Positions 1 to 64,000 of a DNA stretch of 64,000 nt are shown in pieces. Source of the DNA: Plebeiibacterium marinum (GTDB taxonomy: Bacteria > Bacteroidota > Bacteroidia > Bacteroidales > Marinilabiliaceae); NCBI RefSeq assembly GCF_026013615.1, contig NZ_JAPDPI010000001.1, positions 1 to 64,000 of the forward strand. Reading direction: 5' to 3'. Made by a program: the position numbers and the translations under genes. The notes beneath the pieces are model-generated. The model saw only the letters and a program-made list of their open reading frames with translations. It searched no databases and was not told the DNA's origin. The number at the start of each line of letters is the position of its first letter. The stretch's first letter is position 1.

Positions 1-79
1 TAGTCATTCCAACATAATAGGAACCATCCTTCTCACTCTGTAGTAAATAAACAAACCATATTTCTTCTCTTTCCTCCAT
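1..79 (-). CDS. GIY-YIG nuclease family protein, N-terminal part (cut by window edge)
   Basis: Reading the minus strand from an ATG at 79 gives 26 codons with no stop before the left edge. The peptide contains 'WFVYLLQSEKDGSYYVGMT', the start of a GIY-YIG domain: 'FVY' is the GIY strand and 'YVG' the YIG strand. Small single-domain proteins of this type (UPF0213-like) are structure-specific endonuclease relatives of unclear cellular role. Only the N-terminus is visible, so the catalytic Arg and Glu cannot be checked. The gene lies just downstream of a tRNA-Arg and its terminator on the same strand. Confidence 0.75.
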   Translation of the reverse strand, partial: MEEREEIWFVYLLQSEKDGSYYVGMT

Positions 80-102
80 AGTTTTTAATTCTATCAACCA
101 AA

Positions 103-136
103 AAAAGCGCCTGGAACCACAGCCCCAAGCGCTTTT
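103..136 (-). terminator. Rho-independent terminator after tRNA-Arg
   Basis: Arms AAAAGCGC (103-110) and GCGCTTTT (129-136) form a hairpin. On the minus strand it is followed by a T-run (A-run 101-106 on plus). It lies between the tRNA and the GIY-YIG gene. Confidence 0.7.
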
Positions 137-161
137 AACACAATTGACATATTGTATCGTG

Positions 162-233
162 TGACCCCTACGAGATTCGAACTCATATCACTGGAACCGG
201 AATCCAGCATTCTATCCATTGAACTAAGGGGCC
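162..233 (-). tRNA. tRNA-Arg (anticodon CCG)
   Basis: The minus strand folds into a 72-nt cloverleaf. Acceptor GGCCCCT (233-227) pairs with AGGGGTC (one G-U). The D arm is GTTC/GAAT, the anticodon stem CTGGA/TCCAG and the loop TTCCGGT, so the anticodon is CCG (plus-strand 198-200), which reads CGG Arg codons. The T arm is ATGAG/CTCGT around TTCGAAT. The discriminator is A (162) and CCA is not encoded. A TAAATTTG -7-like element lies on the minus strand at plus-strand 273-280, about 40 nt upstream. Confidence 0.93.
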
Positions 234-272
234 GTTAATGTGGTGGACACATTCCTTATTACTAAGGACGCG

Positions 273-280
273 CAAATTTA
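273..280 (-). promoter_or_regulatory. Candidate -7 element for tRNA-Arg
   Basis: The minus strand reads TAAATTTG, matching the Bacteroidota -7 consensus TAnnTTTG, about 40 nt upstream of the tRNA 5' end. No clear TTG -33 box was seen. The rest of 234-532 holds no gene that I can support. Confidence 0.45.
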
Positions 281-532
281 TAAAAACTTTTGAATTATTA
301 TTAAAAATATAGAAAGTTACTGTTCACAATCTCCCTTTACTCGCTATTTCAGCAGCAAAAACAAGTACCTGTGCCATAACTAAGCACTATAATCTTACTG
401 TTTTTTTTTCATAGATATTTGTTTCCATGACCTATTTCACCCACATTTTCTAAAAGATTTTTTAATTTCGCACTTTCTATACGAACTCATTATTTTGAGT
501 TCATTCATGCGAATTTTTGATACAATAACAAT

Positions 533-3319
533 ATGGAATACAACTTTAAAGCCATTGAAGAAAAATGGCAGAAGCAATGGGTAAAAGACAAGACTTACAA
601 AGTGGACATTGATAAAAACCGTCCAAAGTTTTATGTGTTAGATATGTTTCCTTATCCTTCGGGAGCCGGCTTACACGTTGGTCACCCACTAGGTTATATT
701 GCTTCTGACATTTACAGTCGTTACAAACGTTCAAATGGCTTTAATGTATTGCACCCCATGGGCTACGATGCATATGGACTTCCTGCGGAGCAATACGCTA
801 TTCAAACAGGACAACACCCGGCAATCACTACCGAAAAAAACCTGAACCGATACCGCGAACAGTTAGACAAAATTGGTTTCTGTTACGATTGGGACAGGGA
901 AATAAGAACTTGTGAACCAGATTACTATCACTGGACACAGTGGGCTTTTATGAAAATGTTTGACAGCTATTATTGCAACCAGGCCAAACAAGCCCGACCT
1001 ATCTGTGAACTCAAAGAGGCTTTTTGCTCGGTTGGAACAAATGGACTCGACTTGGCCGGCACCGAAGATTTAGAATTTACCGCCGGGGAGTGGAAAGCAA
1101 AATCGGCAAAAGAACAGGATGAAATATTATTAAACTACCGCTTGGCCTATTTAGCCGATACCATGGTAAACTGGTGTCCTGCACTAGGAACGGTTTTAGC
1201 GAACGATGAAGTTAAAGAAGGGATCTCAGTCAGGGGTGGTCACCCGGTTGAACAGAAAATAATGCGCCAATGGCTATTGCGTGTTTCTGCTTACTCCGAA
1301 AGATTGCTAGAAGGATTGGATAATGTTGACTGGACAGACTCCTTAAAAGAAATACAGCGCAACTGGATTGGCAAAAGCGAAGGAGCCGAGATGAAGTTTA
1401 AGGTAAAAGATTCTGATATCGAAATGGACATCTTTACCACCCGTGCCGATACTGTTTTCGGGGTAACTTTTATGGTACTGGCTCCCGAAAGCGAACTAGT
1501 ACAGCAATTAACCACTCCTGAACAAAAGGAAGCCGTAGAGGCTTATCTTGAAGAAACTAAAAAGAGAACCGAAAGAGAGCGTCAATCTGAAGTTAAAAAG
1601 GTATCAGGTGTTTTCTCAGGTGCTTATGCCATCAATCCTTTATCAGGAGAAGAAATTCCAATCTGGGTTGGCGATTATGTGTTAGCCGGATATGGCACTG
1701 GTGCGATCATGGCCGTTCCTGGTCACGATTCGCGCGACTTTGCCTTTGCAAGACACTTTAACTTGCCAATTTTACAGGTAGTAATTCCCGAAGGCGAAGA
1801 GGCTACAGATCCTGCAACCTGGGAAGACTCAAAAGATTCCAAGGCAGGAACCATGATCAACTCCGGATTCTTAAACGGATTAAGTGTTCCCGAAGCTATT
1901 GCCCAAACAAAAGAATATATCCGCGAGAAAAAAGTAGGCGACGTAAAAGTCAATTACCGCTTACGCGATGCCATTTTCAGCCGTCAACGCTATTGGGGAG
2001 AGCCATTCCCTGTTTATTATAAGGATAACATGCCTCATATGGTTGATGAAGCAGATCTTCCTCTTCAATTGCCGGAGATTGACAAGTTTTTACCAACAGA
2101 AAGCGGCGAACCCCCATTGGGTCGTGCTAAAAACTGGGTATACAAAGATGCTTACCCATTGGAATTAAATACCATGCCAGGTTTTGCAGGTTCCTCGGCC
2201 TACTACTTACGCTATATGGACCCTAAAAACGACAAGGCTTTAGTTGGTAAAGAAGCCAATGAGTACTGGCAGGATGTTGACCTGTATATCGGAGGAACAG
2301 AGCACGCAACCGGTCACTTGATCTATTCACGCTTCTGGAATAAATTCCTGTTTGATTATGGATACATTGTTAAAGATGAACCATACAAAAAGCTGATTAA
2401 CCAGGGTATGATCCAGGGACGTTCGAACTTTGTATACAGAATCAATGGAACCAACAAATTTGTTTCTCTAAACCTTAAAGGTGATTATGAAACAACTGCC
2501 ATCCATGTTGATGTAAACATTGTAAGTAACGATGTGTTGGATATAGAAAAATTCCAAAACTGGAATCCCGAATATAAAGATGCCGAATTTATCCTTGAAG
2601 ATGGTAAATATGTTTGCGGATGGGCTGTTGAAAAAATGTCGAAGTCGATGTTTAATGTGGTTAACCCGGATGACATTATCGAAGATTATGGTGCAGACAC
2701 ACTTCGTTTATATGAAATGTTCCTTGGACCACTAGAACAAAGCAAACCTTGGGATACCAATGGTATTGACGGGGTACACAAGTTCCTTCGTAAAACATGG
2801 CGTTTGTTCTTTAACAACAATGATGAGTTTGAAGTTTCTGATGATAAGGCAAGCAAAGATGAATTAAAAACGCTACATAAAGCCATCAGGAAGATCACTG
2901 ACGATATTGAGAAATTTTCATTTAACACCTGTGTTAGTGCCTTTATGATATGTGTTAACGAACTGGGAGCCCTAAAATGCAACAAAAGGGAAATCCTTGA
3001 ACCACTCACTGCCTTACTAGCTCCATTTGCACCTCACTTATCTGAAGAACTATGGAGCTTACTTGGAAAAACCGGCACTGTTTGCGATGCTGAATGGCCC
3101 GAATTTGTAGCCTCACATTTAGTAGAGTCTACCTTCTCCTACCCGGTATCATTTAATGGCAAAATGCGTTTCAAATTAGAAATGCCTGTTGATGCCCCAA
3201 ATAGCGAGATTGAAGAGGCAGTAAAAAACCACGAATCAGCTCAAAAATGGATCGAAGGAAAAACTATTAGAAAAATCATCATCGTTCCTAAAAAAATCAT
3301 CAACGTAGTGGTTGGATAA
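533..3319 (+). CDS. leuS: Leucyl-tRNA synthetase
   Basis: Class I aminoacyl-tRNA synthetase that charges tRNA-Leu in the cytoplasm. The 928-residue length is normal for Bacteroidota LeuRS. The ATP-binding HIGH signature appears as HVGH (residues 48-51) and KMSKS at 701-705. Between them lie the editing (CP1) domain, with its '[16 protein letters not shown]' region near 390-405, and a '[18 protein letters not shown]' segment near 595. The C-terminal anticodon-binding helical domain is complete. The gene stands alone, with a terminator directly after it. ATG at 533 gives the family N-terminus ([16 protein letters not shown]). Confidence 0.98.
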
Positions 3320-3336
3320 AACAAATCGTATTATAC

Positions 3337-3367
3337 AAGGCCATCTCATTTGGGATGGCCTTTTTTT
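3337..3367 (+). terminator. Terminator of leuS
   Basis: Perfect 9-bp stem AAGGCCATC / GATGGCCTT (3337-3345, 3354-3362) followed by a T-run, 17 nt after the leuS stop. Confidence 0.9.
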
Positions 3368-3757
3368 AACCTGCATCTTTCGCGGTCAAAATTACGAGAA
3401 GAGCAGTACTGATCTAACCAGTCTCTGCAAGAAAACTCCTGTTTAATAGTAACTCCCACCACTCACCCCTCGTCCCTGACTGGGGAAGCCTCTCGTACTG
3501 TGCGGGTTGGGATAAAATCAAAGTTATTGCTGAGCAAAGCATCATGTATGGGTAACTAAACCTTACATCCATAAAGTCGGCCTCCAACACAGAGAATAAA
3601 ATCCCACCAAACTTTCCATGACAAAAATCAGCCTATATATTTTTAAAACATGACTTTATTATTGTTTTAAACAACTAACCTTCACTTTCTTTGCAAAAAT
3701 TTATAACGCATTATACAAGAGGATTAAAAGCCTTATTTTTTATTATTTTTTATAGTC
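3368..3757 (+). other. Long intergenic stretch, no gene recognised
   Basis: About 390 nt between leuS and the first yitT. The first 150 nt look more GC-rich than other intergenic DNA here and can form small hairpins (for example CCCC/GGGG around 3466-3485). I recognise no coding frame or known RNA. At the 3' end TTG (3662-3664), 21 nt, then TTTCTTTG (3686-3693) is a plausible promoter for the yitT pair. Confidence 0.4.
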
Positions 3758-4618
3758 ATGACTAAACAAGTCTTTATTCGTGAGGCAAAGTCATATTTAA
3801 TGCTGACTTTTGCCCTTTGTGTGGCGACATTAGGTTGGGCTGCCTTTATCATCCCTGCTGGAATTGTTGGTGGAGGAATAACCGGCTTAGCCAGTACATT
3901 CCATTTTTTATGGGGATGGGATGTTGGTTTGGTTTCTATCTCAATCAATGCACTCCTTGTTCTCCTGGCCATTAAACTGCTTGGTTTTTCGTTTGGTGTA
4001 AAAAGTGTTTATTGTATTATCCTATTTGGTATCCTGCTGTCAGCATTTACCCACTCCTTCCCAAAACCACTTACCGACGACACGTTTATGGCAACCCTCA
4101 TTGGCTCCACTCTGGCAGGAACCGGTGCTGGAATCATATTTGTAAGCGGCGGGAGCACTGGCGGTACTGACATAATCGCCATGATCATAAACAAATACAA
4201 AAACATCAGCCTGGGCAGACTATTATTACTATGTGATATTTTTATAATCTCCACCGGATATATTGTGTTTCACAACATTGAAATAGTAATGTATGGTTTT
4301 ATCACCATGGCTATTTTTGGCTACGCTGTTGACATGGTAATTACAGGAAACAAACAAACCGTACAACTATTTATCATTAGCACCAAATACAAAGAGATTT
4401 CAGAGAATATCATTTCAAGAACAGAAAAGGGCTGTACCATCCTGGATGGCGTTGGGGCATATACCGGAGAGTCAAAAAAAGTATTGATGGTAATCTCAAA
4501 AAAAAGAACTTCTGCGGTACTGTTCAGGATCATTAAAGATATAGATCCTGAAGCATTTGTAACCATGGGAACCGTTTCCGGCGTATACGGTAAGGGGTTT
4601 GACCAGATTAAAGTGTAA
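3758..4618 (+). CDS. YitT family membrane protein (first of tandem pair)
   Basis: 286-residue integral membrane protein of the YitT family (DUF161 plus C-terminal DUF2179). The N-terminal two thirds hold five or six hydrophobic segments with small-residue motifs such as 'GIVGGGITGL' and 'GGSTGGTDIIAMIIN'. The last 65 residues form a soluble DUF2179-like domain ending 'VSGVYGKGFD'. The transport substrate of the family is not established. A close paralog follows 21 nt downstream, so the two probably share a transcript. A candidate promoter is at 3662-3693. Confidence 0.9.
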   Translation: MTKQVFIREAKSYLMLTFALCVATLGWAAFIIPAGIVGGGITGLASTFHFLWGWDVGLVSISINALLVLLAIKLLGFSFGVKSVYCIILFGILLSAFTHSFPKPLTDDTFMATLIGSTLAGTGAGIIFVSGGSTGGTDIIAMIINKYKNISLGRLLLLCDIFIISTGYIVFHNIEIVMYGFITMAIFGYAVDMVITGNKQTVQLFIISTKYKEISENIISRTEKGCTILDGVGAYTGESKKVLMVISKKRTSAVLFRIIKDIDPEAFVTMGTVSGVYGKGFDQIKV

Positions 4619-4639
4619 GTTAAAACAAGTAAGGACAAA

Positions 4640-5500
4640 ATGACTTTTAGTAAGATACTACAGGAAACAAAATCATATGCAACAATCACAATTGCAGTCT
4701 GCCTTTCAAGCTTAGGCTGGGCCGGCTTCCTAATCCCTTCCGGTATAATTGGGGGAGGGATAACCGGCTTGTCCAGCACATTTTACTTTTTATTTGGTTG
4801 GGATGTTGGTTTTACTTCATTAGCAATAAACATTGGCTTAATACTACTGGCCATAAAAATATTAGGCCTATCATATGGCATCAAAACAGTATATTGCACA
4901 GTTATCTTTTCATTGCTGCTTTCATATTTAACCAAACATTTTACCTCTCCAATCGTTAGCGACATATTTATTGCCACACTACTTGGAGCAGCGCTTGGAG
5001 GTACCGGTACAGGTTTATTGTTTATAAATGGCGGAAGCACAGGCGGCACTGAAATCATCGCCATGATCATCAATAAATTTAAAAACGTCAGCCTGGGCCG
5101 CTTATTGCTTACCTTTGATATAGTTATAATATCTACCAGCTATATTGTATTCCACGATATTGAGAAGATTGTTTATGGATTAATCACCATGGCTATATTT
5201 AGCTACTGTATCGACATGGTAATATCCGGAAACAAGCAAACTGTACAATTATTTATCATTAGTGATAAATACGAAGAACTGGTTGATAGAATTCTGACCG
5301 ATGGAGATAAAGGCGTTACTATAATTGATGGGATAGGTGGATACACAAGAGAGCACAAAAAAATCCTTATGGTAATATCCAGAAAAAGGACTTCTTCCAT
5401 CTTATTTAAAATCATCAAAGATATTGATCCCAAAGCTTTTATTACCATGGGAACTGTTTCCGGCGTATACGGGCAAGGCTTTGATAAAATTAAAGCTTAA
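4640..5500 (+). CDS. YitT family membrane protein (second of tandem pair)
   Basis: 286 residues, the same length as the preceding gene and aligning with it end to end without obvious gaps. The shared blocks include 'GIIGGGITGLSSTF', 'GGSTGGTEIIAMIIN', 'GNKQTVQLFIIS' and the C-terminal 'FITMGTVSGVYGQGFD'. Domain order is membrane core then DUF2179. The pair is best read as a local tandem duplication. The two products could form a heteromer or be differentially used, and the sequence does not decide this. Confidence 0.9.
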   Translation: MTFSKILQETKSYATITIAVCLSSLGWAGFLIPSGIIGGGITGLSSTFYFLFGWDVGFTSLAINIGLILLAIKILGLSYGIKTVYCTVIFSLLLSYLTKHFTSPIVSDIFIATLLGAALGGTGTGLLFINGGSTGGTEIIAMIINKFKNVSLGRLLLTFDIVIISTSYIVFHDIEKIVYGLITMAIFSYCIDMVISGNKQTVQLFIISDKYEELVDRILTDGDKGVTIIDGIGGYTREHKKILMVISRKRTSSILFKIIKDIDPKAFITMGTVSGVYGQGFDKIKA

Positions 5501-5590
5501 AATATCTACCAAAATATCCTTGATTTCTAAACAGGTTATAATAACTTGCGGAAAATATTATACACAACACCGCAATAATAAAATTATATC

Positions 5591-6862
5591 ATGTTAAAGT
5601 TTCTATTCAATTTTTCTGGTAGATTTATCTTACTAGCCATTATACTTTACGCAATAACAGGCTGCTCCACAAAAGAACAAAAAGACAAACAAACAATCAC
5701 CAACCCGATAGATACGGTTGCTGTTGCCCCCCCTAACCTATTGTTTGGTTTACCCGTTGACTCTTTTGTAATTGAAAACAACAACGTAAAAAGGAATGAG
5801 TTTTTAGCCTCTATTTTGTTAAAATACGACATTCCTTATAACCAAATAGATAAACTGGCAAAACAAAGCAAGAACACCTTTGATGTTCGAAAAATAAAAG
5901 TAGGCAATCCTTACTTTGTTTTCCTCGATCACGACAGCCTGCATACGCCCCGCTATTTTGTATATGAAATAGACAAAGTAAACTATGTTGTCTATAACTT
6001 ACAGGATTCAATCACTGTAACAACCGGGCAAAAAGAAATCAGGAAAGTAAAAAAAACTGCTTCCGGTATCATAACCTCCTCATTATGGAACGCTATGACA
6101 GAAAATGGCACCAGCCCTGTGTTAGCTTTGCAATTATCGGACATATACGCCTGGACAGTTGATTTCTTTGGAATTGAAAAAGGTGATTATTTTAAGGTTT
6201 TATACACCGAAGACTATGTAGATTCCACCTCTGTTGGAATCAGCTCAATTGAAGCAGCCCTATTTCACCACAGAGGAGATGATTATTATTCGTTTCACTT
6301 TCAGGAAGACAGTGCTACATACAATTACTTTGATGAAAAAGGGAAAAGCCTTCGAAAAGCTTTCTTAAAAGCCCCGCTAAAATTCTCTCGCATCAGCAGT
6401 CGGTTCTCCCATAGCAGGTACCATCCTGTTTTAAAAATCAGAAGACCACACCACGGAATAGATTATGCTGCACCTAAAGGAACACATGTTTTTTCAATCG
6501 GGGATGGACGTATTATTGCCAAAGGATTTCAGGCTCGAGGTGGAGGAAACTATCTAAAAATTAAACACAACAGCGTTTACACTACTGTTTATATGCATTT
6601 AAATGGCTTTGCCAAAGGACTCAATCAGGGCGACAAAGTAAAACAAGGGCAATTGATCGGATATGTAGGATCCACAGGCCTATCAACCGGACCACACCTT
6701 GATTACAGGGTGTTTAAAAATGGAAAACCAATAGATCCTTTAAAAGTAAAAGCACCTCCTGTAGAGCCAGTAAAGAAAGAAGACATGAAAAGATTTAAGG
6801 ATTTTTATAAACCTTTAAAAACACAAGTGGACGAACTAATATTGCCACATAGCACTAAATAA
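5591..6862 (+). CDS. M23 family peptidoglycan peptidase, lipoprotein (HLD active-site variant)
   Basis: 423-residue envelope protein. The hydrophobic N-terminus ends in a lipobox-like 'YAITGC' (Cys about residue 25), predicting a lipoprotein. Residues 50-270 form an N-terminal region often seen before M23 domains. The M23 domain follows: 'HHGIDYAAPKG' carries the HxxxD zinc motif, with 'YMHLNGF' and then 'GPHLDYRVFKNGKPIDP'. The usual last motif is HxH; here the second His is Asp (HLD), a form I recall as common in Bacteroidota M23 proteins. The likely role is cross-link hydrolysis during cell-wall growth. It is monocistronic with its own terminator. Confidence 0.9.
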   Translation: MLKFLFNFSGRFILLAIILYAITGCSTKEQKDKQTITNPIDTVAVAPPNLLFGLPVDSFVIENNNVKRNEFLASILLKYDIPYNQIDKLAKQSKNTFDVRKIKVGNPYFVFLDHDSLHTPRYFVYEIDKVNYVVYNLQDSITVTTGQKEIRKVKKTASGIITSSLWNAMTENGTSPVLALQLSDIYAWTVDFFGIEKGDYFKVLYTEDYVDSTSVGISSIEAALFHHRGDDYYSFHFQEDSATYNYFDEKGKSLRKAFLKAPLKFSRISSRFSHSRYHPVLKIRRPHHGIDYAAPKGTHVFSIGDGRIIAKGFQARGGGNYLKIKHNSVYTTVYMHLNGFAKGLNQGDKVKQGQLIGYVGSTGLSTGPHLDYRVFKNGKPIDPLKVKAPPVEPVKKEDMKRFKDFYKPLKTQVDELILPHSTK

Positions 6863-6869
6863 AAAACAG

Positions 6870-6903
6870 AGGCTGTCTTCAATACAAGGACAGCCTTTTT
6901 TTA
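6870..6903 (+). terminator. Terminator of M23 gene
   Basis: 8-bp stem AGGCTGTC / GACAGCCT (6870-6877, 6889-6896) followed by a T-run. Confidence 0.88.
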
Positions 6904-6927
6904 TTTAAAATCAGATAACTGATTCGA

Positions 6928-7653
6928 TCATTTTGTCGATTTCCTAAAATCCAATAAATCCTTCAAAAACGGCTTAGTTAAAAAGCTTTCATCATCCAGA
7001 GAGCATAATTTTTCAAACATAGCCGGGTTTACAGTAAAAGCCATAATATTTTTTGGCAAATATTTTCGCATAGCCAAATCTGTTGCCCCAATCAACGCCA
7101 TAGGCTCTTCACTCTGGTTTACCAAGGTTAAAATCTGCATACACCCGGAGCCAAACGGAACACTAACAGTGCTTTTGACAGAATCACTAAAATAATTAGC
7201 TCCAATCACCAAAGCACTCAACTGGTCAGCATTTACAAAAAAAGTTACAGACTTAAGATACGCTGCCATCGAATTTTTAATGGTCCCTATATAAATACAC
7301 TTATGCTTTGATTTATAAGGCAAGCACACATCCAACCAATTTTTAGTAACTTCATGCGAACATTTCAACCCCTCTTCATCACACAAAAATTCCACAAATT
7401 CATGAGGCTCTCTGGATTCCTTGCCAAATATCCAATATCCACAGCCTCCACATCCATAATTTGTAGAAGTAAGCTTTAATGTTTGTCCCCGCAACCAGGC
7501 ATTATAATATGCAAACATACAAATCCGCTTAAAACTAACCGGTTCTATTACATTATCAAAGGGGGCATCATGAGGAGCATCATACACAGCAATTAATGGG
7601 ATATCAATCCCAAGCTTATCCATCAAATAGTTTGCATCTAACAATGTAGCCAT
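6928..7653 (-). CDS. DUF169 family protein
   Basis: 241-residue soluble protein without signal peptide. The layout fits DUF169 (COG2043): an N-terminal segment ending in a Cys-containing helix 'RICMFAYYNAWLRGQ', a Cys-rich patch 'NYGCGGCGYWIFG', a central 'ALVIGANYF' region and a late 'SVPFGSGCMQI' motif. The conserved cysteines suggest metal, cofactor or thiol chemistry, but no function is known for the family. The gene sits alone between a plus-strand M23 gene and purN. ATG at 7653 gives a sensible start. Family assignment is from motif memory and is moderately certain. Confidence 0.6.
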   Translation of the reverse strand: MATLLDANYLMDKLGIDIPLIAVYDAPHDAPFDNVIEPVSFKRICMFAYYNAWLRGQTLKLTSTNYGCGGCGYWIFGKESREPHEFVEFLCDEEGLKCSHEVTKNWLDVCLPYKSKHKCIYIGTIKNSMAAYLKSVTFFVNADQLSALVIGANYFSDSVKSTVSVPFGSGCMQILTLVNQSEEPMALIGATDLAMRKYLPKNIMAFTVNPAMFEKLCSLDDESFLTKPFLKDLLDFRKSTK

Positions 7654-7765
7654 GCCAATTATTGTTTATAAAGGTTTATAGGGCAATTTATCAATTATAA
7701 ATAAACTCAATATATATGTTATTTCCTAACCCAAACAATACAAAACCACCCTCTATATAAAAGAG

Positions 7766-8338
7766 CTAAAGCAAATCGTTCAATAACTTTTCTATCACAA
7801 CCGGATAATATTTATATTCCAACGCATGCACCTTTTGTTCAACATCTTCGGCAGAATCACCTTTATCTACTTTACAGGCCTTCTGAAACAAAACTTTTCC
7901 TTCATCATACCTTTCATCCACCATATGGATGGTAATACCGGTTTCCGAATCACTATTAGCCACTACAGCCTCATGAACCTTTTTCCCATACATACCCTTT
8001 CCGCCATACTTAGGAAGTAAAGCAGGATGGATATTTACGATACGTCCCTTAAAGGCTTTAACCAAACCTTCGGGAATAAGCCATAAAAAGCCGGCCAATA
8101 CAACAATATCATACTCCCCAACAATAAGTTCATTTAAGACTTTATCCGTATTATAAAACTCATTTTTATCAAAGACTGTAATATTTATTCCCAATTTCTT
8201 CGCCCTTTGGTTGACGAAGGCATCTTTTTTATTGGTAAAAAAGCGAAATTCGGTGTTAAATGACTTCCCTTTAAAAAAATTTACAATATTTTCTGCATTA
8301 GATCCCGACCCTGACGCAAAGATGGCAACCTTACTCAT
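7766..8338 (-). CDS. purN: Phosphoribosylglycinamide formyltransferase (GAR transformylase)
   Basis: Transfers a formyl group from 10-formyl-THF to GAR in purine synthesis. The start is placed at the ATG at 8338 (MSKVAIFASGSGSN), giving 190 residues; an upstream in-frame TTG at 8356 would add six residues without family support. The nucleotide-binding start 'FASGSGSN', catalytic Asn102 and His104 in 'NIHPALLPKYGG', and Asp141 in 'HMVDERYDEG' are all present. The gene is minus strand and divergent from acpP, and no terminator was identified. Confidence 0.95.
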   Translation of the reverse strand: MSKVAIFASGSGSNAENIVNFFKGKSFNTEFRFFTNKKDAFVNQRAKKLGINITVFDKNEFYNTDKVLNELIVGEYDIVVLAGFLWLIPEGLVKAFKGRIVNIHPALLPKYGGKGMYGKKVHEAVVANSDSETGITIHMVDERYDEGKVLFQKACKVDKGDSAEDVEQKVHALEYKYYPVVIEKLLNDLL

Positions 8339-8427
8339 TTTCTGTGTTTTATACAATTAACTGAACTAATATTAAGAGTGTCAAAAATAGAAAAAAAAGC
8401 ATCTATCATCATTTTATTTCAATTTAA

Positions 8428-8459
8428 TTTGAATAATTATCCTGATTTTTTTTCCTTTG
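8428..8459 (+). promoter_or_regulatory. Promoter for acpP-fabF
   Basis: TTTG (8428-8431), 20 nt, then TTCCTTTG (8452-8459), close to the Bacteroidota TTTG / TAnnTTTG pattern, with about 50 nt to the acpP ATG. Confidence 0.6.
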
Positions 8460-8510
8460 CAAAGTTATTTAAATCAATAAATTTTAATTATTAACTTAAA
8501 ATTAAAAGCT

Positions 8511-8747
8511 ATGTCTGACATTGCATCAAGAGTAAAGGCAATCATCGTAGACAAACTAGGAGTTGACGAAACTGAAGTTACACCTGAAGCAAGCTTCACA
8601 AATGATTTGGGTGCTGACTCTCTTGACACTGTTGAGTTGATCATGGAGTTTGAAAAGGAATTCAACATCGCTATTCCTGATGATCAAGCCGAAAACATTG
8701 GCACCGTAGGTGATGCCATCTCTTATATAGAGGAGAACGCTAAATAA
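8511..8747 (+). CDS. acpP: Acyl carrier protein
   Basis: 78-residue acidic protein that carries growing acyl chains in type II fatty-acid synthesis. The phosphopantetheine attachment site is Ser37 in '[11 protein letters not shown]'. The size and four-helix sequence pattern are standard for bacterial AcpP. It is followed after 35 nt by fabF and then rnc, the usual Bacteroidota order, and a good promoter candidate lies upstream. Confidence 0.98.
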
Positions 8748-8782
8748 GTAAATAAAAGTAGTATTATACTTTAAAAGAAGTT

Positions 8783-10030
8783 ATGGAGTTAAAAAGAGTA
8801 GTAGTAACGGGATTAGGAGCAATCACTCCACTAGGTAATTCCATCGACGAACTTTGGAACAACCTTGTAAATGGAGTAAGTGGTGCTGCACCCATTACTC
8901 GATTTGACACCACCAATTTCAAGACAAAATTTGCTTGTGAAGTAAAAAATTACAACTCTAACGATTATTTTGATCGTAAAGAGGCAAGAAAACTTGATAT
9001 GTTTGCTCAGTTTGCATTAATTGCATCTGAGCAAGCGGTTCAAGATTCCGGCATTGATACTGAAAGCATTGACCATGATCAGGTTGGTGTAATTTGGGGA
9101 GCCGGTATTGGTGGAATTCAAACATTTACAGAAGAAATCAAAGGGTTTGTTAATAACGATGGAAATCCACGTTTCAACCCATTTTTTATACCAAAAATGA
9201 TTGGCGACATTGCCGCTGGTCATATTTCTATGAAGTACGGATTCAGAGGACCAAATTACAATACGGTTTCTGCATGTGCTTCATCAACAAATGCAATTGG
9301 TGATGCTTATAATCTAATAAGATTGGGTAAAGCAAAAGTATTTGTTACCGGAGGATCTGAAGCTGCAATTTGCGAAGCAGGTATGGGAGGTTTCAACTCC
9401 ATGCAAGCTTTGTCAACCAGAAACGACGATCCTACAACAGCCTCTCGTCCATTCGATAAAGACCGTGACGGTTTTGTAATGGGTGAAGGTGGAGCTGCTT
9501 TAATTCTGGAAGAATATGAACATGCAGTAGCTCGCGGTGCTAAAATATACTGCGAAGTTATCGGTTCGGGAATGACAGCAGATGCCCATCACTTAACAGC
9601 TCCACATCCTGAAGGATTAGGCGCTAAAAATGTGATGCTAATGGCATTAAAGGATAATGACACAAAAGCTGAGGACATTGATTATATTAATGTTCATGGT
9701 ACAGCTACGCCTCGTGGAGATATTGCTGAGACTTTAGCTATAAAAGAAGTATTTGGAGAACACGCTTATAAGCTAAACATCAGTTCCACAAAATCAATGA
9801 CAGGTCACCTATTAGGGGCTGCGGGAGCAATTGAGTCTATTGCCTGTATTATGGCTATTAAAGAAGGAATTGTACCTCCTACTATCAACCACTTTACTGA
9901 TGATCCTGAAATTGATCCAAAATTAAACATGACGTACCACAAAGCCGAGAAGCGCGAAGTAAAAGCTGCTTTATCAAATACATTTGGTTTTGGGGGTCAT
10001 AATGCATCAGTTATATTTAAAGCGATTTAA
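8783..10030 (+). CDS. fabF: 3-oxoacyl-[acyl-carrier-protein] synthase II
   Basis: 415-residue condensing enzyme that elongates acyl-ACP with malonyl-ACP. The Cys-His-His triad is visible: Cys165 in 'VSACASSTNAIGDAY', His305 in 'NVHGTATPRGD' and His342 in 'SMTGHLLGAAGA', with the conserved Lys337 just before it. The protein ends with the 'SNTFGFGGHNASVIF' signature. It probably shares a transcript with acpP upstream. The stop abuts the rnc start codon, so the two are translationally adjacent. Confidence 0.98.
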   Translation: MELKRVVVTGLGAITPLGNSIDELWNNLVNGVSGAAPITRFDTTNFKTKFACEVKNYNSNDYFDRKEARKLDMFAQFALIASEQAVQDSGIDTESIDHDQVGVIWGAGIGGIQTFTEEIKGFVNNDGNPRFNPFFIPKMIGDIAAGHISMKYGFRGPNYNTVSACASSTNAIGDAYNLIRLGKAKVFVTGGSEAAICEAGMGGFNSMQALSTRNDDPTTASRPFDKDRDGFVMGEGGAALILEEYEHAVARGAKIYCEVIGSGMTADAHHLTAPHPEGLGAKNVMLMALKDNDTKAEDIDYINVHGTATPRGDIAETLAIKEVFGEHAYKLNISSTKSMTGHLLGAAGAIESIACIMAIKEGIVPPTINHFTDDPEIDPKLNMTYHKAEKREVKAALSNTFGFGGHNASVIFKAI

Positions 10031-10780
10031 TTGATTGTGATTAAAATATTATCTCAAATAATAAAGCTTTCTCCAGACAGGAGAAAGCTTTATTTTTTAC
10101 TAAAAAAAATTACAGGTAGCTTCCCCTCTGATATTGAGGTTTATGAATTATCTTTGGTTCACAAATCTGCTATGATCAAAAAACCTGACGGGGAAATTAT
10201 CAACAATGAACGCCTAGAGTTTTTAGGCGATGCAATCCTTGGAGCTGTTGTTGCCCAGGAATTATACAACAAATATCCCAATGTAAACGAAGGTTTTTTA
10301 ACCAAAACACGTTCAAAAATTGTTAACCGCGCATTCCTTAACGAAACTGCCTTAAAATTAGGGATAAAAAACATCATCAGCTCCCAATCAAAAATAGCCC
10401 TTGAAAAAACAAACATCATGGGTGATGCTCTGGAAGCATTGATCGGAGCAATATTCGTTGACAAAGGATACCAGGCATGCAGAACATTCATTACACGTAA
10501 AATTCTCATCCCTTATGTCAACCTCAATGAGATAACTAAACTTGATACTAATTTTAAATCAATGTTGATAGAATGGGGGCAAAAATTCAAGCATGACATT
10601 CAGTTTATCACCGATGAAATACCTGACAACTGCGAACACGCCCCTGTCTTCGTTTCTTCTGTAGAAATAGACAACAAAGTATTTGGCAGGGGTGAAGGAA
10701 CTTCAAAAAAAGAGTCTCAGCAAAATGCTGCCATGGAAGCTTTACAAAATGTTTCCTTGCGAAAAGAAGACCTAACTTAA
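10031..10780 (+). CDS. rnc: Ribonuclease III
   Basis: Double-strand RNA endonuclease for rRNA and mRNA processing. The catalytic signature 'ERLEFLGDAI' is at 60-69 and the second acidic pair is in 'GDALEALIGAIF' (Asp132, Glu135). A double-stranded-RNA-binding domain fills about 178-245. The start is either TTG at 10031, directly after the fabF stop, or GTG at 10037; no ATG lies in the conserved N-terminal region. A 15-bp hairpin followed by T residues lies inside codons 10-22, discussed under findings. The segment still reads as coding, since the N-terminal region resembles other Bacteroidota RNase III sequences. Confidence 0.96.
   Translation: MIVIKILSQIIKLSPDRRKLYFLLKKITGSFPSDIEVYELSLVHKSAMIKKPDGEIINNERLEFLGDAILGAVVAQELYNKYPNVNEGFLTKTRSKIVNRAFLNETALKLGIKNIISSQSKIALEKTNIMGDALEALIGAIFVDKGYQACRTFITRKILIPYVNLNEITKLDTNFKSMLIEWGQKFKHDIQFITDEIPDNCEHAPVFVSSVEIDNKVFGRGEGTSKKESQQNAAMEALQNVSLRKEDLT
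10060..10098 (+). promoter_or_regulatory. Terminator-like or RNase III-substrate hairpin inside the 5' end of rnc
   Basis: Perfect 15-bp inverted repeat (10060-10074 and 10080-10094), 5-nt loop AGACA, followed by TTTT. It sits 30 nt after the fabF stop and inside the rnc reading frame. It could attenuate transcription between fabF and rnc, or be an autoregulatory cleavage site for RNase III. Confidence 0.7.
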
Positions 10781-10870
10781 AACATTTTTACTATATTGTT
10801 GCTTTCTTAAAAACATGAAAGCGATAGCAATAAACAGCCACGTTTTACTTTCTTAAGAACCTTAATAAGA

Positions 10871-12478
10871 ATGAACAAAAAATTCATATATCTTTTATCT
10901 ATTATCATTGCCGCAAGTTTGGCAGGTATAATTTACATTCAAACACTTTGGATGCAAAGTGCCAGTGATCAAAAAGAAGCCGAATTTGACAAGCTGGTTA
11001 AACAGGCTATATTTGAAGTAATAGATAAACTGGAACGCATAGAGGGTAAAGAACAAGCCTCTCTTTTAACATCGCAATTAAAAAAACAAGGCTCAAAAAA
11101 ACTACCGGAAAACCTTCAGAGAACCCCAAAATATTTTGACAGCAAAAGAAAGGATGAAAACCTTCTGGATAAAGAAAGCATTGACATTGAATTTAAATTC
11201 CAATTACAGGATCAGTTTATTAATACAACAATGCTAACCTTTAATGAAGATTCATTAATTTTTAGCTTAGACAAGCGTTCGCCTATATCAACAAGAACAA
11301 GTAAGTTTGGCCCCCTGACAAGTGCTTTACTAACTATTCAGGATGAACTTAAAACAAAGGTTGAAGACAAAAGCGAAATGCTCTTAAATGCATTATTCCC
11401 CAAAAGATCTATATCAGAAAGAATCGACAGGGAAAATGTAGATGTAATGCTGATGAACCATTTTGCAGAAAAAGGTATAACGTTGCAGTTTGAGTTTGCC
11501 ATTTTTGACGAAAAAGGTAAGATGGCCATGGCAACACCCGGATACAAACATAATGGTTCTAAAACTGTTTATCAAAAATATCTTTTCCCCAACGACCTCC
11601 ACCCCAAAGCCCATAATATAAATTTATATTTCCCCGACCGTCCAAATTTCATGATGCAGTCTATTGGCATGGTCATCCCTTCTGCTACTTTTACATTAAT
11701 GATGATACTTACTTCAATCATCACTATCATAATCATTTTCAGACAGAAGAGATTAGATGAAATCAAAAACGACTTCATCAACAATATGACGCACGAATTT
11801 AAAACACCTATTTCAACAATATCACTTGCTTCGCAAATGTTAAAAGACCCCAGCGTTGCAAAAACACCAAAAACATTACAGCATATCTCGAGTGTAATAC
11901 AGGATGAAAGCAAAAGATTAAGTTTTCAAGTTGAAAAAGTCCTACAAATGGCTATCTTTGAAAAGGGTAAAGCCGGATTAAAAATAAAAAAATTAGATAT
12001 CAACCAGTTAATTCACAATGTTTCTACCAATTTTAAACTAAAAGTTGAAAATAAAAACGGAAAAATCATTGAGAGCCTGGATGCAAAAAACAACACAGTT
12101 TATGTTGACGAGGTACACTTTACCAATGTAATATACAACCTGTTTGATAACGCCTTTAAATACCGCAAAGGCACCCCTATTTTACAGGTTAAAACGTGGA
12201 ATCAGGATAATGGAGTGATGATTTCAGTAAAAGACAATGGCATGGGTATCTCAAAAGAGAATTTAACTCGTATCTTTGAGAAGTTTTACCGCGTACCAAC
12301 AGGAAATGTACATAACGTAAAAGGCTTTGGACTAGGACTTGCTTACGTTAAGAAAATTGTAGATGACCATGGAGGCACAATTACAGCGGAAAGCGAAGTT
12401 AATGTTGGAACAAAATTTAAAATTTTTCTACCTATAAAAAGTACTAAGGAATGGAAAAAGAATACAAACTGCTTTTAG
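10871..12478 (+). CDS. Sensor histidine kinase, RprX-like
   Basis: 535-residue membrane kinase. A transmembrane segment at about 5-25 and a second at about 270-292 flank a periplasmic sensor of roughly 245 residues with no recognised fold. The HisKA domain carries the phospho-acceptor His308 in 'NNMTHEFKTPISTI'. The HATPase domain shows the N box 'NLFDNAFKYR', G1 'VKDNGMGI' and G2 'GFGLGLAYV'. The last 28 nt overlap the response-regulator gene, so the pair is translationally linked. Similarity of the partner to RprY suggests the RprX/RprY system of Bacteroidales, which has been tied to envelope and oxidative stress. The ligand is unknown. Confidence 0.9.
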   Translation: MNKKFIYLLSIIIAASLAGIIYIQTLWMQSASDQKEAEFDKLVKQAIFEVIDKLERIEGKEQASLLTSQLKKQGSKKLPENLQRTPKYFDSKRKDENLLDKESIDIEFKFQLQDQFINTTMLTFNEDSLIFSLDKRSPISTRTSKFGPLTSALLTIQDELKTKVEDKSEMLLNALFPKRSISERIDRENVDVMLMNHFAEKGITLQFEFAIFDEKGKMAMATPGYKHNGSKTVYQKYLFPNDLHPKAHNINLYFPDRPNFMMQSIGMVIPSATFTLMMILTSIITIIIIFRQKRLDEIKNDFINNMTHEFKTPISTISLASQMLKDPSVAKTPKTLQHISSVIQDESKRLSFQVEKVLQMAIFEKGKAGLKIKKLDINQLIHNVSTNFKLKVENKNGKIIESLDAKNNTVYVDEVHFTNVIYNLFDNAFKYRKGTPILQVKTWNQDNGVMISVKDNGMGISKENLTRIFEKFYRVPTGNVHNVKGFGLGLAYVKKIVDDHGGTITAESEVNVGTKFKIFLPIKSTKEWKKNTNCF

Positions 12479-13134
12479 CAGAAGATGACGAAAATCTTGG
12501 TATGCTTTTAAGAGAATATCTTGAAGCAAAAGGTTACGAAACAGATCTTTTCCCTGATGGTGAAGAGGCTTACAAAGCTTTTACAAGCAACACTTACGAC
12601 CTATGCGTGCTGGATGTAATGATGCCAAAAAAAGATGGCTTTACACTTGCAAAAGACATCAGGTTAATCAACACTGAAATTCCAATTATCTTCTTAACGG
12701 CAAAGTCGATGAAGGAAGATGTTTTCCAGGGATTTAAAATTGGTGCTGATGATTACATTACCAAACCCTTTAGTATGGAAGAGTTGCTTTTCAGATTAGA
12801 AGCAATTATCAGAAGGACAAAAGGGTCAAGTGTTATTCAGGACGTATACCAACTTGGAAAATATAAATTTGATACACAAAAGCAGCAGCTAATAGATGGT
12901 GAAAATGTTGTAAAACTTACAACAAAAGAATCTGAATTATTAAAGCTTCTTTGTAACAATGCCAATAAAGTACTTGAACGTAATTTTGCTCTGAAAACAA
13001 TTTGGGTAGACGACAATTACTTCAACGCCAGAAGTATGGATGTTTATATTACAAAACTAAGGAAACACCTAAAAGATGAAACTTCTGTTGAAATCATAAA
13101 TGTTCACGGAAAAGGTTACAAATTAGTAATGTAA
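12451..13134 (+). CDS. OmpR-family response regulator, RprY-like
   Basis: 227 residues: receiver domain with the acidic pocket 'AEDDEN', phospho-acceptor Asp55 in 'LCVLDVMMPKKDG', and the conserved 'FLTAK' and 'GADDYITKPF'. A winged-helix Trans_reg_C domain follows at about 130-225. The receiver matches remembered RprY proteins of Bacteroides and Porphyromonas very closely (for example 'ENLGMLLREYL.AKGY'). ATG at 12451 lies inside the kinase gene (28-nt overlap). Transcription ends at a hairpin shared with the convergent lepA. Confidence 0.93.
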   Translation: MEKEYKLLLAEDDENLGMLLREYLEAKGYETDLFPDGEEAYKAFTSNTYDLCVLDVMMPKKDGFTLAKDIRLINTEIPIIFLTAKSMKEDVFQGFKIGADDYITKPFSMEELLFRLEAIIRRTKGSSVIQDVYQLGKYKFDTQKQQLIDGENVVKLTTKESELLKLLCNNANKVLERNFALKTIWVDDNYFNARSMDVYITKLRKHLKDETSVEIINVHGKGYKLVM

Positions 13135-13171
13135 ACTCCTCCTCAAGAGATTTTCTTTGAATCTTCATATA

Positions 13172-13208
13172 ACAAAGCCCCAATAAAAACAATTTATTGG
13201 GGCTTTGT
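13172..13208. terminator. Bidirectional terminator between rprY-like gene and lepA
   Basis: Perfect 16-bp inverted repeat (13172-13187 and 13193-13208) with a 5-nt loop. The stem carries GGGGC cores and A/T flanks on both sides. It lies between two convergent genes and can serve both. Confidence 0.88.
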
Positions 13209-13226
13209 ATTATATTTATCTTTAGC

Positions 13227-15014
13227 TTAATCCAACTTAAGTACAGCCAGAAAAGCCTTTTGAGGAACTTCAACGTTACCTACTTGCTTCATCCGCTTCT
13301 TACCTTTTTTCTGCTTCTCAAGAAGTTTTCGTTTACGGCTTATATCACCACCATAACATTTTGCTGTTACATCCTTACGAACCGCCTTTACTGTTTCTCT
13401 GGCAATAATTTTAGTTCCTATGGCAGCCTGTATTGCAATATCAAACTGCTGACGAGGAATTAACTCTTTCAGCTTTTCACACATCCTTCTTCCAAGAGTA
13501 TATGCATTGTCAAAGTGTATCAACGTTGATAAGGCATCCACACTTTCACCGTTAAGAAGAATATCTAGCTTTATCAATTTTGCGGCCTTAAACCCCGTTG
13601 AATAATAATCAAACGAAGCATAACCTTTTGATATACTCTTTAACTTATCGTAAAAATCAAATACAATTTCGGCAAGGGGCATATTGTAATTCAATTCTAC
13701 CCTATCTGCTGTTAAATAATGCTGCTTTATCAATTCTCCACGCTTACTCAGGCATAGTGTCATTATCTGACCGATAAATTCACTCTTTGTAATGATCTGG
13801 GCATGTATGTAAGGTTCATCTATCCGGTCTACAACAGTAGGCTCTGGCAAGCCTGAAGGGTTATGCACCTCTAACTCCTCTCCCTTTTTAGTATGTACTA
13901 TGTAGGGAACATTAGGAACAGTTGTAATAACATTCATGTCAAATTCCCTATCCAGACGCTCCTGTATAATTTCCATATGTAACATCCCCAGGAATCCACA
14001 ACGAAACCCAAACCCCAAAGCCGCTGATGATTCAGGTTCAAAAGTTAACGAAGCATCGTTGAGCTGCAATTTTTCCATAGAAGCTCTTAAATCCTCATAA
14101 TCGTCACTTTCAATAGGATACACTCCGGCAAACACCATAGGTTTTACTTCCTCAAAACCTTCAATCCTTTGCTTACAACCTTCTTTAACATGAGTAATGG
14201 TGTCACCCACCTTAACTTCCTTGCTGGTTTTTATTCCCGAAATAATATAGCCTACATCACCTGTTTTTAAAACCTTCCTTGGTTCCATATCCAAACGAAG
14301 TACACCAATTTCATCAGCATAATATTCTTTGCCTGTAGCCATAAACTTCACATGGTCACCTTTGCGTATTTCACCGTTTACAACCTTGAAATATGCAATA
14401 ATACCACGAAATGAATTAAATACGGAATCAAAAATAAGGCATTGCAATGGTTCTTCAGCCTCTCCCACCGGAGCCGGAACCTTCTCAATAATCGCTCTTA
14501 ATATATCCTCAACTCCCTGACCTGTTTTACCGCTAGCCCGGATAATATCCTCCCGTTCTCCTCCTATCAGATCTAAAATCTGATCTTCAACCTCATCAGG
14601 CATGGCATTGGGCAGATCCATCTTATTCATTACAGGTATAATATGCAAATCATGTTCAATAGCCTGATACAAATTTGAAATGGTTTGAGCCTGGATACCC
14701 TGTGTAGAATCAACAATTAACAATGCCCCCTCACAAGCTGCTATCGACCGGGAAACCTCATACGAAAAATCAACGTGCCCGGGAGTATCAATCAAATTAA
14801 GAACATATTTTTCTCCATCCAATTCATAATCCATCTGTATAGCATGACTCTTAATGGTAATCCCTCTTTCCCTTTCGAGATCCATATTGTCCAGTACCTG
14901 CTCCTGAGCGTCTCTTTCTGAAACCGTAGATGTAAATTCCAGCAACCTGTCTGCCAAGGTACTTTTCCCGTGGTCAATGTGAGCTATAATACAAAAATTC
15001 CTTATATTTTTCAT
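13227..15014 (-). CDS. lepA: Elongation factor 4 (LepA GTPase)
   Basis: 595-residue translational GTPase that binds ribosomes and affects initiation and elongation under stress. G1 '[10 protein letters not shown]' is at 11-20, G2 is in 'RGITIKS', G3 'DTPGHVDF' and G4 'NKMDLP'. The EF-G-like domains and the LepA-specific C-terminal domain follow, with a Lys/Arg-rich tail ('[16 protein letters not shown]'). The length is typical. A TATCTTTG -7-like element on the minus strand at plus-strand 15120-15127 may drive it with a leader of about 100 nt. Confidence 0.97.
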
Positions 15015-15297
15015 GCGCTAATAATATCCTGTTATCTTCATGATGCCGATATGTTCATTGCCATTACCTAAACAACAACTGAACGGAACATCTTTAACAA
15101 ACACTCCCTATCGAATTTGCAAAGATATTCAAATCCTTTAAATTATAAGAATCAATATTAACTTCCTAAAAAGAAAATATTTAGATTTTATCACCGTTAT
15201 TCTACCAGATATTTAATATGAATTTTAGAGTTGTTTTGCACAAACTTAATTCACGGGAAAAACTATATGTATATCTTTGCTTCAAAATAAACTATCG

Positions 15298-16263
15298 ATG
15301 CAAAAAATTTTAGTCACAGGTTGTGCTGGTTTTATAGGGTCTCACCTTACCGAGAGATTGCTTAGTGAAAATTATATTGTTGTTGGTGTAGATAATTTTG
15401 ATCCTTTTTATTGCCGGAAGACAAAAGAAAGAAACCTGGCCGGTTTTATAAATCACCCAAATTTTACCTTTCACGAAATAGACCTTTGCAATGAAGAGCT
15501 GGTAAACAACCTACTAAAAGACCACTATGATTGCATTGTACATTTAGCTGCAAAAGCAGGTGTCCGACCATCTATTGAAGATCCCCAGAGTTATATTGAC
15601 ACAAATATTTCTGCCACAAGAACTCTTTTAGACTTAATGAAGAATTCCGGTACCAACAAAATGGTATTTTCGAGTTCATCATCAATATATGGAAATTTGA
15701 AAGATACACCATGGAAAGAAACCCTGGATGTTTCGCAACCTATATCTCCATATGCTTTTTCGAAGAAAGCATGTGAACTCCTAAATCACACCTACCACCA
15801 CCTATACAACCTTGATATAATCAACGTCAGATTTTTTACCGTATTCGGACCTAGGCAGAGACCTGATCTTGCCATTAATAAATTCACCCGATTACTGTAT
15901 CAAAACAAACCCATTCCAATGTTTGGCGATGGCTCGACGGCAAGAGATTATACATTTATTCAAGACATTGTTTCCGGAATTATTAAATCTATTGAATACC
16001 TTAAGAAAAACAACAAGGTATTTGAAAATATAAACCTTGGAAATAAAACCCCGGTAAAACTACTTGACTTGATTCATGAGATAGCAAATATCACCGGAAA
16101 ACAACTAAAAATTGATCAACTACCAATGCAACCCGGCGATGTCAGCAATACTTGTGCTGACATTTCAAAGGCTGAAAAACTAATTGGCTACCACCCTGAA
16201 ACATCGTTAAAAGGCGGACTGGAAGCTTTTAACAACTGGTATCTACAAACTGAAAAAGAATAA
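15298..16263 (+). CDS. NAD-dependent sugar epimerase/dehydratase (UDP-glucuronate 4-epimerase-like)
   Basis: 321-residue short-chain dehydrogenase/reductase (extended). ATG at 15298 gives 'MQKILVTGCAGFIGSHL' with the GxxGxxG NAD site; an in-frame TTG at 15277 lies within the promoter region. The catalytic Ser-Tyr-Lys is visible as 'FSSSSSIYG' and 'SPYAFSKKACE'. 'FTVFGPRQRPDLAI' and 'GDGSTARDYTFIQDI' are typical of the UDP-glucuronate/galacturonate 4-epimerase group used for capsule or LPS sugars. No polysaccharide genes are adjacent, so the substrate is inferred. TATCTTTG at 15272-15279 is a candidate -7 box. Confidence 0.88.
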   Translation: MQKILVTGCAGFIGSHLTERLLSENYIVVGVDNFDPFYCRKTKERNLAGFINHPNFTFHEIDLCNEELVNNLLKDHYDCIVHLAAKAGVRPSIEDPQSYIDTNISATRTLLDLMKNSGTNKMVFSSSSSIYGNLKDTPWKETLDVSQPISPYAFSKKACELLNHTYHHLYNLDIINVRFFTVFGPRQRPDLAINKFTRLLYQNKPIPMFGDGSTARDYTFIQDIVSGIIKSIEYLKKNNKVFENINLGNKTPVKLLDLIHEIANITGKQLKIDQLPMQPGDVSNTCADISKAEKLIGYHPETSLKGGLEAFNNWYLQTEKE

Positions 16264-16322
16264 AATTACAGACTCCGTATTGGCAAACGGAAATAAACTG
16301 GAAAACACTTTTACATTAAGGC

Positions 16323-16356
16323 AAAAAAAGAGGGACTTTATAATAAAATCCCTCTT
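16323..16356 (-). terminator. Terminator of sucC
   Basis: Stem AAGAGGGA / TCCCTCTT (16328-16335, 16349-16356) with an A-run at 16323-16329, i.e. a T-run on the minus strand, just downstream of the sucC stop. Confidence 0.8.
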
Positions 16357-16380
16357 GCTATCAATGTTATATACCAAAAA

Positions 16381-17574
16381 TTATTTCCCAATCATTTCCT
16401 GCACTAAATCAGAAGCTTCTTTCAGTGTAACAGCAGAATACACTTCCAACCCTGATTCATCAATAATCTTTTTACCACCTTCTGCATTGGTTCCCTGAAG
16501 GCGAACAATAACAGGCACACGGATCTTTCCAATCTTTTTATAAGCTTCTACTACTCCACTTGCTACCCTGTCGCATCGCACTATCCCACCAAATATATTA
16601 ATCAAGATAGCTTCCACATTGGAGTCTTCAAGGATAATCTTTAACCCAGCTTCAACAGTTAGAGCATTTGCCCCCCCTCCAACATCCAGAAAGTTTGCAG
16701 GATCTCCCCCTGAAAGTTTTATAATATCCATGGTTGCCATAGCCAACCCAGCACCATTCACCATACATCCCACATTGCCATCTAATTTTACAAAATTAAG
16801 ATGGTGTTTTGAAGCCTCTATTTCAGCAGGATCTTCTTCTGACAGATCCCTCATAGCCATATAATCCGGATGCCTGTATAGTGCATTATCATCCAGGTTA
16901 AGTTTGGCATCTATAGCCATAATCAAATCATCAGAAGTCTTCAAAACAGGATTAATCTCAACCAAAGAAGCATCGGAACCTTCATATGCCATATACAACG
17001 CAGTAACAAACTTTACCATTTCCTTAAAAGCTTTACCGGAAAGACCTAAATTAAAGGCTATTCTCCTTGCCTGAAATGGCAGCACACCTGCTGAAGGGTC
17101 TACCTCTTCCTTAAATATCAAATGAGGCGTTTGAGCCGCTACAGTCTCAATGTCCATCCCCCCTTCGGTGGAGTACATTATAATATTTCGCCCAGTGGCC
17201 CTGTTTAACAGAACACTCATATAAAATTCCTTAGGCTCTGAATCGCCTGGATAAAATACATTTTGGGCAATCAAAACCTTATTAACCCTTTTTCCTTCCG
17301 GACCGGTTTGATGGGTAACCAATTGCATTCCCAATATTTGATCTGCCAACATTTTAACCTCATCAAGGGTTTGAGCAACCTTTACGCCTCCACCTTTACC
17401 CCTTCCTCCGGCATGAATCTGCGCTTTAACAACCCATTTATCTGTACCTGTTGTTTGCTGTAACTCTTTTGCAGCGTCAACAGCCTCGTCAGGAGTATTT
17501 GCAACGATGCCCTCCGAAACTCTAACTCCAAAACTCTTTAGTATTTGTTGTCCCTGGTATTCGTGTATGTTCAT
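16381..17574 (-). CDS. sucC: Succinate-CoA ligase (ADP-forming) beta subunit
   Basis: 397-residue beta subunit that binds the nucleotide and, with SucD, interconverts succinyl-CoA and succinate. The N-terminal ATP-grasp starts 'MNIHEYQGQQILK'. The glycine-rich 'IHAGGRGKGGGV', 'SLVEINPVL' and the C-terminal CoA-ligase fold with 'NIFGGIVRCDRVA' and 'VRLQGTNAEGG' are present. In many genomes sucD follows directly. Here it does not, since the downstream DNA on this strand is a terminator and then an epimerase on the other strand, so sucD must be elsewhere. Confidence 0.97.
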   Translation of the reverse strand: MNIHEYQGQQILKSFGVRVSEGIVANTPDEAVDAAKELQQTTGTDKWVVKAQIHAGGRGKGGGVKVAQTLDEVKMLADQILGMQLVTHQTGPEGKRVNKVLIAQNVFYPGDSEPKEFYMSVLLNRATGRNIIMYSTEGGMDIETVAAQTPHLIFKEEVDPSAGVLPFQARRIAFNLGLSGKAFKEMVKFVTALYMAYEGSDASLVEINPVLKTSDDLIMAIDAKLNLDDNALYRHPDYMAMRDLSEEDPAEIEASKHHLNFVKLDGNVGCMVNGAGLAMATMDIIKLSGGDPANFLDVGGGANALTVEAGLKIILEDSNVEAILINIFGGIVRCDRVASGVVEAYKKIGKIRVPVIVRLQGTNAEGGKKIIDESGLEVYSAVTLKEASDLVQEMIGK

Positions 17575-17680
17575 TGTAGAATTTTTATAGATGATTAACT
17601 CTGATATTAAACCCGATTTAAAACATAACCTTATATAGGTTCATAAATAGTATTTTTATTCAATTTTATTAATGTACTAC

Positions 17681-17709
17681 TTTGATTTTAAAAATAAAAG
17701 ATAGTTTTG
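17681..17709 (+). promoter_or_regulatory. Promoter for the TrmH-family gene
   Basis: TTTG (17681-17684), 17 nt, TAGTTTTG (17702-17709). A second perfect -7 match TATTTTTG is at 17712-17719. Leader of 25-40 nt to ATG at 17746. Confidence 0.6.
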
Positions 17710-17745
17710 CTTATTTTTGCAATCCTGAAAAATTAAAAACATCAA

Positions 17746-18282
17746 ATGAGAAAATTACGTAACAAAGAATTAAACAGATTAACCATAAAAGAGTTCAAAG
17801 AGGTAAAAAAGAACAGCATTGTTACCATCCTCGATAATGTAAGAAGCCTCAATAATGTCGGATCAGTTTTCCGAACTTCCGATGCCCTTTGCCTGGAAGA
17901 AATAATCCTTTGCGGCATTACCCCAACCCCACCCCATAACGACATACACAAAACTGCCCTTGGAGCTGAGGATTCTATGAATTGGAGTTATCATGAAGAC
18001 ACGTTGAATGCAGTTATTAAACTTCAGGAAAAAGGTTACAAAGTATTTGCAGTGGAACAAGCAGAGGGCAGCACATCCCTCATAGACTTTAAGCCATCAG
18101 TTGACGAGAAAATAGCTCTTGTTTTTGGAAACGAAGTAAAAGGTGTTCAACAGACAGTAGTTAACCAATGTGACGGTTGCATAGAGATACCTCAATTTGG
18201 AACTAAGCACTCATTTAACATTAGTGTCAGTGCAGGAATTGTACTTTGGGAAGCCACAAAGAGCATCAAGGGCTTAGGTTAG
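17746..18282 (+). CDS. TrmH/SpoU family RNA 2'-O-methyltransferase
   Basis: 178 residues, short for the family: essentially the SpoU catalytic domain with its trefoil knot and no N-terminal substrate-binding domain. Motif 1 is 'NNVGSVFRTSDAL', motif 2 'LVFGNEVKGV' and motif 3 'EIPQFGTKHSFNISVSAGI', together forming the SAM site. It methylates a ribose 2'-OH in tRNA or rRNA, and the exact target cannot be read from sequence. Its own promoter candidate lies upstream, divergent from sucC. Confidence 0.9.
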   Translation: MRKLRNKELNRLTIKEFKEVKKNSIVTILDNVRSLNNVGSVFRTSDALCLEEIILCGITPTPPHNDIHKTALGAEDSMNWSYHEDTLNAVIKLQEKGYKVFAVEQAEGSTSLIDFKPSVDEKIALVFGNEVKGVQQTVVNQCDGCIEIPQFGTKHSFNISVSAGIVLWEATKSIKGLG

Positions 18283-18355
18283 CAAAGACCTGCCCTTACC
18301 TTTATAATCATTTCTATAATCAAAACAAGCAATCAAACCACAGAACAATTGCTTT

Positions 18356-18394
18356 TTCAAAAAGAGGGAAAGCCACCATTCCGGCAACTTCCCC
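18356..18394 (-). terminator. Possible terminator of the C1-type peptidase gene
   Basis: Read on the minus strand, an imperfect stem (GGGGAAG ... CTTTCCC with internal GCC/GGC pairing) is followed by CTCTTTTTG. It lies just downstream of the peptidase stop. Confidence 0.45.
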
Positions 18395-18417
18395 TTGTAT
18401 CTCTTAAAAACAATACT

Positions 18418-19830
18418 CTATTCATCGGCTTGAAACATAGGATCCCATGGAGGCAACACAATGGCTTCCGTATCGAATATTTTTAATATCGCCTCACTTA
18501 CAAACCTTTTGTTTGGCACAATTCTAAACATATACTCACTAAACCAATCGTCGGTAAATGTTAGATAGCCATTATGACCGGAATTACTCCCCCAACTATT
18601 TTCGAACTGCCACATAACAGTATTTTCATTAGAATCAACATCCACTGCCACCAAAGCCATTCCATGAGAAGATCCACTTTCTCCTGTTAGAATTCGTTTA
18701 CTCTTATCCATCCCAAACTCAACTCCCAATAAATCACCATACAAATAGTTATCTACAGCACAAAGTCCCTCTTTGGAATTAAGCTGTTTCCCTACATCAC
18801 ACGAAGCATATAGTGCCTCATTATTCTTTATGGACTCTTTTGCTATATTTTTCAATTCATTAGCAGGAAGATTAACGTATTTCCAGTTTTTTCCTTCCAA
18901 TACATTCCTATCATACGATATTTCATATAATTTATAATAAGGGCGGGTTGGATCATTCATCAACATCACATATTCTTCAAGATTGACTCCGACAAACTCG
19001 TCATAGAATTCTTTTGGAGAATATTCTTTAAAGAGGCTTAGTTTATCTTCCTTATCTGTATAACGCCACTGGAATGTTTTTGGAGGCTGACCTAAGGTCA
19101 ACACCAAAATACGGTAGATTTCCTTCAATGATTCCGTTTTTATTTCCCTTGCCACAGTCTCGCTTTTTGCCTCCCTTAATTTAAGACCTTCTTCTCGCAG
19201 TTTCCGACGCAAAAGCCGATTGAGCATACCTGTATTTTCACTATGATATGTTTCAGGCATAGCGCTTGCAGGAACAACGCCATATTTTTCAGCTAAATTC
19301 ACAAAACTATTCCATACACCGCCATCTCCAATACAACTTTTAAATAACCATGATACTGTCTGCCCACTTTCTTTTTTACCTACTTTTGCAACCAGAGGAC
19401 CCATATCTTCGTTCATACCAAGCTTTCTTGTTAAAATGACCTGCTCCAAAAACAAGTTTGATTTTTCAAGCAAATCATAAAAATACAGGTAATTCGTAGA
19501 AAAAGTAAAATTAGGCAAACTATACTTCTCCATCACCTTAGGCCTAAGTACATTTAAACTGGTAAACATCCAACACCGTCCCGAACTCTTTTGATCGGTA
19601 ATACCACTAACATCAACCCTGTATTTAAACTTATGATCGTTGGTAGCAATATTTTCCCTATTAAGGGCTATACTTTTAAGATCATTACCTGAAATAGCAC
19701 TTATTATAGCTTTTTCTGATGGGGAATTATCTATTCCGCTTTCACACTTTTCAATTATTTCCGGAGTTAATATCTGTGCCTGCACTCCTATTGATAACAA
19801 AAGCACTGAAAAACCAATTAATATTTTCAT
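18418..19830 (-). CDS. Secreted C1B peptidase (aminopeptidase C / bleomycin hydrolase-like)
   Basis: 470 residues from ATG at 19830; a TTG two codons upstream is less likely. The signal peptide is MKILIGFSVLLLSIGVQAQ, so the enzyme is exported, unlike cytosolic PepC of Firmicutes. The papain-type triad is visible: Cys86 in 'SSGRCWMFTSLNV', His in 'SSHGMALVAVD' near 394 and Asn in 'FENSWGSNSGHNGY' near 417. Lengths and insertions fit bleomycin hydrolase/PepC. The likely role is trimming peptides in the periplasm for uptake. Not in an obvious operon. Confidence 0.92.
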   Translation of the reverse strand: MKILIGFSVLLLSIGVQAQILTPEIIEKCESGIDNSPSEKAIISAISGNDLKSIALNRENIATNDHKFKYRVDVSGITDQKSSGRCWMFTSLNVLRPKVMEKYSLPNFTFSTNYLYFYDLLEKSNLFLEQVILTRKLGMNEDMGPLVAKVGKKESGQTVSWLFKSCIGDGGVWNSFVNLAEKYGVVPASAMPETYHSENTGMLNRLLRRKLREEGLKLREAKSETVAREIKTESLKEIYRILVLTLGQPPKTFQWRYTDKEDKLSLFKEYSPKEFYDEFVGVNLEEYVMLMNDPTRPYYKLYEISYDRNVLEGKNWKYVNLPANELKNIAKESIKNNEALYASCDVGKQLNSKEGLCAVDNYLYGDLLGVEFGMDKSKRILTGESGSSHGMALVAVDVDSNENTVMWQFENSWGSNSGHNGYLTFTDDWFSEYMFRIVPNKRFVSEAILKIFDTEAIVLPPWDPMFQADE

Positions 19831-19885
19831 AATCAATTAATATTTTGCTCAATAAAAAAACATATTGAGAATATAAGTTACCTAA

Positions 19886-19915
19886 ATAAAAAAAGGCCGG
19901 TCAACGACCGGCCTT
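19886..19915 (-). terminator. Terminator of TPR/OmpA-like lipoprotein gene
   Basis: Perfect 10-bp stem AAGGCCGGTC / GACCGGCCTT (19893-19902, 19906-19915), with an A-run on plus (T-run on minus). Confidence 0.9.
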
Positions 19916-19938
19916 ACTTTTATCTTAATGCAGTATAA

Positions 19939-21660
19939 TTACTGTACAATAGACTTAAATGTAGCATCTTCAAGGAATTTACCAAACTCCATATCTTTTG
20001 CAGCTACTTCTTTCAATGAACCGTCAAGCTCAACAGCTTTACGAAGACTTTCAAACATTAAATCGTTATCAGCAGTTCTTGCACCACAGATAGCTTTTAA
20101 GTAATATTTGAAACCTACTTCCATTGTGTTTGCATTTAAAGTAGATAAAGCTGCATCATACTTCTCAGCTAAAATTTTAGCTAATGCAGCGTTACAGCTA
20201 GTGCTGTTTCCAAAATAACGCATAGCAGCATCATAATCTCCTTTATGGATTGAAACAATTCCTAAGTTGTTATCTAACTCAGCACCAACTCCAGCAGCAG
20301 CACCGAAATACTCTTCTGCTTTTGCTAAATCACCTTTACGTAAAGCAATAACACCAAGGTTGTTGTTGATTACTGGGTTACCAGTGCTCAACTCAGCAGC
20401 TTTTTCTAATTTTGCTTTAGCATCGTCTAATTTATCTTGCTTAACTAAGATATAAGCTATATCGTTATAACCTCTCCAACATTTAGGATATACTTTAGTT
20501 ACGCTTGTATAGATAGACAATTGTTTGCTCATATCATCTGTTAATGTAGCAGCATAAAGAAGCTCCTCTACATTTAATTCTGATGGATTAGAAGCAGCTA
20601 ACTCAGCAATTTCTTCGTCAGACTTACCAATTAACTCAACATTAACAGCGATTTTAGAACGACGTAATTGAGGTAAGATATCATCAGCAATTACCTTGTA
20701 AGTCTCAGACATATTTTTGATTTCTTTCTCACGTACTTCAGGATCTGAATACATTGAAAGAACTCTTAAGATTAATTCTTTATCCTGGATGCTTGAAGCT
20801 TCCATTAAAGATTTAAAACCTTCCCAATCTTCAGGAGTATTTTTTAAGTCGAAGAAACCTTCAGCAGACTGATCAACTTTAGCTCTTTTTAATTCTTTTG
20901 CTAAATATTTTTCAGCAGCTTTTTGTCTTTTTTCTGATAAAGAAGTGTTCAAATCTGTTGGACCATCAGGAGATGCATAAGCCGAAATAGAAACACCTGT
21001 GAATTTTTTGTTCTCTGCAGCCTCAGCTTCTTTGATGTAATCTTTAAGTGCTTTTACTTCTTCTTTTCTCAATTCTGTTCCACGAAGGGCAGCTTGTTGG
21101 ATTAAGAAGAAAATATCAGCTCCCTGGCTTTCAGGTACAATTCTTTGAAATTTATCTTTTCCTAATGCAGCCATAGCGCCTTTATCTTTAACAAGATCTG
21201 AAGTAGCTATAACACCATCAGCAATTTTATAATCATCAAAATCAATTGAAGAAGTTCCTTTTGTTGCTTTAATACGAACAACTAAATCAGAAACTTTCAT
21301 ATTTTCATTGTAAGGAACAGATCCTGTATAAGAATACTGACCACCATTTAGGTAAGAGATCACTTGGTTATTTCCTTCTACAGACTCCCCTTGAACTGTT
21401 TTAGAAGGGAAAGCTGTTTCTCCACCATCATACTTTAATACCGGAGTTAACTCTACAATGGCTTTTTTATCCATGTATTTCTCTGGTACTTTAACTTTTA
21501 CAGTAACATCAACTTTACCTGCATGGGCTTCTAAAACCTCCGGGGTAACAGTATATGTTACATCTTGTGCTCCAGTTTTCATTTTATTTAACCCGGCACA
21601 GCTTGCTAATAATGCTGCAAGGGCTAATGAAGCAAAAACATTGATTCTTGATTTTTTCAT
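19939..21660 (-). CDS. TPR lipoprotein with OmpA-like domain
   Basis: 573-residue envelope protein. The signal peptide ends 'LAALLASC' (lipid Cys about 21). Residues 30-170 form a beta-rich domain. An OmpA-like segment follows, recognisable from 'SISAYASPDGPTDLNTSLSE' and 'RQKAAEKYL' near 225-265, the type that contacts peptidoglycan. The C-terminal third (about 385-570) is TPR-like ('GYNDIAYILVKQDKLDDAKA', 'NPVINNNLGVIALRKGDLAK'). I infer a structural or assembly role at the outer membrane. Two perfect -7 matches lie upstream on minus: TAAATTTG (plus 21709-21716) and TATATTTG (21758-21765, TTG 21 nt before it), the latter fitting a leader of about 100 nt. Confidence 0.8.
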   Translation of the reverse strand: MKKSRINVFASLALAALLASCAGLNKMKTGAQDVTYTVTPEVLEAHAGKVDVTVKVKVPEKYMDKKAIVELTPVLKYDGGETAFPSKTVQGESVEGNNQVISYLNGGQYSYTGSVPYNENMKVSDLVVRIKATKGTSSIDFDDYKIADGVIATSDLVKDKGAMAALGKDKFQRIVPESQGADIFFLIQQAALRGTELRKEEVKALKDYIKEAEAAENKKFTGVSISAYASPDGPTDLNTSLSEKRQKAAEKYLAKELKRAKVDQSAEGFFDLKNTPEDWEGFKSLMEASSIQDKELILRVLSMYSDPEVREKEIKNMSETYKVIADDILPQLRRSKIAVNVELIGKSDEEIAELAASNPSELNVEELLYAATLTDDMSKQLSIYTSVTKVYPKCWRGYNDIAYILVKQDKLDDAKAKLEKAAELSTGNPVINNNLGVIALRKGDLAKAEEYFGAAAGVGAELDNNLGIVSIHKGDYDAAMRYFGNSTSCNAALAKILAEKYDAALSTLNANTMEVGFKYYLKAICGARTADNDLMFESLRKAVELDGSLKEVAAKDMEFGKFLEDATFKSIVQ

Positions 21661-21906
21661 AATATTAACCTAATTATGTGTTTTCAATTAACTTTCGATT
21701 AGCTTGTACAAATTTAAGAATGTTTTTAAAAAATAAAAGATCCTAGTACAATATTTGCAAATATAGATAATCTCTTGGGATTATATCAAGTACCTGACAA
21801 TAATATGATATGTTTTTTAACAATGGGAACGAATAACGCTAGTGATTATTATTTTTTTTGATAAAAAAACACAAGACTTCATATAAAATCAACCTCTCTA
21901 CAGCAC

Positions 21907-22404
21907 TTAGAATAACAAATCAGACTTCCGTAATCGTTCCTCTTTATATTTCCCAAAAAACCAACCACCAAGAGTTCCCAACACCCATCCCAGAATAATT
22001 CCACCTTTCATTGGAAAAACAGGTATTAAAAACGAAACGACGATCCCAAAAACAACTCCCAAAGCCATACCCTTTAGTGCATTAACAGACAACACCAATC
22101 CTTTAGGCTTAATGGAATGCTGCACTTTCAAATGTTTCATTATCTTTTCAACCTGATTATCAAACTCTAAAGAATAGCTATTTCCATCCTCAAAAAATTG
22201 ATCCAGATGGAGCGTTGCCTCTTGCAATTTACCCCAGTACATTAAACAATCCGGACATGCAGAAGACTTACTTTCCAACAACTTACCCAAACGGGGCAAA
22301 ACCTGGAAATTTGATAACGCAGCCTGAACTTTTGGCAACCGTTCTGCCTTTTCTTCAAGAGATTGAATCCACTCCTCATACCCCATTACTTCAGCCATAT
22401 TCAT
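21907..22404 (-). CDS. Uncharacterised membrane protein
   Basis: 165 residues, family not recognised. The first 105 residues are soluble, helical and charged, with a CxxC-like 'SACPDCLMYW' that could bind metal or form a disulfide. Two hydrophobic segments follow: 'GMALGVVFGIVVSFLIPVF' at about 112-130 and 'GGIILGWVLGTLGGWFFG' at about 134-151. A short basic tail ends it. It lies downstream of pnp on the same strand, separated by a terminator. ATG at 22404 or 22398 are equally possible starts. Confidence 0.65.
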   Translation of the reverse strand: MNMAEVMGYEEWIQSLEEKAERLPKVQAALSNFQVLPRLGKLLESKSSACPDCLMYWGKLQEATLHLDQFFEDGNSYSLEFDNQVEKIMKHLKVQHSIKPKGLVLSVNALKGMALGVVFGIVVSFLIPVFPMKGGIILGWVLGTLGGWFFGKYKEERLRKSDLLF

Positions 22405-22430
22405 TTATTTTACATGAACCCCAATATACA

Positions 22431-22453
22431 AAAAAAGGCCCTGCCGGACCTTT
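22431..22453 (-). terminator. Terminator of pnp
   Basis: On the minus strand AAAGGTCC / GGGCCTTT forms an 8-bp stem (one T-G pair) followed by TTTT, 25 nt after the pnp stop. Confidence 0.75.
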
Positions 22454-22477
22454 CTTAAAATATAATAGAATAAAAAA

Positions 22478-24613
22478 CTATTCTTTTTTAGGTTTGCGTT
22501 CCGGACGTGGCAACAAGGCTTTTCTAGATAATTTTAATTTACCTGATCTTTGATCAATTTCAATTAATTTCACCTCTACTTCATCACCTTCTTTCAACAC
22601 ATCCTCAACTTTTTCAAGTCGTTTCCATTCAATTTCTGAAATATGAAGTAAACCATCCTTACCTGGTAAAACTTCCACAAAAGCACCAAATGGAACAATG
22701 GATTTAACTTTACCTTGATATATCTCACCAATTTCCGGCACTGCAACAATTCCTTTAATCTTGGCCATTGCGGCATTAATTGATGCTGCATTGTCGGCAG
22801 AAACACATACTTTACCTACATTACCATCCTCTTCAATAGTAATAGTCGATTCAGTTGAAGCCTGGATTTCCTGGATAATTTTTCCTCCCGGTCCGATAAC
22901 TGCACCAATCATATCTTTTGGAATAGTAATTGTTTCAATGCGTGGAGCGTGTGGTTTCAAGTCTTCACGTGGCTCAGACATAGTTTCCATAATCTTATCC
23001 ATGATATGCAAACGACCATCACGAGCCTGCAACAATGCCTTTTCTAAAACTTCGTATGAAAGACCATCAACCTTGATATCCATTTGAGTAGCAGTGATAC
23101 CATCTCTGGTTCCTGTTACTTTAAAGTCCATATCTCCTAAGTGATCTTCATCTCCTAAGATATCTGAAAGAACTGCAAAATTCTTATCCTCATCGGTAAT
23201 CAATCCCATTGCAATACCTGTAACCGGCTTTTTAATAGGCACACCAGCATCCATCAAAGCCAATGTTCCAGCACATACAGTTGCCATTGACGAAGAACCA
23301 TTTGATTCCAAAATATCAGACATAATACGTACTGTATAAGGATAATCTTTAGGCAACATCCTTTTCAACGCCCTGAAAGCAAGGTTACCATGCCCAATCT
23401 CACGACGGCTGGTTCCTCTTGAAGCCCTTGCATCTCCTGTTGAAAATGGAGGGAAATTATAATGCAATAAGAAACGCTCAATTGTTTTGTTTAAAACATC
23501 ATCAACAATTTTCTCATCAAGCTTGGTTCCTAAGGTTACAGTTGATAACGACTGAGTTTCACCACGTGTAAAAATAGAAGAACCATGAGGACCCGGCAAG
23601 TAATCAACCTCACTCCAGATAGGTCTGATCTCATCAGTTTTACGACCATCTAAACGTACTCTCTCATCAAGCACACAACGACGTACCGCATCTTTTTCCA
23701 CATCATGATAGTACTTACCAATCAATTCTGTTGGAATATCACCATCTTCAGCTTCTGCATAATTAGCTGCAACATACTCTTCTTTTATAGCAGCAAACCT
23801 ATCAGCTCTTTCATGCTTTGGCAAACCTGCTTTGGCAACTTCATATACTTTATCGTAAGTAGCAGCTTTAATGTGAGCTCTCAACTCTTCATCATTCTCT
23901 TCGTGACAATAGGCACGTTTTTCTGTTGAGCCAACCATTTCAGCCAATTCAATCTGAGCCTGACACTGAACTTTGATAGCATCGTGAGCCACTTTCATAG
24001 CCTCAAGCATTTCCTGCTCCGACACTTCGTCCATCTCACCTTCAACCATAAGGATGTTTTCCATAGTTGCACCCACAACCAACTCCATGTCAGCATTCGC
24101 CATCTGAGTACGGGTAGGATTTACAACCAGCTCCCCATTTACACGGGCAACACGAACCTCAGAAATAGGTCCGTTAAATGGAATATCAGAAACAGCCAAA
24201 GCTGCTGATGCAGCCAAACCTGCCAAAGCATCTGGCAAATCCTCTTTATCACCTGAAATCAGGTTAATGGTAACAAACGTTTCTGCATGATAATCCTCTG
24301 GAAAAAGCGGACGTAAAGCCCTATCGACTAAACGACACACTAATATTTCATTATCCGAAGGACGAGCCTCCCTTTTCATAAATCCACCAGGGAAACGGCC
24401 AATAGCCGAAAATTTTTCTCTATACTCTACTGATAAGGGCATAAAGTCAGTACCCGGAACTGCATCTTTAGCAGATACAACGGTTGCCAATAAATAAGTG
24501 TTGTTCATTTTCACAACAACAGAACCGTCGGCTTGCTTAGCTAACTTTCCTGTTTCAATGGTAATGGACCTTCCATCACCTAAATCAATTGTTTTTTCAA
24601 TTGGAGTAATCAT
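22478..24613 (-). CDS. pnp: Polyribonucleotide nucleotidyltransferase (PNPase)
   Basis: 711-residue 3'-5' phosphorolytic exoribonuclease, active as a trimer. Order: RNase PH domain 1, helical linker, RNase PH domain 2 with '[16 protein letters not shown]' and '[11 protein letters not shown]', KH domain with GxxG in '[14 protein letters not shown]' (about 575-590), and S1 domain '[20 protein letters not shown]' near 640. The basic tail is 'RPERKPKKE'. It follows rpsO on the same strand (228-nt gap with terminator), the common rpsO-pnp order. TATATTTG on the minus strand at plus-strand 24642-24649 is a -7 candidate. Confidence 0.98.
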
Positions 24614-24795
24614 ATTATTTTCTTTATCTCTTTTGTCGCCCCAAATATATGTAATATCATGAGATTATATTATTATTCAGGCATTTATTTTCATGTGTTT
24701 AAATTTTCTTTGAGTTTCATTTGTTTTTGATATACTAATACAAAGCCAATCAACTCACAACTTTTTTTCTCAATATAAACATCCGGGTTAAACGA

Positions 24796-24825
24796 AAAAA
24801 GGCAACCCATATGGATTGCCTTTTT
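24796..24825 (-). terminator. Terminator of rpsO
   Basis: 10-bp stem AAAAAGGCAA / TTGCCTTTTT (24796-24805, 24816-24825), symmetric and so able to work in both directions, 17 nt past the rpsO stop. Confidence 0.88.
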
Positions 24826-24841
24826 AATTTCCTTAGCAAGA

Positions 24842-25111
24842 TTACTTACGAATCCCTAATTCTTTAATAATAGCACGGTATCGCTCAATATCTTTATTCT
24901 TGATGTAATCAAGTAAATTACGACGCTTACCTACTAATTTAACTAGGGCGTGTTCTGTACTATAATCCTTTTTATTAACCTTTAAGTGTTCGGTTAAATG
25001 CGAGATACGGTATGAAAATAATGCTATCTGGCCTTCAGCAGAACCAGTATCAGAATTCGACTTCCCGTACTTCTCGAAGATTTCTTGCTTTTTTTCTTTT
25101 GTCAAGTACAT
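24842..25111 (-). CDS. rpsO: 30S ribosomal protein S15
   Basis: 89 residues, the family's exact usual length. It binds 16S rRNA early in 30S assembly. The signatures 'SDTGSAEGQIALFSYRISHL', 'LVKLVGKRRNLLDYIK' and 'YRAIIKELGIRK' are all present. Upstream on the minus strand is a very good promoter (TTG, 19 nt, TATCTTTG). pnp follows on the same strand. Confidence 0.98.
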   Translation of the reverse strand: MYLTKEKKQEIFEKYGKSNSDTGSAEGQIALFSYRISHLTEHLKVNKKDYSTEHALVKLVGKRRNLLDYIKNKDIERYRAIIKELGIRK

Positions 25112-25139
25112 AAAGCTTATATTTAAAAAATTTGCGGTG

Positions 25140-25169
25140 CAAAGATAATCAATAAATTACAAGTTACAA
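25140..25169 (-). promoter_or_regulatory. Promoter for rpsO
   Basis: On the minus strand TTG (plus 25167-25169), 19 nt, TATCTTTG (plus 25140-25147), an exact Bacteroidota-type promoter about 30 nt from the rpsO ATG. Confidence 0.75.
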
Positions 25170-25190
25170 CCCGCATATCAAAAATATAAT

Positions 25191-25216
25191 AAAAAAAGCC
25201 GACTTTTTGCCGGCTT
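25191..25216 (-). terminator. Terminator of LPP20-like lipoprotein gene
   Basis: Stem AAGCCG / CGGCTT (25196-25201, 25211-25216) with an A-run at 25191-25197 on plus (T-run on minus). Confidence 0.75.
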
Positions 25217-25244
25217 CTTTACTCTAATATCTTAAAAAGAAGAA

Positions 25245-25832
25245 TTAATAACCTTTTTCTTCGGCCATTTTTTCCATTTCTTCCCTAAAAATCTCTTCGT
25301 ACTTCTTCTTATCATAGTCTATCTGAAGTTTTGAATTACTCGAAATTTTATTATTCATTGAGTTTAATAAATCTTCTTTTTCAACTTCAATAGCTACAAA
25401 TGAACGGTATTTTTTATCAGGCAGCACACTCGATTTTTCACAAGCCACAACAATATTACTAATGGTTTCATCTGCAACTTCGCGAGTAAGGTTTTCAAAT
25501 TTTTGCTCAAACTCTGCAGCCGATCCCATTTCCCTTTCATTAACATAACGGTCTGTTACCGACTTTGTATTTGATTTAATCAAGGTTACCAACCTTTGCT
25601 TTGCTAATAACAATGCTTTCTCTTTCGACAAACTTAAGTCACTACTTGTTGCCATAGAAAATGCTCTGAAATAATTTTTATCTGACTTTCCATTCTTTTC
25701 ACATGGCAAGTCCTCTAATATCTGTCCTACTTCACTGTTTGAAGTTACAGCTTTTTTAGATTTACAGCTATAAGCACCAAATGTAAGGCATAAAGCCAAG
25801 GCACCAAGTCCAATAGTTTGTTTCAATTTCAT
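25245..25832 (-). CDS. LPP20-like lipoprotein
   Basis: 195-residue predicted lipoprotein: signal peptide with lipobox 'FGAYSC' (Cys about 23), followed by Lys/Ser-rich residues. The central region 'ALLLAKQRLVTLIKS' and the late 'RSFVAIEVEKEDL' resemble the LPP20 fold found in many small Bacteroidota lipoproteins, a weak, motif-level match. The C-terminus is a charged helix (Glu/Lys rich). Monocistronic, with its own terminator. Function unknown. Confidence 0.65.
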   Translation of the reverse strand: MKLKQTIGLGALALCLTFGAYSCKSKKAVTSNSEVGQILEDLPCEKNGKSDKNYFRAFSMATSSDLSLSKEKALLLAKQRLVTLIKSNTKSVTDRYVNEREMGSAAEFEQKFENLTREVADETISNIVVACEKSSVLPDKKYRSFVAIEVEKEDLLNSMNNKISSNSKLQIDYDKKKYEEIFREEMEKMAEEKGY

Positions 25833-25910
25833 AATGAATGTTTTTGGTTAATAAAACTATTTGCTTTTCAGTCAAAAAGCAAGCCAAAGTAAATATATAA
25901 AATTATTGTT

Positions 25911-26939
25911 TTAACTCTCCTTTAAAACTTCCTTAAACAAAGATATTTGCTCATCTGTACCTAAAACAAACAATTTATCTTCTTGTGATATTTTAATTTG
26001 AGGTGAGGGGTTAAATATATAGGTACCTTCCGGAGTTTTTAATCCCATTAAATTAGCGCCGGTCCTTTTGCGCAGATTTAATTCCTGGATGGTTTTCGAG
26101 GCACTTTGGTCACTCAAACAACTACATTCTATTTCCGTCAACTTCACTTCCCGACTACGCTGAAGCAGGATATTTTCGACAAACTCCACTACATCAGGTT
26201 GGGTAACCAGCTTTGCCATCCTTTGTCCCCCTATCCTGTCAGGCATTATTACATTTGTTGCCCCGGCATGTTTCAACTTAACATCCGACCGAAAGTCACT
26301 GGCCCTGCTGATAATCTTTAATTTGGGATTCATCTCCCGCGCGGTAAGCACCACAAAAATATTATCGGCATCATTTGGCAAGGCTGTAATCAATGCTTTG
26401 GCCTTACGGATCTGCGCCACGTCCAAAACCTCTTCAGAACTTGCATCACCCTGAACATACAACAATGTTGGATCTTCAAGGATGCGGCTAACCACATTAT
26501 CCCGTTTTTCCAGGATAACAAATTTTTCACCATGCTCCTTCAGTTCCACACATGCCTGATAACCATTACGACCATATCCACAAACAATGATATGATCTTC
26601 CAGTTTAACAATCTTCTTTTTCACCTGATAAAGTTTATAGGATTGCTGCAAAGCACCTTCTACTACCAAACGGGTAATAGAGGTAATTACATAACCAAAA
26701 ATTCCGAAGCTAAATATAATAAGAAGAACTGTAAATATCTTCCCTCCTTCCGACAACGGGTACACCTCCCTAAAACCTACCGTGGAAACGGTAATTGTAG
26801 TCATATAAAGAGCATCCACAAAGGAATAGCCTTCTATCAGGGCAAAACCTACCCCTCCTACCACAATAATAAAGAACAAAGCACCCACACCATATATAAT
26901 GGTTCTGAAATTATCTAAATATGGCACTCTTTTTTTCAC
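25911..26939 (-). CDS. Potassium channel with RCK (TrkA-N/TrkA-C) domains
   Basis: 342 residues. Two transmembrane helices (about 12-34 and 68-92) flank a pore loop with the K+ filter 'TVSTVGF'. The cytoplasmic Rossmann-type TrkA-N domain starts at 'HIIVCGYGRNGYQA' (about 117), and a TrkA-C domain ends the protein. This is the MthK/Kch-like two-TM plus RCK design, forming ligand-gated tetramers. The start codon is GTG at 26939, overlapping the TGA stop of the upstream DUF2851 gene by 4 nt (GTGA), which indicates translational coupling. Confidence 0.92.
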   Translation of the reverse strand: MKKRVPYLDNFRTIIYGVGALFFIIVVGGVGFALIEGYSFVDALYMTTITVSTVGFREVYPLSEGGKIFTVLLIIFSFGIFGYVITSITRLVVEGALQQSYKLYQVKKKIVKLEDHIIVCGYGRNGYQACVELKEHGEKFVILEKRDNVVSRILEDPTLLYVQGDASSEEVLDVAQIRKAKALITALPNDADNIFVVLTAREMNPKLKIISRASDFRSDVKLKHAGATNVIMPDRIGGQRMAKLVTQPDVVEFVENILLQRSREVKLTEIECSCLSDQSASKTIQELNLRKRTGANLMGLKTPEGTYIFNPSPQIKISQEDKLFVLGTDEQISLFKEVLKES

Positions 26940-28213
26940 TCTATATCTTTAATGGATAACACCTTATGCCCAATATTACACAACAGGCATTTATTTTTTT
27001 TACAGTAATTCTTCGACAAATATATTAAAGCCTGAGAATCTCCGGCATTTTTCACCAACATTTCATTGTCTTTCCATTTATCAACGATGGCATTTCGCTC
27101 CGGTTTCATACGATTTAGCCACTCAAAAGCCCGCTCTTCAAACTCATGATTTTGAGTCACTTTACCATAGGCAAACAAAAATGGAATCAGGGTATTAATT
27201 ATAATCAGATTTTTTGAGCTTTCGCCTAGTTTTCTACTACTTTTTTCACTTTTCTTATCCAACAGGTAATGCGTTTCCCAATATGGTGAAGTTTCTACAC
27301 TGAGCTTATGAATAACGATATTCAGGTCTTTCTCGTTGATCAGTTCACCAAACAGACCCTTGATTTTAAACAACAAAGCCGCAAGCTGTGCAATACGTAT
27401 GGTGGGAAAATTAGATGGCCGAAGTCGTAAAAATCGCCAGAGATGGTTATCAACACTTTTCAGACAATGTTTTCTGCTAATAAAATGATATTCATTTTGA
27501 AGATGAACCAAAACATCATCCGAAAATTCCTGATTTAAAAAACCTGCCTGTCCCAATAACAAGGCCTCTATTTTATTCAGGTCATCAGTATATTTCAACA
27601 GTACCGTAAGAGGGATAGAACTTGCCAGTAGCTCAAACGGATCGCTATTGACCCCAAAACCAAAACTACGAAACAGCAAACGATAAAAGGTTTCGTCCCA
27701 ATTAGAGGTTGTTTGCTTTAACATAGCCTGTATCTGCAAAGCTCTTTGCTCCAGCCTTTCAATCAACATCCGTTGCATCCACATTGATTTTTCGAACAGA
27801 CTTATCCCTGCAAGCTTCCCACAACAGGCAAGCCAGTCTGTTTTTTGGGTTAAGGACACATATTTTTGCCAGATAGTATCTGACCAACTAATCTTCAACA
27901 CCGGGATATGTTCGCCATTTGTCCTTTTTGTTTCGCCAGTTCCATTTACCACTACATGCAATATCACGCTATCATAGGCTTTATCAACATCATGCTTATG
28001 TACATGCCAATCCATTAAATCGGTATGCACTTCCACATTCCCTGCCCAAAGCGTACCATTAATTTTTATTTTAGAGTTAAAAAAATCAGGGCCGGCATCT
28101 GCGTTAGATTCACCCGGACTAATAACTTCTATGCTTTGATTACATATAGTTGTGAGATTTTTCTGGTTGTACAGTTTATGTTTCCAGATATAGTGCAAGA
28201 ATTCTTCTGTCAT
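26936..28213 (-). CDS. DUF2851 family protein
   Basis: 425-residue soluble protein of a Bacteroidota-typical family (DUF2851) with no known function. The N-terminal block contains 'NADAGPDFFNSKI', 'WAGNVEVHTDLMDWHVHKHD' and 'YDSVILHVV', and the C-terminus has a 'CLLCNIGHKVL' Cys-His cluster that may bind zinc. The rest is helical. Its stop overlaps the K+-channel start by 4 nt, so the two are co-translated. A functional link to K+ transport is only inferred. Confidence 0.85.
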   Translation of the reverse strand: MTEEFLHYIWKHKLYNQKNLTTICNQSIEVISPGESNADAGPDFFNSKIKINGTLWAGNVEVHTDLMDWHVHKHDVDKAYDSVILHVVVNGTGETKRTNGEHIPVLKISWSDTIWQKYVSLTQKTDWLACCGKLAGISLFEKSMWMQRMLIERLEQRALQIQAMLKQTTSNWDETFYRLLFRSFGFGVNSDPFELLASSIPLTVLLKYTDDLNKIEALLLGQAGFLNQEFSDDVLVHLQNEYHFISRKHCLKSVDNHLWRFLRLRPSNFPTIRIAQLAALLFKIKGLFGELINEKDLNIVIHKLSVETSPYWETHYLLDKKSEKSSRKLGESSKNLIIINTLIPFLFAYGKVTQNHEFEERAFEWLNRMKPERNAIVDKWKDNEMLVKNAGDSQALIYLSKNYCKKNKCLLCNIGHKVLSIKDIE

Positions 28214-28636
28214 ATTTTAAAAAGTTAAGTTCTCAACAGATTGTTACCCTGCTAATCAATATACGGACTATCAATTATAAGATCCAGGACATTGAGCCAG
28301 CTATTAATTTTTTAAAATACAAAAACTTATCCAAATTCGGGATGTTTTCGAATTTTTTCCCACACTTCTTCGGGTCGGCTTCGGGAAGTAGTCGGGATGT
28401 GTTCGGGAAGTGTTCGGGTCGGCTTCGGCTACGGCTCGTCATATACACCCGAACAGAAGGCGATTAGCAACCGATAAAAACCAGAAGTTGGTACGGAGTT
28501 GTCTTGGAACAGAACCGGACAGGCACAAACCCACGACCACACCTTTTACGCAAAGCTGACGAAACACTCAAAATAACCAATAAGACTTTACAATTGAAAT
28601 CAGGAAATCACATATTTACCGGCAGCTTTATAAAAA
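28214..28636. other. Intergenic stretch with TTCGGG repeat cluster
   Basis: About 420 nt between the DUF2851 start and the pyrF terminator. It contains degenerate TTCGGG-rich repeats (28336-28428), much more GC-rich than the surroundings, and no supported gene. Confidence 0.5.
28336..28428. repeat. TTCGGG-rich degenerate repeats
   Basis: The 16-mer TTCGGGTCGGCTTCGG occurs exactly twice (28369-28384 and 28413-28428). Shorter copies TTCGGGATG (28336), GTCGGGATGTG (28391) and TTCGGGAAG lie around them. Confidence 0.75.
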
Positions 28637-28662
28637 AAAAGCCCCCGAATCCGGAGGCTTTT
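28632..28662 (-). terminator. Terminator of pyrF
   Basis: 11-bp stem with one G-T pair (28637-28647, 28652-28662), GC-rich core, T-run on the minus strand, 20 nt past the pyrF stop. Confidence 0.88.
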
Positions 28663-28681
28663 ACTATAACGATAAAATATC

Positions 28682-29509
28682 TTAAATCAATCCTTTTTCT
28701 TTTAGCAACCCACTCATTTCCTGTTGAACTTCTTTGGCTGCAACTCCTGCTTTTTCTGCGAAATCCTTTTCTGAGCTTGAGTAAATAATTCCACGAGAAG
28801 AATTCACCAACAGGCCACATTTTTCGTTTAAGCCATTTTCAGCCACTTCTTTTAAGCTACCACCCTGAGCTCCTACTCCAGGAACCAACAAGAAATGGTT
28901 TGGAATAATATCCCTGATTTCTTTTAACTTCTCAGCTTTTGTGGCACCAACCACATACATCAGGTTTTCTTCAGTACCCCATTCCTTCGATGTTTTAATC
29001 ACTTTTTCGAATAGTTTTTCATCATTTTCGGTTACATACTGAAAATCTGCAGCACCCTTATTAGATGTCAACGCCAGAAGAATCACCCATTTATCTACAT
29101 GTGTCATAAAAGGCTTCACGGAATCTTCACCCATATATGGCGCTACTGTTACCGAGTCAAAATCCATGGTATCGAAAAATGCTTTGGCATACATATTTGA
29201 TGTATTCCCGATATCACCACGCTTTGCATCAGCAATAATAAAAACATCAGGATAATTGTAGCGGATATAGTTTACTGTCTTCTCTAAACTATTCCATCCT
29301 GCAACACCCATACTCTCATAAAATGCCAGATTTGGCTTATATGCCACAGTAAATTCTTGCGTTGCATCAATAATTTCTTTGTTGAATGCAAAAATAGGAT
29401 CCGTAGTCTCCAATAAAAAACGAGGAATTTTATTGATGTCCGTATCTAAACCAACACACAAAAAGCTCTCTTTTTTCTTTATGTTTTCAAATAGTTCCTG
29501 AGAAGTCAT
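28682..29509 (-). CDS. pyrF: Orotidine 5'-phosphate decarboxylase (type 2)
   Basis: 275 residues, matching the longer PyrF subfamily of Bacteroidota and actinobacteria. It makes UMP from OMP. 'CVGLDTD' at the first strand, the catalytic '[20 protein letters not shown]' (Asp-Lys-x-x-Asp) near 95-110 and the phosphate-binding '[13 protein letters not shown]' near the end are all clear. It belongs to the purM-prfA-pyrF neighbourhood but is separated from prfA by a four-helix-bundle gene and AT-rich tandem repeats lying directly before its start. Confidence 0.96.
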
Positions 29510-29520
29510 GCTATTTATAG

Positions 29521-29613
29521 TTTATAAAGTTTATAAAGTTTATAAAGTTTAAAGTTTATAAAGTTTTAAAGATTGTAAAGTTTAAAGTTTATAAAGTTTT
29601 AAAGATTGTAAAG
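29521..29613. repeat. AT-rich tandem repeats upstream of pyrF
   Basis: Three exact 9-mers TTTATAAAG (29521-29547) are followed by two exact 33-bp units (29548-29580 and 29581-29613), each built from TTTAAAG, TTTATAAAG and TTTTAAAGATTGTAAAG. They fill the gap between the four-helix-bundle stop and the pyrF start. Confidence 0.95.
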
Positions 29614-29617
29614 CAAT

Positions 29618-29962
29618 TTAAAGCTTTTTAATAAAACCCGATAACATTTTTGAAATCTCAATTGATTTTAATAATAATTGATCCGATTTATCTGATTGAA
29701 TAATCTTTAGCTCTGAAGCCAGATGCAACATTGAACGCACCTCTGCACAGGATCCTTTAGCTACAAATAAGAAATATTTAAATTCTTTATTGCTTTTTCG
29801 CTCAAAACCCTCTGCTATATTATTCATAATGGATACAGAAGCCCTTTGCAACTGATCCTTAAAAGAATGATCATTTATACCTTTAATCTCTTGGTAGATT
29901 TCAACTGTTAAACATTTAGCTTTCTGCCATGCCAAAATATCTTCAAACTTATCGATCTTCAT
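29618..29962 (-). CDS. Four-helix-bundle protein (S23 / 23S rRNA IVS family)
   Basis: 114 residues of the family first found in intervening sequences of 23S rRNA genes. The signatures 'FEDILAWQKAK', 'FKDQLQRASVSIMNNIAEGF' and 'EFKYFLFVAKGSCAEVRSML' are clear. Family structures are pentameric four-helix bundles, possibly nucleic-acid binding; the function is unknown. Here it is not in rRNA but lies between prfA and pyrF, bracketed by the 16-mer TTAAAGTTTATAAAGT in inverted orientation (29549-29564 or 29582-29597 versus 30013-30028). Confidence 0.93.
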   Translation of the reverse strand: MKIDKFEDILAWQKAKCLTVEIYQEIKGINDHSFKDQLQRASVSIMNNIAEGFERKSNKEFKYFLFVAKGSCAEVRSMLHLASELKIIQSDKSDQLLLKSIEISKMLSGFIKKL

Positions 29963-30012
29963 ACAATATTTGGCATTAATAACTAAACTACATTTTACTT
30001 AATATACTTTCT

Positions 30013-30028
30013 ACTTTATAAACTTTAA
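30013..30028. repeat. Inverted copy of the AT-rich repeat on the prfA side
   Basis: The plus strand reads the reverse complement of TTAAAGTTTATAAAGT, which occurs twice in direct form at 29549-29564 and 29582-29597. Together they flank the four-helix-bundle gene. Low complexity limits the weight of this match. Confidence 0.65.
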
Positions 30029-30042
30029 GAACTTTCTACTCC

Positions 30043-31128
30043 CTACAATTCACTCTCTTTTAGTCTTTCGGCGTTTTCTTCTACAATTAAACGGTCAATT
30101 ACTCCTTGCAGATCACCATCCATTACTGCCGGAAGGTTGTATATAGTAAAATTAACACGGTGGTCGGTTACCCTACCTTGCGGGTAGTTATATGTACGGA
30201 TTTTTGCCGAACGGTCGCCGGTTGACACCATTGTTTTTCTTTTTGAGGATATTTCATCCAAATACTTTTGGTACTCCAGGTTATAAAGCCTTGTTCTCAA
30301 TTCGGCCATTGCCTTATCAAGGTTTTTAAGCTTCGACTTTTGATCCTGACACTGCACCACAATACCTGATGGGATGTGGGTTAAACGGATGGCAGAATAG
30401 GTGGTATTTACCGACTGTCCTCCCGGTCCTGATGAACAGAACTCATCCCTTCGGATGTCTTCGTTCCTTAATTCAATATCAAACTCTTCAGCTTCGGGCA
30501 ACACAGCCACCGAAGCAGCAGAGGTATGCACACGACCCTGAGTTTCTGTTTGAGGGACACGTTGCACACGGTGCACCCCTGATTCATACTTCAGGATTCC
30601 ATAAACCCCTTCGCCGGTTACATTGAAAACAACTTCTTTGTAACCTCCTGAGGTACCTTCGCTCACACTGGTCACATCTACTTTCCAACCGTGTTTTTCA
30701 CAGTATTTGGTATACATACGGAACAAGTCTCCGGCAAAGATACTGGCTTCATCGCCACCGGTACCCGCACGAACTTCAACTACCGCGTTTTTTCCATCTT
30801 CAGGATCGGCAGGAATCAGAAGGAGCTTAATTTCTTCTTCCATAGCAGGAAGCTTATCTTCCAACTCATCCATCTCCATTTTTGCCATTTCCCTCATTTC
30901 AGCATCATCCTCTTCTTTAAGGATCATTTTTGCTTCGGCAATGGTTTCAAGGGCTGACTTATATTCATTATGAGCTTTAACAACTCTCTCAAGTTCTTTA
31001 TACTCTTTATTCAGCTTGATATATTTCTTTGTGTCGGCAATCACTCCAGGATCTGTAATTTGATCAGAAATTTCCTGAAACTTGATTACAACGCCACCCA
31101 GCATTTCTAATAATTTATTTTCGGCCAT
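30043..31128 (-). CDS. prfA: Peptide chain release factor 1
   Basis: 361 residues. It reads UAA/UAG and triggers peptide release. The GGQ loop is in 'SSGPGGQSVNTTYSAIRLT' (about 231-249). The codon-recognition region reads 'RVPQTETQGRVHTSAASV', with PxT as 'PQT', which marks RF1 rather than RF2. Downstream on the same strand is the four-helix-bundle gene and then pyrF, and purM lies upstream. Confidence 0.97.
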   Translation of the reverse strand: MAENKLLEMLGGVVIKFQEISDQITDPGVIADTKKYIKLNKEYKELERVVKAHNEYKSALETIAEAKMILKEEDDAEMREMAKMEMDELEDKLPAMEEEIKLLLIPADPEDGKNAVVEVRAGTGGDEASIFAGDLFRMYTKYCEKHGWKVDVTSVSEGTSGGYKEVVFNVTGEGVYGILKYESGVHRVQRVPQTETQGRVHTSAASVAVLPEAEEFDIELRNEDIRRDEFCSSGPGGQSVNTTYSAIRLTHIPSGIVVQCQDQKSKLKNLDKAMAELRTRLYNLEYQKYLDEISSKRKTMVSTGDRSAKIRTYNYPQGRVTDHRVNFTIYNLPAVMDGDLQGVIDRLIVEENAERLKESEL

Positions 31129-31399
31129 TTGTTTTTATTTATATTTTTAGATAAGAGATTAGAGATATAAGACGACAACAAACCGTCTTAAAAAAACCAA
31201 ACAACTTATATAAAACCAGATTGTGACATTCTATCTCTTATGCAAATAAACTCTATATTCTAAAACTTAAACTTTACACATATAAACACTTAGCTCTACT
31301 CCCTAACCCGGATAAACCTAACGAGTATCATGACTTACTTCTTATACTCCCTAATATTTTGCCATAAATTCACGAAAATTACAGCTCCGGAACTAAGAA

Positions 31400-32569
31400 T
31401 TAGTACCTAAATGTACCGAACTCACTTTCGATTGTCAACTCTTTTTTATCACTCGCCTCGCATCTGCCCACAATCTGAGCATCAATATTGAAAGATTTAC
31501 TAATTTCGATCAGGTCGGCTGCTATTTCTTCAGGAACATACAACTCCATCCTGTGCCCCATATTAAATACTTTATACATCTCATCCCATTCTGTACCTGA
31601 CTGCTCCTGGATGGTTTTAAACAATGGAGGTACTGGAAACAAGTTATCCTTGATTACATGAAGGTTATCTACGAAATGCAATATTTTTGTCTGAGCTCCA
31701 CCCGAACAGTGAACCATACCATGAATTTGTGAACGGTATTTATCTAACATGGCTTTTATTACCGGAGCATAAGTACGTGTTGCGGAAAGAACCAGTTTCC
31801 CGGCATCAATTTCTACTCCCTCAACAGCATCTGTCAACTTAAGTCCTCCGGAGTAAACCAAATCCAATGGAACTGATGGATCAAAACTCTCCGGATACTT
31901 CCCGGCAAGGTATTTTGCAAACACATCATGGCGGGCTGAAGTCAACCCATTACTACCCATTCCTCCGTTATACTCTTTTTCGTAGCTTGCTTTTCCTGAC
32001 GAAGACAAGCCTACGATTACATCACCTGGTTGTATATTTTTGTTATCGATAACATCAGAACGCTTCATTCGGCAGGTAACTGTTGAATCAACAATGATGG
32101 TACGGACCAGATCACCCACATCAGCAGTTTCACCACCTGTTGAATAGATCATAACGCCCATCTCCCTTAACTCGGCAAGCAGTTCTTCAGTACCATTGAT
32201 AATTGCAGAGATTACTTCGCCCGGAACCAGGTTTTTATTACGCCCAATGGTTGACGAAAGCAAAATATTATCGGTAGCTCCAACGCAAAGCAAATCATCC
32301 AGGTTCATAATCAAAGCATCTTGTGCTATTCCCTTCCACACAGAAACATCGCCTGTTTCTTTCCAGTACATATAGGCTAATGATGACTTTGTTCCGGCAC
32401 CATCGGCATGCATGATGTTACAATACTCTTCATCTCCACAAAGAATATCAGGGATAATTTTACAAAAAGCCTTGGGATAAAGTCCTTTATCGATGTTTTT
32501 AATGGCATTATGTACATCTTCTTTAGATGCTGAAACACCTCTTTGATTATACCTTGAATCTGAGCTCAC
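31400..32569 (-). CDS. purM: Phosphoribosylformylglycinamidine cyclo-ligase (AIR synthase)
   Basis: 389-residue ATP-dependent enzyme that closes the imidazole ring in purine synthesis. The start is GTG at 32569 and gives 'MSSDSRYNQRGVSASKEDV', the N-terminus expected in Bacteroidales. 'HADGAGTKSSLAYMYW', 'NLDDLLCVGATDN', 'STGGETADVGD' and 'CSGGAQTKIL' are family motifs. A near-ideal promoter lies upstream on the minus strand (32600-32629). It precedes prfA with a 271-nt gap. Confidence 0.95.
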   Translation of the reverse strand: MSSDSRYNQRGVSASKEDVHNAIKNIDKGLYPKAFCKIIPDILCGDEEYCNIMHADGAGTKSSLAYMYWKETGDVSVWKGIAQDALIMNLDDLLCVGATDNILLSSTIGRNKNLVPGEVISAIINGTEELLAELREMGVMIYSTGGETADVGDLVRTIIVDSTVTCRMKRSDVIDNKNIQPGDVIVGLSSSGKASYEKEYNGGMGSNGLTSARHDVFAKYLAGKYPESFDPSVPLDLVYSGGLKLTDAVEGVEIDAGKLVLSATRTYAPVIKAMLDKYRSQIHGMVHCSGGAQTKILHFVDNLHVIKDNLFPVPPLFKTIQEQSGTEWDEMYKVFNMGHRMELYVPEEIAADLIEISKSFNIDAQIVGRCEASDKKELTIESEFGTFRY

Positions 32570-32599
32570 AAGAATTACTTTTACAATTTTCGGAGGACA

Positions 32600-32629
32600 A
32601 AAGTAATACTTTTTTGTCAGTTAACAATT
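32600..32629 (-). promoter_or_regulatory. Promoter for purM
   Basis: On the minus strand TTG (plus 32627-32629), 19 nt, TACTTTTG (plus 32600-32607), an exact match to the Bacteroidota pattern, about 30 nt from the GTG start. Confidence 0.75.
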
Positions 32630-32816
32630 ATCAAAACTGGTCATTGGTCATTGGTTAATAGTCAGCAGTTATTTATTTGTGATTGAAAATAGTACGATAA
32701 GCTCCTCTGACAGAATCTGAGCATACATATTTAGTGTTGGCAAGAAAACTGCATTTATCAGAATCTTCACATAACCTCAACAGCAAACAATTATTGACCA
32801 GTAAAGCCAGATCCAA

Positions 32817-34370
32817 TCACTGATCACTGATCTTCTGCATCGGTTTTTCAAGTACAATATCGTACTCAAAATCCTTATCATCTATCTCGCCCGACGTTGA
32901 GAATTTAACTTTTTGGTTTAAGTAACCTTCTGCAGCCACTAAAAACACATAATCAGTATCTGGTTTTAATTTTACCTTAAAGGTTCCATCGGCAGGGGCA
33001 TTAATTTTCAATGTAGTTCCATCGCTGCCTATCAACCGGAGATAAGCACCCAAAACAACCTCTTCATTATTGTTCATAATGCTACCCGACAGCTCAAATT
33101 TTAATTTTGGCAGAATAAAGCTATACAAGTTATCAACACCTTTGGCGCTACCCCTCGACGAAGAAAATATTCCTTCCTCACTTTTCCCTTTAAAGGCAAT
33201 GCCAAAATCATCAGACTCACTGTTTATGGGAGCACCCATATTAGTAACTTGCCATAATCCCTCTTCATCTATCTCCCCTTTAAAAATATCCTGGCCTCCA
33301 AAACCCACATGGGTATCCGAACTAAAATACAGCGATCCATCTTCCCTGACATACGGGAACATTTCATCTCCAGGAGTATTAATAGCAGACCCCAGGTTTT
33401 CGGGCTCACCCCATCCTTCTCCCGATTTATTGGTTTTCCAAATATCTTTTCCTCCGTAACCACCTTCCCTGTCACTCACAAAATACAAAGTATTGCCATC
33501 TGGTGAAATGGCCGGGTGGGCCACCACAAGGCTATCCAACCCAATTTGAATGGCTACGGGTTCTCCCCAGCGCCCTCCACTACGGGAACACACCACAATT
33601 TCAGCCCCCATTGGCTTTGTATTATCATATTTACACCTGGTATAATACAGCTCCTTGCCATCAGAACTCACATTAGGAGCCCCATCGTCAACCTGTGGCA
33701 GGTTTATCGGATCTTCAAACGCCTCTGGTTCGGACCACTCATCCTTGGCATCTATTTTTGAAAAATACAGCGAAGAAACGCCCTGTCCGGTAATTCTGTT
33801 TTTCCTTTTCTTTTTGCTTTCGGTTCGCATGGATGAAAAAACCACATAATCATAAGAATCACCAACAAAGGCAGGTGAAAAATCACTAAACTTACTGTTA
33901 AGCCTTTTAATTTTCTCTATCTGATAGCGTCCTTCCTTTGGTTGTTTCTGAAGCATCATACACGACGCCAGTCCTTTTTGTGCCCTGACATCTGCAGGAA
34001 CCTCTTCCAGGTAGGTTTCATACTCCGGGATGGCTTTTTCAAGTTTCCCTGCCTTCCTGTAACTTTCTGCCATATAGAAACGGGCCTGACGCTCCGGATA
34101 TTTATAGCGTATGGCCTTTGAATAGGCAGATGCGGCTTTGGTTGGTTTATTGGTAATACGATAACACTCCCCCATATAATAAGAGTACTCTCCTTTTATG
34201 TATTTATTCTTCTCGCCGGAGTAGGCCCTTTTAAACAATTCTGCAGCCCTGGTGTACTCACCTATTTCGTATGACTTTAAAGCTAATGACACTTTCTTTT
34301 TTCCTGAACATGCAGATAAAATTATAAGCAACAACAGCAGTAATATTTTTGTATCAAACAATCTTCTCAT
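32817..34370 (-). CDS. PorE-like TPR / PD40 propeller lipoprotein lacking the OmpA domain
   Basis: 517-residue lipoprotein: lipobox 'IILSAC' (Cys about 21). TPR-like repeats are at 25-160 ('SYEIGEYTRAAELFKRAY', 'EYSYYMGECYRITNKPTKAA'). A WD40-like PD40 beta-propeller spans about 165-420 ('APNVSSDGKELYYTR', 'HPAISPDGNTLYFVSDREGG', 'FPYVREDGSLYFSSD'). A carboxypeptidase-regulatory-like domain ends it near 425-510. T9SS PorE has this order plus a C-terminal OmpA peptidoglycan-binding domain, which is absent here, and the 247 nt after the stop do not encode it. It could be a PorE paralog with a different anchor. Confidence 0.82.
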   Translation of the reverse strand: MRRLFDTKILLLLLLIILSACSGKKKVSLALKSYEIGEYTRAAELFKRAYSGEKNKYIKGEYSYYMGECYRITNKPTKAASAYSKAIRYKYPERQARFYMAESYRKAGKLEKAIPEYETYLEEVPADVRAQKGLASCMMLQKQPKEGRYQIEKIKRLNSKFSDFSPAFVGDSYDYVVFSSMRTESKKKRKNRITGQGVSSLYFSKIDAKDEWSEPEAFEDPINLPQVDDGAPNVSSDGKELYYTRCKYDNTKPMGAEIVVCSRSGGRWGEPVAIQIGLDSLVVAHPAISPDGNTLYFVSDREGGYGGKDIWKTNKSGEGWGEPENLGSAINTPGDEMFPYVREDGSLYFSSDTHVGFGGQDIFKGEIDEEGLWQVTNMGAPINSESDDFGIAFKGKSEEGIFSSSRGSAKGVDNLYSFILPKLKFELSGSIMNNNEEVVLGAYLRLIGSDGTTLKINAPADGTFKVKLKPDTDYVFLVAAEGYLNQKVKFSTSGEIDDKDFEYDIVLEKPMQKISDQ

Positions 34371-34505
34371 GGTTATTTATATAATCGAGCTGTAAAAGTA
34401 ATATTTATTCAACTGCTAAAAAAACGCAGTATTGTGCAGTTTATTTTATTTTGCCATCAATAACAACGGTTGCTTTAGTGAACGAACATTACTTACACCC
34501 ACCAA

Positions 34506-34536
34506 TTTGATTTATAATTGGTATAATATATATTTG
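34506..34536 (+). promoter_or_regulatory. Promoter for membrane AraC-type regulator
   Basis: TTTG (34506-34509), 19 nt, TATATTTG (34529-34536): the clearest Bacteroidota-type promoter in the window, 23 nt before the ATG. Confidence 0.8.
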
Positions 34537-34559
34537 TACCTCTAATAGAGGGGAAAGGC

Positions 34560-35702
34560 ATGGAGTATATTTTTATTATTTGCTTAGCTTTAATCATATT
34601 TTTTTCATTTTCACTGATTACTAAGGCTCACAAAACTTTATCAGAAAAGATTTTTGTGGCCTGGATTTATCTGCTTGCCATTACCGAACTCTCCTTCTTC
34701 TTAAACTCCATTGGGCTATTCAGGGACTACACACTGCTTTTTGCATTTATCTGCGACACCCACGTTGTACACGGAACCTTATTTTATTTTTATGCTAAAA
34801 GCTTTACCCATGCGGATTTTAAGTTTAAATACCGGCATACAATAAACTTATTGCCCTTTATTCTGATTTTTGGGCTCAAACTTTATTTTAATAAGGTATT
34901 GGGCGTGATGGATTGCTACGGAGCCGGATGCCTCCATGAGGGCAATGAATATGTTGATTTACTTTCGTTTTTAAAATTCGGTTTTATCGGGATATACTTA
35001 TTCCTTGGGTGGCATGCAGTTCATGACAAAACAGTGCACAAAAAAGGGAAAGATACCCTGGAAAAAATCAGGGCTAACTGGATTAAAAATGTATCCATTG
35101 GGGTAATGATTATTTTCTTTTTCTCGTCTGGCTACAAAGTGCTGCACAGGTTAGGGTTTGATATTTTAGGCAATGATGTAACCGTTATCAACCTGATGGT
35201 TTCTTTCTTTATTCTGGTATTTTTATATATGGGCAATTCATATGCTTATATTTTTGTTGCCCCATACCAAGGCAAAGGCGTTGACCTTGACAAGGGCAAG
35301 AAATCAATTGAAACACTTAGCTCTCAAACCGGCGATGACTTAAACATTGACAATATTGACCAAAAATTTAAACTCATTGAGAAGTACCTGATCCAGGAAA
35401 AACCATACCTAAAAGGACAATTTACCGTAAGAGAACTTTCTGACAGCATACAGATTCCTCAAATCGAAATTTCCCAGATCATTCAAACCAAGAGCAATAA
35501 ATACTACGCCGACTACATCAATGAGTTCAGGGTTCAGGCTTTAAAAGAAAAACTGGACAACCCTGCCAATGACAGCTTCACAATCCTGTCCATTGCTCTG
35601 GATTGCGGTTTTGCATCCAAATCGAGCTTAAACCGGATTTTTAAACACCACACAGGAATTACCCCTACTGAATATCGAAACATCAAACAGGGAATGGGGT
35701 GA
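34560..35702 (+). CDS. Membrane-anchored AraC-family transcriptional regulator
   Basis: 380 residues. The N-terminal half has about seven hydrophobic helices (within about 1-235, for example 'YIFIICLALIIFFSFSLI' and 'NLMVSFFILVFLYMGNSYA'). After a charged linker, the last 110 residues form an AraC-type double helix-turn-helix ('FTVRELSDSIQIPQIEISQI' and 'ILSIALDCGFASKSSLNRIF'), ending 'HTGITPTEYR'. Such membrane-bound AraC proteins sense an envelope or lipophilic signal; the ligand is unknown. It lies directly upstream of the iron-sulfur/SusCD locus on the same strand, so it is the natural candidate regulator (inference). Confidence 0.88.
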   Translation: MEYIFIICLALIIFFSFSLITKAHKTLSEKIFVAWIYLLAITELSFFLNSIGLFRDYTLLFAFICDTHVVHGTLFYFYAKSFTHADFKFKYRHTINLLPFILIFGLKLYFNKVLGVMDCYGAGCLHEGNEYVDLLSFLKFGFIGIYLFLGWHAVHDKTVHKKGKDTLEKIRANWIKNVSIGVMIIFFFSSGYKVLHRLGFDILGNDVTVINLMVSFFILVFLYMGNSYAYIFVAPYQGKGVDLDKGKKSIETLSSQTGDDLNIDNIDQKFKLIEKYLIQEKPYLKGQFTVRELSDSIQIPQIEISQIIQTKSNKYYADYINEFRVQALKEKLDNPANDSFTILSIALDCGFASKSSLNRIFKHHTGITPTEYRNIKQGMG

Positions 35703-36118
35703 CTGTTATCAGTGAACAATGAGCAATGAACAATGAGACAATAAACAGTTGAAAACATCTTCCTTTTCAAACACCCCCTACAAAACACAATCGCCGCTTT
35801 AAAATACCCATTTAAAAACACCAACACCACCCTTAATCACACCTCCAACACCATCAAACACCTCTTTTATTTACAACCTCATATTTTTCATGTTCTTTTC
35901 GGCGTTTTTATATTCTATCTTTTCATTTTGCTCTCATTCAAAAAAAATTTCTTGATTTTTATCAACAAAACCATTTTATCCTATCCTCCTCTTTTTCAAA
36001 CCATAGGACGTCCCATAATTTTTGGGTCTTTACAAAAAGGTACCATATTTTAATTATGGGGCGACGCACATTGCTTAATTCCACACCTTTACATTCGAAC
36101 GATGAAGAAAGCATATTT
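35703..36118 (+). other. Intergenic region upstream of the iron-sulfur membrane protein
   Basis: 416 nt. It opens with a run of AACAATGA/GCAATGA-type repeats (35712-35740), then AT-rich DNA, then the conserved operator-like motif at 36001-36032. A weak promoter (TTG 36071-36073, TACATTCG 36090-36097) follows before the ATG at 36119. The in-frame ATG at 36056 would put the start within the motif region and is not favoured. Confidence 0.6.
36001..36032 (+). promoter_or_regulatory. Operator-like motif, copy A
   Basis: Starts CCATAGGACGTCCCATA and ends TTTTTGGGTCTT. Nearly identical to 48555-48588, differing by a 2-nt indel and one or two substitutions. CCCA/TGGG form an inverted repeat. A TATGGG half-site lies further downstream at 36055-36060. 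Confidence 0.7.
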
Positions 36119-38023
36119 ATGAAGAAGTTTTTTAATAAAAATGGCGTAAGGACATTAATACAATTAGGTATTTTAGGAACAGCCATTTTTTGGTTAATAA
36201 GGGTTTTATTAGATCCTAATTTATATGTAGATTTTGAAGCCTATTGTCCAATGGGCGGGATACAATCATTATTTACATTTTTAGAAAACGGGGCTCTTGC
36301 CTGTTCCATGGCCGGAATGCAATTGGTTTTGGGCATTGTTTTAATGATTTGCGTATTGCTTTTCAGCAAACTATTCTGTAGCTACATTTGTCCGCTGGGA
36401 ACCCTTTCTGAATGGTTTGGCAAAATAGGTCGCAAATATAAACTACAATTAAGCATACCTCCAACAGCCGATAAAGTATTGCGCTTATTTAAATACATAT
36501 TATTAGCTGTTACCTTTTATTTTACATTATCCAGTAACGAATTGTTCTGTAAATCGTATGATCCATTTTTTGCCATTGTATCACGATTTGGTCATGATGT
36601 AATACCCTGGATGGCTATTGTTACCATTGCCATTTTGGCCATTGGTTCCACCATCATCCCAATGTTTTGGTGTAGATATGCCTGTCCGCTGGGAGCCATG
36701 TCTACTTTGTTCAAACATATTTATGTGGTAATTGGTTTAGTAATTGTGTATTTTGTTATACACATTTTTGAAATAGAAATAAGCTGGATTTATCCACTGA
36801 TTGCACTATTTGTTACCGGCTACTTTTTTGAAGCCATATTGCCGGAGAAGAGTAAGAGTTTACAAATGTTGAAGATTACCAGAAATACACACTCCTGTAT
36901 TGATTGCGGCCTTTGTTCTCAAAAATGCCCACAGGGTATTGATGTGGCTTCGCTTGAAGTGGTAAACCATGCAGACTGTAACCTTTGCGGCGACTGTGTC
37001 AGCAACTGTCCGGTAAGCAACACCCTGCTCATCAACAACAAAAACAGCTTTAGGTGGATGCCAATAATTGCCCTTGCAATATTTGTGCTTGGTGGGTTAT
37101 ACCTGGGCAGCAAACTCGAAATACCCACCGTTAACATCAACTGGGGAACCGAAGAGCAACAAGAACGAAGCAATGTAGTTGAATATTCCGGATTAAAAAA
37201 CGTAAAATGCTACGGTAGCAGCATGTCGTTTGTAGGACAAATGAAAAGCGTTCCCGGAGTGATTGGAGCTGCAACCTATGTCAACTCACATAGCGTAAAA
37301 GTTTGGTACGACACTACTGCAACCACCTCGGCTGCTGTAAAAAAAGCATTATTCAGTCCGGTTCGTGTACATGTCAGAGATGCTGTAAGCGACTCATTAA
37401 AAGTGGCCATCATTGATGCCAGGGTATACAATTTCTTTGATCAGATGGATGTATTTTACCTGGATCATATTGTAAGAGCCGATGGCAACATACTTGCCTT
37501 TGAATCTTCGTTCGGTGAACCTGTAAAAATCCGTTTCTATGCCGATTACAACATCAACACCGACTCGCTAAAGAACAGCATTGAACGCAAATACATCACA
37601 TTAAACAGCGGAGGCAAGGAATACCAGCAAAGTTTAAACTTTGAGGTTGAGAAAATAACAAAAACAAAGGAATACACCTCTGGCATTGACCTGAAGAAAG
37701 GCATGTTCCTAAGCTATAAACGCACATGTAACAACTACAAGAGTTATCCAAAAGATCAGATCTCATACTTTGAAATGACTTTTGATACATACCCGCGCAA
37801 CGAACAAATGATGCAATACATGATTAACCATGTGGCAAAAAAAGACACTGCTGTTGTAGGTATGGTAACTTTCTTTAAGGATGCACCAACATTACGGGTG
37901 TTTTATGTAAAAGACAAAACTGCACCCCAGGAAATTGCAGACCTGATCACTGCAGAAAAATTTACCATTACATACGACAATGGCGTAATGGATCAAATGG
38001 ACAATCCTTACACTTTTAAATAA
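36119..38023 (+). CDS. NapH/NosR/CcoG-like 4Fe-4S membrane protein with C-terminal HMA-like repeats
   Basis: 634 residues from ATG at 36119. Six to seven membrane helices carry two CxxxCP motifs ('CSYICPLG', 'CRYACPLG') typical of NapH, NosR and the cupric reductase CcoG. Two 4Fe-4S motifs follow ('CIDCGLCSQKCPQG' and 'CNLCGDCVSNCP', about 263-302 here). After a last helix comes a long tail with an HMA-like fold ('VKCYGSSMSFVGQMKSVPGV', one Cys kept of the usual CxxC) and two further segments of similar length and pattern. Electron transfer across the membrane to a metal or redox partner is inferred. First gene of the accessory locus. Confidence 0.82.
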   Translation: MKKFFNKNGVRTLIQLGILGTAIFWLIRVLLDPNLYVDFEAYCPMGGIQSLFTFLENGALACSMAGMQLVLGIVLMICVLLFSKLFCSYICPLGTLSEWFGKIGRKYKLQLSIPPTADKVLRLFKYILLAVTFYFTLSSNELFCKSYDPFFAIVSRFGHDVIPWMAIVTIAILAIGSTIIPMFWCRYACPLGAMSTLFKHIYVVIGLVIVYFVIHIFEIEISWIYPLIALFVTGYFFEAILPEKSKSLQMLKITRNTHSCIDCGLCSQKCPQGIDVASLEVVNHADCNLCGDCVSNCPVSNTLLINNKNSFRWMPIIALAIFVLGGLYLGSKLEIPTVNINWGTEEQQERSNVVEYSGLKNVKCYGSSMSFVGQMKSVPGVIGAATYVNSHSVKVWYDTTATTSAAVKKALFSPVRVHVRDAVSDSLKVAIIDARVYNFFDQMDVFYLDHIVRADGNILAFESSFGEPVKIRFYADYNINTDSLKNSIERKYITLNSGGKEYQQSLNFEVEKITKTKEYTSGIDLKKGMFLSYKRTCNNYKSYPKDQISYFEMTFDTYPRNEQMMQYMINHVAKKDTAVVGMVTFFKDAPTLRVFYVKDKTAPQEIADLITAEKFTITYDNGVMDQMDNPYTFK

Positions 38024-38031
38024 GATTTTTC

Positions 38032-38105
38032 AAGCTGGTTTATATCAAACCACTATCCTTTCCCCACTTTTAGTGATTGTAGGTGGTTCGATATAAATCT
38101 AGCTT
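38032..38105 (+). promoter_or_regulatory. Long imperfect hairpin between the iron-sulfur gene and the T9SS-secreted gene
   Basis: Arms 38032-38053 and 38083-38105 pair over about 20 bp with few mismatches (AAGCT/AGCTT outside, ACCAC/GTGGT inside). No T-run follows, so it is more likely an mRNA-processing or stability element, or a regulated attenuator, than a simple terminator. Confidence 0.6.
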
Positions 38106-38165
38106 TGCTCCCTGAAGGGAAATAATTCTCAATATTATTTATTATAACCTTTTAATTTTTTAAAG

Positions 38166-39641
38166 ATGAAAAAATTTTACTCTTTAATGGTAGCATTGAT
38201 GATAGCTACAGCAGGATTTGCACAGATTACTTTGGTAAAAGACATTGAACATGGAACCGCAGGATCTGGCCCAACTGAACTAACCGTTTTTGATGGCAAT
38301 ATTTATTTTAAAGCAGATTACGCATTCGATGCAAATGGCAATGATGTAATAGATACCGAAGAAGATTTTGGGATTGAAGTAGTAAAGTCGGACGGAACAA
38401 AAGACGGAACGGTGTTATTAAAAGACCTAAAGGAACTAAGCGGCAATTCTTCTCCAAATGGCTTTTTTGTATATGGCGACTATTTATATTTCAATGCCAA
38501 TCCAGGAACTTATGGAGCACTTAAAACAGATGGTTCTACTGTAAGCGAAGCCACCACAACCAATGGATTTGGCATTGTAGGTCCAACATTATTAAATGAC
38601 CTGTGCTATTACAGGCATACTTATACTGCTGACGGTATTAAAAATGAACTTTTCCAATACGACGGAACCAATAACTCAGCAGTAGCTTTAGCAGCAGGTA
38701 CTCCAGAAGAATACATATATTCATCAATTGGATTCAACAACAAAATATACGCTTATATGTATTGGGGCGATGATTTAAATGTTATAGGAAAAGAACTATA
38801 TGCCTATGATCTGGAAAATGACTCATGGGAACTAATAAAAAATATTGGAGAAGATGATTCAACAAGTGACCCTGCTGTTGTGGCACATGGTGATATATCC
38901 AACTTCACAATTCTTGGAGAAAAACTCTATTTTGAAGCTTTAGGTTTTGTATGGGAATCTGATGGTACAACTGAAGGCACTACACAGGTAAATGACATTT
39001 CTGCTATTGCTGGTACAGGAAGCTTTTATGTTTGGAATGAAGTATTATACTTTGAAGGTGACAACGGAACTGATGGCGACCAACTATACTCATATGACCC
39101 ATCGATGGGAACATTAACCCAATTAAGCAATATCACCGGCGATCACGACCCGATTCATTACGCAGCCCCAGGTGACGGATACCTGTATTACACCGGAAAA
39201 AATGCGGCAGGAACAGTTTTGTTATACAGAACTGACGGAACTTTGGTTCAGGAACTTTATGGTTCAGAACCTTTTAACAGCTTTGATGACGTAGTGGCTA
39301 TGAATGGCGTATTATACTTTGAAGCAACCGATGGTTCTGTTGGTAAGGAACTTTACAAACTAGACCCTGCTACAATCACTGTTAACGACATAGTTACCGG
39401 CATTGAAGAAGAGCTATACGCTAAAAGCTTAAGCATCTACCCTAACCCAACAGATGGTGTTATCAACATTGCAGGCTTAGAAACCGTAGAGGCTGAGTAT
39501 ACTTTATACGATATTGCAGGAAGAACTGTACAAACAGGCATTACTACAAGCCAAATCACTTTGGATGTAGCAACAGGCATCTATATACTTGAAGTTAAAG
39601 ACGGTAATTATACAACCACACATAAAGTTCAGGTTAAATAA
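38166..39641 (+). CDS. T9SS-secreted protein with ELxxxDGTxxGT-type repeats
   Basis: 491 residues. Signal peptide MKKFYSLMVALMIATAGFAQ. The body is made of repeats resembling the 'ELW.SDGT..GT' type ('VVKSDGTKDGTVLLKDL', 'VWESDGTTEGTTQVNDI', 'LYRTDGTLVQELYG'), which probably form a beta-propeller. The last 75 residues are a type A T9SS sorting domain: 'SLSIYPNPTDGVINIAG', 'YTLYDIAGRTV' and 'GIYILEVKDG'. It is therefore predicted to be exported and anchored to the cell surface. It lies between the iron-sulfur protein and SusC, in the same orientation. Ligand unknown. Confidence 0.9.
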   Translation: MKKFYSLMVALMIATAGFAQITLVKDIEHGTAGSGPTELTVFDGNIYFKADYAFDANGNDVIDTEEDFGIEVVKSDGTKDGTVLLKDLKELSGNSSPNGFFVYGDYLYFNANPGTYGALKTDGSTVSEATTTNGFGIVGPTLLNDLCYYRHTYTADGIKNELFQYDGTNNSAVALAAGTPEEYIYSSIGFNNKIYAYMYWGDDLNVIGKELYAYDLENDSWELIKNIGEDDSTSDPAVVAHGDISNFTILGEKLYFEALGFVWESDGTTEGTTQVNDISAIAGTGSFYVWNEVLYFEGDNGTDGDQLYSYDPSMGTLTQLSNITGDHDPIHYAAPGDGYLYYTGKNAAGTVLLYRTDGTLVQELYGSEPFNSFDDVVAMNGVLYFEATDGSVGKELYKLDPATITVNDIVTGIEEELYAKSLSIYPNPTDGVINIAGLETVEAEYTLYDIAGRTVQTGITTSQITLDVATGIYILEVKDGNYTTTHKVQVK

Positions 39642-39659
39642 TAATTGTGTATATTAAGC

Positions 39660-39708
39660 TAGTGTCAAGTCAGGTATGAACTTCCGGATCATGCATGATT
39701 TGACACTA
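39660..39708 (+). promoter_or_regulatory. Hairpin upstream of susC-like gene
   Basis: Inverted repeat TAGTGTCAAGTCA / TGATTTGACACTA (39660-39672, 39696-39708; 12 of 13 paired, the other G-T), with ATGA/TCAT pairing inside. It lies in the 281-nt gap before susC and could be an attenuator or a regulator site. Confidence 0.6.
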
Positions 39709-39922
39709 ATAGGCATCTATAACAAAAAAGTTCTATAATAAAAGGGATAACCCTGATTGGTTACCCAGGATGCCTTCCGTTTCCTTTCCTACCTTATTAT
39801 CTTCAATCCTTCCCAAAGTACCAAAAGCCTTTGTGCTTTGCTCTAGTATAAACAAACTTTATGATTGGCCGTTGATGAACACACCATTCATCCGGTAGTC
39901 AATTAAAGAAAACTAATAATTC

Positions 39923-42900
39923 ATGAAGATATTCATAAGCATACTATTTACAGCACTACTTCTTGCCTCTAACCTTATGGCACAAGAAGGAAGAATTATC
40001 AAAGGGAGGATACTGGACTCTTCCGATAACACTCCCCTGCCTGGTGCCAATGTTGTAATACTCCCATCATACAAAGGAACTATTTCAGACATGAATGGAG
40101 AATTTGTTCTGGTTATTAAAAATCCCGAAGCTCAAAAACATGAACTGATGGCTACCTTTATTGGTTTCAACACAGTAAAAGTACCTATCACTTCAGAAAA
40201 CTATTATGAGATCAAACTGAAATCTTCAGTTAACGAGCTGCAACAGGTAATTGTTACCTCATCATATGGAACAAAAAAACTGAAAGAAGATGTGGTAGGA
40301 AGTATTACTAACATACAGGCCAAAGACATACAGGTAGAACAAGCTTTTGAGAGCGTTGACAAAATGCTGGAAGGACAAATTGCCGGGGTAAACATTGAAG
40401 TAGGTACCTCACCCCTCGATCCTGTTAAAATAGATATCCGGGGACAGGGAACTCTAACCCCTACCAGCAACGCCGTATTGACCACTTCATCTCAGCCCCT
40501 TATCATTGTTGATGGCGTTATCTTAACTGAACAAAAAGGTATCGACAACACCATGTTTGATGGCAGCGGAACCTATTCAGAAGATTACCAGAACCCCATT
40601 GCCAACATTGCGCCTGAGGATATTGCATCTATTAATGTACTCAAAGATGCTGCTGCAGTTAGTATTTATGGTGCCGACGGTGCCAACGGGGTAATCCTTA
40701 TCGAAACCAAGAAAGGGAAAACCGGAAAAGTTAGTTTCCAGGCATCAACACAGCACGGTGTTTCTGAAGCCGTAAACCGGATTAAATATCTTAGCGGAGA
40801 ACAATATACCGAGGTTAGAAATGCCTACCTTTCAAACACAGGAGCCGATCCCATAGCATACAACGGAATTGATACAGACTGGTATGATTTGCTGAACAGA
40901 AACGGGTCTTTCCACAAGTATTACGTTTCTGCTTCCGGAGGGTCTGACCACCTTACATTTAGAATTGGCGTTAACTACCTAAAGAACAACGAACCTCAGG
41001 ATGGAAACTATTCGAACCAGTACCGCATAAGTTCTGCGTTTAATTACAAAAACAATAAACTACGGGTGGGACTTAGCTTTAACCCGAGCATTACCGAAAA
41101 AATTAATCCAAACATATATTATTCGTATGCTTTTGCTCCCAACCTCCCTGCATACAACCAGGATGGCTCTTTTGCTCCCGTTGGAGTTACCGGAATGGCA
41201 AACCCTTTGGCAGCTCTTGAACAAAACAGGAACAAAACGCACACAAAGGGCATCCTTTCAAACCTGAATGCAGAATTTGATATTACACCCCACTGGAAAG
41301 CCCAAACAAGTTTTGGACTGGATTACACCGACAAAGAGCAAGACCGCTATTACTCAGGAGAAAACGAAAGCGGACAACTAAACGGGACTTTTGATCTTAA
41401 TGGAATAACTTACCCTAAATGGGGACGCCGCCTTATTAATTACAGGGAGTCATTGGGATGGAACTGGACCGGAACCACCTCATTCACCAAACAACTTACC
41501 GAATTCCATTATTTTGATCTGACAGTTGGCATGGAATTAAGGGAAGAAACCATAGATGTAGCGCGCCATATGGGTACCGGGTTTATCAATCCAAACACAG
41601 TTAATCCGGTGTCGGCCGCCTTACAGGATGATGACCCGGATACTGCAGAAGATGACACTTACAGTAACCAAAGTTACAATTCTGACAAAGACAGCAAATC
41701 CCGGGTTTCGTTTTTGGCCCAGTTCAATTACAATTTTAAAAAGAAATATTTCTTACTGGCCAATTTCAGACGAGATGAGAGTTCAGTTTTTGGAGACGAT
41801 TCTGACGTTGCCTACAATGGGGGTGTCGGGATAGGCTGGGTTATATCTAAGGAAAACATGCTAAAAGATATTAGCTGGATTGATTTCCTGAAGCTGAAAG
41901 CAAGTCTGGGATCAACAGGAAACTCCCGCATTGGTTCCTACCGTTCTAAAGGCCTGTACTCTTTTAACGAAGACCCGGAAGGTTACAACCAATTACCATA
42001 TGCAAACCCTGGCACAGCCCCCAATAGCAAGCTAAGCTGGGAAACTAATATTAAGTACAACCTTGGCATCGACTTTAACTTTTTATCGAGGTTTACCTTA
42101 ACAGCCGAATATTTTTATGATGACATAAAAGATATGATCTCAAATCGCGATGTACCTTCGGGAACGGGCTTTACTTCTGTTCAGATCAATGGTACAAACA
42201 TGGTAAACAAAGGCGTTGAAATTGCATTAACAGCAAGGGTTATAGACACAAACCCTTTTAAATGGAACCTGAATTTTAATATCGCCACCCTTACAAACGA
42301 AATTACATCGGTAAAGAATTTTGGCGACGATTTTTCAGCAGCAAGCAGGGCTACTGCCATAAAACAAGGCTACAGCACCTCAACCATCTGGGGAGTTAAT
42401 TGGGTAGGAATCGATCCTGCAACAGGTCGCGATCTGGTTTTAAAGAACGGACAAATAATGGATGCAAGAACCTATTATGAAAACTATGAAACATCAGAAG
42501 CCGAACCCATTGGCAATACCCAATCTGATTTTTATGGCGGTTTTGGATCTACTTTTTCGTATAAAAACAAACTACGTCTTAGCATCAGGGGATCGTATAA
42601 ATATGGCGCCGACAAAATGGTTAACCGCGATTTGATTTCAAACTACCGCATTACAACCAACAGAAACCTTAGTGTTAACGCATATGATTACTGGAGAGGT
42701 CCGGGCGACATTGCCACACAACAGGCTCCTACCAACAACGAACAGATATTATTCAATTCGAGTAAATACCTGTACGATACATCACATATTAAAATCAGCA
42801 ATGTCAGCCTATCGTACAATGTGCCGGTTCAAAATTTCAATATAGGATTTAAAAGCCTAAGCGTAAACTGCAACGTTACAAACCCTGCAGTATTTTATAA

Positions 42901-42997
42901 GGTAAAAAGTCCCAAAGGGAAAAACGGCATTAAAGAATTTATGTACACCTACCCACAGGCCAGAACCTGGACTTTGGGTTTAAAGGCTTCATTTTAA
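39923..42997 (+). CDS. SusC/RagA-type TonB-dependent outer-membrane transporter
   Basis: 1024 residues. Signal peptide 'MKIFISILFTALLLASNLMA'. A carboxypeptidase-D-like regulatory domain at about 25-95 contains 'KGRILDSSDNTPLPGANVVI'. The plug domain, with 'LKEDVVGSITNIQ' and 'ISIYGADGANGVILIETK', ends near 260. A 22-strand-type barrel follows, closing with a C-terminal aromatic ('LGLKASF'). With SusD (15 nt downstream) it forms the SusCD 'pedal-bin' complex for energised import of a nutrient across the outer membrane. No glycosidase is nearby; the neighbours instead suggest peptide, metal or cofactor uptake (inference). Confidence 0.95.
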   Translation: MKIFISILFTALLLASNLMAQEGRIIKGRILDSSDNTPLPGANVVILPSYKGTISDMNGEFVLVIKNPEAQKHELMATFIGFNTVKVPITSENYYEIKLKSSVNELQQVIVTSSYGTKKLKEDVVGSITNIQAKDIQVEQAFESVDKMLEGQIAGVNIEVGTSPLDPVKIDIRGQGTLTPTSNAVLTTSSQPLIIVDGVILTEQKGIDNTMFDGSGTYSEDYQNPIANIAPEDIASINVLKDAAAVSIYGADGANGVILIETKKGKTGKVSFQASTQHGVSEAVNRIKYLSGEQYTEVRNAYLSNTGADPIAYNGIDTDWYDLLNRNGSFHKYYVSASGGSDHLTFRIGVNYLKNNEPQDGNYSNQYRISSAFNYKNNKLRVGLSFNPSITEKINPNIYYSYAFAPNLPAYNQDGSFAPVGVTGMANPLAALEQNRNKTHTKGILSNLNAEFDITPHWKAQTSFGLDYTDKEQDRYYSGENESGQLNGTFDLNGITYPKWGRRLINYRESLGWNWTGTTSFTKQLTEFHYFDLTVGMELREETIDVARHMGTGFINPNTVNPVSAALQDDDPDTAEDDTYSNQSYNSDKDSKSRVSFLAQFNYNFKKKYFLLANFRRDESSVFGDDSDVAYNGGVGIGWVISKENMLKDISWIDFLKLKASLGSTGNSRIGSYRSKGLYSFNEDPEGYNQLPYANPGTAPNSKLSWETNIKYNLGIDFNFLSRFTLTAEYFYDDIKDMISNRDVPSGTGFTSVQINGTNMVNKGVEIALTARVIDTNPFKWNLNFNIATLTNEITSVKNFGDDFSAASRATAIKQGYSTSTIWGVNWVGIDPATGRDLVLKNGQIMDARTYYENYETSEAEPIGNTQSDFYGGFGSTFSYKNKLRLSIRGSYKYGADKMVNRDLISNYRITTNRNLSVNAYDYWRGPGDIATQQAPTNNEQILFNSSKYLYDTSHIKISNVSLSYNVPVQNFNIGFKSLSVNCNVTNPAVFYKVKSPKGKNGIKEFMYTYPQARTWTLGLKASF

Positions 42998-43012
42998 TAA
43001 AATTTCAGAACG

Positions 43013-44482
43013 ATGAGAAGGATTATCATATATTTTATCACATTAATGATCACCTGTCCGGCATGTGATAACTTTTTGGAACAGGAACCCGGTACACAAA
43101 CGTCCACCGATGAAATTTTTTCCTCGTACACTGGGTATAAGATGGCGTTAAACGGCTGCTATTACAGTTTGGAAGAGCTGCTCACCGGCGTGCGCAACGC
43201 TGTTTATGCCGACGCCCTTGGAGGGAATATAGCATTTACACCATCAAAAACCAACTATGGCATTTCTGTACCTACATTTATTGAAAACATATATTCGTTT
43301 GCCGATTTGGCCGATGACAGCGATATGGATTTGGTTTATGATGATTTTTATGGCATCATTAATGCCGCCAATATTATTCTGGACAGAATCCCGGGCCTTA
43401 CGGATGCAACAGACGATCAGGTATCACAACTAAAGGCAGAGGTTTTATGCATCAGGGCAATATGTCACTTTTACCTGGCTCGCTATTATGCCCAAAACTA
43501 TTCATATACCGCAGATGCTTCCCACCCCGGAATTATATGCAACACAAAAGTACAACAGGCCGGAAAAGATTATCCAGCAAGAAAAACAGTAAAAGAAACT
43601 TACGACATTATCATTACAGACCTGCAAACTGCATTGAACAGCTTTACCCCGGAAAACATATTAGCCGGGCCTGTGTATTCCTATTTTAACAACAACTCAT
43701 GCAAAGCTTTGCTGGCCAGAGTGGCACTGTATGCACAAAACTACCAGCTGGCACTTGATTATGCCAGCGATGTTATTGAAAACAGTGGCATTGCCCTGCT
43801 GGGAAAAGACGATTATATTCAGGAATGGGAAAAACCCAACACCCCGGTTTCTGAAATCATTTTTGAACTATCGGCAAAAAAAGATAACCAAGGCAGTGTA
43901 AAAACAACGAATACCCTTGCCGCCCATTTTGGGGTATTGCCTGATAACGATGAATTTAAAGACTATTGCGCAAGCCCCGACCTGTTAAACCTGTTTGACG
44001 AAAACGACATCAGGGGCAAAGGAATGTACACTGAAGCTTCCATAGAAACCATTGTGGAAGGAGAAACTGAAACAGCGTTTCCATCTTATTTTTTCACCAA
44101 TAAATTTCAGGACAATCCGGGAAACCCTGTATTAAGGATGAGTGAGATGTACTTGATACGGGCAGAAGCATATGCCCGTTTAAACGAAACTGAGAGTGCA
44201 TTAACTGTGTTAAATACATTAAGGGCAGAAAGAGGTGCATTGCCTGCCACAAACACAGACAACATTTTAGATGAAATATTTACAGAGCGAAGAAAAGAAC
44301 TTTGTTTCGAAGGTCATTTATTCTTTGATATTGCCAGGTTCCATAAAAATGCAGAAAGGTATTCTGGTTGCATAGCCACTACATGCAACCTCAACTATCC
44401 ATCATATTATTTCATCCTCCCGATCCCTAAAAGCAACACTGATTTAAACTCAAATTTAGAACAAAATGAAGGCTATAACTAA
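43013..44482 (+). CDS. SusD/RagB-family substrate-binding lipoprotein
   Basis: 489 residues. The signal peptide ends 'LMITCPACDNFLEQEPG'; Cys18 before DNF is the likely lipid site, as usual for SusD. N-terminal SusD-like and C-terminal SusD domains are recognised by 'LKAEVLCIRAICHFYLARYY', 'LRMSEMYLIRAEAYARL' and 'ERRKELCFEGHLFFDIARF'. It forms the lid on the SusC barrel. Its last 17 nt overlap the next gene, showing tight co-expression. Confidence 0.95.
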   Translation: MRRIIIYFITLMITCPACDNFLEQEPGTQTSTDEIFSSYTGYKMALNGCYYSLEELLTGVRNAVYADALGGNIAFTPSKTNYGISVPTFIENIYSFADLADDSDMDLVYDDFYGIINAANIILDRIPGLTDATDDQVSQLKAEVLCIRAICHFYLARYYAQNYSYTADASHPGIICNTKVQQAGKDYPARKTVKETYDIIITDLQTALNSFTPENILAGPVYSYFNNNSCKALLARVALYAQNYQLALDYASDVIENSGIALLGKDDYIQEWEKPNTPVSEIIFELSAKKDNQGSVKTTNTLAAHFGVLPDNDEFKDYCASPDLLNLFDENDIRGKGMYTEASIETIVEGETETAFPSYFFTNKFQDNPGNPVLRMSEMYLIRAEAYARLNETESALTVLNTLRAERGALPATNTDNILDEIFTERRKELCFEGHLFFDIARFHKNAERYSGCIATTCNLNYPSYYFILPIPKSNTDLNSNLEQNEGYN

Positions 44483-45962
44483 AATAACAACCCCGCTGTT
44501 TTTGCTCATTGCTATAATTTGGGGATGCGAAGACTCTGACAAGATTATTGGGGAAACCATTTATAACGGTCCCCCATTCCTGCGCTTTTACCTGATCACC
44601 AACAGCAATGGTGAACCTATTGGAGAGGGCGACAGGCAAATAGGCAAAGAGCCCAGCGAAGAATTGGTGTATCACTCACTAAAACCATTAAAAATACCGG
44701 TATCACTTACATATCCGGGTTTAAACAAAGATATCAGCGCTGATTATACATACAAAACAGCCGGCGATTTCAGCGATTTTACCATTGAGCCCACAAGCAA
44801 ACTGAATTTTAGTGCCAGTAACCTGTACGACACCATTACAGTGTACTTTAACCAAAGGTGGGAAGCCGGAACAGAAACTACTATAAATTTTGAATTGGCA
44901 ACATGCAGCGACAACACAGTTTCAATAGGGCACTTAAATAACTTAACCCAAAACAAAACGCTTGCTGTATCGTTAGGCGATGTATATACAACGGCTACCT
45001 TCTCCTCCAATCGTATAGAAATTACTGGCAAGGCAGGTGAGCAGGTTGAGTTTGAAGTGTTGTTAGACAACGGCTTTCTCCCTGAAGAAATTGAAGGACT
45101 GAATTTATTTAATGAAGCCAAAGGCTTTGAATATACACTGGAAAAAGTTATTGAAGATGGCAATTACGAAAGCATCAAATACATAATGACCCTGACCGAG
45201 GATATACAAAACGATGATGTTGAGTATATTTCCACTTTAAAAATCAACGAAGAAACACCATATCACCCAACAGGCAACAGCACCATACAGATAGTTAAGC
45301 CTTTAAACATACCAAGAGACAATGCAGTTTTTACGGCCTCTAACTTTTACAACCTAAACGATCCTTATTACAGGATATATGGCGAAAACTGGATGTGGCA
45401 TTCCGCAGACCAGATTTGCAAATGGGTAGCATGGAATGCCTTTGCATATCCTGTAGTTGTTGACAAAAGCCATCCTAATGCTGTATTATACAGCAACAAT
45501 GGCACTCCTGAAGAAGATGATGATATTTACCACCATGCCTTCCAGGTTGGGTTCAACAGCAGGGAGCCTGAACGAACCATTATAAATTCATTTAATTTAA
45601 GAAGATGGTTTAATAACGAATCAAGTAATCCAGGGAACTCACCTGGCTTTAACATCACAAAAGCCATGGAATTTTATCCCAAAGACGGGGTAAGCGAAAC
45701 AGAAGGAACAGTGCTGGTTATTTCGCAAAATATAATCATAAGAAACCTGGATGGTAAAAAATATGAAATCGCTATCTCCGGCAATGGCACATACAGCGAG
45801 ATTTCTTCAGGCTTATTTGAGATCATATTAACCTTTAAAGCCTACAATGAGGAGCTATTTGGCGGAACCCAGATCTCGTATTACCGTATGTATAACAACA
45901 GTAGCTACGGAGGCGATCCTGAACCGTTGAACGAAGGCTGTATTGACGTGATTGACCTGTAG
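44466..45962 (+). CDS. Surface lipoprotein accompanying SusCD (DUF4843-like/Calx-beta-like N-terminus)
   Basis: 498 residues. The lipobox is 'IIWGC' (Cys21), directly followed by acidic 'EDSDK', a pattern associated with lipoprotein export to the surface in Bacteroidota. Residues 60-180 resemble a Calx-beta/DUF4843-type sandwich ('LKIPVSLTYPG', 'DTITVYFNQRWEAGTETTINF'). The rest is beta-rich and unrecognised, ending with a domain containing 'FNSREPERTIINSFNLRRWF'. The position after SusD fits an accessory surface ligand-binding protein. Family name uncertain. Confidence 0.65.
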   Translation: MKAITKITTPLFLLIAIIWGCEDSDKIIGETIYNGPPFLRFYLITNSNGEPIGEGDRQIGKEPSEELVYHSLKPLKIPVSLTYPGLNKDISADYTYKTAGDFSDFTIEPTSKLNFSASNLYDTITVYFNQRWEAGTETTINFELATCSDNTVSIGHLNNLTQNKTLAVSLGDVYTTATFSSNRIEITGKAGEQVEFEVLLDNGFLPEEIEGLNLFNEAKGFEYTLEKVIEDGNYESIKYIMTLTEDIQNDDVEYISTLKINEETPYHPTGNSTIQIVKPLNIPRDNAVFTASNFYNLNDPYYRIYGENWMWHSADQICKWVAWNAFAYPVVVDKSHPNAVLYSNNGTPEEDDDIYHHAFQVGFNSREPERTIINSFNLRRWFNNESSNPGNSPGFNITKAMEFYPKDGVSETEGTVLVISQNIIIRNLDGKKYEIAISGNGTYSEISSGLFEIILTFKAYNEELFGGTQISYYRMYNNSSYGGDPEPLNEGCIDVIDL

Positions 45963-45976
45963 AAACACATGATTTT

Positions 45977-46015
45977 ACCCGGGGTGCCACTTTAAAAGAG
46001 CTCCGGGTTTCTATT
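45977..46015 (+). terminator. Terminator-like hairpin before the metalloprotease gene
   Basis: ACCCGGGG / CTCCGGGT (45977-45984, 46001-46008, one G-T pair) followed by a T-rich stretch. It lies inside the apparent operon and so may set the ratio of SusCD to metalloprotease transcripts. Confidence 0.55.
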
Positions 46016-46032
46016 TAAAATAAAAAGAAACA

Positions 46033-48453
46033 ATGAAAATATTCTATCTATTGATGAGCCTGTTGATTTTAGGCTCTATTTCAACCAAAGCCGAGGACGA
46101 AAAAAAAACTAACGGCAACGGCAAAATTAAGCCCTACGAAAAGGTAATTACCAATGACTTTACCACACAATCGGGCATGTTTACCGTACATAAAAGCGAA
46201 GACAAACTATATTTTGAGATTCCGGATTCTATTTTCATGCGTGAGTTTTTAATGGCCTCACGTATAGCTAAAGTAAGCAACCCCTCAAAAGGGAAAGGAT
46301 ACGCCGGCGAACTCAGGCGAAGCCCTACCGTTTTCCAATTTTCACACGACGATAAAAACGTTTACTTGTTAGTACCCAATGTAAAAGACGAACTGGGAGA
46401 TAAAAGCAAGAATATTAAAAATGCATTTGACAGAAACTACCTGACCCCTGTATTGCAAACATTCCCGATTAAAACTATTGGAAAAGACAGTGCTTTGGTT
46501 ATTGATGTCACCGATTTTTTTGCCAAAGAACTCCCCATTATTACTCCTTTTGCCAGCAAAGGGAAACCCGGAAAACTAGACAAGGAAGCTTCGTTTTTGG
46601 CAAAAGTTCAGATATTTGAAAACAACATAGAGTTGCAATCCTATTTTAACTGGAGCACCAACTCAACACCTTACCTTACCATGGTAAACCGTTCATTGGT
46701 TTTGCTCCCCAAAAAACCCATGATACCGCGACTAAGCGACAGGAGGATCAACTATTTTAATAGCGGCAAAACCTATTACGAAGACAACGGCTCAACCTCA
46801 AGAAAAGAATCGTACATACACAGGTATAGGTTAGAACCTAAAAAAGAAGATATACAAGATTACCTGGCAGGAAAATTAGTAGAACCCCAAAAACCAATTG
46901 TTGTTTATATTGACAACGGTTTACCCCAGCGGTGGTTCAAATATGTAAAGCAGGGAATTGAAGACTGGCAGCTTGCCTTTGAAGCCATCGGTTTTAAAAA
47001 TGCCATTATGGCCAAACCATTCCCCAACGATCCGGATTTTAATCCCGATAACCTGATGAACACTACCTTTAGGTATGTACCCAATACCACCATCAACGCT
47101 CAGGGAACAAGATGGACTGATCCGCGATCAGGAGAAATTATAAAAGGGGATATAATCTGGTATGGTGATGTGATTCAGAAGCTGCACGACTGGCGTCTGG
47201 TTCAATGTGGCCAGGTTGAAGAAGAAGCCCGCCAAAAAATGTTTTCAGATGAATTGATGGGACGATTGATCCGATATGCTGCAGCCCATGAAATGGGCCA
47301 CACCTTAGGATTTGAACACAACATGAGGGCATCCTATGCCTACCCGGTTGATTCGTTGCGCTCAGTTACCTTTACAAAAAAATACGGCACTACCCCATCA
47401 ATTATGGATTATGCACGTTACAACTATATAGCCCAGCCCGAAGATAAAGGAGTTGAACTAACCCCGCCCCCCTTGGGTGTTTTTGATATTTTCGCAATCC
47501 AATACGGTTACAAATGGCTGCCCAATATCAAAAAACCTGCTGATGAGTACGAAACACTAAACAACTGGTTCCTTGAAAAAGCTGATGACCCAATGTACCG
47601 TTTTACACCACAGTTTGCCATGGGCATTTCCGGCGACCCTGCTGCCCAGGCAGAGGCTTTGGGCGATGATGCGGTAAAGGCAGGTGCTTATGGCATGAAA
47701 AACCTGAAGTTTATTATGCACCATTTAATTGAATGGTGCACAGAACCCAATCAGGAGTACGATTATCTTCGCCAGATATACAAGGAAGTAACCAAACAAC
47801 ATTCCCGTTATCTGGAACATTGCATGTCGTACATTGGAGGTGCTTATCAGTATTTTGGTGTAGAGAGAGAAGGTGTGCCTTTATTTACTCCTGTCCCCAA
47901 GGCCAAACAACAAGAAGCCATTGCATGGGTTGTAAATGAATTGGCAAACAGCCAATGGCTTGCAAACAAAGATATTGAGGACCGCCTGGGTTCTTTACGT
48001 AACGATTACTACAAACAAATAGCAGAGTCGTTCGACAGAATGATGAGTGGCTTTTTCTTTCAGCGCATTGAAACTTATCGCCCGGAGTATTCCTCTGAAG
48101 AATATTTATCGGATATGAGCGAACTGATCTGGGGCCTTAACAATGACGGTAAACTAACCAATACCGAAATGATCCTTCAACAAGCTTATGTGCATAACCT
48201 GATTAGCATGACCTATTCGTCGAAACACCACCTGACACAACCCGGCTCAGACAATTTGTTTGGTGATAATTTTGATGGATCAGATGCGCTTACCTCGGGT
48301 AATGCAGCCAAAATTAATTACGTAGATCATTTTATTGTGATGGCTTCATTAACAGAACTAAACAAGGCTGAGAAGTTTGTTAAAAGCAAAATGAAAGGAA
48401 CCAACAAAGCGCATTATGCATTGCTTTATAAAGCCATAATGGTTAATAAATAA
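46033..48453 (+). CDS. Zinc-dependent metalloprotease (DUF5117/DUF5118 type)
   Basis: 806-residue exported protein with signal peptide MKIFYLLMSLLILGSISTKA. The catalytic zinc motif HExxHxxGxxH is complete as 'HEMGHTLGFEH' (about residues 422-432), followed by a Met-containing turn 'SIMDYARYNY'. The N-terminal portion (about 35-290) and C-terminal portion fit the DUF5117/DUF5118 and DUF4953-like domains that flank this metzincin-like core in Bacteroidota. Such genes are often found with SusCD pairs, suggesting cleavage of a protein or peptide before or during uptake. Whether it is periplasmic or surface-exposed is not clear. Confidence 0.9.
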   Translation: MKIFYLLMSLLILGSISTKAEDEKKTNGNGKIKPYEKVITNDFTTQSGMFTVHKSEDKLYFEIPDSIFMREFLMASRIAKVSNPSKGKGYAGELRRSPTVFQFSHDDKNVYLLVPNVKDELGDKSKNIKNAFDRNYLTPVLQTFPIKTIGKDSALVIDVTDFFAKELPIITPFASKGKPGKLDKEASFLAKVQIFENNIELQSYFNWSTNSTPYLTMVNRSLVLLPKKPMIPRLSDRRINYFNSGKTYYEDNGSTSRKESYIHRYRLEPKKEDIQDYLAGKLVEPQKPIVVYIDNGLPQRWFKYVKQGIEDWQLAFEAIGFKNAIMAKPFPNDPDFNPDNLMNTTFRYVPNTTINAQGTRWTDPRSGEIIKGDIIWYGDVIQKLHDWRLVQCGQVEEEARQKMFSDELMGRLIRYAAAHEMGHTLGFEHNMRASYAYPVDSLRSVTFTKKYGTTPSIMDYARYNYIAQPEDKGVELTPPPLGVFDIFAIQYGYKWLPNIKKPADEYETLNNWFLEKADDPMYRFTPQFAMGISGDPAAQAEALGDDAVKAGAYGMKNLKFIMHHLIEWCTEPNQEYDYLRQIYKEVTKQHSRYLEHCMSYIGGAYQYFGVEREGVPLFTPVPKAKQQEAIAWVVNELANSQWLANKDIEDRLGSLRNDYYKQIAESFDRMMSGFFFQRIETYRPEYSSEEYLSDMSELIWGLNNDGKLTNTEMILQQAYVHNLISMTYSSKHHLTQPGSDNLFGDNFDGSDALTSGNAAKINYVDHFIVMASLTELNKAEKFVKSKMKGTNKAHYALLYKAIMVNK

Positions 48454-48554
48454 TACTTATTCACACAAATATTTGGCGTGACAAAAGCGTGACATATCAC
48501 ATTTACGCATTTTACATACTTTTTATTTTCATTTTTAACATACTGATACTATTC

Positions 48555-48588
48555 CCATAGGACGACCCATATATTTTTTGGGTCTTAC
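48555..48588 (+). promoter_or_regulatory. Operator-like motif, copy B
   Basis: Starts CCATAGGACGACCCATA and ends TTTTTTGGGTCTT, matching 36001-36032. GACCCA / TGGGTC is an inverted repeat. A third TGGGTCTTTG at 48599-48608 runs into the -33 TTTG of the promoter. Confidence 0.7.
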
Positions 48589-48604
48589 TTATAAGATATG
48601 GGTC

Positions 48605-48633
48605 TTTGAAACCCACACCAATAACTACATTTG
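48605..48633 (+). promoter_or_regulatory. Promoter for the secreted protein gene at 48796
   Basis: TTTG (48605-48608), 17 nt, TACATTTG (48626-48633), with a leader of about 155 nt. Confidence 0.6.
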
Positions 48634-48795
48634 CCTTAACGGTTTTCTCTTACCCGGGTAAAAAACCAAAATTTTAAACTTTTTATAAATGATGACCAAA
48701 AAAGGGAAGGATATTGTCTATTGTGTGTTTCTTATCCATGCTCAGATGTAGTAATCTTAACAGATTTAGAGTGTTACCTTTATTAAAAAAAGAAT

Positions 48796-49455
48796 ATGTA
48801 TAAAATTTTCACATTAATTTTTATTGCGCTACCATTTTGCCTGTATAGCCAAAACCAAATTGGCCAAATTGAATTAGCTAAATATGATATGAGAATTGAC
48901 AGTTTAAAAAAACTTGATTTTCTAAGTATGGATTACAAATTCTTAAACAATGAGTTTAAAATACAAATTGACTCAACGACTTTTTCATCGGGAGTAGAAA
49001 AATATCATTTCTATCCAGAAAAGATCCTGACTTATAAAGATTCATTAATTGTAGTACTAATGATACAATTTGACGATTGGCCTAAAGCAAAAATTGCAAA
49101 AAGGGATATCTCATATTCATGGTTGCGTCTGGGGTATCACACATGGCAAACTCCTGATGAGGCAAGAAATTTTGCTCAGGAATTTGGAATCTCACATCCT
49201 TGGAGAATGAAGCTACTATTAATGGATGATAATAATGATGATCAAAAGATTATTAATTTCTATGTTGATCTAAAGAATAAATTAATAAAAAATAATCTAT
49301 CTGGTTTTGAAAAACTTAACCGGAAAGATTTATTAACATTTGCTATGCAAAAAAACCCTCAACACATTGCCGATTACGAAAAAATGGTAGCCGGGCGCAA
49401 AAGACAACGCGAAGCTTACCTAAAAGAACATGGCGAAGTTGATCCTCGAAAATAG
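48796..49455 (+). CDS. Secreted protein of unknown function
   Basis: 219 residues, not recognised. A signal peptide, 'MYKIFTLIFIALPFCLYSQN', predicts export. The mature part is mixed alpha/beta with many aromatic and charged residues ('WPKAKIAKRDISYSWLRLGY', 'GISHPWRMKLLLMDDNNDDQ') and ends in a basic helix ('YEKMVAGRKRQREAYLKEHG'). No membrane segment or metal motif is visible. Its promoter region shares the operator-like motif with the iron-sulfur/SusCD locus, so it may belong to the same response. Confidence 0.7.
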   Translation: MYKIFTLIFIALPFCLYSQNQIGQIELAKYDMRIDSLKKLDFLSMDYKFLNNEFKIQIDSTTFSSGVEKYHFYPEKILTYKDSLIVVLMIQFDDWPKAKIAKRDISYSWLRLGYHTWQTPDEARNFAQEFGISHPWRMKLLLMDDNNDDQKIINFYVDLKNKLIKNNLSGFEKLNRKDLLTFAMQKNPQHIADYEKMVAGRKRQREAYLKEHGEVDPRK

Positions 49456-49506
49456 GTGTGGGCTGCGGTAAAGAAAACTGTTGCCAGAAGAAAAGCAAGT
49501 AGTTAT

Positions 49507-49606
49507 TATACTCACCAGGTGACTATGTGCATGATGCTCATAGTCACCTGGTGAGTATATAGTCATCTGGTGAGTGATGAGCTAGTCATCTGGTGAGTAT
49601 ATAAAC
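49507..49606. repeat. Palindromic repeat cluster (TCAYCTGGTGA units)
   Basis: A perfect 21-bp inverted repeat (49507-49527 and 49539-49559) is followed by two more direct copies of the AGTCAYCTGGTGAGT unit (49561-49575 and 49584-49598). Each unit contains a near-palindrome TCACCTGGTGA or TCATCTGGTGA. It lies between convergent genes and has no T-run typical of terminators. Confidence 0.9.
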
Positions 49607-49614
49607 ACTTTTAA

Positions 49615-51849
49615 CTATTTAATCATAATCCTACCCTTATGGATTGTATCCTGGGTTTCGAACTGATACAAGTACAAACCTTTTGGCAGATTCAATAATG
49701 AAACAATTTCGCCAGAAGATATACTTGGTTTTTCATACACCAACTTACCTGAAACACTAAATATTTTCAGATCCCCATCCTGTCCTGCTGTATTAATGCA
49801 AAACTCTCCATTATTTGGGTTGGGATAAACAAAAACTTCATCATCAGCCTCTGGGCCAAAAACAGGAGTCGGAGCCCCTTTTATTTCAGCTGTATATTCA
49901 ACCGCTGCTGTTTTTCCCTCTTCATCCGAAGCAACAATCAACAAATCAAGAGCAGTAACCATGCTACTCACTTTAAGTGAATTCTGCGTTACTAAAGCTG
50001 CCTGTGCTGCACTATCGTCAATAGTAAAAGTCAGGGTCTCCGGATCAAAAGTAATCCATTCAGGAAGCGGGCTTCCATCAGCAAGAGTTGCAGTATAAGT
50101 CACCCCTGCACCAAGGTCAGAGTTATTAAATACCTCAGCAGAAATAACAAAAGAAGTAGTTTTTTCTTCGGTTTCTGATACTGTAACACTTGTTTCTGCT
50201 ACCGGTTCTGCTGCAACAATGTTAACATGTATGGTTTCCTGTACCGGGAATATGCCACAATAATCTTTAAGGGTAACTGTAGCTTCGCCTGCCTGGCCTG
50301 AACCATAACTAAGAACAATAACCGAATCCTCTACCGAAGCAGAAAGCAAATCACTATTGCTATAACCTGTAACTATAGGCGAACCACAAAAGGCATTCAT
50401 AATATCAAGTACCGATTCAGAAACATTCACTGAAACCGTTAGCTCACGATAAGGATTTTCCACAGAAACGCAATCAAAATATCCGTAACCCGGATTCTGC
50501 ATAGCATTAGCATTGGTGTACAATACATGCGATGGTATAGGGAATACCACATGAATATCTGACATAAAATTTGAAGCCCCTTCAACACCACTGTCAATCA
50601 AAGTCTGTCTCATATCTATCCCCAGGTCATTATACCTTTGCAAATCAAAAAAGCGCTGTCCCTCCATTGCAAACTCAACTCTTCTTTCATGACGAATTGC
50701 AGCCAATGCCGAAGCTGCATCACCTGCAAGCATAGAAGCAGCAAGACCAGCCCTGGCTCTAACCATATCAATATATTGAGTAGCCATAGCCATATCGCCT
50801 ATATTGCAACTAGCCTCTGCTGCCATCAACAACACATCCGCATAGCGAAAAACCTTTATATTATTAGGTATAAACGCATCACCATTATGCCCTGATGCAG
50901 CCACAAAATATTTTTTTGCATAAAAACCAGTTGAACTTCTAATACTATCAATCGTTAATGAATCACCCAATGAGTCTCCATTTTGAAATATCGTAGCTTC
51001 TAACCTTATATCCCCAGATTCGAACTCGTTCTTCAAATTCAATGTAGGACAATTAAGCTTAGATCCTTTAGGACTTTGCAAGAAGTTATGGTAGTTTAAT
51101 CCATCATGTGCATAGATAGAACTGCTTGTTGATACATCGAACTGTTCTATTTCAAATATAGATTCAACACCATGTTTATTGGTAACTGAAAAGTTATCTG
51201 CAAAATCAGCTTCTAAACTATATACACCTGAATTGATTATCTGGTCGCAATAACTTTTAACCTGTGCCCAATTTTGGTTTATCAGGGCTACCTTTGCCAA
51301 TAAGGTTAACGCAGCGCCTTTGGTTGCCCGGTACTTTTCGCCGGTCACATATTGATCAGGAAGGTCGCTCAATGCCAACTGAAGATCATTATCAATTGAA
51401 GCCAACACCTCTGTCTTACTTGAAAACGCACCCTGATTCAATTCCGGATCAAATTCGTCGGTAAAAACAGGCACATTATTGAAAATATTTGCCAGGTAAT
51501 AATATTCCAACGACCTGATAAAACGGGCTTCTGCCTTACGCTGTGGAGAAATGGTATCAGTTGAAATTATTTGATTACATAAATTGATGGCTTTGTATGA
51601 GGTAAGCCAAAAACTATACAAATAATCATCACAACTGTTGTGTGTAAATGTGGTCCAGTTCTGCAATGCCGTTTCTGATGCACCAATTTCGCTATCATCT
51701 GAGCAGGCATCCCCAATGGCCCAAATTACTTTCCCAAACTGGTCGGACCTACCAAGGTGTTGATACAAAGCATCCATCTCCTGAAAGCTCTGTGCTTTTA
51801 AAAATGCGGTTATAAAAACCGTAATCAATAGTAAATGTACTTTTCGCAT
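49615..51849 (-). CDS. SusD-like protein fused to a T9SS C-terminal sorting domain
   Basis: 744 residues. The signal peptide MRKVHLLLITVFITAFLKAQ ends in a signal-peptidase-I-like site and has no lipobox Cys. About 20-455 is a SusD/RagB fold: 'LYQHLGRSDQFGKVIWAIGD', 'WLTSYKAINLCNQIIST', 'RYADVLLMAAEASCNIGDM' and 'ERRVEFAMEGQRFFDLQRY'. About 460-660 holds cadherin/Ig-like repeats ('LPEWITFDPETLTFTI'). The last 75 residues are a type A T9SS sorting domain ('VFVYPNPNNGEFCIN', 'GLYLYQFETQD'). Normal SusDs are lipoproteins encoded beside SusC; this one has neither feature. Confidence 0.9.
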   Translation of the reverse strand: MRKVHLLLITVFITAFLKAQSFQEMDALYQHLGRSDQFGKVIWAIGDACSDDSEIGASETALQNWTTFTHNSCDDYLYSFWLTSYKAINLCNQIISTDTISPQRKAEARFIRSLEYYYLANIFNNVPVFTDEFDPELNQGAFSSKTEVLASIDNDLQLALSDLPDQYVTGEKYRATKGAALTLLAKVALINQNWAQVKSYCDQIINSGVYSLEADFADNFSVTNKHGVESIFEIEQFDVSTSSSIYAHDGLNYHNFLQSPKGSKLNCPTLNLKNEFESGDIRLEATIFQNGDSLGDSLTIDSIRSSTGFYAKKYFVAASGHNGDAFIPNNIKVFRYADVLLMAAEASCNIGDMAMATQYIDMVRARAGLAASMLAGDAASALAAIRHERRVEFAMEGQRFFDLQRYNDLGIDMRQTLIDSGVEGASNFMSDIHVVFPIPSHVLYTNANAMQNPGYGYFDCVSVENPYRELTVSVNVSESVLDIMNAFCGSPIVTGYSNSDLLSASVEDSVIVLSYGSGQAGEATVTLKDYCGIFPVQETIHVNIVAAEPVAETSVTVSETEEKTTSFVISAEVFNNSDLGAGVTYTATLADGSPLPEWITFDPETLTFTIDDSAAQAALVTQNSLKVSSMVTALDLLIVASDEEGKTAAVEYTAEIKGAPTPVFGPEADDEVFVYPNPNNGEFCINTAGQDGDLKIFSVSGKLVYEKPSISSGEIVSLLNLPKGLYLYQFETQDTIHKGRIMIK

Positions 51850-52030
51850 AATTTAATTTTAGTCTGTTATACTCTTTTTATTTTGCGTTCAAATATAAGT
51901 AGTTTTATACTCTTCTAACTTTTTGTACAATTATTAACACACTCATATTTGACAAACCTAAAAATATCATTGATCAAATCAACTTTACCTTCTTTTAACT
52001 TCAACCAACTTTTTTCTTTGTTTAACCAAC

Positions 52031-52073
52031 AAAAAAAGGGTTTAACCCTGTATATAAATACAAGGCTAAACCC
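52031..52073 (-). terminator. Terminator of PAS sensor gene
   Basis: On the minus strand GGGTTTA ... TAAACCC (52038-52044, 52067-52073, with extra inner pairing) is followed by TTTTTTT. Confidence 0.75.
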
Positions 52074-52109
52074 TAACCCTAACCCAAACATCAGAAATAA
52101 AGTAAACAA

Positions 52110-53147
52110 TTAACTTTGAGGCAATTCTATATCCATACAAAACATCTCTTTTGATCCATTTTGCTTTTTAATCATCACATGATTAGAAAATACATTTATA
52201 TAACTACCGCTTTTGGTTATTAGCCTAAGCGGCCCATGTGGTATAGGCTCATTATTCTCATGCCAGTTATCAATACCTGCAACTACGCCTTCACGCATCT
52301 CTTCCGGGATGATCAAATCCTCTAATTTACGACCAACAGCTTCTTCCGATGAAAAACCATATAGTTTTTCGCTGGCCTTATTCCAATATGTTACTTTTCG
52401 GTTCTTATCGTACCCTTGAACCGCAACATTTTCAATATCATTTAACATTTGGCAAAACCTGTTTTCCGTTTCTTTTAAATTTTTATCTGCTTCCAGGTTT
52501 TCTGTAATATCTTTCACAAAAATCAACAATTCCCCATCATTCAAATTCACAGCCTTCACTTTCCAAAAACGGGTATCATTTTTACTTGTAACAAAAGGTA
52601 AGTCTGCGCTCCCCCTCCCTTTATTTTTTATTGAAGCCAACAGGTCTGCCCCAATTTTTTTTGCATAACCAGGTATAAAATCAAGAAAAGCCATCTCAGC
52701 CAATTCATCTTTTGAATAAAAGGTAAGATTGCCCAGCTCGGCATTCGCCTCTATGATCTTGCCTCCATCACCAATGGCCATTATACCATATGGGGCATTC
52801 TCTAAATAACTTTGAAACCTTTTACTGTTGGACAATAGTATATTATTTGTACTCAACATTTGTTTCTCTTTTTCTTTGAGGTCGCTGTTCACTGCTTTAA
52901 GTTCATCACTCTTGTATTTTAATTTTAATACAGCCCATCCATGCATTATTACATAAAGCACCATAAAAAAAACAATGACCAGTCGATGGTAGATATCAAT
53001 ATTTGAAACATCAAATATTAAAACATCCCCAAAACTCTTTTCATAAAAAAACACATAATCAATCGCGGAATCAACTACCCAAATCAGAATTGCAAAAATG
53101 ATTGCTTGAATTATATAACGAACTTTAATAAATGTAGTATCCCTCAT
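52110..53147 (-). CDS. Membrane PAS-domain protein without output domain
   Basis: 345 residues. Two hydrophobic helices ('YIIQAIIFAILIWVVDSAI' at about 11-29 and 'LVIVFFMVLYVIMHGWAVL' at about 56-75), a coiled-coil-like linker ('LKAVNSDLKEKEKQMLS'), then two PAS domains: about 108-220 ('YLENAPYGIMAIGDGGKIIE') and about 225-340 ('VTYWNKASEKLYGFSSEEAV'). It ends right after the second PAS (PAC) with no kinase, GGDEF or HTH domain, and the DNA after the stop is a terminator. It may relay through protein contacts. The chemoreceptor gene upstream on the same strand is a possible partner. Confidence 0.8.
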   Translation of the reverse strand: MRDTTFIKVRYIIQAIIFAILIWVVDSAIDYVFFYEKSFGDVLIFDVSNIDIYHRLVIVFFMVLYVIMHGWAVLKLKYKSDELKAVNSDLKEKEKQMLSTNNILLSNSKRFQSYLENAPYGIMAIGDGGKIIEANAELGNLTFYSKDELAEMAFLDFIPGYAKKIGADLLASIKNKGRGSADLPFVTSKNDTRFWKVKAVNLNDGELLIFVKDITENLEADKNLKETENRFCQMLNDIENVAVQGYDKNRKVTYWNKASEKLYGFSSEEAVGRKLEDLIIPEEMREGVVAGIDNWHENNEPIPHGPLRLITKSGSYINVFSNHVMIKKQNGSKEMFCMDIELPQS

Positions 53148-53678
53148 AACTTAAATTAGGTATATATTAAACCAAAATATGAATTATCAAATCAATCCCT
53201 ATTCTAATCCGAACTCTATATCAAGTTATAAAAAAATATCCTAGAAGTAAATATGCAATTTAATTTTTTGGTGTCCAGGTTGAATTCATAACCATATTAC
53301 TATAGGTATTGCCATAAAAAAAACGGGTAACATTAAATGCACCCGTTTTTTTTCAAAGTCTCTCTTCACTTAGAATATAAGCATAAACCACTCTAACCTA
53401 TCATTTCCAATCAACTACACTTATATCCTTTTACAACACCCAAAATTTCATAACTTTACTTTTTAAATCAACCATTCACTATCTACCTCACAAATGTGTT
53501 CTAAATATAATACAAGTGATTTTGTTTTATTTTGACGAACACATATTCTGATACGACAAATGCCCTGTTTTGTTTGGTCAAAATCACCACATCAACCACC
53601 TCTCTTCAATTATCAATTGACTACCTGTACTTTACGAGATTGTTAAAAAACATTAAAGAACAAAAACCAGCTCATTTG
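53148..53678. other. Intergenic stretch between PAS sensor and chemoreceptor
   Basis: About 530 nt. Apart from the terminator hairpin at 53316-53353 and the chemoreceptor's AT-rich 3' flank I see no gene, RNA or clear repeat. Confidence 0.4.
53316..53353 (-). terminator. Symmetric terminator downstream of the chemoreceptor gene
   Basis: Perfect 13-bp stem, eight A-T pairs plus CGGGT/ACCCG (53316-53328, 53341-53353), with a 12-nt loop. Able to act in both directions. Confidence 0.85.
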
Positions 53679-55487
53679 TTATCTTGTCTTGAAAAACGAG
53701 ATCACCCTATTCAATTTTTCAACCTCTTCAGAGAATGCCTTTGTAAGTTCAGAAATATGGTCAGCCGCCGAAGCATTTCCCTGCGAAACAGAATCCAATT
53801 CAAGAATTGCCTTATTAACCTGCCCTGCTCCGGCATTTTGTTCTTCTGAGGCTGCAGAAATTTCAGTCACCAAATTAAATGCCTTCTGAATATCAGGCAC
53901 CAGTTTAGTAAAAATATCACCAGCCCTTTCAGCCACATTAACCGTTTTCTGCGCCTGTTCACTAATTTCGTTTGCCGAAACGCGGCTCCGCTCTGCTAGC
54001 TTACGAACTTCAGCTGCCACTACAGCAAATCCTTTCCCTTCCTCTCCTGCCCTGGCAGCTTCTACAGCGGCATTTAAAGCCAAAATGTTGGTTTGAAAAG
54101 CAATATCCTCAATAATCCGAACCTGCTCAGAAATTGTTTTGATGGCCTCCACAGCCTCTGCCACGATCTCTCCTCCTTCGTAAGTATCCTGATAGGCCTG
54201 CTTCATTATAGCCTCTGATTGCTTTGAGTTTTGTGCATTCTGACTAATATTTGCCCCCATCTCTTCCATAGATGCAGAAACCTCTTCAGTTGAACTGGCC
54301 TGCTGCATAGACCTTGAAGACAACTCATTGGCAGATTCATTCAACTGCACACCACCATTTAATATTTCATTACCTGTTTGCTTCACCTGCTGTATCACTT
54401 CCGAGATCCGTTTTTTCATATACTCAAAAGTAGCAGCAAATTGCCCCACTTCATCTTCCCTACTTATTAAATCTGGCGAAATTTCAACACCCAAATGCCC
54501 CATCGACAATTGAGTTGCCACTTTATTTAAACCCACCAAAGGATTAGCCAGACTGCGAGAAAGAAAATACGACAATATAAGCGACACAACCAAAATCAAA
54601 GTTCCAATTAAAAATGTTACATAGCGTATTGGACTCAACAAACTAACCAACTCACCGGTTGGAACTGCCATAATAATTTTATGTTTTGTTTTTCCAATAT
54701 CCATATAGGCCACTTCATAACCCTCACCATCAATCTCTACATTACTTAGCAACCCTTTACTATCTGCCATTACGTGCTTTGCCACATATTCTGGAAATAC
54801 GTCTTTTAAATGAGCGGTAATATCCTCCTCTTTTTGAGAGATTTTAATCGTTTCACTATTATCCACGATACACATATAGCTGTTTTCACTATACTTCTTC
54901 TCGCTCAAGCTCTTCACCAAATCATCAGGCCTCAACCCTACACCGGCAACACCTACAGGATTATTTACTTCACCCATTAACACATTAACAAACAAAGCCG
55001 TTTGCTTTAACGACTGATTATAATCAAAGTTGGTTTGCACTTTAACACCGGATTTGATTGAACCAAAATACCAACTATCATCAGGATCGCTCTCCGACAC
55101 AACATCAACCAGCTTATGCTCATGAGCCCAGTAGTTTTTTGTTACATCGTTTACGGCAAAAATAGTGAAATACCCAAATTCTTTCACAATCATATCAAGC
55201 TTATCTAACGCCAGCTGCGTAAGAGTCTCTTCTTCCCCACTCACAAACCACTTTATCAAAGTTGGATCTGACGCCAAACTTACAGAAGTTTCAATGGCAT
55301 TTTCAAATTCATTCCTTAAATCACTCTGCGATGATTCAATAAAGGCAAAAAGTTGCTTTTCCCTTATATCCCTTTTAAGTGTTGAGCTCACAGAATAAAA
55401 AATGGTAACACTAAGTACAGCGATACCAACAATAATTAAAATCCCAAAAGCCCCAAGCAATTTGAGTCGAATACTTTTAATTTTCAT
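53679..55487 (-). CDS. Methyl-accepting chemotaxis protein
   Basis: 602 residues from ATG at 55487; a TTG 18 codons upstream is less likely. TM1 '[20 protein letters not shown]' precedes a periplasmic dCache-like sensor of about 260 residues ('[20 protein letters not shown]', '[18 protein letters not shown]'). TM2 is at about 285-305, then HAMP and a cytoplasmic signalling domain with the hairpin tip '[20 protein letters not shown]' and '[17 protein letters not shown]'. No CheW-binding partner or other che gene is in the window. The dCache fold suggests an amino-acid or small-organic ligand. Confidence 0.93.
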
Positions 55488-55675
55488 TGCAGTTTTGTTT
55501 TTACTATTTCCCAATCTATAGAACAAAAAATCACCTATCAAAATTATTTTACTTTATTTTGACAGATGATACAGCTACTACGATGAAAATCACTTTTTGT
55601 TTGATATAATTCAAATAAAAACTACTAAACCTTCATCAATCAAAAACAATACTCATTTTTACACCTTACAGAGAA

Positions 55676-56251
55676 TCAATTTACTCCCCCAATTAAATTA
55701 CTTCTTTGGATCAACACTTCAACCAGGCGAATATCTTCATCGTCCCACGAAATATTTTTTATATCATCGATATAGTAAACCGATACACCATCATACTCCC
55801 CGGCATCGTTATAAACCATAAGCTGAAATTCTTCGTCAGATACGTCCTGCACATAACCAAACATTCCTATTTTTTTATAAAGACTAATATGGATTAGTTG
55901 CTCTTCATCCTTTGCCATTTCCAGGAAAGCTTTCACATCGGTTTCTTCATTACTGAAAAACACAGGTACTTCAACGGGCTCATAAATCTGATCCGCAAAT
56001 TCCATTTTGTCCTGAAGCCTATTGATGTATTTGTCGTCCATATCCAAACCAAAGATATCATCTGTTTTAATTGTAAAAATTCCATCAACCAAACCTTTGG
56101 GATTTATCGCCTTAATACTCACAACCACATCGGTACACATTAAAATATACCCAACACTATAACGACCAGACCCTTTATCCCCGGATCTTATGGCAACCAG
56201 TTCATTATTTTCTTTTGCTGCCATCAACTGTTTTAATATAAGTGCACCCAT
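55676..56251 (-). CDS. Uncharacterised acidic protein
   Basis: 191 residues, cytosolic, not recognised. Both halves look like small beta-barrel domains of similar plan: 'GYILMCTDVVVSIKAINPKG' followed by 'FTIKTDDIFGLDMDD', and 'IGMFGYVQDVSDEEFQLMVY' followed by 'VSVYYIDDIKNISWDDEDI'. Each ends with an acidic stretch, so an internal duplication with an SH3/Sm-like fold is plausible (inference). It stands alone, divergent from the ECF sigma gene. Confidence 0.65.
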   Translation of the reverse strand: MGALILKQLMAAKENNELVAIRSGDKGSGRYSVGYILMCTDVVVSIKAINPKGLVDGIFTIKTDDIFGLDMDDKYINRLQDKMEFADQIYEPVEVPVFFSNEETDVKAFLEMAKDEEQLIHISLYKKIGMFGYVQDVSDEEFQLMVYNDAGEYDGVSVYYIDDIKNISWDDEDIRLVEVLIQRSNLIGGVN

Positions 56252-56469
56252 TTTTAAACTAAATTATATTGTTAGTACTTTGCTGAGATTCTTTATTCAA
56301 GAATATTAAACATCACCCAATGATGATTTAATAAATATAAACATCTCTCAAATCAATTCCTTACCTATTTTCCATTATCTAACAATTTTATCTAAATATA
56401 TGTACTCAACACATCAATGGCGTTTACCTACAATTTTATTACATTTAGAATGGTTTAAAAGCATACCCT

Positions 56470-57075
56470 ATGCTCGACTCTGACATTATAAAGCTAATTA
56501 TCAACGGAAATACTGATAAATACCGTGTACTTGTACAGAAATATCAAGACCGGGTTTTTCATGTTTGCATGGGATATGTTCACAATGAGGATGATGCCAA
56601 TGACTTAACTCAGGAGACTTTTATTAAAGCCTACCTGAGTTTAAACACATTTAAATTCAAATCGTCCTTTGCAACATGGATTTACCGTATTGCTGTTAAT
56701 ATTTGCCTAAATTATATCAGAAAGAAAAAAGGGAATATCATTGACCGGATTGAAAATGCAATAGATTCTGTCACCTCTAACCACAAATTACAGATTCCAG
56801 ATTACTCAAATCCGGAAGAAATTTTAATTACCGAAGAACATAAGAAGGTTATTTTTATTGAAATTGACAGGCTTTCACCAAAGCAAAAAACTGCTTTTAT
56901 TTTAAGTAAGTATGATGAACTACCTCAAAAGGAGATTGCTGAAATTATGCAAATTACCGAAGGTGCAGTGGAATCATTAATACAGCGGGCAAAAACTAAT
57001 TTACAAAAGCGGTTAAAAAACAAAATAAACCAAAGTAACGATACCACCCTACAGATGATTTTAATGTGTTTTTAA
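56470..57075 (+). CDS. ECF-type RNA polymerase sigma factor
   Basis: 201 residues. Sigma region 2 spans about 15-85 ('VHNEDDANDLTQETFIKAYL', 'FATWIYRIAVNICLNYIRK') and region 4 about 120-180 ('LSPKQKTAFILSKYDELPQK', 'ITEGAVESLIQRAKTNLQKR'). There is no region 3, so it is ECF. A zf-HC2 anti-sigma gene lies 185 nt downstream, followed by a metal-sensor-like periplasmic protein; together they look like a surface-stress or metal-responsive module. A weak -7 (TACATTTA near 56443) precedes it. Confidence 0.95.
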   Translation: MLDSDIIKLIINGNTDKYRVLVQKYQDRVFHVCMGYVHNEDDANDLTQETFIKAYLSLNTFKFKSSFATWIYRIAVNICLNYIRKKKGNIIDRIENAIDSVTSNHKLQIPDYSNPEEILITEEHKKVIFIEIDRLSPKQKTAFILSKYDELPQKEIAEIMQITEGAVESLIQRAKTNLQKRLKNKINQSNDTTLQMILMCF

Positions 57076-57260
57076 TTTATTAACACACAACACCCTTCCA
57101 TTATCTCCTATCTTTCAACCAACTACAGCCACACTACTTTTTTTTAAAAAAAAACATCACCCTACCCGTAGGAAATCTTTCCAACTAGTGTCTAACTTAT
57201 AAAATCAATTGGTTTTAAACTATATCTATTCAATATAGTCTAATAAAAAAACGCTTAAAA

Positions 57261-57710
57261 ATGAATTGTGCATCATGTCAAAAAAAATTGGATTTATACA
57301 TCTCAGGAAATTTGCCAGGGGATGTAAAAAAAAGTGTCAGGACTCATCTTAAAGAGTGCCATCAATGCCACAAAACATATGCTACTATACTTATGGCGGA
57401 AAAAATTATCAACCAGGAGAAAGTTTTACAATCCAATCCATTTCTTGCAACAAGAGTAATGAATCAGATTGAATTGAAGGATGAAGGTTTTTATGCCACT
57501 CCCGGATATAGCATTTTTCGCCTATTGCAACCTGCGGCATTAACCGCATCAATTGTTTTGGCTTTGTTTATTGGGATATATGCCGGCAATAGTTTACCAA
57601 CAACAACAGCCCAAAACAGAGTTCCTGAAGAACTTATGCTAATGGATGATGCATCCATGGAGTCTTTAAATTTAATATTATCAGTTGAAGAAATAAGAGA
57701 CAATAGATAA
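57261..57710 (+). CDS. Anti-sigma factor with zf-HC2 domain
   Basis: 149 residues. The N-terminal zinc finger shows Cys3/Cys6 and His29-x3-Cys33-x2-Cys36 ('THLKECHQCHKTY'), the ZAS pattern that clamps ECF sigma factors. One transmembrane helix, 'LTASIVLALFIGIYAGNSL', at about 94-112 places a short C-terminal segment in the periplasm. It follows the sigma gene and precedes a CnrX/Spy-like periplasmic protein, 28 nt away, that probably senses or tunes the response. Confidence 0.9.
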   Translation: MNCASCQKKLDLYISGNLPGDVKKSVRTHLKECHQCHKTYATILMAEKIINQEKVLQSNPFLATRVMNQIELKDEGFYATPGYSIFRLLQPAALTASIVLALFIGIYAGNSLPTTTAQNRVPEELMLMDDASMESLNLILSVEEIRDNR

Positions 57711-57738
57711 AGCGCTTATTTATTCTTAATATACAATT

Positions 57739-58311
57739 ATGAACAAAAACTCTTCAAGAATATTGATATATGCAGTCATCTTTCTGGCTGTTTTGAACGT
57801 GACTACTTTTATATCTATTGGTATCAATGTTCGTAACACAAAAAAAGAACTGCCTTATGCTTCAAATAATGAAATTAAAACTGCCCAAAACTTTAATGGC
57901 AGGTATTTCAGGGATAAATTAAAATTAATCCCTACTCAAATGGATAGCTTCAGGATAGTTAACAATCAGTTCAGATCTCAAGCGCGCAGGATTAACGACG
58001 ATCTCAACTTACTTCGTTCAAATATGATGAACGAAATGAAAAGAGCTTATCCTGACACCATAAAACTCATGGTTCAATCAGACTCTGTTGGAATGATGCA
58101 TGCCGGACTAAAAAAACTGACATACAAATATTACCTGGGAATAAAAAGCATTTGCTCAGAAGAGCAAGCTTCTGAACTCAATAATATTTTTGAACAGTTC
58201 TTTAATGCCGACAAACATCATCGCAAACATAACCAGGGCTCCAACCGCAGAGGGTCAGGAAAAGGCTTTGGAAAATACAACAATAGAAAGAACAATGATT
58301 CTATTAATTAA
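57739..58311 (+). CDS. CnrX/Spy-like periplasmic sensor protein
   Basis: 190 residues. A single N-terminal membrane anchor, 'ILIYAVIFLAVLNVTTFISI', then a helical hairpin periplasmic domain: 'FRDKLKLIPTQMDSFRIVNN' (the L-x-L-T/P-x-Q motif of the CpxP/Spy/CnrX group), 'RINDDLNLLRSNMMNEMKRA' and 'SICSEEQASELNNIFEQFF'. The His/Lys/Arg-rich tail ('KHHRKHNQGSNRRGSGKGFG') could bind metal. Such proteins commonly follow sigma/anti-sigma pairs and act as metal sensors or chaperones. Ligand unknown. Confidence 0.8.
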   Translation: MNKNSSRILIYAVIFLAVLNVTTFISIGINVRNTKKELPYASNNEIKTAQNFNGRYFRDKLKLIPTQMDSFRIVNNQFRSQARRINDDLNLLRSNMMNEMKRAYPDTIKLMVQSDSVGMMHAGLKKLTYKYYLGIKSICSEEQASELNNIFEQFFNADKHHRKHNQGSNRRGSGKGFGKYNNRKNNDSIN

Positions 58312-58329
58312 ACTTTAAAAATTAAAACA

Positions 58330-58719
58330 ATGAAAACAAGATTAATATTTTCAGCAATAGCATTATTTGCAATAGTATCATTAAGCAATGCTCAAACCAA
58401 CACAGAACCAACCGAAAAAAAGAACACTACACAACAATTTATTGATAAAGATAATGATGGCGTATGTGATCACTATGAAAGCAGGCAGGAGAATGGTCAG
58501 GGAATGGCATATCGCAGAGGCAATGGCAATAACAATACAGGCACGAACGGACAATACTGCAGACATAGAAACCGCAACGGAAACAATAATTACTGTAAAA
58601 AAGGCTATGGATACGGCAAAAATTCTATGAAGCATAACAAAGATATGAACAGACCAAAACTTGGTCAAGGGCAATTTGTTGACGCCAACAATAACGGAGT
58701 TTGCGATAATAGAGAATAG
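58330..58719 (+). CDS. Small secreted protein with EF-hand-like DxDxDG motifs
   Basis: 129 residues. Signal peptide MKTRLIFSAIALFAIVSLSNAQ. Two calcium-loop-like motifs, 'FIDKDNDGVCDHYESRQ' and 'FVDANNNGVCDNRE', flank an Asn/Gly/Lys/Arg/Tyr-rich low-complexity centre with several Cys ('NGQYCRHRNRNGNNNYCKKG'). Each loop carries a Cys (GVCD). Probably periplasmic or surface metal-binding. It is the last gene of the sigma-factor module, 18 nt after the CnrX-like gene. Confidence 0.8.
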   Translation: MKTRLIFSAIALFAIVSLSNAQTNTEPTEKKNTTQQFIDKDNDGVCDHYESRQENGQGMAYRRGNGNNNTGTNGQYCRHRNRNGNNNYCKKGYGYGKNSMKHNKDMNRPKLGQGQFVDANNNGVCDNRE

Positions 58720-58730
58720 AAAATAGCAGC

Positions 58731-58783
58731 AAGTATCAAGTAACAAGAGCTCTCAATACATACAATCTTGCTACTTGATACTT
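58731..58783. repeat. Inverted-repeat element AAGTATCAAGTARCAAGA
   Basis: Arms 58731-58748 and 58766-58783 pair 17 of 18. A related single arm (two mismatches) is at 62565-62582. Possibly a degraded interspersed element, or a weak terminator between the sigma module and pqqD. Confidence 0.65.
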
Positions 58784-58807
58784 AATTTATTACTAAACTA
58801 AAACAAG

Positions 58808-59053
58808 ATGAAAGTCTCGAATAATATATCAATCAGCAAATCAGGGTTTGTATTTGACTCTAAAACTGGAGAATCATACTCATTGAATGGTATTGCAAAA
58901 GAAATTATGGAACTTTTGGTAGAGGGGCGCTCTGAAGAAGAGATTATAGAATATATCACTACAAAATATGATGTATCACCAGAATTATTCGCCCGTCATT
59001 TAGACGATTATATACAAATGCTCTCTCATTTCAACTTAACGGAAAACGAATAA
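58808..59053 (+). CDS. PqqD family protein
   Basis: 81 residues with the winged-helix-like PqqD fold: 'SKSGFVFDSKTGESYSLNGI', 'AKEIMELLVEGRSEEEIIEY' and 'YDVSPELFARHLDDYIQML'. PqqD and related RRE domains bind precursor peptides for modifying enzymes in RiPP pathways, and similar free-standing proteins occur in other contexts. Here it is separated by 3 nt from an ATP-grasp ligase gene, so the two are surely co-expressed. No precursor peptide was recognised nearby. Confidence 0.88.
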   Translation: MKVSNNISISKSGFVFDSKTGESYSLNGIAKEIMELLVEGRSEEEIIEYITTKYDVSPELFARHLDDYIQMLSHFNLTENE

Positions 59054-59056
59054 TCC

Positions 59057-60103
59057 ATGGACAAGTTAAAAATAACAGTAGCCATAACAGGGTTAAACAA
59101 CACCGATAATCCCGGTCCTGGCATCCCCGTAATCCGTGGGCTAAAGGATTCCGAATTACTGGATGTAAAAGTTATTGGTTTAGCGTACGAGAACCTGGAA
59201 CCCGGTATTCATATGCACGACCATGTAGATGTTAGCTATATGATCCCCTACCCATCTTCGGGTACAGAAGCTTACTTAAACCGCATTTTAGAAATCCACC
59301 AGGAGGAGCACATTGATTTGATTATTCCAAACCTGGATGCTGAACTATATACTTTTATAAAACTTGAAAGCATACTACAAAAGCACAATATAAAAACTTA
59401 TTTACCAAGTTTTCAGCAGCTTGATGAAAGAAACAAAGGAAACCTGGAAAACTATGGTAAGAAATACAACATTAATGTGCCCAAAGGAACTACTATAACA
59501 TCATACCATGAAATAAACCATCTTAAAGAGGAATTTGATTATCCCATATTGGTTAAGGGTAAGTTTTATGACGCATATGTTGCTTATAGTAAGGAGGAAG
59601 TAATCTCTCATTTTAATAAAATCAGTGCCAAATGGGGGCTTCCTGTCATTATCCAGGAGTATGTAAAGGGAACTGAGGTTAACGTGGTAGCCCTTGGCGA
59701 TGGAAAGGGCAATACTATTGCCGCCATTCCAATGCGAAAGCAATATATAACCGACAAAGGTAAAGCCTGGGGAGGAGTGACATTAAATGACGATAAACTA
59801 TTAACCATCACCCGCAACCTGATCAAAGACTCTGCCTGGAAAGGAGGCATGGAACTAGAAATGATCAGAACCAACGATGACAAATACTACCTGATAGAAA
59901 TCAACCCCAGGATTCCGGCTTGGGTTTACCTGGCCGTTGGAGCAGGCCAAAATATCCCCGAAGCCCTTGCCTTACTAGCCATGGGAAAAGAAGTAAAACC
60001 CATGTTTAACTATGAAATAGGGAAAATATTTATACGGTATTCTTACGATTTAATTGGAGATATGGCCGACCTGGAAAAAATTTCAATTCAGGGGAAGATA
60101 TAG
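59057..60103 (+). CDS. ATP-grasp ligase (CarB/PylC-like)
   Basis: 348 residues. The N-terminal Rossmann-like domain begins 'ITVAITGLNNTDNPGPGIPV'. The ATP-grasp domain (about 120-310) contains 'YPILVKGKFYDAYVAYSKEE', 'VIIQEYVKGTEVNVVALGDG' and the metal site 'YYLIEINPRIPAWVYLAVGA' (Glu-x-Asn). These enzymes join a carboxylate to an amine or thiol through an acyl phosphate. With a PqqD protein before it and a PLP decarboxylase after it, a peptide- or amino-acid-derived product is likely, but the substrates are unknown. Confidence 0.85.
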   Translation: MDKLKITVAITGLNNTDNPGPGIPVIRGLKDSELLDVKVIGLAYENLEPGIHMHDHVDVSYMIPYPSSGTEAYLNRILEIHQEEHIDLIIPNLDAELYTFIKLESILQKHNIKTYLPSFQQLDERNKGNLENYGKKYNINVPKGTTITSYHEINHLKEEFDYPILVKGKFYDAYVAYSKEEVISHFNKISAKWGLPVIIQEYVKGTEVNVVALGDGKGNTIAAIPMRKQYITDKGKAWGGVTLNDDKLLTITRNLIKDSAWKGGMELEMIRTNDDKYYLIEINPRIPAWVYLAVGAGQNIPEALALLAMGKEVKPMFNYEIGKIFIRYSYDLIGDMADLEKISIQGKI

Positions 60104-60171
60104 ATTGGAGAACAAAATTCTTTGGACTATTAATAGTACAAAGCATCATGTAAATCAAAATCAAAAAAACA

Positions 60172-61536
60172 ATGCAAAAAATACCATACGAAAAACCGGT
60201 TATCAACAGGATCAATGCCGGTGTGCCAGATAAATTCGGGATGAAATCGAGAATTCAACCGATTACCCAAATTGATGATGTTACAGTTAGAGACCTGGTT
60301 CAACAATATGGATCACCTTTATATGTACTATCCGAAAAAACCATCAGAAACACCTATAAAAAGGCTGTTGATGCATTCAAAACCAGGTATCCCAAAGTTC
60401 AGTTTGCCTGGTCGTACAAAACCAACTATTTAAATGCTGTTTGCCAGGTTTTCCACCAGGAAGGATCCTGGGCTGAGGTGGTTTCCGGGTTCGAATACGA
60501 AAAAGCGATTGCCAATGGTGTTCCGGGAGAAAAAATCATTTTCAACGGCCCCGATAAAACACGTAAAGACCTGACTGTAGCAATTGATAATGGCTCACTG
60601 ATACACATTGATCATCTGGATGAGTTTTATGAAATAGCATCCATTGTAAAAAACTCTGACAAGAAGGCTAAAGTTGCCATCAGGATCAATTTAGATGCCG
60701 GCATTTATCCACAATGGTTCCGCTTTGGATTCAACTTTGAAAACGGCGAAGCCTGGAATGCCATCAACAAAATTATGCAAACCCCCGGATTTGAATTACA
60801 GGGACTACACACCCATATCGGAACCTATATAATTTCACCCCAGGCCTATGGTATTGCTACAACCAAATTAGCACAGCTAACGGTAAGAATTCACCATAAA
60901 TACAATCATCACATTCAGTATATTGATATGGGTGGTGGTTTTGCCTCTAAAAACACGCTAAAAGGAGCTTACTTACCAGGAACTGACACTTGCCCTGGCT
61001 TTGATGATTATGCAGAACATATAACAGAAGCCCTTCATAATTCAGATATTCCTTATGACCATATGCCAACCTTATTTCTGGAAACAGGAAGAGCTTTAAT
61101 TGATGATGCAGGTTTTTTATTAGGTTCTGTAATTGCCAATAAAAGACTGCCTGATGGAAGGAAGGCTTTGATCATTGATATAGGCATCAACCTGCTGTTT
61201 ACTTCATTCTGGTATGAACACAATATTGTTCCGGCCCAACACACACAGCTCGACATGGAGAACACTACTATTTACGGTCCGCTTTGTATGAATATTGATA
61301 TTATCCGTGAAGCCATCAATTTCCCGGTAATGGAAAAAGGCGAACATGTTGTCATCAACAGAATAGGAGCATATAACATGACACAATGGTTGCAGTTTAT
61401 TAATTATCGACCCAAGGTGGTAATGATTGACACAAAAGGCAATACCCATATTGTCAGAGAGGAGGAAACCTCCGAAACCATGAATCAGTTAGACAGGGTG
61501 CCGGAACACCTAAAATCAGTTAACAATGATCATTGA
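60172..61536 (+). CDS. PLP-dependent fold-III decarboxylase (DAP/ornithine/arginine decarboxylase family)
   Basis: 454 residues: a TIM-barrel Orn/DAP/Arg decarboxylase. The Schiff-base Lys is in 'FAWSYKTNYLNAVC' near residue 83. 'GLHTHIGTYI' and 'IDMGGGFASKNTLKG' contact PLP phosphate, and 'LFLETGRALIDDAG' matches the usual EPGR region. Near the C-terminus 'YGPLCMNIDII' replaces the usual GPxCxSxD. It differs from housekeeping LysA in these motifs, so decarboxylation of an unusual amino acid or peptide adduct is plausible. It follows the ATP-grasp gene by 68 nt. Confidence 0.87.
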   Translation: MQKIPYEKPVINRINAGVPDKFGMKSRIQPITQIDDVTVRDLVQQYGSPLYVLSEKTIRNTYKKAVDAFKTRYPKVQFAWSYKTNYLNAVCQVFHQEGSWAEVVSGFEYEKAIANGVPGEKIIFNGPDKTRKDLTVAIDNGSLIHIDHLDEFYEIASIVKNSDKKAKVAIRINLDAGIYPQWFRFGFNFENGEAWNAINKIMQTPGFELQGLHTHIGTYIISPQAYGIATTKLAQLTVRIHHKYNHHIQYIDMGGGFASKNTLKGAYLPGTDTCPGFDDYAEHITEALHNSDIPYDHMPTLFLETGRALIDDAGFLLGSVIANKRLPDGRKALIIDIGINLLFTSFWYEHNIVPAQHTQLDMENTTIYGPLCMNIDIIREAINFPVMEKGEHVVINRIGAYNMTQWLQFINYRPKVVMIDTKGNTHIVREEETSETMNQLDRVPEHLKSVNNDH

Positions 61537-61664
61537 TCAATTAACAGGACAACAAAACAAAGAACTTACATTAAAAAAGAGGTAAGGCGTAAGGCGTGAG
61601 CAATGAGAGGAAAGATGGAATTAGATGCTTTGCGACTTACTTACAATAATTAAACAAAAAAATC

Positions 61665-62501
61665 ATGAACAACAATAAATTTAACTGGAGGAGTTTTATA
61701 AGTTTTGGACTAGCCATTGCGTTTATTGCCATTTTTGTAACCGGAATTGTGCTTTACATTGCTCCCCCCGGAAGAATAGCGCATTGGACAAACTGGAAAA
61801 TATGGGCATTAACAAAAGAAGAATGGCAAGCCATACACATCACATTCTCCTTAATGTTTGTCATCCTTTCTATTTTCCACCTATTCTCAATAAACTGGAA
61901 AGTTTTTATATCATACATCAAATCAAAAACTTCTGCAGGAATAAACAAAAAGAAAGAGTTGGCTACATCAACTATAGTTTCGCTAATCGTTTTAACGGGA
62001 ACCATATATGCCGTTCCACCTTTTAGTTCCGTGATTGAATTAAGCGAATATTTTAAAGAAACCTGGGAAACAACAGATTCTGAACCTCCTGCCCCACACA
62101 CTGAACTGCTCTCTCTTGAACAGCTCGCTATAAAACTTGAACATATTAGCCTTGAACAAATTGAAAACAAACTAAAGCATAGCAATATAAAATACAACAG
62201 TACTACAGAAAGCCTAACCGAAATTGGTAAGCATAACGACATGCCTCCTATGGATATTTACAATAAAATAGTAAACGGTAATAGCAATTTAAAACAGGGA
62301 ACTAACATAAGTGGCAAAGCTGGTGCCGGCATGGGCAGGAAGACTCTGGAACAATTGGCTGTTGATTACAACAAAGACATTCAGGACCTGATCAATATTT
62401 TAGAAAGTCATCATATCAATGCTACTAAAGATCAAACATTAAGATCTATTGCCGAAGAACACGATATGGCGACCAGGGATCTGGTGGAGATGCTAAAGTA
62501 G
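61665..62501 (+). CDS. DUF4405-like membrane protein with C-terminal helical repeats
   Basis: 278 residues. Three clear membrane helices ('FGLAIAFIAIFVTGIVLYI', 'IHITFSLMFVILSIFHLF', 'TIVSLIVLTGTIYAVPPF') with His in 'WQAIHITF' and 'FHLFSINWK' fit a DUF4405-type cytochrome-b-like core. The C-terminal 130 residues hold two copies of a helical repeat, recognisable from 'SLEQLAIKLEHISLEQIENK' and 'TLEQLAVDYNKDIQDLINIL', each followed by an 'H(N/D)MPPMD/H-D-M-A-T-R-D' segment. Redox or scaffold function is inferred. It lies between the decarboxylase and the urea-transporter fusion. Confidence 0.72.
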   Translation: MNNNKFNWRSFISFGLAIAFIAIFVTGIVLYIAPPGRIAHWTNWKIWALTKEEWQAIHITFSLMFVILSIFHLFSINWKVFISYIKSKTSAGINKKKELATSTIVSLIVLTGTIYAVPPFSSVIELSEYFKETWETTDSEPPAPHTELLSLEQLAIKLEHISLEQIENKLKHSNIKYNSTTESLTEIGKHNDMPPMDIYNKIVNGNSNLKQGTNISGKAGAGMGRKTLEQLAVDYNKDIQDLINILESHHINATKDQTLRSIAEEHDMATRDLVEMLK

Positions 62502-62564
62502 CTTGTAGCAAATAACGATTAGTAATTAGGACGCTACATTTTAGGATTTACAAGATTTAAGCAA

Positions 62565-62582
62565 TCTTGATACATGATACTT
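62565..62582. repeat. Second copy of the AAGTATCAAGTA-type arm
   Basis: TCTTGATACATGATACTT matches the right arm at 58766-58783 (TCTTGCTACTTGATACTT) at 16 of 18 positions. Together the copies bracket the pqqD to DUF4405-like genes. Confidence 0.6.
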
Positions 62583-62643
62583 ATACCTTGTAACTTCTTC
62601 TTTTTACTAAAGACTAACAGCTAAAAGCCAATTATATACAAAA

Positions 62644-64000
62644 ATGAATCAAATAATAATAAATATCAGAGAAAACAGGGTGCACTTTTGGGATAGCATA
62701 CTAAACAGCTACTCCCAGATATTTTTCTCTACTCATAAATCATTTGCTATTTTAATTATGCTGGTGTCATTTATTGATATCTACACTGGTTTAATGGGCG
62801 CTTTAGCTGTTATCACCACTTCTTTAGCAGCATTTTCACTAAACCTCAACAAGCCCACTATTGCCAAGGGATTATTTGGTTTTAATGGTTTGTTGGTGGG
62901 ACTGGGCTTGGGCATTTATTATACTCTAAGCTGGCACCTGGTATTTATTATTATTCTATCTGCTATTTTCACTTTATTGGTTTCGGTTTCTTTACAAGGT
63001 GTAATAGGAAAATATCACCTCCCCTATCTAAGTGTACCTTTTTTATTAGGGATGTGGACTTTTACAATTGCAGCAAAACATTTTGAGGCACTGGGTATCA
63101 GTGAAAGGGGAATTTATTATATGAATGAACTGTATGTGGTTGGAGGGCACTCTCTGGTTAAAGTATATGAATTCTTTAACCAGGCAGAAATCCCTTCCAT
63201 AATCAAATCATATTTTATTTCACTAAGCGCCATATTGTTTCAATATAATGTATTGTCTGGTTTCATTATCGCTGTAGGACTATTGTTATTTAGCCGTATT
63301 GCTTTTGTGTTATCTATTTTGGGTTTTTCAATTGCTTTTGGGTTTTACAATATGATTGATGCCAATATTACTATGATAGAATATAGTTACATTGGTTTTA
63401 ATTATATACTGACATCCATAGCCATTGGCGGATTTTTCCTTATTCCTTCAGCGCGATCCTTTATCAGTGTTGTTTTATTGGTTCCTTTAGTGGCAATACT
63501 TTCCATAAGCCTGAGTACCATTTTCTACTATTACCACCTGGCCATATATTCACTTCCCTTTAACGCTGTTGTTTTGCTGTTTTTATACGTACTTAAATTC
63601 AGGATGACTTATTCCGAAAAGCTCACAGAGGTATATTTTCAATACAATTCTCCTGAAAAAAACCTGTACACCTTTGTCAACAACAAGCAGCGTTACAAAC
63701 ATTTGGATTACATTCCCCTAAAACTTCCTTTCATGGGAAAATGGACTGTTTCGCAAGGACATGACGGGGATTATACACACCAAAACCAATGGCGTCATGC
63801 ATGGGATTTTGTAATAACCAACATAGAAGGGAAACAATTTAGAGGTGAAGGCAATTATGTTGAAGACTATTATTGTTTTAACAAACCGATAACTGCTCCG
63901 GCTGATGGTACAATTGAGGAGGTGGTAAACTATGTAGATGACAACATTATAGGCAATATTAACCTGGAACACAACTGGGGAAACACCATCATTATCAAAC
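62644..64000 (+). CDS. Urea transporter fused to an M23-type peptidase domain (cut by right edge)
   Basis: Open from ATG at 62644 to the window end: 452 codons, no stop. Residues 1-320 are a urea-transporter (UT/SLC14) fold with two repeats: 'GLFGFNGLLVGLGLGIYYTL' and 'LPYLSVPFLLGMWTF', then 'FIIAVGLLLFSRIAFVLSIL' and 'IGFNYILTSIAIGGFFLIP'. After a linker (about 320-355) comes an M23-like start: 'WTVSQGHDGDYTHQNQWRHA' and 'WDFVI', then 'FNKPITAPADGTIEEVVNYV' and 'INLEHNWGNTIIIK'. The first zinc motif (RHAWD) departs from HxxxD, and the last motif lies outside the window. The product presumably links solute transport to an extracytoplasmic peptidase-like domain. Confidence 0.85.
   Translation, partial: MNQIIINIRENRVHFWDSILNSYSQIFFSTHKSFAILIMLVSFIDIYTGLMGALAVITTSLAAFSLNLNKPTIAKGLFGFNGLLVGLGLGIYYTLSWHLVFIIILSAIFTLLVSVSLQGVIGKYHLPYLSVPFLLGMWTFTIAAKHFEALGISERGIYYMNELYVVGGHSLVKVYEFFNQAEIPSIIKSYFISLSAILFQYNVLSGFIIAVGLLLFSRIAFVLSILGFSIAFGFYNMIDANITMIEYSYIGFNYILTSIAIGGFFLIPSARSFISVVLLVPLVAILSISLSTIFYYYHLAIYSLPFNAVVLLFLYVLKFRMTYSEKLTEVYFQYNSPEKNLYTFVNNKQRYKHLDYIPLKLPFMGKWTVSQGHDGDYTHQNQWRHAWDFVITNIEGKQFRGEGNYVEDYYCFNKPITAPADGTIEEVVNYVDDNIIGNINLEHNWGNTIIIK

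Follow-up and report, generated by a model that had tools for sequence, protein, structure and literature searches.

A PqqD-type protein that appears to read a leader-like tail on a fold III decarboxylase in a conserved Bacteroidota gene set

The locus lies at the end of the window, the 64,000-nucleotide stretch analysed here, which opens a 299,892-base contig of Plebeiibacterium marinum. Five genes follow one another on the forward strand: an 81-residue protein of the PqqD type, a family of RiPP recognition elements (RREs) (58808–59053; Pfam PqqD, 1.5e-10); a 348-residue ATP-grasp ligase, PRK12767/PylC-N-like (59057–60103; ATPgrasp_Ter, 1.1e-10); a 454-residue fold III PLP decarboxylase, FslC/FigC-like and called DEC below (60172–61536; Orn_Arg_deC_N, 6.7e-31); an accessory DUF4405 membrane protein (61665–62501; DUF4405, 1.1e-15); and a UT/M23 fusion cut by the window edge, with the first 452 of its 739 residues inside (62644–64000; UT, 6e-59). 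The fusion gene ends on the forward strand at contig position 64863, its full product also matching Peptidase_M23 (8e-18). Past the window end it is followed by two overlapping genes, the first for a TPR and probable barrel protein of 437 residues (contig 64853–66166), the second for a TPR protein of 207 residues (contig 66154–66777). The first-pass annotation had described five same-strand genes separated by 3, 68, 128 and 142 nt; all five open reading frames are present, their coordinates reproduce the gaps, and Pfam backs the labels.

Upstream on the forward strand (56470–58719) are genes for an ECF sigma factor, an anti-sigma factor, a small membrane-anchored protein with no Pfam match and an Asp-rich EF-hand-like protein whose EF-hand match is only 0.083. 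A relative of the small membrane-anchored protein at another locus (L054) matches Metal_resist (6.3e-7). The sigma/anti-sigma group is a possible local regulator that is not conserved with the set, the sigma factor recurring in 7 of 96 loci. An AraC regulator occurs in 21 loci, and in 13 of them it is the first gene upstream on the same strand; its front part reads as HMA-like. A metal theme was kept as a lead only, with the cysteines missing in several AraC members and no HMA family match in the one member scanned. A role in anti-phage defence was rejected (PADLOC, 0 of 7 proteins).

The gene set is conserved as a unit of six: PqqD, ATP-grasp, DEC, UT/M23, the TPR-barrel protein and the TPR protein, with DUF4405 optional. 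The genes keep together more than chance would allow: tblastn searches of 96 loci around DEC orthologues, of which 4 duplicate others and many are cut by contig ends, place the ATP-grasp gene in 92, UT/M23 in 90, PqqD in 84, the barrel gene in 73, the TPR gene in 64 and DUF4405 in 7 (two from one genome; in five of the seven it sits between PqqD and ATP-grasp). Median gaps are −4 nt from PqqD to ATP-grasp and −13 nt both from UT to barrel and from barrel to TPR. Across 296 genomes of the phylum Bacteroidota, own genome included, orthologues of PqqD, DEC and UT/M23 share one identical distribution of 27 genomes. The earlier proposal of a five-gene system, staked beforehand on adjacency in relatives, thus holds in part: all genes but DUF4405 adjoin there, by tblastn loci and gene order, and the unit carries RRE-, ligase- and decarboxylase-type parts, but DUF4405 is accessory and two envelope genes beyond the window belong to it.

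DEC begins with a leader-like tail of 23 residues (60172–60240, forward strand), which lies ahead of the part that aligns with FslC and DAPDC. The tail is conserved though predicted to be disordered, with pLDDT below 50 over residues 1–25. It contains YEKPVI (60187–60204, forward strand), an instance of [Y/F]xxPxI; in the wider form [Y/F]xxPx[I/L/V], the motif occurs in 90/90 clustered DEC reading frames (61 Tyr, 29 Phe), drawn from 93 non-duplicate loci with the window included, a count that describes the tails and does not test them, because the expression was set after they had been viewed. Discrete lasso RREs bind [Y/W]xxPx[L/V/I/F/A] (PMC13381572, excerpt), and a W/Y/LxxP-type sequence is recognised by RRE groups, FusE and PqqD among them (PMC12710340, excerpt). 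The Tyr form of the DEC motif is thus the leader motif of discrete RREs, and the 29 Phe tails depart from the published Tyr/Trp. Queried by itself against the PDB, the tail returned nothing useful. The putative leader motif is carried by the decarboxylase itself, not by a separate peptide.

PqqD scores 41.7 bits with PF05402 (cut-off 23.4), and its best solved match, at 4.3e-12, is TbiB1, which we take to be a lasso RRE. LppB holds the proline of the leader with N33 and binds its Tyr with D70 (PMC13381572, excerpt). PqqD has the same 37-residue spacing between codon 27 (58886–58888, forward strand), equated with N33 and Asn in 72/72 rows, and codon 64 (58997–58999, forward strand), equated with D70, which is His here and Asp, Asn, His or mostly Tyr elsewhere. 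Residue 64 matches the Tyr/Phe state of the DEC motif in 74/74 pairs, with D/N/H beside Tyr tails and Y/S/V beside Phe tails; the runner-up among the 1,567 columns compared across four proteins reaches 0.937. Further PqqD–DEC pairs agree in 25 of 26, the exception (L140) having a Phe tail with His. This covariation amounts to only four changes on the tree (two independent pairs on well-supported branches); all are concordant, and they are too few for a sign test. PqqD therefore appears, by residue matching, to read a leader-like label on DEC, in what would be a natural swap within a protein–peptide pair: a Tyr tail goes with Asp, Asn or His at residue 64, and a Phe tail mostly with Tyr.

The nearest solved relative of DEC is the N-citrylornithine decarboxylase 7kh2 (3.2e-79), ahead of the diaminopimelate decarboxylase 1twi (4.6e-59); DEC scores 222.5 bits with the corresponding FslC model NF041039, under its cut-off of 500. 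The loop CESSD of 1twi becomes CMNID (within GPLCMNID) in 88/90 DEC sequences, the other two being unmatched by the search, and reads CMQHD in FigC; DEC thus lacks CE(S/T)xD, which we take to be the LysA loop motif. These features suggest that DEC may act on a conjugated amino acid, as FigC-type enzymes do. The ATP-grasp protein, the partner gene of PqqD (median overlap 4 nt), matches PRK12767/CarB/PylC types, and E281, N283, P284 and R285 are invariant among 22 aligned sequences.

The AlphaFold2 model of the UT/M23 fusion (pLDDT 89) retrieves SLC14 transporters and LytM-type M23 domains in Foldseek. The UT fold resembles dvUT and UT-B, with a TM score of about 0.8 over the target. Several positions, presumably those of the urea site, differ: dvUT Phe27 and Phe80 are largely kept and Gln24 occurs in 58/82, but the E187 position is A/S/T/G in 82/82 and never Glu, T130 is replaced by Ser in 72/82 and T294 by Ser in 58/82, and F247 is Phe in only 50/82. 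With TIGR03441 the domain scores 131 bits (cut-off 274.6). The suggestion of a urea or amide channel thus stands for the SLC14 fold and weakens at the pore, where some urea-site residues are absent; transport of urea itself was rejected on the same grounds, and the protein is probably a urea-transporter-like channel that serves another solute. The fused domain has a LytM-type fold and keeps the zinc and catalytic residues H379, D388, H463, H496 and H498 in 82/82. It differs from LytM-type M23 in its fusion to a channel and in a first His–Asp spacing of 9, against 4 in what we take to be the classical motif. From the charge distribution the UT C-terminus, and with it the M23 part, is predicted to be cytoplasmic.

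We favour, with somewhat better than even confidence, a unit of six genes for biosynthesis and transport, in which PqqD docks DEC by its tail to the ATP-grasp ligase. Cytoplasmic PqqD would act as a discrete RRE whose bound leader is the N-terminal tail of DEC in place of a separate precursor, and this binding would keep DEC positioned beside the ligase. The ATP-grasp enzyme would form an amide bond between an amino acid and a second molecule, and the FigC-like DEC would then take the alpha-carboxyl off the conjugate, leaving an acylated or aminoacylated amine. The product, probably a small compound that has lost a carboxyl group and crosses the envelope, would pass through the urea-transporter-like channel of altered selectivity, the fused M23 domain would trim or gate it, and it would exit via the TPR and outer-membrane barrel pair, export being the direction we prefer. 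Counted against this docking model are the patchy spread of the set, present in 17 of 61 relatives and in only part of the genus; a locus (L080) whose DEC has the tail, yet whose 12.4 kb hold no other core gene; and the substrates of the ATP-grasp enzyme, which are not legible from sequence. RREs serve as a hallmark in the hunt for modified peptides; in this set the leader that an RRE seems to read is attached to a metabolic enzyme, so RRE–leader pairs would also act as enzyme-assembly tags. The set further hints at an unknown small molecule in about 9% of the sampled genomes of the phylum (27/296).

Alternatively, the tail may be the real substrate: PqqD would present it, the ATP-grasp enzyme would load an amino acid on it (for example at Lys21), DEC would decarboxylate the tethered residue by a BtrI/BtrK-like logic, and the M23 domain may later cut this self-loading arm. 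RREs normally hand over substrates for modification, the tail is flexible in the model, and BtrK sets a precedent by working on carrier-bound Glu (PMC7857480, excerpt). Lys21 (60232–60234, forward strand) is Lys in 104/104 tails read and lies within G-x-x-x-K-F-G, which follows the motif, falls outside the known RRE motif and would be unaccounted for if the tail were merely a docking peptide. Such a scheme would be costly, however, at one 450-residue protein per product; modification has no direct sign, there is no carrier domain, and no release step is apparent. We regard it as possible but unlikely, and as slightly less likely again the version that makes DEC its own precursor, with PqqD reading the lasso-type leader, the ATP-grasp enzyme ligating an amino acid at Lys21 or nearby, the active site converting it and M23 releasing it into the repurposed urea channel. 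A self-carrier of this kind, if real, would place the pathway outside RiPP and carrier-protein biosynthesis.

Scavenging is more doubtful. The barrel and TPR proteins would collect an amide or peptide that comes from the envelope, the M23 domain would trim it in the periplasm, UT would import it and the enzymes would convert it. The retained M23 metal and catalytic residues fit this, as do the relatives of the M23 part examined, which look secreted or membrane-anchored; but the charge distribution places the UT C-terminus and M23 in the cytoplasm, an ATP-consuming ligase suggests synthesis, and no TonB-receptor-like family recurs among the neighbour families present in at least four loci, with one-off upstream lookalikes at L105 and L119. 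It is improbable that this is a conventional RiPP pathway with a precursor elsewhere in the genome whose leader the DEC tail copies. PqqD plus ATP-grasp does resemble RiPP loci, but in 16 genomes selected for carrying the set a tail-profile search found DEC in 16/16 (worst 1.5e-10) and no other reading frame with the leader (next best match 0.05), a search that would miss a precursor if it were very short or diverged. Nor did the recurrent neighbours (reading frames of at least 45 residues, families in at least four loci) include any small family besides PqqD, and no short precursor reading frame turned up near the loci; the leader motif lies on DEC. Among those neighbours, read from sequence and most of them without a family scan, no Asn-synthetase-like cyclase or leader protease was recognised. 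An ordinary lysine or polyamine decarboxylase beside unrelated neighbours is hardly credible and already contradicted: DEC reaches 218.2 bits with TIGR01048 (lysA), under the cut-off of 297.9, another gene of the genome scores 390.8, which also disposes of DEC as the only lysA, and co-occurrence and gene order speak against chance neighbours.

The first reading had not recognised a described pathway, and a literature search, with subscription papers mostly outside its scope, likewise found none for the PqqD/ATP-grasp/DEC/UT-M23 combination; searches on BtrJ/BtrK and on HPr-rel-A gave no match. Compared with graspetides, the ATP-grasp enzyme is of PRK12767/CarB/PylC types and no precursor was found in the 16 genomes; the excerpts of PMC8939145 (a graspetide paper) and PMC10352776 do not describe this gene set. 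With the lasso and LPP discrete RREs TbiB1, FusB1 and LppB, PqqD shares its fold family and a YxxPx[I/L/V] target, and with LppB the Asn and the 37-residue distance to the Tyr-reading position. It differs in that the motif sits on an enzyme N-terminus, with no separate precursor found, in the Phe variant that pairs with Tyr in the RRE, and in the invariant Asn27, where TbiB1 has Asp. FigC and its relatives SbnH, AcsE, MccE and BtrK are decarboxylases of conjugated amino acids (PMC7857480, excerpt). Like DEC, FigC/FslC and these relatives are fold III enzymes, and the C-M loop is common to DEC and FigC; DEC stands apart by its N-terminal tail, by an ATP-grasp enzyme in place of an NIS synthetase and by a score under the FslC cut-off. 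The butirosin BtrI–BtrK system, whose ATP-grasp enzyme is presumably BtrJ, likewise brings together a small partner protein, an ATP-grasp enzyme and a fold III decarboxylase; here, in contrast, the small partner is PqqD rather than an acyl carrier protein, and the tail sits on the decarboxylase.

The five plus-strand genes claimed in the first-pass annotation, with gaps of 3, 68, 128 and 142 nt, are borne out by the ORF coordinates: PqqD (58808–59053), ATP-grasp (59057–60103), a fold III PLP decarboxylase (60172–61536), DUF4405 (61665–62501) and UT/M23, a urea-transporter-like channel fused to an M23 peptidase domain (from 62644). The contig runs to 299,892 bases, of which the window is the first 64,000, and the UT/M23 gene (+ strand, 739 aa) ends past the window, at 64863. 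It overlaps a gene for a 437-aa protein that has TPR sequence at its N-terminus and probably forms an outer-membrane barrel, judging by its sequence pattern and conserved C-terminal G-G-L-x-W-x-F; this gene in turn overlaps that of a 207-aa TPR protein. Both proteins start with an apparent signal peptide, read by eye. Directly upstream of the set, at 56470–58719, lie genes for an ECF sigma factor, an anti-sigma factor and two small exported-looking proteins, with relatives in few loci only, on the opposite strand in L054 and L057.

Decarboxylase orthologues (1e-120 or better) were found in 17 of 61 genomes searched, its own included, and were absent from some same-genus genomes. A scan of 84,980 species yielded 127 related stretches, the best 80 of which carry labels of Bacteroidota broadly taken, three of them being single stretches assigned to Chlorobiota, Kapabacterium and Balneolaceae. 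Across 96 loci (16 relatives plus these best 80 of 127), of which L051, L053, L069 and L123 duplicate others and many stop at contig ends, tblastn located ATP-grasp in 92, UT/M23 in 90, PqqD in 84, the barrel protein in 73, the TPR protein in 64 and DUF4405 in 7. The six genes of the conserved unit (PqqD, ATP-grasp, decarboxylase, UT/M23, barrel protein, TPR protein), to which DUF4405 is an optional addition, follow one another at median intergenic distances of -4, 42, 21, -13 and -13 nt; UT/M23 is on the opposite strand in one locus (L050). Strong matches to PqqD (2e-13 or better), the decarboxylase (1e-80 or better) and UT/M23 (full, split or partial) coincide in the same 27 of 296 genomes drawn across the phylum; 13 further genomes have weak PqqD matches only (2e-9 to 3e-7), and 5 the M23 part only.

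In L071, L072, L078, L085 and L093 the DUF4405 gene separates PqqD from ATP-grasp, and a DUF2202-family gene sits just upstream of PqqD in L071, L078 and L085. A ~260-aa protein, with a Por_Secre_tail in the single member scanned, recurs in 11 loci (L102, 8196–8975; L055, L059, L060 and others), often between ATP-grasp and the decarboxylase. In all, 21 loci (L074, 6828–7439; L075, 686–1279; and others) carry an AraC-type regulator whose HMA-like front domain is partly cysteine-less; in 13 of them it is the closest gene upstream on the same strand. Two other recurrent genes encode a LytTR response regulator (14 loci) and a histidine kinase (13 loci).

That the decarboxylase might be the only lysA of its genome, as raised earlier, is ruled out: it scores 218 bits with TIGR01048 (lysA), below the cut-off of 297.9, and a different gene of the same genome scores 390.8. 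Among solved structures, its profile ranks N-citrylornithine decarboxylase first (7kh2, 3.2e-79), then diaminopimelate decarboxylase (1twi, 4.6e-59). The loop past the catalytic Cys reads C-M-N-I-D in 88 of 90 proteins (the remaining 2 were not matched), compared with C-M-Q-H-D in 7kh2 and C-E-S-S-D in 1twi. PMC7857480 states that alterations in the C354 loop confer substrate specificity, and that FigC, SbnH, AcsE, MccE and BtrK decarboxylate conjugated amino acids and share an ancestor with DAPDC. Because of the closeness to 7kh2, the C-M loop and the FigC-group chemistry, the substrate is likely a conjugate.

Residues 1–30 of the decarboxylase precede the region aligning with FslC and DAPDC. 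The tail found here has the consensus MxKxxYERPxIxKINxGxPxKFG, in which Phe replaces Tyr in one third of proteins. Its six-residue motif, [Y/F]xxPx[I/L/V], is present in 90/90 clustered ORFs (61 Tyr, 29 Phe), and Lys21 in 104/104 tails in a first reading of 117 and in 12/12 read later from the other 13. L080 encodes a tailed decarboxylase without other core genes within its 12.4 kb. In the AlphaFold2 model, 242 of 454 residues reach a pLDDT of 90, and values fall below 50 across residues 1–25 and at 265–270, 341–346, 372–374, 404–409 and 452–454. Being conserved and yet disordered in the model, the N-terminus resembles a binding peptide. Since the enzyme probably dimerises, docking of the tail onto the partner subunit would escape the model. 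Discrete lasso RREs (RiPP recognition elements) bind [Y/W]xxPx[L/V/I/F/A] (PMC13381572); the Tyr form of the tail fits, whereas the Phe form falls outside this published motif. PMC12710340 counts PqqD and FusE, with others, among the proteins that read a W/Y/LxxP-type sequence. A tail profile, which would miss a diverged or very short precursor, recovered the decarboxylase in 16/16 genomes chosen as set carriers (1.5e-10 or better) and no second ORF with a tail-like leader below 0.049; because it matched the decarboxylase alone, the leader seems to reside there only.

The closest solved relative of the window's PqqD family is TbiB1 (4.3e-12), a lasso RRE. In the 74 genomes that encode PqqD as well as the decarboxylase, Tyr6 of the decarboxylase goes with D (34), N (8) or H (7) at PqqD residue 64, and Phe6 with Y (22), S (2) or V (1), a perfect split (74/74). 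Mutual information between the two positions is 0.640, the runner-up among the columns listed being 0.439, in UT; in simple prediction of Tyr or Phe, residue 64 reaches 1.0 and the runner-up 0.937 among 1,567 columns (PqqD, ATP-grasp, decarboxylase body and UT; 74 to 90 pairs each). The pairing is kept in 25 of 26 further genomes, some probably of the same species as earlier ones and one motif (L153) read by eye; the lone exception, L140, combines a Phe tail with His at residue 64. The genome holding L140, G065, has its UT/M23 gene split in two pieces. On a tree built without PqqD and the tail, Tyr/Phe and residue 64 each change 4 times; there are 2 independent pairs on supported branches and 4 when every branch is counted, the scored pairs being concordant. 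Since these are too few for significance in the independent-pairs test, the covariation draws its weight from the match with a residue known from structure: in LppB, according to PMC13381572, the leader has its Tyr hydrogen-bonded by D70 and its backbone held at Pro by N33. PqqD N27 is invariant (72/72), and its spacing to residue 64 (37) equals that of N33 to D70. TbiB1, in a gap-free alignment, has Asp at the position of residue 64 and, where the PqqD set has Asn27, Asp again. PqqD passes the sequence tests for a putative RRE.

The UT/M23 model (pLDDT 89) matches LytM domains as well as SLC14 channels, the latter with a TM of ~0.8 over the target. At the urea-site positions of dvUT, E187 corresponds to A/S/T/G in 82/82 proteins, T130 to Ser in 72/82 and T294 to Ser in 58/82; Phe is found at 27 in 80/82, at 80 in 70/82 and at 247 in 50/82, and Gln at 24 in 58/82. 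The UT part is probably a channel and, because these residues are only partly kept, probably one for something other than urea; the protein fails the residue test for the urea site of a urea transporter. M23 residues H379, D388, H463, H496 and H498 are kept in 82/82. Loop charges favour cytoplasmic N- and C-termini, in agreement with UT-B, whose termini are cytoplasmic; against this side, the M23 relatives examined look secreted or membrane-anchored. A related M23 family of Bacteroidota, secreted-looking or membrane, occurs in L250 (1111–2079), L251, L252, L253, L254, L255 and L256, with metal or catalytic His seemingly lost in L251 and L252.

In the best-supported account as a whole, PqqD would dock the decarboxylase to ATP-grasp via the tail, the ATP-grasp ligase would make an amide conjugate, the decarboxylase would strip its alpha-carboxyl, and the decarboxylated product would pass through UT and the barrel. 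Gene set, families, tail and covariation are what the computations show. PqqD–tail binding, the ATP-grasp partnership, the product and the direction of transport we infer. On the boldest reading, the tail itself would be loaded by ATP-grasp, serving as a built-in carrier.

No paper describing this gene combination was found in the literature searched. A RiPP cluster would have a separate precursor, whereas the tail profile found none in the 16 genomes; within a pathway so far lacking a description in that literature, the set would be a new form of RRE–leader recognition.
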